Part shown: positions 1-40,588 of the stretch, piece after piece | Layout: every line of letters begins with the position of its first letter | Position numbering within the stretch: position 1 is the stretch's first letter | Assembly: GCA_013152295.1 (NCBI GenBank) | Contig: JAADGQ010000045.1 | Span: forward strand, 1 to 40,588 | Length of the DNA: 40,588 bases | Direction: 5' to 3' | Source: Gammaproteobacteria bacterium | Lineage (GTDB): Bacteria > Pseudomonadota > Gammaproteobacteria > JAADGQ01 | Program-made: the position numbers and the translations under genes | Notes under the pieces: generated by a model | Told to the model about the DNA's origin: nothing | Seen by the model: only the letters and a program-made list of their open reading frames with translations | Database searches by the model: none

Positions 1-1
1 C

Positions 2-1816
2 GCTCACGCACCTCTGATTCACTGCAGCGACGGCAACCTGCACGCAGCAACCGAGATCTACGACCCGCGCCAGGCAGAGATCAGCGCCATACTCGGCGAG
101 GGAGCAGCGTTCCCTCTGCGTTCAACTTATGAGCAAGGTGAGGCACACTGGCTCACTTTTTTCGCTGAGCTGGGCATGTCCGCCACGCCACGAGCGGAAG
201 ACCTCATCAAGACCATCGACAACCTCATTGACGACGCCCGCAGCGAATGCAGCACAACGATCAAGCAGCGCCTGCAGCGCCTGTTTAGCTATCTGGATGA
301 ACATTGGGAAACATGGCATAACGCCACCATTCATAATCCACCGGAAGGCGGCAAAAGCACGTCACTGATTGAAGCGCTGTCGCGACGCGCGTGGCTTCCT
401 GCCATTCAGAGCGGAGAGCGCTATCCGGGATTCATCGCGCCGCCCGATCGACTCTACCGTCCAGCCGAGATCTACCCTCCAGCGCTCGGCAATCTGGTCG
501 CGAGCCAGCAGCCCGTGGCGGCTCTCTGTGCACCATCGGATGCGATTATCGAGGCGCTGCAGTTTGCCACGAAAGCGACCATCGACACCGTCAGCCGACA
601 CTTTGATCAACTACTGGAGCTCGCCAACCAAAAACAGGATAGTGGTGGTAGCAGTGCCACTGAAAATATTGAAAAAGCACTGACGACTGTCTACCAATAT
701 TTTGGTGCCATACAAGACGATGAAACGCTGGATAAACTAAAAGCACGTTATCAGGACAAACCGTGCATCTGGCACCCTGTCCAACAGCAGCTCTGGGTAC
801 CCAAACATACCTTTAAAACGCCGGTTGCCTTTTTCGAACCCCGGCGCACAGATCTGCGCGCTGAAGACCCTGACCACGATCGTGGTATTGCAGCACTCGG
901 ACGCCGCAAAGCACCATCAATCGAAGATTACATCGAGTTTCTGCAAGAGAGTCAGAACACGCACGGCAATGAGCCACTCTGCGACAGCGAAAGCCGGCAA
1001 GTGTTGCAGGTACTTCACCACCTCGGCACAGACCTGATCCAGCAGCATCGCTCCGTCGCGCTCAATCGGCTGGTGGTCTTGAGCGCTGCAAACAGGCTGG
1101 TCTCCGCCGCTGCCGGCTACATCGCTGATGCACCGTGGTATGAAAGCCGTTTTAGCAGCGAACAGGTACACTTGCTTCACAGCGAAACAGAATACAACCT
1201 GATCAAAGCAGCAAATCTCAAGCGGTTATCACAGCATGTTATTGAAAAACTGATTGATCGCCCCACTCCGTCAGAAAATGCGGTGCTGTCACAGCTTTGC
1301 GAAAAATGGCAGGATACAATACGCAGTCTTGAGTTCCGCGCAGGCCTGATTCGCCTGATCCGCCACCGCCATGGCTTCGACCAGTGCTACGAACTTAACT
1401 GGTTGCCTGAACTGTCAGTCGTTGCGGTGCAATCCATTCATGCCGAATTCTGGATGAGCGACCCGATAGAGCAGCGCCAGATTCTGGTCGGCGTCGGCGA
1501 ATCCGAATATTACCTGGATAGTGATGCAAGAGTGATCTATATGAGGGGTCAGGCTACAGACCTGATGAGCAATTTTCTCGCCAGGGCGATCAACCAACGC
1601 TTGGGCGCCCAGCAGCTTGAGGATCTTGCACCTCTTGTCGTTATACTAAACACGCCGCGCCAATACACTCAGGATGTACTCACCCAATTTCGTATTTCAC
1701 GTTATGAAAATGAAGTTATGGACGTTAACTTCCCGGAGAACGCTGAAACCGACTCTTCTTTTGAAGAGGACTTGATAAAGGAGTCGAACAATCTGAATAG
1801 GCCCGACGTAGACTAG
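2..1816 (+). CDS. Sacsin-like (Hsp90/GHKL-associated) large protein, C-terminal 604 residues only
   Basis: The reading frame is open from base 2 and runs into an internal ATG at 176, so the true start lies left of the window; the ATG is not a credible start. The first ~59 visible residues have the sacsin-repeat pattern: a short strand, an 'EIYDP' element, a conserved 'FP...Y' and 'L..F..LGM'. A second such unit follows at about visible residues 127-170 (RAWLP...LYRPAEIYPP), and a third element 'CIWHP....LWVP' lies at about 255-267. In the sacsin family these repeats follow an N-terminal Hsp90-type (GHKL) ATPase domain, which is expected upstream but cannot be seen. The tail (visible ~490-604) is acidic and ends without a DUF3883 nuclease-like domain. 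Such proteins occur in bacteria as chaperone-like or conflict-system ATPases; the function here is unknown. A roadblock and a protoglobin gene follow on the same strand. The family call rests on motif recognition only. Confidence 0.6.
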   Translation, partial: AHAPLIHCSDGNLHAATEIYDPRQAEISAILGEGAAFPLRSTYEQGEAHWLTFFAELGMSATPRAEDLIKTIDNLIDDARSECSTTIKQRLQRLFSYLDEHWETWHNATIHNPPEGGKSTSLIEALSRRAWLPAIQSGERYPGFIAPPDRLYRPAEIYPPALGNLVASQQPVAALCAPSDAIIEALQFATKATIDTVSRHFDQLLELANQKQDSGGSSATENIEKALTTVYQYFGAIQDDETLDKLKARYQDKPCIWHPVQQQLWVPKHTFKTPVAFFEPRRTDLRAEDPDHDRGIAALGRRKAPSIEDYIEFLQESQNTHGNEPLCDSESRQVLQVLHHLGTDLIQQHRSVALNRLVVLSAANRLVSAAAGYIADAPWYESRFSSEQVHLLHSETEYNLIKAANLKRLSQHVIEKLIDRPTPSENAVLSQLCEKWQDTIRSLEFRAGLIRLIRHRHGFDQCYELNWLPELSVVAVQSIHAEFWMSDPIEQRQILVGVGESEYYLDSDARVIYMRGQATDLMSNFLARAINQRLGAQQLEDLAPLVVILNTPRQYTQDVLTQFRISRYENEVMDVNFPENAETDSSFEEDLIKESNNLNRPDVD

Positions 1817-1847
1817 CGTCAGCTTAGTATACCAAGCCCAAACACCC

Positions 1848-1861
1848 GGGGAGTACTCCCC
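1848..1861. promoter_or_regulatory. Perfect 14-bp palindrome upstream of the roadblock gene
   Basis: GGGGAGTACTCCCC is exactly self-complementary. It lies 31 bases after the sacsin-like stop codon and 68 bases before the roadblock start. The symmetry suggests a dimeric-regulator operator or a small hairpin with an AGTACT loop. No T-run follows, so it is not an intrinsic terminator. The binding protein is unknown. Confidence 0.35.
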
Positions 1862-1929
1862 ACCCAAAGAGGTTCTTCGCTATTCCAAGCTTGAGCCACA
1901 CATATCCACTTAAAAAAAGGTAAATCACA

Positions 1930-2292
1930 ATGGCTAGATCCAATAAAAATCTTAACGAAATCCTCGACGAACTCTCCAAAACCAACAACGTCAATATTGT
2001 CGCTGTTGTCGGCCGGGATGGTTTCGTTATCGACAGCGCAGGCTCAACAAATATCGACATGGACGGCCTAGGCGCCATGGTTGCAACCTCCATAGGTACA
2101 TCAGAGAGCCTCGGCGGTGAATTCGCATTAGGTGAACTGTCTCAATATCTGGTTGAGTACAGCAGCGGTAAAATCATCATGGCTACTGTCGGAAATGACA
2201 TCCTTGCAGTTATTACCGATACCGATGCGGTGATTGGCGCCATTCGCTACGCGATCAAAAAGATCATTGGTGAGGTTGAAAAGGCGCTTTAA
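1930..2292 (+). CDS. Roadblock/LC7 domain protein (MglB-like fold)
   Basis: This 120-residue protein is a single roadblock/LC7 domain. It has an N-terminal helix (LNEILDEL), then 'VNIVAVVGRDGFVIDS', the typical first strands of the fold. The middle is Gly/Ser-rich (about residues 45-62) and it ends with an amphipathic helix (IRYAIKKIIGEVEKAL). Family members form homodimers that act as scaffolds or GTPase-activating partners for Ras-like GTPases, for example MglB for MglA, and they also occur in GHKL-ATPase conservons of actinobacteria. No Ras-like GTPase is visible in this window. The start ATG has an AAGG ribosome-binding site about 9 bases upstream. The gene lies 113 bases after the sacsin-like gene and 197 bases before the protoglobin gene, all on the same strand. 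Cytoplasmic, since no signal or membrane segment is seen. The domain call is strong; the partner is unknown. Confidence 0.85.
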   Translation: MARSNKNLNEILDELSKTNNVNIVAVVGRDGFVIDSAGSTNIDMDGLGAMVATSIGTSESLGGEFALGELSQYLVEYSSGKIIMATVGNDILAVITDTDAVIGAIRYAIKKIIGEVEKAL

Positions 2293-2341
2293 TCCCGTAG
2301 ACTCAATATCGTCGCGGGGTGGCTCGCCGACTGTGAACTGT

Positions 2342-2378
2342 GCTTAAGTTTAAGATGTATGCGCAAGCTAAACTTAGC
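2342..2378 (+). repeat. Inverted repeat in the roadblock-protoglobin spacer
   Basis: TAAGTTT (2345-2351) and AAACTTA (2370-2376) are exact inverted copies around an 18-base loop. The match extends outward to GC on both sides with one bulged T on the left arm. No U-tract follows, so it is more likely an operator or an mRNA structure than a terminator. A short GCGG-A-CCGC dyad abuts it at 2377-2385. Confidence 0.35.
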
Positions 2379-2465
2379 GGACCGCCTGTACGCACACTGT
2401 TTCTCTGCATAGATCGCGGCGACACCCTCATATATCCCAATAAAACCCCGACAAAAGTTTTATGT

Positions 2466-2475
2466 CCCCCCCCCC
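2466..2475 (+). repeat. Homopolymeric C10 tract next to the protoglobin ribosome-binding site
   Basis: Ten consecutive C's end one base before the Shine-Dalgarno of the protoglobin gene. Homopolymer C/G runs of this length are prone to slipped-strand length change. Here such a change would alter leader length or promoter-to-SD geometry, not the reading frame. Confidence 0.6.
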
Positions 2476-2484
2476 TAAGGAGGT
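2476..2484 (+). promoter_or_regulatory. Perfect 9-base Shine-Dalgarno of the protoglobin gene
   Basis: TAAGGAGGT is fully complementary to the 3' end of 16S rRNA and lies 5 bases before the ATG at 2490. It fixes the start and predicts strong translation. It is the strongest ribosome-binding site noticed in the window. Confidence 0.85.
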
Positions 2485-2489
2485 AATAA

Positions 2490-3065
2490 ATGTCCATCAA
2501 GGCGACTGAACTCTTCGAATTAATCTCTACGCTGATCGATTACAACGATGAGGATTGGGCGATACTAAAAGAAGAGGGGCCTCAAATAACACAATGGGCC
2601 CCAGAGTTAGTGAGCGTATTTTACGACACACTTTACGGCTTGGAAGAGACCAAAAATATCTTCTGCGAGGGAGAACGACCCAAACTCGAGAAGACGCTAG
2701 AAGACTGGATCGCCAGCATCATTGCCGGTGACAAAGGGTCAGAGTTCTGGGAGCACCAGTGGCTGATCGCACTGCTTCACGTGCAGCGTGGCGTGAGAAA
2801 CCTCTACATGCTGGGCATCATGAACCGTGTACAACAGGTCATACTCGCAAAATGCATGGAGAGCTACGATCAAGACAAAGCACATCGCGTTTTCAGTGCA
2901 TTCCTGAGAATTTCAGGCGCGGTGTCGGCGTTGATCGCTGAGTGTTACGACGAAGTGATTGAGTTAAGCACCACCGAGGGGCTCTCCAAGGTTGGCGTCA
3001 ATCCAGCACTGTTAACCCGCATCAAAGCGATGCAGATTAAAAAAATGCTGCAAGAAGCGCGTTAG
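2490..3065 (+). CDS. Stand-alone protoglobin (haem-binding globin of the globin-coupled-sensor family)
   Basis: The 191-residue length matches single-domain protoglobins (about 190-200 residues). The helical pattern and the central segment 'LIALLHVQRGVRNLYMLG' fit the protoglobin/globin-coupled-sensor E-F region. His97 in that segment is the candidate proximal haem ligand. No output domain (methyl-accepting, GGDEF or kinase) is attached, so any signal must pass through partners. Family members bind O2, CO or NO. The gene ends a same-strand trio with the sacsin-like and roadblock genes and converges on prmA 60 bases downstream. The start is fixed by the perfect Shine-Dalgarno. Cytoplasmic. A haem sensor or gas-scavenging role is inferred from the family; nothing in the sequence names the ligand. 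Confidence 0.8.
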   Translation: MSIKATELFELISTLIDYNDEDWAILKEEGPQITQWAPELVSVFYDTLYGLEETKNIFCEGERPKLEKTLEDWIASIIAGDKGSEFWEHQWLIALLHVQRGVRNLYMLGIMNRVQQVILAKCMESYDQDKAHRVFSAFLRISGAVSALIAECYDEVIELSTTEGLSKVGVNPALLTRIKAMQIKKMLQEAR

Positions 3066-3067
3066 CC

Positions 3068-3088
3068 CGTGGGAAACTGCAGCCCACG
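3068..3088 (+). terminator. Short hairpin after the protoglobin gene
   Basis: CGTGGG (3068-3073) pairs with CCCACG (3083-3088) over a 9-base loop, directly after the stop codon. There is no T-run after it, so it could be a weak or Rho-assisted 3' end or just an mRNA-stabilising stem. Confidence 0.3.
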
Positions 3089-3101
3089 CCATCATACAAA
3101 G

Positions 3102-3150
3102 AAAAAACTGAGGAGAGGAGGAGGGCTAGTGCGCTTTGCGCAAGCCCTCC
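3102..3150 (-). terminator. Long hairpin over the prmA stop codon with a distal U-run
   Basis: Read on the minus strand, GGAGGGCT+TGCGC pairs with GCGCA+AGCCCTCC (3120-3150). The loop is AAA and two bases (CT) are bulged, giving a 13-bp stem that contains the prmA stop codon. A run of six U's follows about 12 bases later (3107-3102). The gap makes it non-canonical, but it sits where the aroQ-accB-accC-prmA transcript should end. Confidence 0.4.
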
Positions 3151-4010
3151 AGCCGTATCCACCCGGCGTTGCTTACCACAGATAGCTGCTCGAACTGTTT
3201 GTCGTATACCTCTTTCACTGGCGCAGCCTGTTCCGTCAGCAGGCCAGAGAGAATCAGTCGACCATGGGCAGGGAGTAGGGTAGCAAAACGCGGTGCCAAT
3301 TCAATCAATGGTCCCGACAAAATATTCGCCAACAAAAGGTCACAGCGCGTCACTGAAAGTTGCTCCGGCAGACAGACCGTCAAACAACCATCAACACCAT
3401 TCTGCCGCGCATTGTCCTGCGTCGCCAACAGTGCTTGGGGATCGTGGTCTACCGCCCACACATGTTTGGCACCTAGCATGAGTGCCGCAATCGCCAACAC
3501 CCCTGAGCCACAGCCATAGTCGATCACGTCGTGTCCTTCCACATCAGCACGAGCCAACCACTGAAGGCAGAGCGCGGTGGTTGGATGCGTGCCAGTACCA
3601 AAGGCCAGTCCGGGATCGAGAAAAATATTAATCGCCCCACTGCGGGGAGGCTTACTCCAACGCGGACAGATCCATAAATCCGCCCCGAAATGCATCGGTT
3701 TAAAGTCAGCCTTCCATTTATTCACCCAGTCATCATCGTCCAATGCAGCAACACTGAAACCAAGCAGCTCAGACACCTCAAGGCCACTGCACAGCTGATC
3801 TGCCACTGCACTGATATCAGCAGCACCATCGAACAGTGCCGTCACCCGGATGTGACGCCAATAAGTTTCGCTACCAACGGGAGGTTCGTAGACGGGGTCA
3901 TCACCAAGATCTTGCAGCGTCACTGCAGCGGCACCCAACTCATCCAAAAGATCCGATATCAGAGTGGCGTTATCTGGCGTGGCCTCCAGACTGAGTTGCA
4001 ACCAAGTCAT
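3126..4010 (-). CDS. prmA: Ribosomal protein L11 methyltransferase PrmA
   Basis: PrmA uses S-adenosylmethionine to methylate ribosomal protein L11 in the cytoplasm. The protein begins MTWLQLSLEATPDNA, the typical PrmA N-terminus (L11-recognition domain, about residues 1-100). The methyltransferase domain carries the SAM-binding motif 'VIDYGCGSGVLAIAAL', and 'FGTGTHPTT' precedes it. The ATG at 4010 gives 294 residues, as in E. coli PrmA; the frame stays open upstream to 4055, but that extension has no homologous character. It lies 79 bases downstream of accC and is probably the last gene of the aroQ-accB-accC-prmA transcript, a common gammaproteobacterial arrangement. It converges with the protoglobin gene. 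Confidence 0.95.
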   Translation of the reverse strand: MTWLQLSLEATPDNATLISDLLDELGAAAVTLQDLGDDPVYEPPVGSETYWRHIRVTALFDGAADISAVADQLCSGLEVSELLGFSVAALDDDDWVNKWKADFKPMHFGADLWICPRWSKPPRSGAINIFLDPGLAFGTGTHPTTALCLQWLARADVEGHDVIDYGCGSGVLAIAALMLGAKHVWAVDHDPQALLATQDNARQNGVDGCLTVCLPEQLSVTRCDLLLANILSGPLIELAPRFATLLPAHGRLILSGLLTEQAAPVKEVYDKQFEQLSVVSNAGWIRLEGLRKAH

Positions 4011-4089
4011 GGTCGTTATCGTTAAAGGTGAACAGGTTCGTTTACGGCACCACAAATAACGTGGCAGACCAATTGCGGCGCGGACACGC

Positions 4090-5433
4090 TTACTTCAAAC
4101 CCAGCTTCTTTTCCAAATAGTGGATACTGACGCCACCGTTTTTGAAAGCTGAGTCGAGCAATATATCCTGATGCAGGGCTGTGTTGGTCTTGATCCCTTC
4201 GATAACGAACTCACTAAGAGCCGTGCGCATGCGCGCCATCGCGGTAACACGAGACTCACCATGAGTGATCAGCTTGCCAATCATCGAGTCGTAGTGAGGC
4301 GGCACAACATACCCATTATAGATGTGCGAATCGACGCGCACGCCCGGACCACCCGGCGGATGATACTGGCTGATGGCCCCAGGGGAAGGCACAAAAGTTT
4401 TAGGGTCTTCTGCGTTGATGCGGCACTCCATGGCATGGCCGTTGATAACTACATCATCCTGACTAAAACTCAACGGCTCTCCAGCGGCAATATTCAACTG
4501 CTCACGCACAATATCAATGCCAGTCACCAGCTCGGTCACGGGATGCTCTACTTGCAGCCGAGTGTTCATCTCGATGAAATAAAACTCACCGTTTTCATAT
4601 AAAAATTCGAAAGTGCCAACACCCAAATAACCAATTTGACGACATGCATCAGCACAGCGCTTGCCCATTTTGCTACGCACTTCATCACTAATGCCTGGCG
4701 CAGGCGCCTCTTCAATAATTTTCTGATGGCGGCGTTGTACGGAGCAATCGCGCTCACCCAGATGAATCGCGTTGCCATGGCTGTCGGCCATCACCTGAAA
4801 CTCTACATGGCGCGGATTCTCCAGAAACTTCTCCATGTAAACCGTAGCGTTGTTAAACGCATTATGCGCTTCTGTACGAGTCAAAGAGATCGCGCTGGAT
4901 AGCGCCGCCTCACTATGTACAACCCGCATCCCCCTACCACCACCGCCGCCAGCGGCTTTGATAATAACCGGGTAGCCAATCTCACGTGCCAGCGCAATAT
5001 TTTTTTCAACCACTTCACCCAACGGCCCGTCCGAACCTGGCACACACGGCACACCCGCTGCCTTCATTGTTTTAATGGCCGAAATTTTATCCCCCATCAA
5101 GCGGATCGTCTCTGCGCGCGGACCAATGAAGGTGAAACCACTCTGCTCGACACGCTCGGCAAAATCAGCATTTTCCGATAAAAAGCCATAACCAGGGTGA
5201 ATGGCGACCGCATCGGTTACTTCGGCTGCACTGATCAGTGCAGGTATGTTGAGATAGCTATCGGTGGACGGGGGCGGACCTATGCAGACCGACTCGTCAG
5301 CCAGCCGCACATGCTTCAACTCCCGATCTGCAGTGGAGTGAACAGCAACTGTTTTAATGCCCAATTCGCGGCACGCACGCAAAATACGTAGCGCAATTTC
5401 ACCGCGATTGGCAATGACGATTTTTTCAAACAT
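4090..5433 (-). CDS. accC: Acetyl-CoA carboxylase, biotin carboxylase subunit
   Basis: AccC uses ATP and bicarbonate to carboxylate the biotin on AccB, the first half-reaction of malonyl-CoA synthesis. The 447 residues match the family. Visible motifs are the N-terminal '[14 protein letters not shown]', the ATP-grasp glycine-rich loop (residues 162-169, GGGGGRGM), and '[16 protein letters not shown]' with the catalytic and metal-binding residues. It starts 102 bases after accB; nothing else was recognised in that gap. Cytoplasmic, working with AccB and the AccA/AccD carboxyltransferase, which is not in this window. Confidence 0.97.
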
Positions 5434-5535
5434 CGAAGGGGTGCTCCGTTGATTCGACAGAACAGAAAAATAGGCCGGGGATGACTAGATGACGCGCCTC
5501 TGTTCCAAGCAAGTCAACAGAGGCTTCATACAAGG

Positions 5536-5988
5536 CTACTCTATAGCGAACATCGGCTCGCCGTACTCAACCGGCTGACCATTTTCCACCAAGATTGCCG
5601 TCACAACGCCCGCTTTGTCAGAGTCGATCTGATTCAAAATTTTCATCGCTTCAACAATACACAGCGTATCGCCAACATTAACGCGTTGACCCACACTAAC
5701 AAACGGCTTGGCGCCCGGAGAGGGGGCGAGATAGAAGGTTCCAATAATCGGTGCAGTAATGATGTGCCCATCTGGAATAGCCGCCGCCGTCGCAGCTTCA
5801 TCAGCAGCTGCAGGAACCGGCGAAACCGTATTTTCCGCATATGCCACGGGTGCAGAAGCAACCACCTGCGGCGCAAGTTGGCTGTAGCGGCTGATGCGTA
5901 TCGAATCATCACCCTCGTGGATCTCAATCTCGGCGAGCTCGGATCCGTCCAGCATTTCAATCAGTTGTTTTACCTTGTCAATATCCAT
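5536..5988 (-). CDS. accB: Acetyl-CoA carboxylase biotin carboxyl carrier protein
   Basis: AccB carries the biotin that shuttles CO2 between biotin carboxylase and carboxyltransferase. The C-terminal biotinyl domain has '[12 protein letters not shown]', with the biotinylated lysine at residue 116. An Ala/Pro/Val-rich linker (about residues 40-75) joins it to the N-terminal '[18 protein letters not shown]' segment. I chose the ATG at 5988 (150 residues) because MDI... matches E. coli AccB; a TTG four codons upstream (6000) is also open. No clear Shine-Dalgarno is visible. It follows aroQ by 47 bases and precedes accC. Confidence 0.96.
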
Positions 5989-6035
5989 CAAAAATACCAA
6001 TCAATTTTTAAGAAAACCAGCAACTTCTAACGGGG

Positions 6036-6494
6036 TCAGTCCTGTCCAGCCGATGCGTTCGACAAATAACGAACTGCTGCAGCCAGAGCCAGCTCATAGC
6101 CTTGAGCCCCCAGCCCACAAATCACGCCTAACGCCACGTCAGAAAAATATGAGTGATGCCTAAAAGATTCTCGGCCATGGATGTTAGACAAGTGTACTTC
6201 GATAAATGGAATTTGAGTGGCGCTTAACGCGTCACGCAACGCAATGCTTGTATGGGTAAATGCCGCCGGATTGATAATAATAAAAGCCGTCGAATCCCGC
6301 CTTGCATCGTGTATACGTTCAATCAGTTCGTGCTCAGCGTTACTTTGAAAGTAACTCAATGTATGACCAGAGTCTTGCGCGTAACGCTGCAAACCGTCGT
6401 TAATCGCGTCCAGACTTTCGCGCCCATAATGGTCGGGTTCACGCTCACCCAGCAGATTCAGATTGGGTCCATTGAGCACCAGCAGTGCAGCCAT
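6036..6494 (-). CDS. aroQ: Type II 3-dehydroquinate dehydratase
   Basis: AroQ dehydrates 3-dehydroquinate to 3-dehydroshikimate in the shikimate pathway and forms a dodecamer in the cytoplasm. Signature elements are '[15 protein letters not shown]' at the N-terminus, the catalytic Tyr23 in 'HYGRES', 'INPAAFTH' and '[11 protein letters not shown]' with the active-site His. Its 152 residues are normal. It heads the aroQ-accB-accC-prmA group. A 16-bp inverted repeat lies 66 bases upstream of its start. The 153-base gap to dsbD contains that repeat and no other recognisable element. Confidence 0.96.
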
Positions 6495-6559
6495 AACTTT
6501 TTAAATTCCGCTATCACGAATTCGCCCTGAACCCGGCAGCATTCCGAAAACTACAACTA

Positions 6560-6575
6560 TCTCAATTTATTGAGA
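6560..6575. promoter_or_regulatory. 16-bp inverted repeat upstream of aroQ-accBC
   Basis: TCTCAAT-TT-ATTGAGA has perfect 7-base arms around a 2-base centre. It lies 66-81 bases before the aroQ start, where a promoter or operator would be expected. No T-run follows on either strand, so an operator is more likely than a terminator. The cognate regulator is unknown. Confidence 0.4.
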
Positions 6576-6647
6576 ACTTAATCTAATCCTTCGCCACAGC
6601 CCCGGATTGTGCCCAAGGCCACGCATGATGTCTAGGGGCGCTCTCAA

Positions 6648-8963
6648 TTAAAAGGCGCGCCCTGTTACCGCAACAACCGAGGCAACGTGAGCACGAAACG
6701 CTTCCGGCCCCATGTATCCAACAATGCGAAACGCCTTCATCTCATCGCCATTACCGTCAAAAAAGAGGATGCTCGGCGGACCAATCACCCCCAGCGCTTT
6801 CATCAGATCCTGGTCGATCTCATCATTGGCAGTCACATCGGTTTGCAGCAAGACAACATCTGCCAGCTGCTGGATAACCGAAGCGTCTGAAAAGGTATCG
6901 CGCTCCATCTCTTTGCATGCCACACACCAATCTGCATAAAAATCGAGCATTGAAAAGTGACCATTGCTAGCCGCTGTGGCTAACTCACGACGCAACCCTG
7001 CTGTGCCCTTGATCTGTTTAAATTGCACATGCTGAACCGCTCCAGCCGCACTGCCCTCATGTCCCGCACCCGCGCTAAAATTTTGCAGCGGGTGAAAAAT
7101 ATCCCTGGCGCCACTGGCAACACCCACCAGGATCAAAATACCGTAGACCAACAGCACAACACCCAGCCCGGTGCGCAGCTTATGCCACCCAGACGCATCT
7201 GCTGCCAATCTCGTCAGCGCACCCATGTAGATGGCAGAGATAATAATCAGCAACGCCCAAAGCAGCATCGAGACCTGAGCAGGCAGTACACGCTCCATCA
7301 TCCACACCGCCACACCCAGCAGTAGCACGCCAAAAACAGCCTTTATGGAGTTGAGCCATTCGCCCGCCTTGGGCAGCAACTTACCCGCCGAAGTGCCGAT
7401 CACCAGCAGCGGGGCACCCATGCCCAAGCCCATGGCAAAGAGCGCCACGCCACCCAGCAGCGCATCGCCACTTTGACCAATGTAGATGAGCGCTCCTGCC
7501 AACGGCGCAGCAACACAGGGACCCACAATCAGCGCCGACAACACACCCATCGAAGCCACACCCAACAGCGTGCCACCACGTTGGCTATTGCTCATATCGG
7601 CCAACTTGCTCTGCCAACGAGCGGGTAACTGCAACTCATAAAAACCAAACATGGACAGTGCGAGCAGCACGAACAGCCCGCTAAAAGCACTGATGATCCA
7701 CGGGTTTTTAAATACCGCCTGAACGTTGGCGCCAAAAAGCCCGGTAATAACACCCGCCACCGTGTAGGTCGATGCCATCGCCAATACATAAACCAGCGAT
7801 AGTACAAATGCGCGGCGCGTGGTAATCGACTCACCCTGGCCCACAATGATGCCGGACAGGATCGGTATCATCGGAAATACACAGGGGGTAAAAGAGAGCA
7901 GCAGTCCAAATCCAAAAAATGTCAGCGCCATCAACACAATATTGTCGCTGGCCAACGATTGGGCGATACGATCCGTTTCTGACACTGTACTGACTTTCTG
8001 CACGCTGCCACTAGCAGCCGCCGCAGTCGTTACCTGCGTCATTGAGCCAAGTGAAACCGTGCTCTCTTGGGTCGTCGGCGGGTAACAGAAACCCTTGTCC
8101 GCACAACCCTGATAGCGCGCTTCAAGCACAAGATCCAGTGCATCGAGGTTGCTGCGCTGCAGCGGAATACGAATCGTCACCGCGTCGTAGTAAACCTCCG
8201 AATGGCCGAACGATTCGTCATTTTTAATTTTCCCTGGCGGCAGCAACGGAGCACCCAGCGAAACACCGTCAACATCCGATTTTAGTGTAAAAGAGAGCTT
8301 GTCGCGGTAGAGGTAGTAACCCTCTTCAATCTCCCAATGAGCAACTAATGTTGTCGCATCCTGCACCTCGAGCACGTACCTAAATGCCTGCTCGGGGGTG
8401 AGAAAGGGCATTTCAGATTCGCTGATGCCCAAGCGCTCGCCCAACGACGAAAATACGCTCTTCAAGCTCGATGTGATGGATAATGACGTTGACTGCGGGA
8501 CGCTCGAAAATGTGGCAATAACGGGCAACGCAACGACTTTCGACTGCTTAAGGGGGGGGTAGCAAAAGCCAAAATCGGCACACCCCTGCGAGCTGCCGAG
8601 TAACTCTAACGTGTCTGCACTACCATCGTGGATCAGTGGTACATCAATCGATACCTTGCCCCGATACACCTCCATCTCGCCAAAAAACTCGTCGTGCTTA
8701 AACTTGCCTTTGGGGTAGGTTGCCACACCCAAAGTCACTCCTGGCGTATTTGACTTGAGTTTGATCTTATCCCGGTAAAGATAGTAGCCCTCAGCAATTT
8801 GCCACTCGACTCGGAGCAGATCTGCATCCACCGCAATGACATCAAAGACAAAGGCCTGCTCCGGCCTCAAAGGCTCACTGCTTGCCTGCGCCGTCCAGCC
8901 AGTCACCAGCAATAAAATGCCGAACAAGTATGCCGCTACGGGCACCCGCTTACAGTGGTTCAT
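6648..8963 (-). CDS. dsbD: Thiol:disulfide interchange protein DsbD with duplicated N-terminal domain
   Basis: DsbD moves electrons from cytoplasmic thioredoxin across the inner membrane to periplasmic DsbC-like proteins and cytochrome c maturation. Order: signal peptide (about 1-28); periplasmic alpha domain 1 (~34-145) with Cys128/Cys134 in 'QGCADFGFCYPP'; alpha domain 2 (~189-305) with Cys287/Cys293 in 'QGCADKGFCYPP'; membrane beta domain (~340-615) with Cys361 ('TPCVFP') and Cys483 ('GPCVAAP'); C-terminal thioredoxin-like gamma domain with Cys680/Cys683 ('DWCVACK'). At 771 residues it is about 200 longer than the 565-residue E. coli protein, because the alpha domain is repeated. Both copies keep the cysteine pair. 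It overlaps the cutA stop by 4 bases and should be co-transcribed with it. Confidence 0.96.
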   Translation of the reverse strand: MNHCKRVPVAAYLFGILLLVTGWTAQASSEPLRPEQAFVFDVIAVDADLLRVEWQIAEGYYLYRDKIKLKSNTPGVTLGVATYPKGKFKHDEFFGEMEVYRGKVSIDVPLIHDGSADTLELLGSSQGCADFGFCYPPLKQSKVVALPVIATFSSVPQSTSLSITSSLKSVFSSLGERLGISESEMPFLTPEQAFRYVLEVQDATTLVAHWEIEEGYYLYRDKLSFTLKSDVDGVSLGAPLLPPGKIKNDESFGHSEVYYDAVTIRIPLQRSNLDALDLVLEARYQGCADKGFCYPPTTQESTVSLGSMTQVTTAAAASGSVQKVSTVSETDRIAQSLASDNIVLMALTFFGFGLLLSFTPCVFPMIPILSGIIVGQGESITTRRAFVLSLVYVLAMASTYTVAGVITGLFGANVQAVFKNPWIISAFSGLFVLLALSMFGFYELQLPARWQSKLADMSNSQRGGTLLGVASMGVLSALIVGPCVAAPLAGALIYIGQSGDALLGGVALFAMGLGMGAPLLVIGTSAGKLLPKAGEWLNSIKAVFGVLLLGVAVWMMERVLPAQVSMLLWALLIIISAIYMGALTRLAADASGWHKLRTGLGVVLLVYGILILVGVASGARDIFHPLQNFSAGAGHEGSAAGAVQHVQFKQIKGTAGLRRELATAASNGHFSMLDFYADWCVACKEMERDTFSDASVIQQLADVVLLQTDVTANDEIDQDLMKALGVIGPPSILFFDGNGDEMKAFRIVGYMGPEAFRAHVASVVAVTGRAF

Positions 8964-9298
8964 GATTTACCGTTTCGTTCGTTGACCATCAGTGATGTGC
9001 CGATCCACGCCAAATAGGGTGCCAGACCCCGCTTAACAGGGACCGCTATGATCTCAGGGAGTTCATAAGGGTGTATGTCGCGTATCATCTGCTCCAGCAA
9101 CGGGTAGAGCTCATCGCTGCTTTTTATCAGCAGCAACACCTCTTGAGCACTCTCTCGCTGACCCTGCCAGCGGTAAACCGACTTTATCCCCGGCACAATG
9201 TTGACACAGGCAGCAAAGCGGCGATCAACCAACGCTTCAGCAATCCTTTCAGCGCTGTTGGCATCCGGACAGGTACAGAAGAGAATCAGATGTTCCAT
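8960..9298 (-). CDS. cutA: Divalent-cation tolerance protein CutA
   Basis: CutA is a small trimeric protein with a ferredoxin-like fold, associated with copper and divalent-cation tolerance; its biochemical role is not settled. Visible features are 'LFCTCPDANSAERIAEAL', 'RRFAACVNIVPGIKSVYRW' and 'HPYELPEIIAVPV', all typical. The ATG at 9298 gives 112 residues, as in E. coli; the open frame extends to 9409, but the extra 37 residues are not family-like. It overlaps dsbD in an ATGA junction, the same pairing as in E. coli, and is divergent from fxsA. Confidence 0.95.
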   Translation of the reverse strand: MEHLILFCTCPDANSAERIAEALVDRRFAACVNIVPGIKSVYRWQGQRESAQEVLLLIKSSDELYPLLEQMIRDIHPYELPEIIAVPVKRGLAPYLAWIGTSLMVNERNGKS

Positions 9299-9350
9299 CG
9301 GCAAAAAACGGTCGCGTAGGCACTCAAAGAGATGAAATGGACAGCCGTTT

Positions 9351-9379
9351 ATTATTGGCAGAGCGTGACCAACTTGCAA
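9351..9379 (-). promoter_or_regulatory. Possible sigma-70 promoter for cutA-dsbD
   Basis: On the minus strand TTGCAA (9379-9374), a 17-base spacer and AATAAT (9356-9351) form a reasonable -35/-10 pair about 50 bases before the cutA start. The -10 matches 5 of 6 consensus bases, the -35 only 4 of 6. Confidence 0.35.
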
Positions 9380-9465
9380 CCGACCCAACCACAGATTTTG
9401 ACCCAACACGTTTTCATGTAGACTGCGATGGTCTTCGACCGTGAACTGTCATCGAGTGCAATGCC

Positions 9466-9909
9466 ATGAGTCCATTCCAGCTACTTTTTGCCCTTTTCAT
9501 TATTGTTCCCGTTATTGAGATCTACCTGTTAATCGAAGTCGGTGGACTCATTGGTGCCATCCCGACAATTTTGCTGATTATTCTTACTGCAATTGCAGGT
9601 GCCTTTCTGCTCAGGGCACAGGGGCTTAGCACCATGCACCGACTGCAAGAGACACTGCGGCAGGGAGAAGTTCCCGCCATCGAAATGGTCGAAGGGATGA
9701 TGCTGCTAGTCGGCGGTGCGCTGCTGCTGACCCCTGGTTTTTTTACTGACACCATCGGCTTTATCTGCCTCATTCCTCCGCTGCGCCGCTGGTTTATCCA
9801 ATCGTTTGTACTGCACTATGTTGGCAATGCCTCTACCGGCCCTCACCCACAAGGGCATCACACCCCAAAAACCATCGAGGGTGAATTCAAGCGCGAGCCG
9901 CGCGATTAG
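9466..9909 (+). CDS. fxsA: FxsA family membrane protein
   Basis: FxsA is a small cytoplasmic-membrane protein. In E. coli its overproduction relieves F-plasmid exclusion of phage T7; its normal role is unknown. The 147-residue protein has hydrophobic segments at about 4-24, 26-48 and 78-105. It shows the family motifs 'VPVIEIYLLIEVGG', 'GAFLLRAQGL' and 'GGALLLTPGFFTD', with a polar His/Gly-rich cytoplasmic tail. It lies directly upstream of groES in the same direction, as in E. coli. The 242-base gap to groES contains the groE promoter and CIRCE. Confidence 0.92.
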   Translation: MSPFQLLFALFIIVPVIEIYLLIEVGGLIGAIPTILLIILTAIAGAFLLRAQGLSTMHRLQETLRQGEVPAIEMVEGMMLLVGGALLLTPGFFTDTIGFICLIPPLRRWFIQSFVLHYVGNASTGPHPQGHHTPKTIEGEFKREPRD

Positions 9910-10030
9910 GCACTGCTTTCTCAGCTAACAACCACTCTCCACAATACGACATGCCTTCGGCACTCGGCGCAGCTACGCAAGCCATGCTCTAAACAGGCTG
10001 TTAAATTTTCCCAAAAAAGTGCGGCATGCC

Positions 10031-10058
10031 TTGACTCTCTGATTTTCGTCCCTATTAT
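10031..10058 (+). promoter_or_regulatory. groESL promoter (sigma-70 type)
   Basis: TTGACT (10031-10036), a 16-base spacer and TATTAT (10053-10058) form a near-consensus housekeeping promoter. Transcription would start near 10065, inside the CIRCE operator. The overlapping CCTTGAC...CCCTAT could loosely resemble a heat-shock sigma-32 site, but the sigma-70 fit is better. Confidence 0.75.
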
Positions 10059-10061
10059 CTG

Positions 10062-10088
10062 TTGGCACTCGAATGGGGTGAGTGCCAA
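10062..10088. promoter_or_regulatory. CIRCE operator (HrcA-binding site)
   Basis: TTGGCACTC-N9-GAGTGCCAA is a perfect 9-9-9 inverted repeat, one base per arm away from the consensus TTAGCACTC-N9-GAGTGCTAA, with the change compensated in both arms. It overlaps the predicted start point, so bound HrcA would block groESL transcription. hrcA itself is not in the window. Confidence 0.93.
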
Positions 10089-10151
10089 TTGCTCTACCCC
10101 ATATTCAATTTTAATCGTTAACTAATTGTTTTTATTTAGGAGAATCGACAG

Positions 10152-10442
10152 ATGAAGATCCGTCCTTTACATGACCGCATCATCCTTCGTCGCTTGGAGG
10201 AAGAACTTAAATCAGCGGGTGGAATCGTGATTCCTGATTCCGCAGCAGAGAAGCCTGTTCGGGGCGAAGTCATCGCTGTTGGTAATGGCAAAATCCTCGA
10301 CAACGGCGAAGCCCGCCCACTTGACGTCAAAGTTGGCGACACCGTGCTGTTCGGCAAATACTCCGGCACCGAAGTGAAAGTTGATGGCGAAGAGCTGCTG
10401 GTGATGCGCGAAGAAGACATCATGGCTGTTATCGAAGGTTAA
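10152..10442 (+). CDS. groES: Co-chaperonin GroES
   Basis: GroES forms the heptameric lid of the GroEL folding chamber. The 96 residues begin '[18 protein letters not shown]' and contain the mobile loop '[15 protein letters not shown]' (about 21-35) that docks on GroEL. They end in the conserved '[11 protein letters not shown]'. An AGGAG ribosome-binding site lies about 9 bases before the ATG. It is first in the groESL operon, controlled by the CIRCE element, with groEL 50 bases downstream. Confidence 0.98.
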
Positions 10443-10462
10443 GCGACAACACCATTCGATAA

Positions 10463-12145
<1,683 letters not shown>

Positions 12146-12196
12146 TCTGCTAACTATTTGTCACTGCTCGTTTACGAGCAACTGGGAAACCAAGAA

Positions 12197-12233
12197 AAGC
12201 CCCGTCGATGGCATATCGGCGAGGCTTTTTTTA
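12197..12233 (+). terminator. Intrinsic terminator of groESL
   Basis: AAGCC (12197-12201) pairs with GGCTT (12223-12227). Inside, CGTCGAT pairs with ATCGGCG around the GGCAT loop, and seven T's follow (12226-12232). The A-rich left flank may let it also work for the converging pilU transcript, whose stop codon is at 12231-12233. Confidence 0.88.
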
Positions 12234-13346
12234 TTTTATATACTCAGCAGGTGCCAGTGACAACGCTGACTCCGCACTCGCCGACTGCTTCTGCTCCAAA
12301 CTGATACGCAGACGCAAGTTGTTCTGCGAATCGGCATTGCGTAGCGCCTCATCCATCGTGATGCGACCTGCTTTAAACAGCTTGTACAGCGCCGTATCAA
12401 ACGTCTGCATGCCCAAATTTTCCGACTTGGCCATCACCTCTTTGATGCTGGCAATATCTCCCTTCAATATCAGCTCTGCAATCAATGGGCTGCCCAGTAG
12501 TATCTCGATAGCTGCGGTACGTTTGTTATCCGTTGTGCGCACCAAACGCTGAGAGACAATGCCGCGCACGTTGAGAGAGAGATCAAGCAACAGCTGTTTG
12601 TGACGCTCTTGGGGGAAAAAGTTGATGATGCGATCAAACGCCTGATTGGAATTATTGGCATGCAGCGTCGATATCGCCAAATGGCCCGTCTCGGCAAATG
12701 CAATGGCGTGTTCCATGGTCTCCCGGTCACGAATTTCACCGATCAAGATCACGTCAGGCGCCTGACGCAACGTGTTTTTCAGCGCATCGTCATAGGAGTT
12801 GGTATCCATACCGATTTCACGCTGATTGACGATCGATTTCTTGTGCTTGTGAACATACTCAATAGGATCTTCAATGGTGATGATATGACCCGCATTGTGC
12901 GTATTGCGATAATCGATCAGCGCCGCCAGTGACGTTGATTTACCCGAGCCGGTGCCACCAACAAACAGGATCAGGCCGCGTTTCTGCATCACCAGCTTTG
13001 CCAGTATGGGGGGCAGCTTAAGCTCCTCCATACTCGGTATCTCAACTTTGATGTTACGAATCACCATTGAGATCTGGTTGCGCTGCTTGAATATATTGAC
13101 GCGGAAACGACCAATACCGGGCTGCGAAATAGCTAGGTTCATCTCGGGAACCTGCTCAAACTCGGCAATCTGCTCGGCATTCATCACCGAATAGGCGATC
13201 TTCTTGATCTCCCCAGGCCTCAGCCAATCGTCCGCGATCGGTTTCAAGATGCCATCAAACTTGGCACTAGGCCGGGCGCCCGTACTCAAATAGACATCTG
13301 ACGCATCGTTGGCGACCATCACCTTCAGATACTCAAGGAACTCCAT
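12231..13346 (-). CDS. pilU: Type IV pilus retraction ATPase PilU
   Basis: PilU is a hexameric secretion-type ATPase that assists PilT in retracting type IV pili (twitching). The N-terminal PAS-like region 'MEFLEYLKVMVANDASDVYL' leads to the Walker A motif GGTGSGKST (residues 130-138). The Asp and His boxes follow ('ITIEDPIEY', 'ISTLHANNSNQA', 'GEIRDRETM'). 371 residues and the whole sequence track Pseudomonas PilU rather than PilT. A GGGAGGT Shine-Dalgarno lies 4 bases before the ATG. pilT, usually next door, is not present; the upstream neighbour is a divergent HyuA-type gene. Confidence 0.92.
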   Translation of the reverse strand: MEFLEYLKVMVANDASDVYLSTGARPSAKFDGILKPIADDWLRPGEIKKIAYSVMNAEQIAEFEQVPEMNLAISQPGIGRFRVNIFKQRNQISMVIRNIKVEIPSMEELKLPPILAKLVMQKRGLILFVGGTGSGKSTSLAALIDYRNTHNAGHIITIEDPIEYVHKHKKSIVNQREIGMDTNSYDDALKNTLRQAPDVILIGEIRDRETMEHAIAFAETGHLAISTLHANNSNQAFDRIINFFPQERHKQLLLDLSLNVRGIVSQRLVRTTDNKRTAAIEILLGSPLIAELILKGDIASIKEVMAKSENLGMQTFDTALYKLFKAGRITMDEALRNADSQNNLRLRISLEQKQSASAESALSLAPAEYIK

Positions 13347-13374
13347 TACACCTCCCGTAAAAGCAGGAACTTCT

Positions 13375-13391
13375 GCAGGTTGTCGACCTGC
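13375..13391. promoter_or_regulatory. Inverted repeat in the pilU leader
   Basis: GCAGGT (13375-13380) and ACCTGC (13386-13391) flank a 5-base centre about 30-45 bases before the pilU start, just upstream of its Shine-Dalgarno. It could be an operator or a leader hairpin; no regulator is known. Confidence 0.25.
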
Positions 13392-13483
13392 TCTCCCCTC
13401 AGCTTGAGGCGTGACAAACTACGCTACGCAGGAGAAACCAAGAGTTGCCGACGGGATTTTCAGCGAATTTGCCCTCTCTTTTC

Positions 13484-13492
13484 TGGGATAAT
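13484..13492 (+). promoter_or_regulatory. Possible extended -10 promoter for the HyuA-type gene
   Basis: TGG-GATAAT fits an extended -10 element (TGn plus hexamer) about 73 bases before the ATG at 13565. No good -35 hexamer is visible at the right spacing. The rest of the 218-base pilU/HyuA divergent gap holds the 13375 repeat and nothing else recognised. Confidence 0.35.
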
Positions 13493-13564
13493 GCAGCGCT
13501 TCTCCGGATGCGTCTTGCGCGCGGCCGGCACGGGCAATAACAAATCTCTTCGCAACAGAATTTT

Positions 13565-15532
13565 ATGAACATACTCGGCGTTGATACGGGCGGCACATTC
13601 ACTGACTTTGTGCTTTTTGACGGCACACACCTCAGAGTCCACAAATTGCTGTCAACACCGGAAGCCCCAGAGCGCGCCATTCTCCAAGGTATTGAAGCAC
13701 TCGGTCTCGACCCCCGTCAGCTACGCATCGTTCACGGCTCGACCGTCGCCACCAACGCCGTGCTGGAAGGGAAGGGCGCGCGTACTGTTTACATCGCCAA
13801 CCATGGCATGGCCGACCTGCTCAGCATTGGTCGCCAGGCCCGCGACGACATCTACGAACTGCAGCCTACGCCGAAGCCACCGCCAGTCGTCGCTGAGCTT
13901 TGCCTCGAAACGGGAGGACGCACAACCAGCACAGGTGAAACAGTTGAGGCACTGACCACTCAGCACCTAAATAAGCTGCGACAGCAGATCGAAGCCCTTG
14001 CCCCCCAAGCGGTGGCCATCAATCTGCTCTTCTCCTACGTTGATGATCAGCACGAGAGAGCGATTGAGGCGATCATCCCTCAACACATTTTCGTCTCGCG
14101 TTCATCGCAGGTACTGCTGGAATACAAAGAGTATGAGCGCGGCATCGCCACTTGGCTGAATGCGTGGATCGGCCCTGTCGTCAAACGCTATCTCGAACGC
14201 CTGACTGAGCAGCTGCCTGAAGCGACGATCTCTGTCATGCAGAGCTGTGCCAACACCATTGCCGCCCACAAGGCTGGCGAGCGAGCGGTACGCCTGCTGC
14301 TCTCCGGACCCGCCGGCGGTCTCGAAGGCGCACGCACCATGGGGCATTCAGCCGGCCAGAGTCGTCTGCTGACATTTGATATGGGCGGCACCTCCACCGA
14401 CGTAGCACTCATCGACGGCGAGTTGCAGCTGACCAACGAGGGGCGGATCAGCGGCTATCCCATCGCCATACCGATGGTCGACATGCACACCATCGGTGCT
14501 GGTGGCGGCTCCATCGCTTATGTCGATAACGGTGGCCTGCTGCAGGTCGGGCCGCAATCGGCGGGCGCCGCGCCAGGACCCGCCTGCTATGGCAGAGGCG
14601 GGCGCGCAGCAACCGTCACCGATGCCAACCTGGTACTGGGCCGCCTGCGCGCCGAGGCATTTCTTGGTGGCACCATGACACTCGACAGCGTGGCGGCTCG
14701 CCAATCACTTTTAGCTTTGGGGCAACAGCTTGAACTCAGCGTGGAGCAGGTCGCGAGCGGCATCATCCGCATCGCTAATGAACACATGGCGCAGGCACTG
14801 CGGGTAATTTCGCTACAGCGCGGTATCGACCCCCGCGACTACACACTCACCAGCTTCGGTGGTGCCGGTGGCCTGCATGTCTGTGCTTTGGCAGATTTGC
14901 TAGCGATCAAGCGTGCGCTGGTGCCACTGCACGGCGGTGTGCTGTCCGCATTGGGTATGCTCACCGCGCCACGCGGCAGAAATCTGTCGCGTACACTGGG
15001 CGCTGCGTTGGATAGTCTATCGACAGAGCAGCTAGAGAGCTGTTTTATTCAACAGGAAGAACAGGGGCGTCGAGAGCTGGGGGCGGAAGGGGTGCATGCA
15101 GAGAGTATCAACATCGAGCGTTCGCTTGATCTCTGCTATCAAGGCCAGTCATACACACTGACTGTGCCGTGGCAGAGCATCAAAACCTGTGCCGATACTT
15201 TTGAAAAATATCATCAGCAGCGTTATGGACACGCTCTGCCTCTCGCACTGGAGTTGGTCAATGTACGCACCGCGGTACGTGGCCATGTGCCAACTTTCAA
15301 CCCGGCACCCATGAATGTCGGTGCGCAAAACAGCGCACCCTGCGGCGGCGCCGGGCTTTATGGCATCCAGCATCCCGTGAATATTTACCGGCGCGAGCAG
15401 CTCGCCGCAGGCCAAACCATAACGGGTCCGGCCCTCATCACTGAGACCGTCTCAACCACCTACATCGCCCCGCATTGGTCATGCCGTGCCGATGATTATG
15501 GCAATCTGCTGCTCAAGCGGAAGGCCAGTTAA
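13565..15532 (+). CDS. Hydantoinase/oxoprolinase family protein (HyuA-type), solitary
   Basis: The 655-residue protein belongs to the ASKHA-fold hydantoinase A/oxoprolinase family, whose members hydrolyse or carboxylate substrates using ATP. The N-terminal phosphate-binding loop 'GVDTGGTFTDFVLFDG' (residues 4-19) and the later 'FDMGGTSTDVALIDG' are intact. 'GAGGGSIAYVD' and 'AAPGPACYGRGG' are also typical. Characterised N-methylhydantoinases and acetone or acetophenone carboxylases need a HyuB partner, but no hyuB-like gene follows; the next gene is on the opposite strand 7 bases away. The substrate cannot be told from the sequence. It could be a single-component family member or depend on a HyuB encoded elsewhere. 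Confidence 0.85.
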   Translation: MNILGVDTGGTFTDFVLFDGTHLRVHKLLSTPEAPERAILQGIEALGLDPRQLRIVHGSTVATNAVLEGKGARTVYIANHGMADLLSIGRQARDDIYELQPTPKPPPVVAELCLETGGRTTSTGETVEALTTQHLNKLRQQIEALAPQAVAINLLFSYVDDQHERAIEAIIPQHIFVSRSSQVLLEYKEYERGIATWLNAWIGPVVKRYLERLTEQLPEATISVMQSCANTIAAHKAGERAVRLLLSGPAGGLEGARTMGHSAGQSRLLTFDMGGTSTDVALIDGELQLTNEGRISGYPIAIPMVDMHTIGAGGGSIAYVDNGGLLQVGPQSAGAAPGPACYGRGGRAATVTDANLVLGRLRAEAFLGGTMTLDSVAARQSLLALGQQLELSVEQVASGIIRIANEHMAQALRVISLQRGIDPRDYTLTSFGGAGGLHVCALADLLAIKRALVPLHGGVLSALGMLTAPRGRNLSRTLGAALDSLSTEQLESCFIQQEEQGRRELGAEGVHAESINIERSLDLCYQGQSYTLTVPWQSIKTCADTFEKYHQQRYGHALPLALELVNVRTAVRGHVPTFNPAPMNVGAQNSAPCGGAGLYGIQHPVNIYRREQLAAGQTITGPALITETVSTTYIAPHWSCRADDYGNLLLKRKAS

Positions 15533-15539
15533 ACAAGCG

Positions 15540-16745
15540 TTAATCACGCAGTGCGTTGATCGCCTTGTCCGACCAGCTAACGGCATCAAGATAACAGCCG
15601 GTAATCACTGATGGGCGCAGCCATAGAAACGCCGCACGATCCCAATCGGCCTGTTCGTAAGTGAGTGCACAGCGCAATGCATGGCCCGCTTCACCGGAGT
15701 GGCTGGTCAGCGCTTCGGCAACCTCGTCCGACATCGGCATGTAGGCAAGAACCTCATCCATCGGCATCTCCAGCAGCGCATCCAGAGCTGAGAGCAGACC
15801 GACGGTAAAAAAGGTCTCCGGGTGCGCCTGCTGCGTTGCCTGCGCCAGCCCTTCACACATTTTTGCGCGGATCATCGAAGTCAGCAGCAGCTCGTAGGAA
15901 TTTTCGCCGATGCCTGTCAGCGCGCTCATCGTTGCCCACATTTTAATGGTGCGCACACCGAGATAGACTACCGCTGAACGGATCGACTCCACCCGCTTTG
16001 GCAGCGCAAAAAATGCTGAGTTGATGTAACGCAGCAGCCGATAACTCAACGACAAGTCGCTGCTGATGATCTCCTCCAGACTGTCGATATCCACGTTCGG
16101 ATCTTGCAGCTGCGCAAGCAGATGCAGCACACTGGCGCGCCCCACCGGCAGGCGCTTGCCTTTGATGATGTTGGGATGGCAAAGAAAATAGCCTTGAAAA
16201 TAGTCAAAGCCGAGCTGCCGACAAAAATCCAGCTCATCCTGGGTTTCAACCTTCTCGGCCAGCAGCTCGACATCATATTCACGCAGCTCTGTCACATGCC
16301 TTTTCACCGTGTCGCGATCCATCGCCAACACATCAATTTTGATCAGATCGGCAACTTCCACCAGCGGCCTTAAACGCTCATGGTAGATAAAGTCATCCAG
16401 TGCAATGCGATAACCCCGCTGCGACAGATCACGCAAGGCTTCGATGAGCACATCATCAACTTCGATATCTTCCAGCACCTCTAAGACAATCTGGCTCTCA
16501 GCGGCAGGAAGCGGATAGTCACCGACAATAAATGAGCGGGTCAAGTTGATGAAGGCGTGATGGGCACCGACAATGCGATCCAGCCCCAGCTCAACAAAGG
16601 TGTTGGATATTAGTTGCGAAGTCGCGGCATCAGCGTCAACCACACTGGCCTGATTCTCTTCACTGCTGCGAAACAGCAGTTCATAACCGTAGATCTTCAG
16701 GTTACGGTTATAGATTGGCTGTCGCCCTATATAAAAATTAAACAT
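15540..16745 (-). CDS. EAL-HDOD signalling protein (CdgJ/YuxH type)
   Basis: The N-terminal EAL-like domain (about 1-190) keeps much of the c-di-GMP phosphodiesterase site. It has E22-L-L-F-R26 (ExLxR), Asn67, Asp117-Asp118, Lys136/Asp138, Glu164/Glu167 and Gln184. The usual 'DFGTGYSS' loop is replaced by 'DDFIYHERL', so catalytic activity is doubtful. The C-terminal HDOD domain (about 200-390) is a degenerate HD fold used in signalling and motility control. Known relatives such as Vibrio CdgJ influence motility. It starts 6 bases after mgtE, so the two are likely co-transcribed. Cytoplasmic; no membrane segment. Confidence 0.88.
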   Translation of the reverse strand: MFNFYIGRQPIYNRNLKIYGYELLFRSSEENQASVVDADAATSQLISNTFVELGLDRIVGAHHAFINLTRSFIVGDYPLPAAESQIVLEVLEDIEVDDVLIEALRDLSQRGYRIALDDFIYHERLRPLVEVADLIKIDVLAMDRDTVKRHVTELREYDVELLAEKVETQDELDFCRQLGFDYFQGYFLCHPNIIKGKRLPVGRASVLHLLAQLQDPNVDIDSLEEIISSDLSLSYRLLRYINSAFFALPKRVESIRSAVVYLGVRTIKMWATMSALTGIGENSYELLLTSMIRAKMCEGLAQATQQAHPETFFTVGLLSALDALLEMPMDEVLAYMPMSDEVAEALTSHSGEAGHALRCALTYEQADWDRAAFLWLRPSVITGCYLDAVSWSDKAINALRD

Positions 16746-16751
16746 ATAAAA

Positions 16752-18104
16752 CTATAGAAGTACCAGGGTCGCTAGACCGAGAAAAATCATAAAACCCACG
16801 ACATCGGTGACTGTCGTTAGCATGACACCACCGCCCAGCGCGGGATCAGCCCCTATTTTGCGCAGCAGTAACGGAATAATTGCACCGGCAAAAGCTGCCA
16901 CGATCAGGTTCATACCGATCGCCACCGCAATAATGATGCTGATATAGATATCCTGAAACCATAACCCCGTCACCACCGCGACCACCAGTGCCCAGAGCAG
17001 ACCGTTCACCGCGCCGACAGCAAGCTCGTTACGCACTATTTTCGAAGCATTGGCCATACCGATCTGACCCACCGCGATACCGCGAATCATCAGCACCAGT
17101 GTCTGCGTGCCTGCAATTCCGCCCATGCTGGCGACAATAGGCATCAGCACCGCAAGTGCCACCACTTTTTCGATCGTGGCTTCAAACTGCCCGATCACCC
17201 AAGAGGCGAGCAGCGCCGTCACCAGATTAATGCCGAGCCACACACCGCGCCGCTGCACGCTCACGCCCACCGGCGCAAACATATCCGCCTCTTCGTCGAG
17301 ACCACTGAGACCGAGCAGCGAGTGCTCGCCCTCTTCGCGAATCACGTCAACCACATCGTCGATGGTAATACGCCCAAGCAGCTTACCCGAGCCATCGATA
17401 ACGGGGGCAGAGATCAGGTCCCGATGCTCAAACAGCGCCGCAACTGATGCAATCGCAGCATCCGGCAGAATGCTATCAACATCTTTGGTCATCACATCAC
17501 CCACCATCAGGTGGGGGGAGTGGGTAAGCAGATCGGCCAGTGACAGCACGCCGAGATAGATGTCGTCGTGATTAACAACAATCAGGCGGTCGGTGGCCTG
17601 CGGTAGCTCACCGCGCATACGCAGATAGCGCAACACCACATCCAGCGTCACATCGGGTCGCACCGTAATGGTATCGGTGCTCATCAAGCCGCCAGCGCTG
17701 CCATCCGGGTAGGACATCATCGTCTCCAGACGCTGACGATCCTGTTCCCCCATCGACTGCAGCACCTCCCTGATGACAGTGCGTGGCAGGTTCTGCAAAA
17801 TATCCGCCATGTCATCAGCATCCATGCTTTCCGTCGCGGCGATCAGCTGCTGGACAGGCATCCGCTGCAGCAGACCGCTACGCGCTTCGTCGTTGACGTG
17901 GCTAAGCACGTCGCCTTCATAGTCAGAATCAACCAGCTCCCACACCAGCAACCGCTCCTTGCCCGGCAGGGACTCCAAGAGGTGGGCGATCTCAGCGGGA
18001 TGAAGTCCGTTGAGCATCGTGCGCACACGAGCCATCGCACCGCTATCGATGGCGGCGGTCAGTCTATGCAGCTGCTGCTGGTTGTCTTGGGCCTTTTCAG
18101 GCAT
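16752..18104 (-). CDS. mgtE: Magnesium transporter MgtE
   Basis: MgtE is a dimeric Mg2+ channel gated by cytosolic Mg2+. The 450-residue protein has the N-terminal superhelical MgtE_N domain (about 30-130, 'LNGLHPAEIAHLLESLP'). Two CBS domains follow (about 135-260, 'GDVMTKDVDSI'). The C-terminal membrane domain has about five helices (about 285-450), including 'MPIVASMGGIAGTQTL' and 'DPALGGGVMLTTVTD'. It lies 129 bases downstream of the enzyme I gene on the same strand. That gap is too short for an M-box Mg riboswitch, and no recognised structure is seen in it. Confidence 0.96.
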   Translation of the reverse strand: MPEKAQDNQQQLHRLTAAIDSGAMARVRTMLNGLHPAEIAHLLESLPGKERLLVWELVDSDYEGDVLSHVNDEARSGLLQRMPVQQLIAATESMDADDMADILQNLPRTVIREVLQSMGEQDRQRLETMMSYPDGSAGGLMSTDTITVRPDVTLDVVLRYLRMRGELPQATDRLIVVNHDDIYLGVLSLADLLTHSPHLMVGDVMTKDVDSILPDAAIASVAALFEHRDLISAPVIDGSGKLLGRITIDDVVDVIREEGEHSLLGLSGLDEEADMFAPVGVSVQRRGVWLGINLVTALLASWVIGQFEATIEKVVALAVLMPIVASMGGIAGTQTLVLMIRGIAVGQIGMANASKIVRNELAVGAVNGLLWALVVAVVTGLWFQDIYISIIIAVAIGMNLIVAAFAGAIIPLLLRKIGADPALGGGVMLTTVTDVVGFMIFLGLATLVLL

Positions 18105-18233
18105 AGCTATCCACTAGCTCTGTTTTTATTCTGTCCGCGATGCCGCCCATCAGACCGAATAGCAAAGGTAACATTTAATTAGCTTTTGATGATATACGTG
18201 CCGCGATACCACGCATTGAATAAGCGGCCCGCG

Positions 18234-19964
18234 CTATAAGCCCTCGTTGATCACCGTCACGCAAGCAGCAATTTCATCGTGAGCCGTTGCTCTCAGTAGC
18301 CGCTCCACTGGCGCTGTTAAAGCGCACATTGAGGTCGATCGCACCACCCGTTTAACCTCTAGCAGCGCACGCGGATTCATGCTGAACTGCTTCAGACCCA
18401 TGCCCAAGAGCAGCCGCGTATAGCGAGTATCTCCCGCCATTTCACCGCACATAGCAACCGGTATCGCCGCCCGGCGCCCAGCGTCAATGGTCATCTGGAT
18501 CAGTTTCAGCACCGCCGGGTGCAGCGCATCATAGAGATAATTCACCTCGTCGTCGAGGCGATCGGTCGCCAACGTATACTGGATAAGGTCATTGGTGCCG
18601 ATGGACAAAAAATCGAGCTGCTCACAGAAGGCATCCGCCATCAACGCCGCAGCTGGTACTTCGATCATCGCGCCCACGGGCATCTCGGGGTTAAATACAA
18701 TACCGTCGCGACTGAATTCAGCGCGTATCTCATCCATCAAATGCAGCACGTGTTGCAGCTCGGTCAATCCGCTGAGCATGGGAATCATCATCCTCACGTC
18801 ACCAAATGCCGAGACCCGCAATACCGCTCTGAGCTGCGGCATAAAGAGCGCGGGTTCCTTCAAACAGAGCCTGACGGCTCTCAGCCCCAGCGCCGGATTC
18901 ACCGCATTAAAGCCCTCCCGCCACGGCTTGTCTGCGCCTAAATCCAGTGTACGTATCGTTAACGGTTTGCCGTTTAAAGCGCGCACGATCTGCAGATAGT
19001 TCTCAAACTGTTCCTCTTCACTTGGCGCATCGGCGCGATTCAGATAGAGCATTTCGGTGCGATAGAGCCCCACACCTGCAGCCATGGTCGCGTTAACACA
19101 TGCGATGTCTTCCGCCACTTCAATATTGGCTTGCAGCGTAATGGCGTACTGATCTGTGGTCTCGGCGGGGCACTGTTTAAGCGAGTCGAGTGCCACGTGG
19201 TGGCGCTCATCCTCGCTGCGGCGACCACGATAATAGTCGAGCAACAATGCATCGGGATCGACCAATACCACACTCTCGCGGGCATCCACGACCAGCAGAT
19301 CATTTTGCTGGATATAACGCTTTGCACCGCGCACGCTCACCAGCGCGGGGATACCCAGATTGCGCGCTAAAATCGCGGTGTGCGACACCGGACTGCCGTG
19401 TTCAGTGATAAATCCGACGAAACCGCGCTGGCGAATCTGCATGATTTCGGCGGGCGCGAGATCGTCCACGACGAGAATTGCATCGCTGCGCTGCTGCTCC
19501 AGCGGATCGATTATTTCATCATCCGACTGCAGCAACACACGCAAAATGCTGTTGACCACATGATCGACATCATCTTTGCGTGTACGCAGGTAGGGGTCTT
19601 CAATCTGTTCAAACACCGCCACCAACACGTCGCGCTGCATCTTCAGCGCCCATGCCGCATTGTAGTGATGCTTTTTGATGAACTTGATCGGCGCTTTGGA
19701 GAGCGCGTCGTCCTCCATCATCAACAGGTGGGTATCGATAAAAGCGGCGATCTCGACAGGCGTATTGACAGGTATCTGGTTACGCACACCTTTGAGGCGC
19801 TGCCGGGCTGCATTCACCGCCCTGACGAAGCGCGCCTCCTCCTCTGCCAGCAGATGCTGCGGCAGCACATATTCGCTCGGCTCCAACACTTCACGTTGAG
19901 GAACATGAGCCCTGCCCGTGGCCACACCATTGGATACGCCCACGCCACTCAGTGCCAAACTCAT
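18234..19964 (-). CDS. ptsI: PTS enzyme I (phosphoenolpyruvate-protein phosphotransferase)
   Basis: Enzyme I takes phosphate from phosphoenolpyruvate and passes it to HPr. The 576-residue protein starts at the swivelling domain with no GAF domain, so it is EI rather than EI-Ntr (PtsP). The phosphorylated His195 lies in 'GSPVSHTAILARN'. The PEP-binding barrel has 'LYRTEMLYL', 'SIGTNDLIQYTLATDR' and the catalytic Cys in 'AMCGEMAGD'. It overlaps ptsH by 4 bases (ATGA), so the two are translationally coupled. With no EIIB or EIIC nearby, it probably feeds a regulatory relay. Confidence 0.94.
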   Translation of the reverse strand: MSLALSGVGVSNGVATGRAHVPQREVLEPSEYVLPQHLLAEEEARFVRAVNAARQRLKGVRNQIPVNTPVEIAAFIDTHLLMMEDDALSKAPIKFIKKHHYNAAWALKMQRDVLVAVFEQIEDPYLRTRKDDVDHVVNSILRVLLQSDDEIIDPLEQQRSDAILVVDDLAPAEIMQIRQRGFVGFITEHGSPVSHTAILARNLGIPALVSVRGAKRYIQQNDLLVVDARESVVLVDPDALLLDYYRGRRSEDERHHVALDSLKQCPAETTDQYAITLQANIEVAEDIACVNATMAAGVGLYRTEMLYLNRADAPSEEEQFENYLQIVRALNGKPLTIRTLDLGADKPWREGFNAVNPALGLRAVRLCLKEPALFMPQLRAVLRVSAFGDVRMMIPMLSGLTELQHVLHLMDEIRAEFSRDGIVFNPEMPVGAMIEVPAAALMADAFCEQLDFLSIGTNDLIQYTLATDRLDDEVNYLYDALHPAVLKLIQMTIDAGRRAAIPVAMCGEMAGDTRYTRLLLGMGLKQFSMNPRALLEVKRVVRSTSMCALTAPVERLLRATAHDEIAACVTVINEGL

Positions 19965-20230
19965 TCGGATTCACCAAACCTGTCTGCAATCAACGCCTCT
20001 AATTGATCGGCAGCAACCTGCTCGTCTGCGCCGTTAACGCACATTGTCAACGCAGTACCGCGCGCAGCAGCCAGCATCATCACGCCCATGATGCTTTTGC
20101 CATTCACACGCTGATGGTCGTTAACTAACTCAACATCGCTTTTGAATTGTGACGCCAGCGAGACAAATTTGGCGGCGGCACGAGCATGCAGGCCGAGTTT
20201 GTTGATGATGGTAACTTGCCGTTCTATCAC
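19961..20230 (-). CDS. ptsH: HPr phosphocarrier protein with both His15 and Ser46
   Basis: HPr relays phosphate from enzyme I to EIIA proteins. The 89-residue protein has His15 in 'LGLHARAA' and Ser46 in 'GKSIMGVMML'. The latter resembles the regulatory Ser46 site of Gram-positive HPr, which fits the HPr kinase gene about 1.3 kb upstream in the same run. Phosphorylation at Ser46 is known to reduce His15 phosphotransfer. It overlaps ptsI and follows the EIIA-Man gene by 31 bases. Confidence 0.95.
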   Translation of the reverse strand: MIERQVTIINKLGLHARAAAKFVSLASQFKSDVELVNDHQRVNGKSIMGVMMLAAARGTALTMCVNGADEQVAADQLEALIADRFGESE

Positions 20231-20261
20231 GCTTACTCCCTACTTCGTTCGCCTCTAGATC

Positions 20262-20654
20262 TCAGCGCTCAGCGCAAGAAAAAACCCCATCCCGACCACC
20301 ACTCACCGCTTTAACAACCAGCTCGGCCAAAGTTAAGCGCGGGTAGTTGAGCACACGAATCAGCATCGGCAAATTAATACCGGTGACAACACGCACCTGC
20401 TCACTGTCACTCAGCGCCATAGCAATGTTGGCGGGGGTTGAACCATACATATCCGTCAGCACCAAAACACCATCGCCCTGATCCAGCGCCGAAACGCGCT
20501 GACGCGCTTGCTGCAAAACGGCGTCGCGATCATCACCGTTAAATACCGACAGCACATCCACAGCCATCGGCATCACTTCGAGCACACCACAAGCCACCTC
20601 CACCATCACCTGCGCAATACGATCGTGGCAGATCACTAGCACCGCTACCGTCAT
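20262..20654 (-). CDS. Mannose-family PTS EIIA domain protein, orphan
   Basis: The 130-residue protein is a stand-alone EIIA of the mannose/fructose/sorbose family. The N-terminus 'MTVAVLVICHDRIAQ' places the candidate phosphoryl-accepting His10 at the family position. 'LVLTDMYGSTPANIA' is the conserved second motif. No EIIB, EIIC or EIID is encoded, so transport is unlikely and a regulatory readout of HPr phosphorylation is more plausible (inference). Its start overlaps the rapZ stop by 4 bases, and ptsH follows 31 bases later. Confidence 0.92.
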   Translation of the reverse strand: MTVAVLVICHDRIAQVMVEVACGVLEVMPMAVDVLSVFNGDDRDAVLQQARQRVSALDQGDGVLVLTDMYGSTPANIAMALSDSEQVRVVTGINLPMLIRVLNYPRLTLAELVVKAVSGGRDGVFSCAER

Positions 20655-21544
20655 GGCAGCTCTCGGTGACGGACGAGCACATTTTCCCTGGATTGCTGAA
20701 AAGCATCGGTCAGCGCCTCTGCCAAATAGACCGAGCGGTGCTGCCCGCCCGTACAGCCGATAGCGACCGTCAGATAGCTGCGATTCTCCTCCTCAAAACG
20801 GGGAATCCACTGCTGCAAAAAACTGTTGATGCTCTGCTGCATATCACCGACCAGCGACTGCTTCGCCAAAAATTCGACGACTGCAGCGTCACGGCCTGTC
20901 AGCGGGCGCAGGGCCGGCTCCCAATGCGGATTGGGCAGACAGCGCACATCAAAAATAAAATCGACATCGGCCGGAATTCCACACTTAAAGCCGAACGAAA
21001 GAAACAACAAAGAGAGTGAGGGTTTCTCTTTTTTAGCAATGCGCTCGCGCACCAATGTACGCAGCTGATGCACGTTAAGGTGACTGGTGTCGATATGCAG
21101 GTCCGCATGTCTGGAGATGGTGCGCAGCAGCTGACGCTCTGCGCTGAGCGCCTCGACCAGCGCCACATCAGAGCGTGTCAATGGATGTTTGCGGCGGGTT
21201 TCGCTGAAACGCTTGAGCAGGGTATTGGCGTTGGCCTCGACAAAGATAATCTCGCACGTAAAACCAGACTCTCGCAGAGTGTTGAGTATCTCTTGAAAAC
21301 GCTGCAGATCGTTGGTGAGATTACGTGCATCAATGCCCACTGCAACGCCGCACGCCGACGCACTGCCGCGCGGACTCTGTTCATTTTGCTCATCGCACTG
21401 ACACGCCTGCTTCATCTGCACTGCCAGATGTGGCAACAGCGCCAACGGCAAGTTATCAATGCAGTAAAAGTCGAGATCCTCCAGCGCCTGCAGCACGTGG
21501 CTTTTCCCGGCACCGGACAACCCGCTGATAATGAGTAGTTTCAT
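20651..21544 (-). CDS. rapZ: RNase adapter / nucleotide-binding protein RapZ
   Basis: RapZ is an ATP/GTP-binding protein; in enterobacteria it guides RNase E to the small RNA GlmZ and so controls glucosamine-6-phosphate synthase. The 297 residues have the P-loop GLSGAGKS (8-15), 'DVRCLPNPHW' and 'IGCTGGQHRSVYLAE', all invariant in the family. Codons about 54-66 (SPRGSASACGVAV) form an insertion-like Ser/Ala stretch. It overlaps hprK upstream and EIIA-Man downstream, each by 4 bases. The GlmZ role may not apply outside enterics. Confidence 0.95.
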   Translation of the reverse strand: MKLLIISGLSGAGKSHVLQALEDLDFYCIDNLPLALLPHLAVQMKQACQCDEQNEQSPRGSASACGVAVGIDARNLTNDLQRFQEILNTLRESGFTCEIIFVEANANTLLKRFSETRRKHPLTRSDVALVEALSAERQLLRTISRHADLHIDTSHLNVHQLRTLVRERIAKKEKPSLSLLFLSFGFKCGIPADVDFIFDVRCLPNPHWEPALRPLTGRDAAVVEFLAKQSLVGDMQQSINSFLQQWIPRFEEENRSYLTVAIGCTGGQHRSVYLAEALTDAFQQSRENVLVRHRELP

Positions 21545-22500
21545 GTTTGGTCCCGTGCGATAAAGAGGCGTTGTTGGGCGATAAAATCTTCGGCTGCATT
21601 ATAACCGTTCAACAATGAAAGGTAGTTGCGCACCGCGCCCTCAACCAGCACAGCTAGGTTACGCCCCGGCGCCACTGGCAGTGTCACTTGGGGTATTTCG
21701 ACCTCCAGCACGGTGCGCGTCTGATGGCAGCCGTGTATGCGGTCAACCCGGCTGATCTCTTCATCGCTCATCGCCTCGAGGTAGACAATCAGGCGCAAAT
21801 ATTTGCTGGATTTGACTGCGCTACCGCCAAACATATTGGCAACATTGAGTACGCCCAGGCCGCGCACCTCAAGAAAGCCACTGAGCACAGGCGGACAGGT
21901 CCCATTGAGGCGATCCGGCGCAATACGGGAGAACTCCGGCGAGTCATCGGCAACCAGACGATGGCCACGGCTGAGCAGCTCCAGCGCCAGCTCGCTCTTA
22001 CCCACACCACTGGAGCCCGCCAGCAGTACACCGATGCCCATCACCTCCATAAATACACCATGTAAGATAATTTTTTCTGTGAGCAAATTAACCAGGTAGT
22101 ATTGCAGGTGACTCGCCAACTTATGGCTAGAGAGCGGCGATGCCAGCAGCGGCGTGCCAGTGCGCGCCGAGTAGTCGAGAAACTCATCGGTTGCCGCTTG
22201 ACCATCGGCAATCAAGATAAGGGCTGGGTCGCTGTTGAAGAGGTGCTCGAGCGCATCCTGGTGAGAGTTTTTACCCAGATTTTGCAGGTATTCAAGACCC
22301 GAGCGTCCCAATACCTGCACCCGGTTCGGATGGATCAGATTGAGATGCCCAACCAGCGAAGCAGCCTGACGCTCCGCATCGGGGTGATGGTAGTCAATAT
22401 CAATGACACGATCCGTACCCGCCCGCCCGGCCAGCCATTTGAGCACGAGCTTTTCACGATGCAGCTCATACAGTGCACCGACCGTCAGTGGGCTTGCCAT
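21541..22500 (-). CDS. hprK: HPr kinase/phosphorylase
   Basis: HprK uses ATP or pyrophosphate to phosphorylate HPr on Ser46, and reverses the reaction. The 319 residues have the N-terminal regulatory domain (about 1-130). The catalytic domain has the Walker A motif GSSGVGKS (162-169), 'LVADDSPEF', and the HprK signature 'LEVRGLGVLNVANMFG'. It starts 5 bases after ptsN and overlaps rapZ by 4. Its presence together with an HPr carrying Ser46 in the same run is strong context for a functioning kinase-substrate pair. Confidence 0.96.
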   Translation of the reverse strand: MASPLTVGALYELHREKLVLKWLAGRAGTDRVIDIDYHHPDAERQAASLVGHLNLIHPNRVQVLGRSGLEYLQNLGKNSHQDALEHLFNSDPALILIADGQAATDEFLDYSARTGTPLLASPLSSHKLASHLQYYLVNLLTEKIILHGVFMEVMGIGVLLAGSSGVGKSELALELLSRGHRLVADDSPEFSRIAPDRLNGTCPPVLSGFLEVRGLGVLNVANMFGGSAVKSSKYLRLIVYLEAMSDEEISRVDRIHGCHQTRTVLEVEIPQVTLPVAPGRNLAVLVEGAVRNYLSLLNGYNAAEDFIAQQRLFIARDQT

Positions 22501-22505
22501 TGCTA

Positions 22506-22994
22506 TTATCCCTGAGACGCCGTGTTACCTTGTGAAGGGGGTGGATTCCACTGGGTCAGCAGTTGGTGGATTTCGCTACAGCTCTGTGCTTGGCGAAGGG
22601 CGTCACGCAGCTTCTCATCGGAGAACATCTGCGCTAATTGTGCCAACAGCTTTAAATGTTCGCCTGTCGACTGCTCGGGCACAATCAGTGCGAAAAGCAG
22701 GTCCACCGGGCGGTTATCGATCGCATCAAAATCGACACCTTTCTCCAACTGCAAAAAAGCGCCGACAGCGTGATCGATATTTTTCATGCGACCGTGTGGA
22801 ATGGCAACGCCGTGACCCACGCCGGTCCCGCCCAGCCGCTCTCGTGCCAACAGGCTTTCGAAAACAACAACACTGCTTAACTGCTCTTCACCCTCGCTGA
22901 GTAGGCCACTGAGCAGCTCAAGACCGCGCTTTTTACTGCCAGTGCTGGCACCGCAAACGATGCGTTCGGGCAAAATACAGTCGGCTATTTGCAT
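22506..22994 (-). CDS. ptsN: Nitrogen-regulatory PTS EIIA (PtsN)
   Basis: PtsN (EIIA-Ntr) is a regulatory phosphoacceptor that affects K+ transport, sigma-54 functions and, in some species, SpoT. The active-site His lies in 'GVGHGVAIPHGR'. I placed the start at the ATG at 22994 (162 residues) because 'MQIADCILPERIV...SKKRGLE' aligns with Pseudomonas PtsN; an upstream TTG at 23018 is also open. The last ~12 residues (PPPSQGNTASQG) are a polar extension. It follows hpf by 54 bases and precedes hprK by 5. Confidence 0.95.
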   Translation of the reverse strand: MQIADCILPERIVCGASTGSKKRGLELLSGLLSEGEEQLSSVVVFESLLARERLGGTGVGHGVAIPHGRMKNIDHAVGAFLQLEKGVDFDAIDNRPVDLLFALIVPEQSTGEHLKLLAQLAQMFSDEKLRDALRQAQSCSEIHQLLTQWNPPPSQGNTASQG

Positions 22995-23048
22995 ATTCAG
23001 GTATTCCAGGACACACAAGCCGCACCGTGCGCTCGCTTGCCCAACGCC

Positions 23049-23366
23049 TCATTCAGGATCGGGGACGGCAGCGCCACGATGGTGATTGGTCAACTTCTCT
23101 TTGTGCTTTTTGATCTGCCGATCCAGCTTGTCAACCATCGAGTCAATCGCCGCATACATATCCTCCCCTGCCGCTTCGGCAAACAGGTTAGCGCCGGTCA
23201 CATGCACCGTCGCCTCCGCCTTCTGAACCAACTTCTCCACTGTCAAAACGACGTGGGCGTTACCCACACCATTGAAGTGGCGCTCCACGCGCTCCATTTT
23301 GGTCATAACATGGCTGCGCAAAGCCTCGGTGATTTCTACGTGATGACCCGTTAGATCTACTTGCAT
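23049..23366 (-). CDS. hpf: Ribosome hibernation promoting factor, short form
   Basis: HPF binds the 30S decoding centre and helps form inactive 100S ribosome dimers in stationary phase. The 105-residue protein begins 'MQVDLTGHHVEITEALR' and carries the conserved 'EDMYAAIDSMVDKLDRQIKKHKEK' pattern split over two helices, with a short charged tail. It lacks the C-terminal dimerisation domain of long HPF. It sits in the usual place between rpoN (108 bases upstream) and ptsN. A GGAG ribosome-binding site precedes the ATG. Confidence 0.96.
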   Translation of the reverse strand: MQVDLTGHHVEITEALRSHVMTKMERVERHFNGVGNAHVVLTVEKLVQKAEATVHVTGANLFAEAAGEDMYAAIDSMVDKLDRQIKKHKEKLTNHHRGAAVPDPE

Positions 23367-23474
23367 TATTTCACTCCGTTACAAAAAAACGATTCTCCGT
23401 TCGCACCAACTGCATCCCTGACTCACAACTAACAACTTTTCAAAAGAGGCAGGCCCCAACGTTTGCTACACCCG

Positions 23475-24974
23475 CTACACCAAGCGTTTTCTCTCATTAA
23501 AAGGGGGTATAGCAAGTGATTCACGGTATTTGGCGACCGTACGCCGCGCTATTTTTATGTCACGCTCACCCAGCACCGCCGCCAGTTTACTATCGCTCAA
23601 CGGCTTGCGCGGATCCTCTGCGGCAACAAGTTTTTTGATCTGTGCGCGGATCGCGGTGGACGAGCACTCTTCGCCACTGCCCATGCTGACATGGCTGGAG
23701 AAGAAATATTTGAGCTCAAAAATGCCCCGCGGGGTGTGCATATACTTCTGCGTCGTAACCCTAGAGATGGTCGATTCGTGCATCCCCACCTTTTCGGCAA
23801 TGTCGTGAAGCACCAGTGCTTTCATCGCCTCCTCACCCTGCTCCAAAAAGCCGCGCTGGCGCTCGACAATACAGGTCGCGACCTTGAGCAGTGTCTCACT
23901 GCGACTTTTCAAGCTCTTGAGAAACCAGCGTGCCTCCTGCAACTGCCCCTTCATGTAGGTGTTGTCAGTACTATTGTCCGCACGGCGCACAAGATTTGCG
24001 TATTGGGGATTAACCCGCAGTCGCGGCATCGCATCACCGTTGAGCTCAACGCGCCACGCACCTTTAACTTTTTTAACGATCACATCCGGGATCACATATT
24101 CGGAACGGCCACTACTGATACCGCTGCCGGGACGGGGGTTCAGTGTCTGAATAAAGGTAATCAGTTGGCACAACTCATCTTCGCTGAGCTTCATGCGGTT
24201 CATCAGCTGGCGGTAATCACGGTTAGCCAGCAGCTTCATGTGACTCCTGATCAGCTTGATCGCTGCGCTCCGCCAGGGCGTCTCTTTGTCCATTTGACGC
24301 AACTGAATGAGCAGACACTCCGCCAAGTCCCGAGCACCGATGCCTGCCGGTTCAAATGTCTGTACCAGATGCAGTACCGCCTCGACCTCATCAAAATCGA
24401 TATCGTGCTCTTCAGCCAATCCTTGATGGATCTCCTCAAGCGGCGCGGCAAGATAGCCCTTATCATCGATGGAGTCGATAATCACCTCGGCGATGACCCG
24501 ATCTATATCAGTAAGTGACATCAAACGCATCTGCCACAACAGCTGCTCTATCAACGTCTGCTCGGCAGAACCCAAGCGCTCCTGCCACGAATCATCTGCT
24601 TCAGTCGCTGCCGCGCCACTGCTGAAAGAGGTCGCGACGGCGCTATCGTAGGTATCTTCCCATGAGCTATCAACCGGCAGCTCATCAGGCATTACGGCTG
24701 ACTCCATATCAACGGCGTTATCCTGCTGCCGCTCGCTGGGAAGCTCTGTGGACTGCTGCTCGGTAGCACCGCCTTTTTGTACGTCCCAATCCTGGTCGGC
24801 AGCATTTTCCGTCTCCTCCTCGACATCCAGCATCGGGTTGGACTCAAGCGCCTCCTGCACTTCTACCTGCAATTCGAGGGAGGAGAGCTGCAACAGGCGA
24901 ATCGCCTGCTGCAGCTGTGGCGTCATTGCCAAGTGCTGTCCGAGGCGGAGCTGCAATGAGGGTTTCATCGACAT
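23475..24974 (-). CDS. rpoN: RNA polymerase sigma-54 factor RpoN
   Basis: RpoN directs RNA polymerase to -24/-12 promoters that need an enhancer-binding ATPase. The 499-residue protein has the Gln/Leu-rich activator-interaction region (about 1-45, '[20 protein letters not shown]'). An acidic linker (about 55-130) and the core-binding and DNA-binding domains follow. The RpoN box [10 protein letters not shown] is at 476-485, near the C-terminus. It lies 78 bases after lptB and before hpf-ptsN, the standard gammaproteobacterial order. No -24/-12 promoter was recognised in this window. Confidence 0.98.
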
Positions 24975-25018
24975 ACTGTTGTCTGGCGCTCTATCCGTTG
25001 GTCTGAAAAATGGGGGGC

Positions 25019-25045
25019 ATTCTACCCTATTTGTGCACTATCCAA
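25019..25045 (-). promoter_or_regulatory. Possible promoter in the lptB-rpoN gap
   Basis: On the minus strand TTGGAT (25045-25040), a 15-base spacer and TAGAAT (25024-25019) lie about 45 bases before the rpoN start. The spacer is short for sigma-70, so this is tentative. It would give rpoN-hpf-ptsN a promoter separate from the lpt genes. Confidence 0.35.
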
Positions 25046-25052
25046 GCTAATA

Positions 25053-25778
25053 TTAAAGCTGAAAGCTGTGACCAAGATAGACCTCCTTAACCTGTTCATT
25101 TTCCAATATCACCTGCGGCGCGCCCTCAGCAATTACCCGGCCTTCGCTAACAATGTAGGCACGGTCACAGATACCCAGTGTTTCACGCACGTTGTGATCT
25201 GTAATCAGTACGCCGATTCCTTTGCTTTTCAAATGGTTAATGATGCGCTGAATGTCCACCACAGAGATCGGGTCAACCCCGGCAAAAGGCTCATCCAGCA
25301 AGATAAAGCGGGGCTTGGTCGCCAGTGCGCGTGCGATCTCCACGCGCCGTCGTTCGCCACCAGAGAGACTCATCCCCAACTGCTCGCGAATGTGAGTAAT
25401 GTGCAGCTCTTCGAGCAGCTCTTGCGTGCGCTGCTCCTGCTCGGCGCGGTCCAGGCCGCGAATGGTCTGCAGTATCGCCCGAATATTGTCGGCCACCGTC
25501 AGCTTGCGAAACACCGATGCCTCTTGTGGCAGATAGCCGATACCCAGACGGGCACGCATATGCATCGGGTAGTGGCTGATCTCCCGACCTTCAAACTCAA
25601 TCGTCCCTTCGTCACGAGCAACCAGACCAACGATCATGTAGAAGCAGGTGGTTTTGCCGGCACCGTTGGGGCCGAGCAACCCTACCGTTTCACCGCTATC
25701 AACGTGCAGAGAGACACCCGCAACGACGCGGCGCGAACGGTAGCTCTTGACCAGGTTTTTAGCGACAAGCCTGCTCAT
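25053..25778 (-). CDS. lptB: LPS export ABC transporter ATPase LptB
   Basis: LptB is the ATPase of the LptB2FGC complex that extracts lipopolysaccharide from the inner membrane. The 241-residue protein has Walker A GPNGAGKT (36-43), the signature LSGGERRR (138-145) and Walker B FILLDEP (158-164). '[12 protein letters not shown]' (Q-loop region) is typical of LptB. Its start overlaps the lptA stop by 4 bases. lptF and lptG are not in the window, as is usual. Confidence 0.97.
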
Positions 25779-26353
25779 GGCGCGTCGGCACTCGCTCCAT
25801 TCTCTTCATTCAGCGCACCATCACCAGGTTTGGACGGTTCTGCATTGAGTGGCTTTTTACGCGGCTGAATGGTCACGGAGACACGCTCCTTACTATCTGT
25901 TGCCTTGCGAGCGCTGACTACATTTTTTACAGTTTGATACTCAATCCGGTTGCCAGAGAAGCTGTCGCGGCTGCGCCACAGCTGCGCATCACCGTGCAGC
26001 ACCAACTTTTCGTCAGCGGCGAAATACTCTATTTTGCGCGCCTCGCCACGCACCGTCTCCTCTTGCGCCTCGCCTTCAACGCGCTGACTGAAACTTACCG
26101 GCTGACCGGTAGCGACGACTTTTTCCAGCGTGGCACGATCAGAGTTGAACGTCGAGATGGCATCTGCCAGCAGCTTGACGCTGCCCTGCACAAAACTGAC
26201 GTTGCCACGGTAGATGCTAATACCTTTTGTTTCATCGAACTCGATGCTGTCAGCTTCGATCTGAATGGGTTGTTCACGATCACTAACCAGCGCCCACAGC
26301 GGTGTCGACGACAGCAACAACATCAGGGCACAGACGCTAATGGAGCGGTTCAT
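25775..26353 (-). CDS. lptA: LPS transport periplasmic protein LptA
   Basis: LptA forms the periplasmic bridge carrying LPS from LptC to the outer-membrane LptDE. A signal peptide is visible ([16 protein letters not shown]..., cleavage near 'LWALV', about residue 22). The OstA-like beta-jellyroll follows ('[21 protein letters not shown]', split around its conserved Asp/Glu residues). The C-terminal ~35 residues are Lys/Pro/Glu-rich and probably disordered. At 192 residues it is normal. It overlaps lptC by 17 bases and lptB by 4, showing tight coupling. Confidence 0.93.
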
Positions 26354-26912
26354 AATATCCTCGTACCTGCGACAGAATTTTCAACTGGCCATACTTCATG
26401 TTTGCCCGCAACCCAACGCCACGAAGCACGCTCGAAGCACTGTAGATCACCACCGGGCTGTCAGACTCCATATATTCACGGTCGGGCCAGAGGCGTAAAT
26501 CGCGGCCATCGATACGTATATCTGACTCAGCTCCGCTCGCTTCGCGGCGCATCGACACCACACCTGACAGCAGCACCATATCGCCCCCGTTTAACACCTG
26601 CCCATGCTCGGCATCAACATGCCACGGCGCACCTTGCTGACGATAGATGACCAACTGCGGTCCCTCCAGCAGAGCCGTATCGGTCTCGGGGTAGTGGTGC
26701 ATGGAGCGCGCGCTGATCCGATAGCGCGGCTCACCCTGAGCACTCATCACCGTTGTGGTAAAGCGCTGCAGATAGTAGTCAGGATCATCACGTGAGCGCT
26801 CAGTGACCGCCAGCGGCTGCTCCGTTTCACCATCCATCCACCACCAGCTGAGCCCAGCTAACACGATGAGCGCTGCCACCTTGAGCTTTCTGTATGCGCT
26901 ACGGTCCATCAA
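26337..26912 (-). CDS. lptC: LPS export protein LptC
   Basis: LptC is an inner-membrane-anchored periplasmic protein that passes LPS from LptB2FG to LptA. The 191-residue protein has one N-terminal membrane helix (about residues 9-26, 'LKVAALIVLAGLSWWWM'). The LptC jellyroll follows ('DPDYYLQRFTTTVMSAQG' through 'LRGVGLRANMKYG'). It overlaps kdsC by 4 bases and lptA by 17. The position between kdsC and lptA supports the call even though LptC sequences are poorly conserved. Confidence 0.92.
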   Translation of the reverse strand: MMDRSAYRKLKVAALIVLAGLSWWWMDGETEQPLAVTERSRDDPDYYLQRFTTTVMSAQGEPRYRISARSMHHYPETDTALLEGPQLVIYRQQGAPWHVDAEHGQVLNGGDMVLLSGVVSMRREASGAESDIRIDGRDLRLWPDREYMESDSPVVIYSASSVLRGVGLRANMKYGQLKILSQVRGYYEPLH

Positions 26913-27436
26913 TCAGTGAGGTATTGTTGATACTGTGCCACCAGCTGGCCTTGCGCTTCCAGTATCAACTCACAAACATCCCTCACCGCCCCCTGCCCAC
27001 CCCCGTGCGGCGTCTGCCAGTGGCTGTGTTGTTTGACCAGCGCGTGTGCATCCTGCACCGCAACCGCCAACCCAACACGGCGCATTATGGGCAGATCAAT
27101 CAGGTCATCCCCCACATAGGCCACCTGCTGACTCTGCAGCGACAATTTTTCGAGCAGCGCCTGATAGGCTGGCAGCTTGTTTTGTTGACCTTGATAGAGG
27201 TGCTCAATACCCAATCCCTGCATGCGTTTGGCAACGGCTTGAGAGGTTCGCGCGGTGATGATGCCAATCAGAATACCGCTGTGCTGCAGCATATTCATGC
27301 CCAGGCCGTCGCGCGAATGGAAGGTTTTATACTCGTCGCCATCAGGGCCAAAATAGAGGCGACCATCGGTCAGTACGCCATCAACATCAAAGATCACCAG
27401 CTTAATCTGCACTGCTCGTTGTGACACGCTTTTCAT
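26909..27436 (-). CDS. kdsC: 3-deoxy-D-manno-octulosonate-8-phosphate phosphatase KdsC
   Basis: KdsC removes phosphate from Kdo-8-phosphate to give Kdo, a core sugar of LPS. It is a HAD-family enzyme without a cap domain. The nucleophile motif 'FDVDGVLTDG' lies at about residues 16-25, with 'IITARTS' and 'YVGDDLIDLPIM' as the later motifs. 175 residues is typical. It follows kdsD by 56 bases and overlaps lptC by 4. Confidence 0.97.
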   Translation of the reverse strand: MKSVSQRAVQIKLVIFDVDGVLTDGRLYFGPDGDEYKTFHSRDGLGMNMLQHSGILIGIITARTSQAVAKRMQGLGIEHLYQGQQNKLPAYQALLEKLSLQSQQVAYVGDDLIDLPIMRRVGLAVAVQDAHALVKQHSHWQTPHGGGQGAVRDVCELILEAQGQLVAQYQQYLTD

Positions 27437-27492
27437 GGGATTACCTAATAGTTACCTAACTTAGTGACCTATAAAAACCACAACAGCCACGC

Positions 27493-28476
27493 TTACACCA
27501 CGCCCGCGCGCAGCAGGTCGTGCATATTGAGCGCACCGACCAGCACCTGATTGTCCGCGACCACAGGCAGTGCATTGATCTTGTGCCTCTCCATGAGCTG
27601 CAACGCCTCGGCGGCAAGCAGATCAGCGCGAATCGTCTTGAATTGCCGGGTCATCACACTGGCGATGCCGGTAGTGTGCAGGTCAAGCGCCTGATCAATA
27701 ACGCGGCGCAGATCTCCATCGGTAAAAATGCCAACAAGGCGATTATCATCATCGACAACCGTTGTCATACCCAACCCTTTTTTGCTCACCTCGACCAGCG
27801 CTTCGCTCAACAGCACGCGATCACTCACCACTGGCAACTCATTGCCACGATGCATGATGTCGTTGATATGCACCAGTAAGCGCCGGCCAAGGCGTCCACC
27901 GGGATGGGAAAAAGCGAAATCTTCGGCCGTAAAGCCACGCGTCTCAAGCAGTGAAATGGCCAGTGCATCCCCCATCACCAGCGCAACCGTGGTACTCGCT
28001 GTTGGCGCCAAACCTAGCGGGCACGCCTCTTTTTCGACACTCACGTCGATATGCGCATCTGCCGCCTGCGCCAACGCTGACTCGACGTTTCCAGTCATCG
28101 CGATCAACGGGGCACCCAGCCGTTTGATAAGCGGCAATATGGTGACGATCTCTGCGGTGGAGCCCGAGTTGGAGAGCGTCAACACCACATCTTTGGCTGT
28201 GATCATGCCCAGATCACCATGGCTCGCCTCGCCGGGATGGACAAAAAAAGCGGGGCTGCCAGTGCTCGCCAGCGTCGCCGCAATCTTGCCGCCGATATGA
28301 CCGGATTTACCCATGCCAATCACCACGATACGCCCCTGGCACGCCAGCATATATTGGCAAGCACGGACAAAATCATCATCAACCCGCGCCATCAGCGCCG
28401 CCACTGCGTCGCTCTCGGTTTTAATCACCGCCTGACCCAGTTGACGCAACTTACGGGAATCGATCTCTCTGTTCAT
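27493..28476 (-). CDS. kdsD: Arabinose-5-phosphate isomerase KdsD
   Basis: KdsD converts ribulose-5-phosphate to arabinose-5-phosphate, the first step to Kdo. The SIS domain (about 35-170) has 'VVIGMGKSGHIGGKIAATLASTG' split across the sugar-phosphate loop and 'HPGEASHGDLGMI' with the catalytic His. Two CBS domains follow (about 205-327). I chose the ATG at 28476 (327 residues, E. coli 328); a TTG five codons earlier (28491) is also open. It follows the calcium/sodium antiporter gene by 16 bases. Confidence 0.96.
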   Translation of the reverse strand: MNREIDSRKLRQLGQAVIKTESDAVAALMARVDDDFVRACQYMLACQGRIVVIGMGKSGHIGGKIAATLASTGSPAFFVHPGEASHGDLGMITAKDVVLTLSNSGSTAEIVTILPLIKRLGAPLIAMTGNVESALAQAADAHIDVSVEKEACPLGLAPTASTTVALVMGDALAISLLETRGFTAEDFAFSHPGGRLGRRLLVHINDIMHRGNELPVVSDRVLLSEALVEVSKKGLGMTTVVDDDNRLVGIFTDGDLRRVIDQALDLHTTGIASVMTRQFKTIRADLLAAEALQLMERHKINALPVVADNQVLVGALNMHDLLRAGVV

Positions 28477-28492
28477 ATCACGTCTGCCCAAG

Positions 28493-29470
28493 CTAACTCA
28501 CGGATGAGAAGTAGATGACTGTCATGTAGCCAATAAATGCCGAAAGCAGTATCGCTCCCTCAAGGCGGTTAATACGACCATGGCCACGAAAACCATACGC
28601 CATTAAAAAGAAGGCCACCATCAAACCAATCATCACCGGCAAATCACGCGTTAGCACCTCTTCGGCAAACACGCCCGGCGCTAAAATACCCGGCATTGCC
28701 AGCACACCCAGCAGATTAATCATGTTTGAGCCCAGCACATTGCCCACGGCAATATCGTGCTCATTCTTCAATGCACTCATAACCGAAGCGGAGAGTTCGG
28801 GCAGACTGGTGCCCACGGCGACGATGGTCAAACCAATCACCAGATCACTGATACCAAATTCAAGCGCAATATTAACCGCGCCCCACACCAGCACGCGCGA
28901 CGCCGCCAGCAGGCAGACCAGACCGATCACCAACCACATTACAGCCTTGGCCATTGGCATATGGCTGGGGATTTCGTCCTCGTATTCACTGGTCATGGGA
29001 TCAGCGCCGCTCTGCCCACGCTCCTTCAAACCTAGACGTACCAGCCAGAAGAACATCGCGAACAAGCCAACCAGAAGCACCACGCCATCAAAAAAGCTGA
29101 GATCGCCATCGATCATCAACAGTAACGCTAACACCATGATTGCCAACAGTACCGGGAACTCGCGGCGCAGTGTTTCAGACTTCACCACCAGTGGAACAAC
29201 CAGTGCCGTCACGCCAATAACCAGTGCCACGTTGGCGATATTGGAGCCGAGCGCATTACCGATGGCCAGACCGGGATTACCCTGCCAGGAGGCGATACCC
29301 GAAACCAGCAACTCCGGCGCAGAGGTGCCAATACCAACAATCGTCAATCCGATAACCAGTGGCGACACACCCAGGTTTCTGGCGGTGGCAGACGCACCCA
29401 GCACACAGCGATCCGCACCCCACACCAGCACAACAAAACCACCGAGAATGGCAATAATAGACTCAAGCAT
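28493..29470 (-). CDS. yrbG: Calcium/sodium antiporter (YrbG/CaxA family)
   Basis: This inner-membrane K+-independent Na+/Ca2+ exchanger family member has two inverted Na_Ca_ex repeats with about ten membrane helices. Each repeat carries the ion-binding alpha motif: 'GIGTSAPELLVSGIASWQG' and 'AVGTSLPELSASVMSALK'. The ATG at 29470 gives 325 residues, the length of E. coli YrbG; the open frame extends to 29548, but that extension lacks family character. It precedes kdsD as in E. coli. The physiological ion is inferred from the family. Confidence 0.94.
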   Translation of the reverse strand: MLESIIAILGGFVVLVWGADRCVLGASATARNLGVSPLVIGLTIVGIGTSAPELLVSGIASWQGNPGLAIGNALGSNIANVALVIGVTALVVPLVVKSETLRREFPVLLAIMVLALLLMIDGDLSFFDGVVLLVGLFAMFFWLVRLGLKERGQSGADPMTSEYEDEIPSHMPMAKAVMWLVIGLVCLLAASRVLVWGAVNIALEFGISDLVIGLTIVAVGTSLPELSASVMSALKNEHDIAVGNVLGSNMINLLGVLAMPGILAPGVFAEEVLTRDLPVMIGLMVAFFLMAYGFRGHGRINRLEGAILLSAFIGYMTVIYFSSVS

Positions 29471-29568
29471 GTATAGACCCGACAGCCCGCGCACAAAGCG
29501 AAGGCAGTTGAAAATTGTAGACCAAGTGTCTGCCAGACTCCCGATCACGCATAGTTAATATTTAGTTA

Positions 29569-30444
29569 TTAAAAATAGTGTAGCGCCAAACCTATAAAAA
29601 TAGCCGCGCCAAACAGGTTGTTATTCAAAAATGCCTTAAAACACAATTGGGGATCACGCTCTCTAATCAAGTACTGTTGATAGAGCGCCAAAACAGCGGC
29701 AACCAACAGCCCCACATCATACAGTCCACCCAGATCCAGCTGGCTGCCAACAGCCCACATCAGCGCCAAAAAGAGCAGCTGAATCAGCGCAATTCCAATC
29801 CTGTCCGCGTCACCCAGCAGTACTGCTGTGGATTTAACGCCGATACGCAGATCGTCACGCCGATCCACCATGGCATACATGGTGTCGTAGGCGGTCGCCC
29901 ACAACACGGTGGCAATGAACAACCACCATGCCACCGCTGGCACTGCGCCGGTCTGCGCCGCAAATGCCATCGGTATCGCCCAGCCAAAAGCCATGCCGAG
30001 CACAATCTGCGGCAGATGCGTGTAGCGTTTCATAAACGGATAGAGCGCTGCCAACAGTGCGCCAACAAACGATAACAAAATTGTCAGCGTGTTCATCAGC
30101 AAAACAAGGCCAAACGCAGCCGCGCATAATACAGCAAACAGAATCAGTGCCTCTCGCGGTGTGACCAACCCGGCGACGATAACCCGCTGGCGCGTGCGCT
30201 CCACCTTGCCGTCGATGTGGCGATCAGCGTAGTCGTTGATCACACAGCCCGCCGAGCGCATTAGCAATACACCCAAAGTGAACACAACGAAAACCAGTGG
30301 ATCGGGAAAGCCTTCGGCAGCGATCCACAGCGCCCACAGCGTCGGCCACAGTAGCAACAAGATACCAATGGGGCGATCGAGACGCATCAACAACGCATAA
30401 TGCTGCAAGCGCTGATAAACGGAGGGAGCAGCCATTTTTGCCAT
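29569..30444 (-). CDS. ubiA: 4-hydroxybenzoate octaprenyltransferase UbiA
   Basis: UbiA attaches the polyprenyl chain to 4-hydroxybenzoate in ubiquinone synthesis, in the inner membrane. The 291-residue protein has the two Asp-rich motifs 'NDYADRHID' and 'DRRDDLRIG', and '[16 protein letters not shown]', all typical. The ATG at 30444 overlaps the ubiC stop as TAATG. One oddity: the segment after the first motif reads '[10 protein letters not shown]', where E. coli UbiA has 'RTANRPLPSG', so the Asn, Pro and Leu of that motif are replaced. It lies downstream of ubiC, as expected. Confidence 0.95.
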
Positions 30445-31010
30445 TACAGTGCTAACCCACAACGCTCGATACCCGGCAAAAACAGCTCGCTCACCATCAG
30501 CGGTTTGGTATTCAGACAAAATACCGAGCGCCTGCCCCATACCGTGACAGGGCGCTGATCCAGCGTCTCCACAGCCCGTTCAAAGGTAGGTTGGCCGTGC
30601 TCAAACGCAGCGATCTCCACCTCACCACGGCGCATCGATCTGTCCGCAAACAGCGCTGCGCCCAGCGGCTTGCTACCCAAACAGATGAGGCGTCGCCGCG
30701 CACCACCCAGCGTCGAAACCGGAATCACTGTGCGCGCAAACACCCACGGCTGCTCATCGCAAAGCAGGCGCACCTGGCGCACCAACGCAAACTCCGCATC
30801 ACCCATCCCCAGCGCACGGCGCTCGCTGAGCGCAGGACGCTGCCAACTCTGGCTGACAACGCTGACGCGAAAGCAACCCGCACATGCCTGACGCAGGCGC
30901 AACGTCAACGAACTGGTATCCAGCAACCAATGGATAAGTGCCTCTGGCACGCTACCGCGCCGCCACTGGCGCTGCGACCGCCACCTCGGTTCGGCGAAAC
31001 TGCTAGCCAT
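30444..31010 (-). CDS. ubiC: Chorismate pyruvate-lyase UbiC
   Basis: UbiC splits chorismate into 4-hydroxybenzoate and pyruvate, the first committed step of ubiquinone synthesis. The 188-residue protein has the active-site Arg in 'LVRQVRLLC' and the C-terminal '[10 protein letters not shown]' with the catalytic Glu. The ATG at 31010 has a GAGAGG ribosome-binding site; a TTG four codons upstream is also open. It is coupled to ubiA by a TAATG overlap and starts 36 bases after recG. Sequence is otherwise divergent, as is common for UbiC. Confidence 0.92.
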
Positions 31011-31046
31011 TTTGCCTCTCAAATTTTACTGTTTCAAACAGGGCCA

Positions 31047-33128
31047 TCATACTTCGCCATAACGACAAACATCGCCTAACCAACGCTCAATCAGTGGGTT
31101 AACGTGTTCGGGATAGTGCTCCAGCAGTGTTTCTGCCACCTCAGTCACTGCCGGAACCAACTGCTGGTCGCGGATCAGGTCGGCGATACGCAGCCTGATC
31201 GCACCGCTTTGACGGGTGCCCAAAACCTCACCGGGGCCTCTCAATGCCAGGTCGCGGCGCGCCACTTCAAAGCCGTCACTGACTTCACGCATCACCGCCA
31301 GACGCGACTGCCCCAAACGCGACAGCGGTCGGCGGTACATCAACACACAGCTACTCTTTTCGCTGCCGCGACCCACCCGGCCACGCAGCTGATGCAGCTG
31401 AGCCAAACCGAGGCGCTCGGCATTTTCGATCACCATCAGGCTGGCATTGGCTACATCCACCCCCACCTCAATCACGGTGGTCGCCACCAACAGATCGATC
31501 TCTCCAGCCTTGAACGCGGCCATCACCGCGCTCTTTTCCTGGGACTTCATGCGCCCATGCACCAAGCCGACACGCAGATCCTGCAACGCCTCTTTTAGCG
31601 CCTCGGCAGTGTCTGCAGCTGCCTGGCACTGCAGCACTTCGGACTCATCAATCAGGGTGCAGACCCAATAGGCCTGACAGCCGTTACGGCACGCGTTGTG
31701 TACCCGCTCCACCACCTGTGCACGTCTGCTATCGGAGACCACCACCGTTTCGACGGGTTGACGGCCGGGCGGCAGCTCATCGATCACCGACACATCCAGA
31801 TCACCGTAGGCGGTCATCGCCAGACTGCGCGGGATCGGTGTTGCCGTCATCACCAGCTGGTGTGGATAACCGTGATCGCCAGCACCTTTTTCAAAGAGCG
31901 ACAAGCGCTGTTGCACACCAAAGCGGTGCTGTTCGTCAATGACGACCAGCCCCAATTTATGAAACGCGACATTATCCTGGAAAAGTGCGTGTGTTCCCAC
32001 CACCACTGACAGCTGCCCGCTGTGTAATGATTGCAGCAACTCACGCCGTGCTGCGCTTTTGAGGCGGGCGCTCAAACAAGCGACCTCAATATCCAGCAAC
32101 CCGCACCACTGCTGAAAGTTGCTAAAGTGTTGCTCCGCCAGCAGCTCTGTCGGCGCCATGATCGCCGCCTGATAACCGGCCTCAACAGCCTGCAAAACCG
32201 CTGCCATTGCCACCAGCGTTTTACCGCAACCGACATCGCCTTGAACCAGACGCTGCATCACCTGTCCTTGGCGCAACTCGGCAAGCAACCCCTTCACCAC
32301 CCGCTGTTGCGCACCAGTCAGCTTAAAAGGGAGATGATTTAACAAGCGCTTAAACAGCTGCCCCGGCACCTTCAACGCCGGCGCCGGGCGCTGTCGCTGC
32401 ATTACACGGATGCGGCGCAGGCTCAAGTGGTGGGCAAGCAGCTCCTCAAACGCGAGGCGCTGCTGCGCAGGGTAACAACCATTTAACAGCACATTCACGG
32501 GAGCATCAGCGGGGGGACGGTGCACATAACTCAGCGCATCATGCAGCGTGGGCATGCCGCGCTCAGACAACACCGACTGCGGTAGCCAGTCATGCAACCC
32601 GTATTGCTGCAAGTGCTGCAACGCCTGATCGGTCAGTGCGCGCAAGCGTGTCTGGTGCAAGCCCTCGGTGGTTGGATAGACCGGAGTCAGCGCATCGTCC
32701 AGTTCGGGCAGCTCCTGCCCATCCACAGGTCGCACTTCCGGATGGATCATCTCCAGGCCACCAGAGCCACTTCTCACTTCACCAAAGCAGAGCAGTTGAC
32801 GACCGTTTTCAAGCAGCTTCTGCTGGGCCACACCAAAGTGGAAAAAGCGCAGCGAAATCGCGCCGCTAGCGTCGTTGATACGCGACACCAACATGCGTCG
32901 ACGATGCAATTGAAGCTCGCTACTCTCAACCGTACCGACAATAACCGCCTCGGCACCGACACGCAGGTCGCACAGCGCTGTCACACGGGTGCGGTCCTGA
33001 TAGCGCAGCGGCAGGTGAAACAGCAGGTCCGCTACGGTGTGAATGCCAATGCGCGCCAGTTTCTGCGCAACACGCGGCCCCACACCCTTGAGCTGCGTTA
33101 CCGCAAGCGCCTCTAATGTCTGCGTCAT
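31047..33128 (-). CDS. recG: ATP-dependent DNA helicase RecG
   Basis: RecG remodels stalled replication forks and branch-migrates Holliday junctions. The 693 residues have an N-terminal wedge/OB domain (about 1-230). The superfamily 2 helicase core follows, with Walker A 'GDVGCGKTLVA', the DEQH box in 'VVIDEQHRFGVQQR', 'MTATPIPRSLA' and 'QLRGRVGRG'. Length equals E. coli RecG. It follows ridA by 49 bases and lies in the gmk-rpoZ-spoT-ridA-recG run. Confidence 0.98.
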   Translation of the reverse strand: MTQTLEALAVTQLKGVGPRVAQKLARIGIHTVADLLFHLPLRYQDRTRVTALCDLRVGAEAVIVGTVESSELQLHRRRMLVSRINDASGAISLRFFHFGVAQQKLLENGRQLLCFGEVRSGSGGLEMIHPEVRPVDGQELPELDDALTPVYPTTEGLHQTRLRALTDQALQHLQQYGLHDWLPQSVLSERGMPTLHDALSYVHRPPADAPVNVLLNGCYPAQQRLAFEELLAHHLSLRRIRVMQRQRPAPALKVPGQLFKRLLNHLPFKLTGAQQRVVKGLLAELRQGQVMQRLVQGDVGCGKTLVAMAAVLQAVEAGYQAAIMAPTELLAEQHFSNFQQWCGLLDIEVACLSARLKSAARRELLQSLHSGQLSVVVGTHALFQDNVAFHKLGLVVIDEQHRFGVQQRLSLFEKGAGDHGYPHQLVMTATPIPRSLAMTAYGDLDVSVIDELPPGRQPVETVVVSDSRRAQVVERVHNACRNGCQAYWVCTLIDESEVLQCQAAADTAEALKEALQDLRVGLVHGRMKSQEKSAVMAAFKAGEIDLLVATTVIEVGVDVANASLMVIENAERLGLAQLHQLRGRVGRGSEKSSCVLMYRRPLSRLGQSRLAVMREVSDGFEVARRDLALRGPGEVLGTRQSGAIRLRIADLIRDQQLVPAVTEVAETLLEHYPEHVNPLIERWLGDVCRYGEV

Positions 33129-33177
33129 CGCATCAAACAGCGCTGCCCGCCGCTAACCTGTCAGGTAATTCAGACAG

Positions 33178-33561
33178 TTACACCAGCTCCATCACGCCAT
33201 CCATCTCAACGGCGGCACCCTTGGGCAGAGCGGCAACTTCTACAGCGGCACGAGCCGGGTAGGGCGTCTGGAAATACTCCGCCATCACCACATTAACCTG
33301 TGAAAAATGGCCCAGATCAGTCAGGTAGACATTCAGCTTAGCCACATCTTTCAGCTCACCACCCGCAGCGCGAGCCACGGCTTGAAGGTTATCGAAGACG
33401 CGACGAATCTGCGCCTCGACTGGCCCATCGACCATCTCCATAGTCTCCGGCAGTAGCGGAATCTGCCCGGAGAGGTAGACGGTGGAGCCCACCTTGACCG
33501 CCTGTGAATAGGTACCAATCGCGCGCGGCGCGTCGTCAGTGCTGATGATTTCTCGTGCCAT
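33178..33561 (-). CDS. ridA: RidA family enamine/imine deaminase
   Basis: RidA hydrolyses reactive 2-aminoacrylate and related imines released by PLP enzymes such as threonine dehydratase. The 127-residue trimeric protein has '[19 protein letters not shown]' and the catalytic Arg in '[14 protein letters not shown]'. It sits between spoT and recG, a position taken by trmH in E. coli but seen with ridA in other gammaproteobacteria. The 131-base gap to spoT shows no recognised element. Confidence 0.95.
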
Positions 33562-33692
33562 CGTTCGACCCTGCGTTAGTCAAAGCGGGTGATGATAACG
33601 ACATGCCCATAGCGAGGGCAACTTGCTAGAGCAGTAAAAGAAGATGGAATTCAGGAGCGAACGCTGCTCAACCGGAAGGCAGGAGGAGGTTG

Positions 33693-35957
33693 TTAACCCT
33701 TACTGCGACTGATGCGCACCACCTTATCAATTTTACGCACGAAGCGCATGATGTTGGCCAGATGTTTACGACCACGCACCGAGATAACAAAATCCAGCGA
33801 GCTGTATTTACCGTCACGGTCGCTGATATTGACGTTGGCAATGTTGCCATTCATCGCAGCAATGGCCGATGCAACGGTTGCCAGCACCCCCCGTTGATTG
33901 AGCACATCGACACGAATATCGACAAGAAAATCCCCTTCAACCTTGCTCTCCCACTCCACATCCAGCCAGGTTTCCGGTCGCTTGCGGAACTCCCCAACGT
34001 TTTTGCACGGCTCGGTATGTACCACAATACCGCGCCCAGCCGTCACCACCGCTAATATCGGATCACCCGGAATCGGCCGACAACACTTGGCAAAGCTGAC
34101 CACCATACCTTCGGTGCCACGAATAACCAATGGCTTTACAGCGTAGCGATCATGCTTGAGCCAGGCGGGCACGTAACGAGTCAACACGTCTTTGATCGCC
34201 TGCGGCTGGCGCGCCACCCAACTGTCGTTGCCGGAACGCTTCATTTTGTGCTCTGGCACCAGCCGCCGCGCAACCAGCGTCGCCATGCGATTGCCGAGTC
34301 CGATATCCATGAGCAGCTCATCGAGCGTCTCGTAGCTAAACTCTTTGAGCAGATTACTGACCCGGTCACGCGGCAGATCAGAGACTGTAAGCAGGTACTC
34401 GCTGAGCGACTTGTTGAGCAGACGGCGACCCAGAGCGATCGCCTCCTTGCTCTCGAGGTTTTTGAGAAAGTGGCGAATGTTGGAGCGCGCTTTGCCCGTC
34501 ACCACAAAATTGAGCCATGCCGGATTGGGCTGGCCGCCTTGGGTAGCAACCACCTCTACGGTCTGGCCGTTCACTAACGGCGTGCGTAGCGGCGCCAAAC
34601 GGCGATCTATCTTGGCCGCGATGCAGGTATTACCGACATCGGTGTGCACAGCGTAGGCAAAATCCACCGCTGTCGCGCCACGCGGCAACTCCATGATTTC
34701 GCCTTTAGGGGTGAACACGTAAACCTCATCGGGAAACAGATCAATCTTAACGTTTTCGATAAATTCCAGAGAATTTCCCGCTTTTTTCTGGAACTCCAGC
34801 AGGTTGTGCAGCCAATCCCGAACGTACTTTTGCGCCTGGGTATCACTGTTATCCCCTGATTTATAGAGCCAGTGTGCAGCAACGCCCGCTTCGGCCACCT
34901 TATCCATATCCTCGGCACGGATCTGCACTTCAATGTGCACGCCGTAGGGACCAAACAGCACCGTGTGCAGGGATTGATAACCGTTCGCTTTGGGAATCGC
35001 CACGTAGTCTTTGAAGCGCCCCGGTACGGGCTTGTAGCGATGATGCACCGCACCCAGTACGCGGTAACAGGTATCCGGTTTGTCAACGATAATGCGAAAC
35101 CCGTAAACATCAAAAACATCAGCAAACGGCAGCCGTTTGCTACGCATCTTGTTATAGATGCTGTACAGGTTCTTTTCGCGACCGACGACGACGCTCGCCA
35201 GCCCCTCCTCTTCCAAGCGCAGCTTCAGTGCACTCTCGATTTTTTCAACAATCTCGCGGCGATTGCCACGCACCTTTTTGACCGCTTTTTCCAACACACG
35301 ATGGCGCATCGGGTAGAGCGACTGAAAGCCAAGCGTCTGCAGCTCCGTGCGCAATACATTCATGCCCAGACGGTTGGCAATGGGCGCGTAGATATCAAGG
35401 GTTTCGCGTGCAATGCGGCGGCGCTTGTCGGCAGGCATCGCGCCCAACGTGCGCATGTTGTGCAGACGATCCGCCAGCTTGATCAAAATGACGCGGATAT
35501 CCCGTGTCATGGCCAGAATCATCTTGCGGAAATTCTCCGCATGCGCTTCAACACGATTCTCAAACTTGATCTGTGTCAGCTTGCTGACACCATCGACCAA
35601 CCCCGCCACTTCAGTGCCAAATTCAGCCGCCAATTCATCTTTGGTGACTGCAGTATCTTCGATCACATCATGAAGAATCGCGGCGACCACACTCTGATAG
35701 TCGAGACGCATCTCGGCCAGAATGATGGCAACAGAGAGGGGGTGAGTAATGTAGGGTTCGCCGGAACGGCGATACTGCCCTTCGTGTGAGTTGGCACCAT
35801 GCTCGTAAGCGCGGCGCGCAATATCGATGTGTTCGGGTTCGGCGTACTCTTGCAGCAAACTACACAGGCGCGTAATCAACACCGTCGTACCGACATCCGA
35901 TCTGGACGCTTGTGGCGGCGGAGAGGTAGCGCTGGCAACAGACTCTGTTGTTAACAA
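33693..35957 (-). CDS. spoT: Bifunctional (p)ppGpp synthase/hydrolase SpoT
   Basis: SpoT makes and degrades the stringent-response alarmone. Order: HD hydrolase domain (about 50-200, 'AAILHDVIEDT'), synthetase domain (about 230-370, 'YGFRIIVDKPDTC'), TGS domain (about 410-470, 'VYVFTPKGEIMELP'), helical region, and C-terminal ACT domain (about 685-754). The hydrolase motif HDVIEDT is intact, as expected for SpoT. The start is uncertain: the first open codon is TTG (35957), and a GTG at 35882 would give an N-terminus nearer to Pseudomonas SpoT in length. It follows rpoZ by 33 bases. Confidence 0.97.
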   Translation of the reverse strand: MLTTESVASATSPPPQASRSDVGTTVLITRLCSLLQEYAEPEHIDIARRAYEHGANSHEGQYRRSGEPYITHPLSVAIILAEMRLDYQSVVAAILHDVIEDTAVTKDELAAEFGTEVAGLVDGVSKLTQIKFENRVEAHAENFRKMILAMTRDIRVILIKLADRLHNMRTLGAMPADKRRRIARETLDIYAPIANRLGMNVLRTELQTLGFQSLYPMRHRVLEKAVKKVRGNRREIVEKIESALKLRLEEEGLASVVVGREKNLYSIYNKMRSKRLPFADVFDVYGFRIIVDKPDTCYRVLGAVHHRYKPVPGRFKDYVAIPKANGYQSLHTVLFGPYGVHIEVQIRAEDMDKVAEAGVAAHWLYKSGDNSDTQAQKYVRDWLHNLLEFQKKAGNSLEFIENVKIDLFPDEVYVFTPKGEIMELPRGATAVDFAYAVHTDVGNTCIAAKIDRRLAPLRTPLVNGQTVEVVATQGGQPNPAWLNFVVTGKARSNIRHFLKNLESKEAIALGRRLLNKSLSEYLLTVSDLPRDRVSNLLKEFSYETLDELLMDIGLGNRMATLVARRLVPEHKMKRSGNDSWVARQPQAIKDVLTRYVPAWLKHDRYAVKPLVIRGTEGMVVSFAKCCRPIPGDPILAVVTAGRGIVVHTEPCKNVGEFRKRPETWLDVEWESKVEGDFLVDIRVDVLNQRGVLATVASAIAAMNGNIANVNISDRDGKYSSLDFVISVRGRKHLANIMRFVRKIDKVVRISRSKG

Positions 35958-35990
35958 AGCCCTAGCCTTGCTGCCGAAAGTAGATCATCA

Positions 35991-36251
35991 CTAAAGAGCC
36001 TGGCGCAGCTCTTCTTCGCCCACCAGCGACTCCTGGGCGTGCTCACGCGCGTTAACTTTATTCAGAATAGACGCATCAATTTTGCCTTCAGCAATCTCAC
36101 GCAGTGCAACCACTGTCGGTTTATCGTTCTCCCAGTCCACCAGCGCCTCTGCGCCCATGTACAACTCCCGGGCACGCTTGGCCGCGATCAGCACCAGCTG
36201 AAAACGACTCTCCACCTGCCCCATGCAATCTTCTATCGTAATTCGTGCCAT
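35991..36251 (-). CDS. rpoZ: RNA polymerase omega subunit
   Basis: Omega assists assembly of the beta' subunit and, in E. coli, forms part of a ppGpp-binding site. The 86-residue protein begins '[20 protein letters not shown]' and has '[21 protein letters not shown]', split here around its conserved core. It lies between gmk and spoT, the standard order, which links it by location to alarmone synthesis. Confidence 0.97.
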
Positions 36252-36315
36252 AACTAAATCTACCTTCCTGTATTACAACGTTAAATTTGAGTAACCTGAG
36301 CCCAGTATACTACGC

Positions 36316-36945
<630 letters not shown>

Positions 36946-36969
36946 TCAGATACGGTTGGTACAGGGGGG

Positions 36970-37926
36970 CTAATACAAGCGCTCGATGCCCGGCGGGCGA
37001 TGCTTGAAACGACGATGGGTCCAAAAATACTGCTCGGGCACCTGACGAACCTGCGCTTCGATCAACGCATTGATGCGTGTCGTATCGTTGAGCGGATCAG
37101 CGCTGGGGAAATTTTTCAAAGGCGGCAGCAGGATCAGCCGGTAGCCCTTGCCATCCGCTCGCCGCTGCGTAAAAAACGGCACCACTGGCGCACCACTCAC
37201 TTTGGCGATGCGGCTGGTCGCGGTATGCGTCGATGCCTGCACACCGAAAAACGGCGCAAACACGCTGTATTTGCGGCCGTAGTTCTGATCAGCTGCGTAC
37301 CACACCGCCTTGTTCTCCCGCAGGGAACGAATCATGCCGCGAATATCGTCACGGGGAATCGCCTTGTCGAAATGGAGATCACGGCTGCGGCGCATGAAGT
37401 GTTCGATCAGCGGATTCTCGTTTCTGCGGTAGACGACATGAAACGGACAGTGGCGCGCCAGCAGCCGCCCGCCAATCTCAAGGCTGGTGAAATGTGCACT
37501 GAGTAGAATCACACCCTTGCCTTTTTTAAAGGCATCTTGCAGATGCTGCAGTCCCTCGATCTGCTCCAGCGTCTTGAGCCGCTCATCCGCCACCCACCAC
37601 GAAATAATGACCTCAATCAAGCCCATGCAGAAGGATTCGAAATGGCGGCGCAACAACCGCTTGCGCTGGCGAGTGCTCAGCTGCGGCAGGCACAGATCCA
37701 GATTGATGATCGCGATGCGCTTGCGGCGTCGCGAAAACAGCAGCGCCAAACGCCCCAGCGCTCTGCCCAAACGCATCTGCCAACGATAGGGCAAGCGCGC
37801 AATGCCCCGAGCTAACGCCAGCAACGGCCAGATCAACCAGTAACGGGGCTGCAGAAAACGGAGCAGGGCGATGCGCTCTTTGTGTGTCACCAGCGTGAGA
37901 ACTCGACGATTATTGGGGCGGAGCAT
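36970..37926 (-). CDS. lpxL: Lipid A late acyltransferase, LpxL/HtrB family
   Basis: This family adds a secondary acyl chain, usually laurate, to Kdo-lipid IVA at the inner membrane. The catalytic HX4E motif is in '[14 protein letters not shown]'. One N-terminal hydrophobic segment ('[18 protein letters not shown]') anchors it, and 'YRRNENPLI' and '[16 protein letters not shown]' are conserved. The ATG at 37926 gives 318 residues; the frame is open to 38031, but that extension overlaps the divergent hldE start and lacks family features. LpxL, LpxP and LpxM cannot be told apart with certainty. It is divergent from hldE. Confidence 0.9.
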
Positions 37927-37977
37927 TATAGCGTGCCACTGATGACAAACAAACGCGGCAGCGCGCAGAGGTGCATA

Positions 37978-37986
37978 TGGTATGAT
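37978..37986 (+). promoter_or_regulatory. Possible extended -10 promoter for hldE
   Basis: TGG-TATGAT fits an extended -10 element 33 bases before the hldE ATG. No good -35 hexamer is at the expected distance. The 93-base lpxL/hldE gap holds this and no other recognised signal. Confidence 0.45.
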
Positions 37987-38019
37987 TGGCGCCGTTTTTT
38001 GCTCTCTCGAACTCAGCAC

Positions 38020-39459
38020 ATGAAGATCCACATTCCCGATTTCAACGACACCGCCGTGCTAGTCTGCGGCGACCTGATGCTCGATCGCTACTGGCACGGC
38101 AGCACCTCGCGCATCTCGCCGGAGGCACCAGTGCCGGTGGTGCATGTTGGCGAAGCTGAAGAGCGCCCCGGTGGCGCGGGCAACGTGGCGTTGAATATCA
38201 GTGCACTGGGCTGCCACACCGTGCTGCTCGGTCTGACCGGCGACGACGAGGCAGCGGATGCGCTGCAACGCCGCCTCGAAGGCCCGAACATTCACTGCGA
38301 TTTCGAACGCGTAGCCGACTGCTCAACCATCACCAAACTACGCGTACTCAGCCGCCACCAACAGCTGATCCGCCTCGATTTTGAAGATGGCTTTCACCAC
38401 CACCCCGCAGAGAATCTGTTGCAACGCTTCACCAGCGCGCTCGAAACAGCAGATATTGCTGTGCTCTCCGACTACGGCAAAGGCACGTTGCACGCTATCC
38501 AAACGCTCATCGCCGCCGCACGTAGCGCAAGAAAAATGGTACTCGTTGACCCCAAAGGCAACGACTTTGAGCGCTACTGTGGCGCCACACTGCTGACACC
38601 CAATTTGGCCGAGTTCGAAGCGGTGGTCGGCCACTGCGCCAACGATGAGATATTGGTCGAAAAAGGTGAACAACTACGCGCCACGCTGCAGCTCGAAGCA
38701 CTGCTCATCACCCGCAGCGAACAGGGCATGACGCTGATTCAGCGCGACCAAGACGCACTGCACCTGCCGACCCGCGCCCGCGAAGTGTACGATGTCACCG
38801 GCGCTGGCGACACTGTCATCTCAACCCTGGCCGCAGCGCTCGGCTGCGGCGAGACGATGGCGAATGCTACCGCGCTGGCTAATCTGGCAGCGAGCATTGT
38901 CGTCGGCAAACTGGGCACCGCGAGCATCGCCCCCCACGAGCTGCGTCGCGCCGTTCGTGAACAGAGTGAAGCACAGCGCGGAGTGATCGAAGAAGCGCAC
39001 CTGGCAACCGCCATCGCCGATGCCAAAGCGCACGGTGAACGGGTCGTGATGACCAACGGCTGCTTCGACATCCTTCACGCAGGGCACGTCACCTATCTGG
39101 AGCAGGCGCGAGCACTGGGCGATCGACTGGTTGTCGCTGTCAATACAGACGCCTCGGTGAAACGCCTCAAGGGGGAGGAACGCCCCATGAACACGCTGCA
39201 ACGGCGCATGCGTGTGCTCGCCGGTCTGGCCTGTGTCGACTGGGTGGTGGCGTTCGATGAAGATACGCCGACGCAGCTGATCTGCCATCTGCTGCCCGAT
39301 ATTCTCGTCAAGGGCGGTGACAACAACCCGATGCAGATCCCCGGCGGCGACTGCGTACGCGCCAATGGCGGCGAAGTCAAAGTGATGGAGTACATCGATA
39401 ACTGCTCCACCACCGGCCTCATCAACACCATTCGTGCACGCAGCCCCAGCGACGATTGA
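38020..39459 (+). CDS. hldE: Bifunctional heptose kinase/adenylyltransferase HldE
   Basis: HldE phosphorylates heptose-7-phosphate at position 1 and later adenylylates it, making the ADP-heptose precursor of the LPS inner core. The N-terminal ribokinase-like domain (about 1-320) has '[13 protein letters not shown]', '[11 protein letters not shown]' and '[11 protein letters not shown]'. The C-terminal nucleotidyltransferase domain (about 340-479) has '[16 protein letters not shown]' with the HxGH motif. The ATG at 38020 gives 479 residues (E. coli 477); the frame is open 46 codons further but without homology. No clear Shine-Dalgarno is visible. The next gene starts 7 bases after its stop. Confidence 0.97.
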
Positions 39460-39466
39460 TGCACTC

Positions 39467-40588
39467 ATGAACACCGTGCACGTAGATACCGTTATCTTTG
39501 GCGGCGGCATCGCCGGTTTATGGCTACTGGCGCGGCTACGCCAGCAGGGCTACAACGCCGTTCTGCTCGAACCGCAACAGCTCGGATCGGGACAGACGCG
39601 CTACGCTCAAGGCATTATCCACGGCGGCACCAAATACGCGCTGAGCGGCAGCGCCAGCGCCTCTGCGCAAGCCATCGCCAACATGCCCGCTGTATGGGAT
39701 GCCTGCCTGCGCGGCGTCGGCGAGGTGGATTTGAGCGCCGCGCAACGGGTCGCGGACCACCAGTACTTGTGGAGCCGCCAAAATCTCTCATCGCGACTCA
39801 GTGGATTTTTTGCCAGCCATCTCATGCGCAGTCGCATGCAGGCAGTCGCGCGCAGCGACTATCCGCCCCTGTTTCAAACGCCTCAGTTCAAAGGCACGCT
39901 CTATCGTCTCGACGAACCGATCATCGACACCCTGTCTGTCATCGATGCACTGGCAGCCCCCCACCGCGCACGCATCTGGAAAATATCCTGGCCTGACGGG
40001 GTGAAGCTTGCCTGCACACCATCACCCACCGTCGAACTAACGCGCGACAGCGGCGAACCACTCAAGCTTCAGGCACAGCGCCTCATCTTTGCCGCAGGTG
40101 CTGGCAACGCGACGCTGCTCAGCGCCCTCGGCCGCAGCACGCCAGCGATGCAGATTCGCCCGCTACAGATGGTCGTGGTCAACAGCGCAGCACTGCCCGC
40201 AAAACTGTTCGCCCACTGCCTCGGCAGCGGCGCAACACCGCGCATCACCATCACCAGCCACCCATGCCGCGACGGCAGCACAGTATGGTACCTGGGTGGT
40301 CAGCTGGCAGAAGAGGGCGCACGGCAAAACGCCAACCAACTGATCCAGCACGCCAAACGCGAACTTGCCGAACTGCTCCCGCAACTACCCGCACAGACGT
40401 GGCGTGACGCACGCTGGGCGACACTGCCCATCGACCGCGCCGAACCACGGCAACCCGACGGCAAGCGGCCCAGCACCGTTTTTGCTGACGACAGCGACGG
40501 CATCATCACCATCTGGCCAACCAAGCTGGCACTGGCGCCTCTATTGGCCGACGCGGTGATAACACGGCTGCGTGACGGGGGGATCAGC
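39467..40588 (+). CDS. FAD-dependent oxidoreductase (DAO superfamily), 3' end cut by window
   Basis: An ATG at 39467 opens a frame of 374 codons that runs to the last base without a stop, so the gene continues to the right. The N-terminus 'VDTVIFGGGIAGLWLLARL' is a Rossmann dinucleotide-binding motif (GxGxxG variant GGGIAG). An acidic residue ends the next strand ('VLLEPQQLGSGQT'), and 'QGIIHGGTKYAL' fits the DAO/glycerol-3-phosphate-dehydrogenase-like fold. 'RLIFAAGAGN' (about residue 205) is the second FAD-contact motif. The substrate is unknown. It lies 7 bases after hldE on the same strand and is probably co-transcribed. Confidence 0.8.
   Translation, partial: MNTVHVDTVIFGGGIAGLWLLARLRQQGYNAVLLEPQQLGSGQTRYAQGIIHGGTKYALSGSASASAQAIANMPAVWDACLRGVGEVDLSAAQRVADHQYLWSRQNLSSRLSGFFASHLMRSRMQAVARSDYPPLFQTPQFKGTLYRLDEPIIDTLSVIDALAAPHRARIWKISWPDGVKLACTPSPTVELTRDSGEPLKLQAQRLIFAAGAGNATLLSALGRSTPAMQIRPLQMVVVNSAALPAKLFAHCLGSGATPRITITSHPCRDGSTVWYLGGQLAEEGARQNANQLIQHAKRELAELLPQLPAQTWRDARWATLPIDRAEPRQPDGKRPSTVFADDSDGIITIWPTKLALAPLLADAVITRLRDGGIS

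Follow-up and report, generated by a model that had tools for sequence, protein, structure and literature searches.

The combination of a haem globin with a Roadblock/LC7 domain has been described in HGbRL of Methylacidiphilum infernorum (PMC4476040), for which a relay of the ligand signal was proposed and whose genome also has an MglA/MglB-like gene pair. HGbRL is, however, a single fused protein of 274 aa with a globin of the HGbI/flavohaemoglobin type, and has been reported in Methylacidiphilum only (PMC4476040). In the system described here the globin is a protoglobin, it is encoded separately from the roadblock protein, and the two genes occur together in Thermus as well as in two proteobacterial classes, one of them Gammaproteobacteria; in some of the loci a GTPase belongs to the same operon.

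MglB acts on MglA as its GTPase-activating protein (PMC4476040, PMC9481161). The Group 3 MglA systems of beta- and gamma-Proteobacteria (PMC4316618) comprise an MglA-type GTPase, a protein with a receiver-like N-terminus and a wHTH-like C-terminus, and one or two MglB-like proteins. The operon found on contig C6 of the genome analyzed here is like them in its GTPase and its roadblock and roadblock-like proteins, and perhaps in a receiver-like protein; the Group 3 GTPase and that of C6 both have a DAR motif in G5 and a G4 motif without Lys. The Group 3 survey (PMC4316618) does not mention a globin; neither 'globin' nor 'heme' appears in it as a word.

Two other kinds of sensory system have to be compared. 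The globin-coupled sensors, such as HemAT and AfGcHK, share with the present protein the PF11563 globin domain, the proximal His and the distal Tyr, and AfGcHK senses O2 through its protoglobin-type domain (PMC11841059). Their globins share a polypeptide with a kinase, receptor or cyclase, whereas here the output would be a separate roadblock protein. The conservons of actinobacteria (CvnA-D) are similar in that an operon with a roadblock protein and a small GTPase receives a sensory input; that input is the histidine-kinase-like CvnA, whereas here it would be a haem globin, in loci without CvnA or CvnC.

The roadblock and protoglobin genes

The window, which is the whole 40,588-nucleotide stretch of DNA that was analyzed, makes up the left-hand portion of contig C176 in an assembly of 2.46 Mb and 181 contigs. 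As the preliminary description had stated, three genes lie at its left end on one strand (Table 1), and two of them encode a pure roadblock domain and a protoglobin with a candidate haem-ligand His97 and no output domain.

Table 1. Features at the left end of the window
Feature	Position	Strand	Evidence or remark
C-terminal half of sacsin-like TmtA (Tiamat-type) protein, 604 aa, 5' end cut by contig	2..1816	+	PADLOC TmtA E=3.6e-33
Roadblock/LC7 protein of one domain, 120 aa, with MglB-like fold; proposed globin partner	1930..2292	+	PF03259 E=3.5e-14, residues 9-95
Roadblock-globin intergenic gap, 197 bp	2293..2489	+	sequence
Stand-alone protoglobin, 191 aa	2490..3065	+	PF11563 E=1.2e-15, residues 13-154
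Convergent PrmA methyltransferase gene	3126..4055	-	gene call; downstream border of roadblock-globin module

Both assignments are well above the curated cut-offs, with 58.3 against 25 bits for PF11563 and 52.7 against 23 bits for PF03259. MglB chains are the closest solved structures to the roadblock protein (E=8e-9), which does not reach the cut-off of the MglB equivalog model NCBIfam NF052242 (18.4 vs 200 bits). The frame of the globin consists of the globin domain alone, and profile search found no output domain of the globin-coupled-sensor kind. Its proximal His97 (F8) corresponds in alignment to the His that is conserved in protoglobin domains of known structure, and its distal Tyr is Tyr45 (B10). 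Residues F44, Y45, W73 and H97 are invariant among the 20 proteobacterial stand-alone globins that were aligned. From these residues the window globin is predicted to bind haem and diatomic gases. About 35 residues that follow the globin domain at the C-terminus are also conserved across its lineage.

A sequence resembling a ribosome-binding site precedes each of the two genes; that of the globin gene is the Shine-Dalgarno sequence TAAGGAGGT at 2476-2484. Between the genes, positions 2345-2376 hold an inverted repeat, TAAGTTTA/TAAACTTA. The gap has no site that resembles a terminator, and the promoter and terminator scan was not above chance. On the 3' side of the globin gene, core genes (PrmA, AccC, AccB, AroQ and DsbD, by sequence) occupy the opposite strand, and PrmA and the roadblock-globin pair are on separate contigs in relatives. 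The same genome has a second globin-roadblock pair, on contig C181 close to histidine-kinase and response-regulator genes, and two unpaired globins, on contigs C28 and C47.

Recurrence of the pair

In a survey of the class, 369 genomes were searched for roadblock genes and for protoglobins, and genes not more than 400 bp apart were taken as paired. A roadblock gene lies within this distance of 19 of the 26 stand-alone protoglobin genes but of none of the 87 fused protoglobin domains (Fisher 3.9e-16), counts that are not fully independent because some of the genomes share a genus. When pairs of the window type were sought across about 85,000 named species, all seven named loci of this globin lineage in GTDB contigs were paired with a matching roadblock gene, all of them in metagenome-assembled genomes of Gammaproteobacteria. 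A search of viral contigs found no relative of the window globin.

The two proteins diverge in parallel. Across 22 pairs the distances between globins and those between roadblock proteins are correlated with r=0.82 (0 of 20000 permutations), a value inflated by shared ancestry; within the lineage of the window the correlation is r=0.66 (4 of 20000 permutations), to which shared ancestry contributes. In a maximum-likelihood tree the roadblock-linked globins form one group apart from the sampled fused domains, with a support of 93/76, which is under the bar for strong support. The five sampled unpaired stand-alone globins are also inside this group, and the C28 and C47 globins of the window genome are placed within roadblock-linked lineages. 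Gene order and strand vary among the loci; in G001 and G002, which belong to the same family, the globin and roadblock genes are convergent.

Linkage to small GTPases

In six gammaproteobacterial loci the globin gene is situated within a GTPase-roadblock operon, and four of these (L044, L045, L047 and L050) have kept the GTPase. Their operon consists of two conserved genes, c3 and c2, a small GTPase (PF03029/Ras-like), the roadblock-like c4, the roadblock gene and the globin gene; in L047 the globin gene is exactly between c4 and the roadblock gene. L048 and L051 have the same operon genes without the GTPase, and kinase or response-regulator genes are found near their pairs. In L046, L049, L052 and L053 the pair is surrounded by c2, c3 and c4.

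The window genome carries its GTPase operon on contig C6, together with c4, roadblock, PAS and PhnD-like genes; the globin is absent from it. The C6 GTPase (L012) matches PF03029 and Ras as well as MglA in the PDB (E=2e-7), and has the motifs VDAR (DAR in G5) and TRMD (G4 without Lys). One roadblock protein of this locus scores above the cut-off, and c4 gives a weak roadblock match below it. In c2, D48 and K92-P93 are invariant; the PDB matches of c2 are mostly receiver domains and weak (E 0.4-1), so that its resemblance to the receiver-plus-wHTH protein of Group 3 (PMC4316618) is a weakly supported suggestion.

Inspection of the frames found no GTPase beside the pair in the window locus, and among the C110 genes 5' of the sacsin gene only an ordinary EngB-like one. 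The statement in the preliminary description that no GTPase is seen therefore holds for the window, but the same genome has a suitable one on C6. The loose parallel that it drew with conservons has gained from the finding of a GTPase in one operon with the pair in several gammaproteobacterial genomes and Thermus. By gene content, the window locus and the C6 locus have neither the CvnA kinase nor CvnC. By profile search, a GTPase of the C6 type is found in 13 of the 17 pair-bearing genomes (G000:C6 included). The other four (G192, G054, G317 and G102) gave no match, and the pair may therefore use other GTPases or none.

A search of plasmid proteins matched records of Thermus, four in number. 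DUF4388, a small GTPase, a roadblock protein and a protoglobin are encoded consecutively in both T. oshimai JL-2 and T. thermophilus SNM1-7; in T. oshimai JL-2 the last three are THEOS_RS12005, THEOS_RS12010 and THEOS_RS12015, and a PAS-GGDEF-EAL gene follows this row. In T. brockianus GE-1 two extra globin genes separate the GTPase from the roadblock gene in an otherwise identical set, after which comes an EAL-domain gene. The operon is also present in T. brockianus SNM4-1, where no roadblock gene is listed between the GTPase and the globin. A second phylum, represented by cultured organisms, thus also has globin, roadblock and GTPase in a single operon. The Thermus globins that adjoin a roadblock gene keep the haem-ligand His and the distal Tyr; one extra Thermus globin has lost both.

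The sacsin-like gene and c27

The part of the large protein that lies in the window matches PADLOC TmtA alone, with no match in Pfam or NCBIfam, and a search for relatives of its C-terminal part found none. TmtA is the anti-phage protein of Tiamat. The preliminary description had proposed to look leftward for the N-terminus, and a TmtA profile search located it in the same genome at the right end of contig C110. This N-terminal half matches TmtA (E=2.6e-95), the Pfam domain SACS (PF25794, E=7e-70, 236 vs 32.8 bits) and NCBIfam sacsin-N (E=8e-17), and its nearest solved structure is sacsin (E=3e-40). The protein is therefore sacsin-like, as had been claimed, but a single SACS domain was found in it, and the analysis revealed no sacsin-type repeats in the window part. 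C110 and C176 are very probably neighbours; as no exact overlap of the two was found, the evidence for joining them is the split gene together with c27.

The gene c27 encodes 355 aa and lies just 5' of the N-terminal half (L092, 10472-11539). Its relatives directly adjoin the roadblock gene in L059, L060 and L067 and are 385 bp away from it in L065, the gaps being 52-107 bp in three of these four loci. The similarity between c27 of the window genome and these relatives is low, 15-19% in full-length alignment and 18-24% in the C-terminal domain. Suggestive motifs led to c27 being considered as a degenerate GTPase, but the probability in profile comparison was 0.1% and a PDB search gave no significant match. 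The AlphaFold model of c27 is poor (pLDDT 44), and the GTPase reading was dropped.

Adjacency in one genome only had been set beforehand as the observation that would count against the three genes as a unit. Among the 17 pair-bearing genomes a SACS gene adjoins the pair in the window genome alone, and the sacsin gene was rejected as a module member on this ground, whereas the roadblock-globin pair recurs widely. A SACS domain of any kind is present in two of the 17, in the other one on a different contig, and the closest relatives, G001 and G002, have the pair without any sacsin gene. As relatives carry c27 beside the roadblock gene, the arrangement is most simply explained by insertion of the sacsin/TmtA gene between the two. 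Like Tiamat, the large gene has profile matches over both halves and a GHKL/sacsin N-terminus; it differs in being split over two contigs and in that its anti-phage role is predicted from profiles. It is probably a separate anti-phage gene and is judged to be a chance neighbour. The finding is the roadblock-protoglobin pair, and the sacsin-like gene is outside it.

Proposed mechanism and alternative explanations

The reading preferred here, to which a moderately good probability is given, is that the roadblock protein and the protoglobin are a two-protein input unit of bacterial GTPase-roadblock signalling of the MglA/MglB type. The protoglobin, with its conserved haem residues, would bind O2 (or NO/CO) at the haem. 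The ligand state would alter the contact of the globin with the dimer of the roadblock protein, next to which it is encoded and with which it diverges in parallel. The dimer would then determine the nucleotide state of a small GTPase of the MglA type, for which linkage in one operon is observed elsewhere. From the GTPase the signal might go on, in Gammaproteobacteria, to a receiver-like protein and, in Thermus, to a c-di-GMP enzyme. We infer the binding of the two proteins, the nature of the ligand, the direction of control and the output. In the window genome the pairs of the window and of C181 are apart from the GTPase operon on C6, and it is a guess that the GTPase of C6 serves the separated window pair. 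Gas-dependent control of a GTPase via the roadblock dimer is the best model because protoglobin sensors are known and because of the function of roadblock proteins.

The missing GTPase beside the window and C181 pairs, and in four pair genomes the missing profile match, would also suit a gas sensor and adaptor that work without any GTPase, the roadblock dimer signalling to the c27 protein, histidine kinases or c-di-GMP enzymes. The kinase and response-regulator genes near the C181, L048 and L051 pairs point in the same direction, as does the position of c27, which in the window genome is 5' of the roadblock gene and has this gene as its neighbour in L059, L060, L065 and L067. The fact that L044, L045, L047, L050, L133 and Thermus have a GTPase in the operon of the pair makes this reading rather unlikely. 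Still less probable is a globin with an enzymatic or storage role (NO detoxification or O2 supply) that is merely co-located with roadblock genes. The protoglobin of M. acetivorans processes reactive gases in vitro (PMC4020757), but such a role would leave unexplained why the adjacency is specifically to roadblock genes in many lineages and two phyla and why the two proteins diverge in parallel, and no reductase partner was found beside the genes.

In the preliminary description the globin was thought to modulate a sacsin-like GHKL ATPase through the roadblock dimer. The three genes do share a strand, only 113 bp separate the large gene from the roadblock gene, and the large protein has a GHKL/sacsin domain. 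This arrangement is nevertheless very improbable as a functional unit: none of the other genomes tested has SACS beside the pair, the position of c27 beside the roadblock gene in relatives makes the sacsin gene look like an insertion, and the large protein matches a single-gene anti-phage family. Of the gas-responsive module, the globin and the roadblock protein are retained, as a widespread pair that also occurs in GTPase operons, and the chaperone-like ATPase is not.

Novelty and implications

In the open-access literature that was searched, the terms 'roadblock' and 'protoglobin' occur together in no paper, and HGbRL (PMC4476040) is the sole precedent found for globin, MglB and roadblock together; as the search covered open-access papers, the novelty is provisional. 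GTPase-roadblock signalling itself is already known, and what is provisionally new is the haem input as a separate protoglobin. The recurrence of the pair suggests a largely undescribed route by which a gas signal enters a GTPase switch. With about even confidence it may be proposed more broadly that stand-alone protoglobins make up a class of haem sensors which is widespread, as yet without a name and present in at least two phyla, acting in trans on Roadblock/LC7 proteins and making MglA-type GTPases responsive to O2 or NO, with transcriptional or c-di-GMP output. If this is true, a function is supplied for most stand-alone protoglobins of Gammaproteobacteria.

To our knowledge, the input signal of most bacterial MglA/MglB-type GTPase systems is open. 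The role of the M. acetivorans protoglobin, for its part, has been called 'still unknown' (PMC3680402). The linkage of globin, roadblock and GTPase addresses both questions together in the form of a testable hypothesis, that of a gas-controlled bacterial Ras-like switch, and this hypothesis can be tested directly because a one-operon version exists in cultured Thermus.

A phylum-wide search also found roadblock-globin pairs in another proteobacterial class (L104-L107). At a further locus of that class, L133, the pair is accompanied by a GTPase and an ODP-family gene; a Treponema member of this family has been described as an oxygen sensor (PMC7666581).

Side observations around the roadblock-globin pair

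The genome of the window carries a second pair of globin and roadblock genes on another of its contigs (C181). In the vicinity of this pair lie genes for two signalling proteins, a receiver-domain sensor kinase and a response regulator, and for the substrate-binding protein of an ABC system. The GTPase-roadblock operon on contig C6 contains no globin gene; after it come PAS genes and genes for PhnD-like substrate-binding proteins.

The c27 protein, which is encoded on contig C110, is a candidate for a further member of the roadblock-globin module. Distant relatives of c27 adjoin the roadblock gene in other loci (L059, L060, L065 and L067). The inverted repeat in the window is possibly the site of a regulator, or may have arisen by chance.

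Coordinates of features in the window and on other contigs of its genome
Feature	Location	Positions	Remarks
GTPase-roadblock operon	L012 (contig C6)	4104-9191	
Second globin-roadblock pair	L009 (contig C181)	8951-10100	
c27, 355-aa protein	L092 (contig C110)	10472-11539	Upstream of sacsin/TmtA gene
Perfect 8-nt inverted repeat, TAAGTTTA/TAAACTTA	Window	2345-2376	Between roadblock and globin genes
FxsA and GroEL-type chaperonin genes	Window	9466-11998	Downstream; ordinary core genes

Related arrangements in other loci

AAA_22-type ATPase proteins adjoin roadblock-globin pairs in L057 (168-2492), L070 (4207-6405) and L067 (886-2682), the last having a c27-like region and the ATPase domain fused in a single protein.

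Three stand-alone protoglobin genes lie in tandem in L131 (7927-10057), with no roadblock gene in the 15 kb read. A single operon of the Thermus brockianus plasmid pTB1 (L135, 4420-6525) also holds three protoglobin genes, the middle one lacking both the haem-ligand His and the distal Tyr. In another proteobacterial class, one cluster (L133, 2981-8323) combines a small GTPase with two globins, several roadblock proteins and a beta-lactamase-fold gene of the ODP family.
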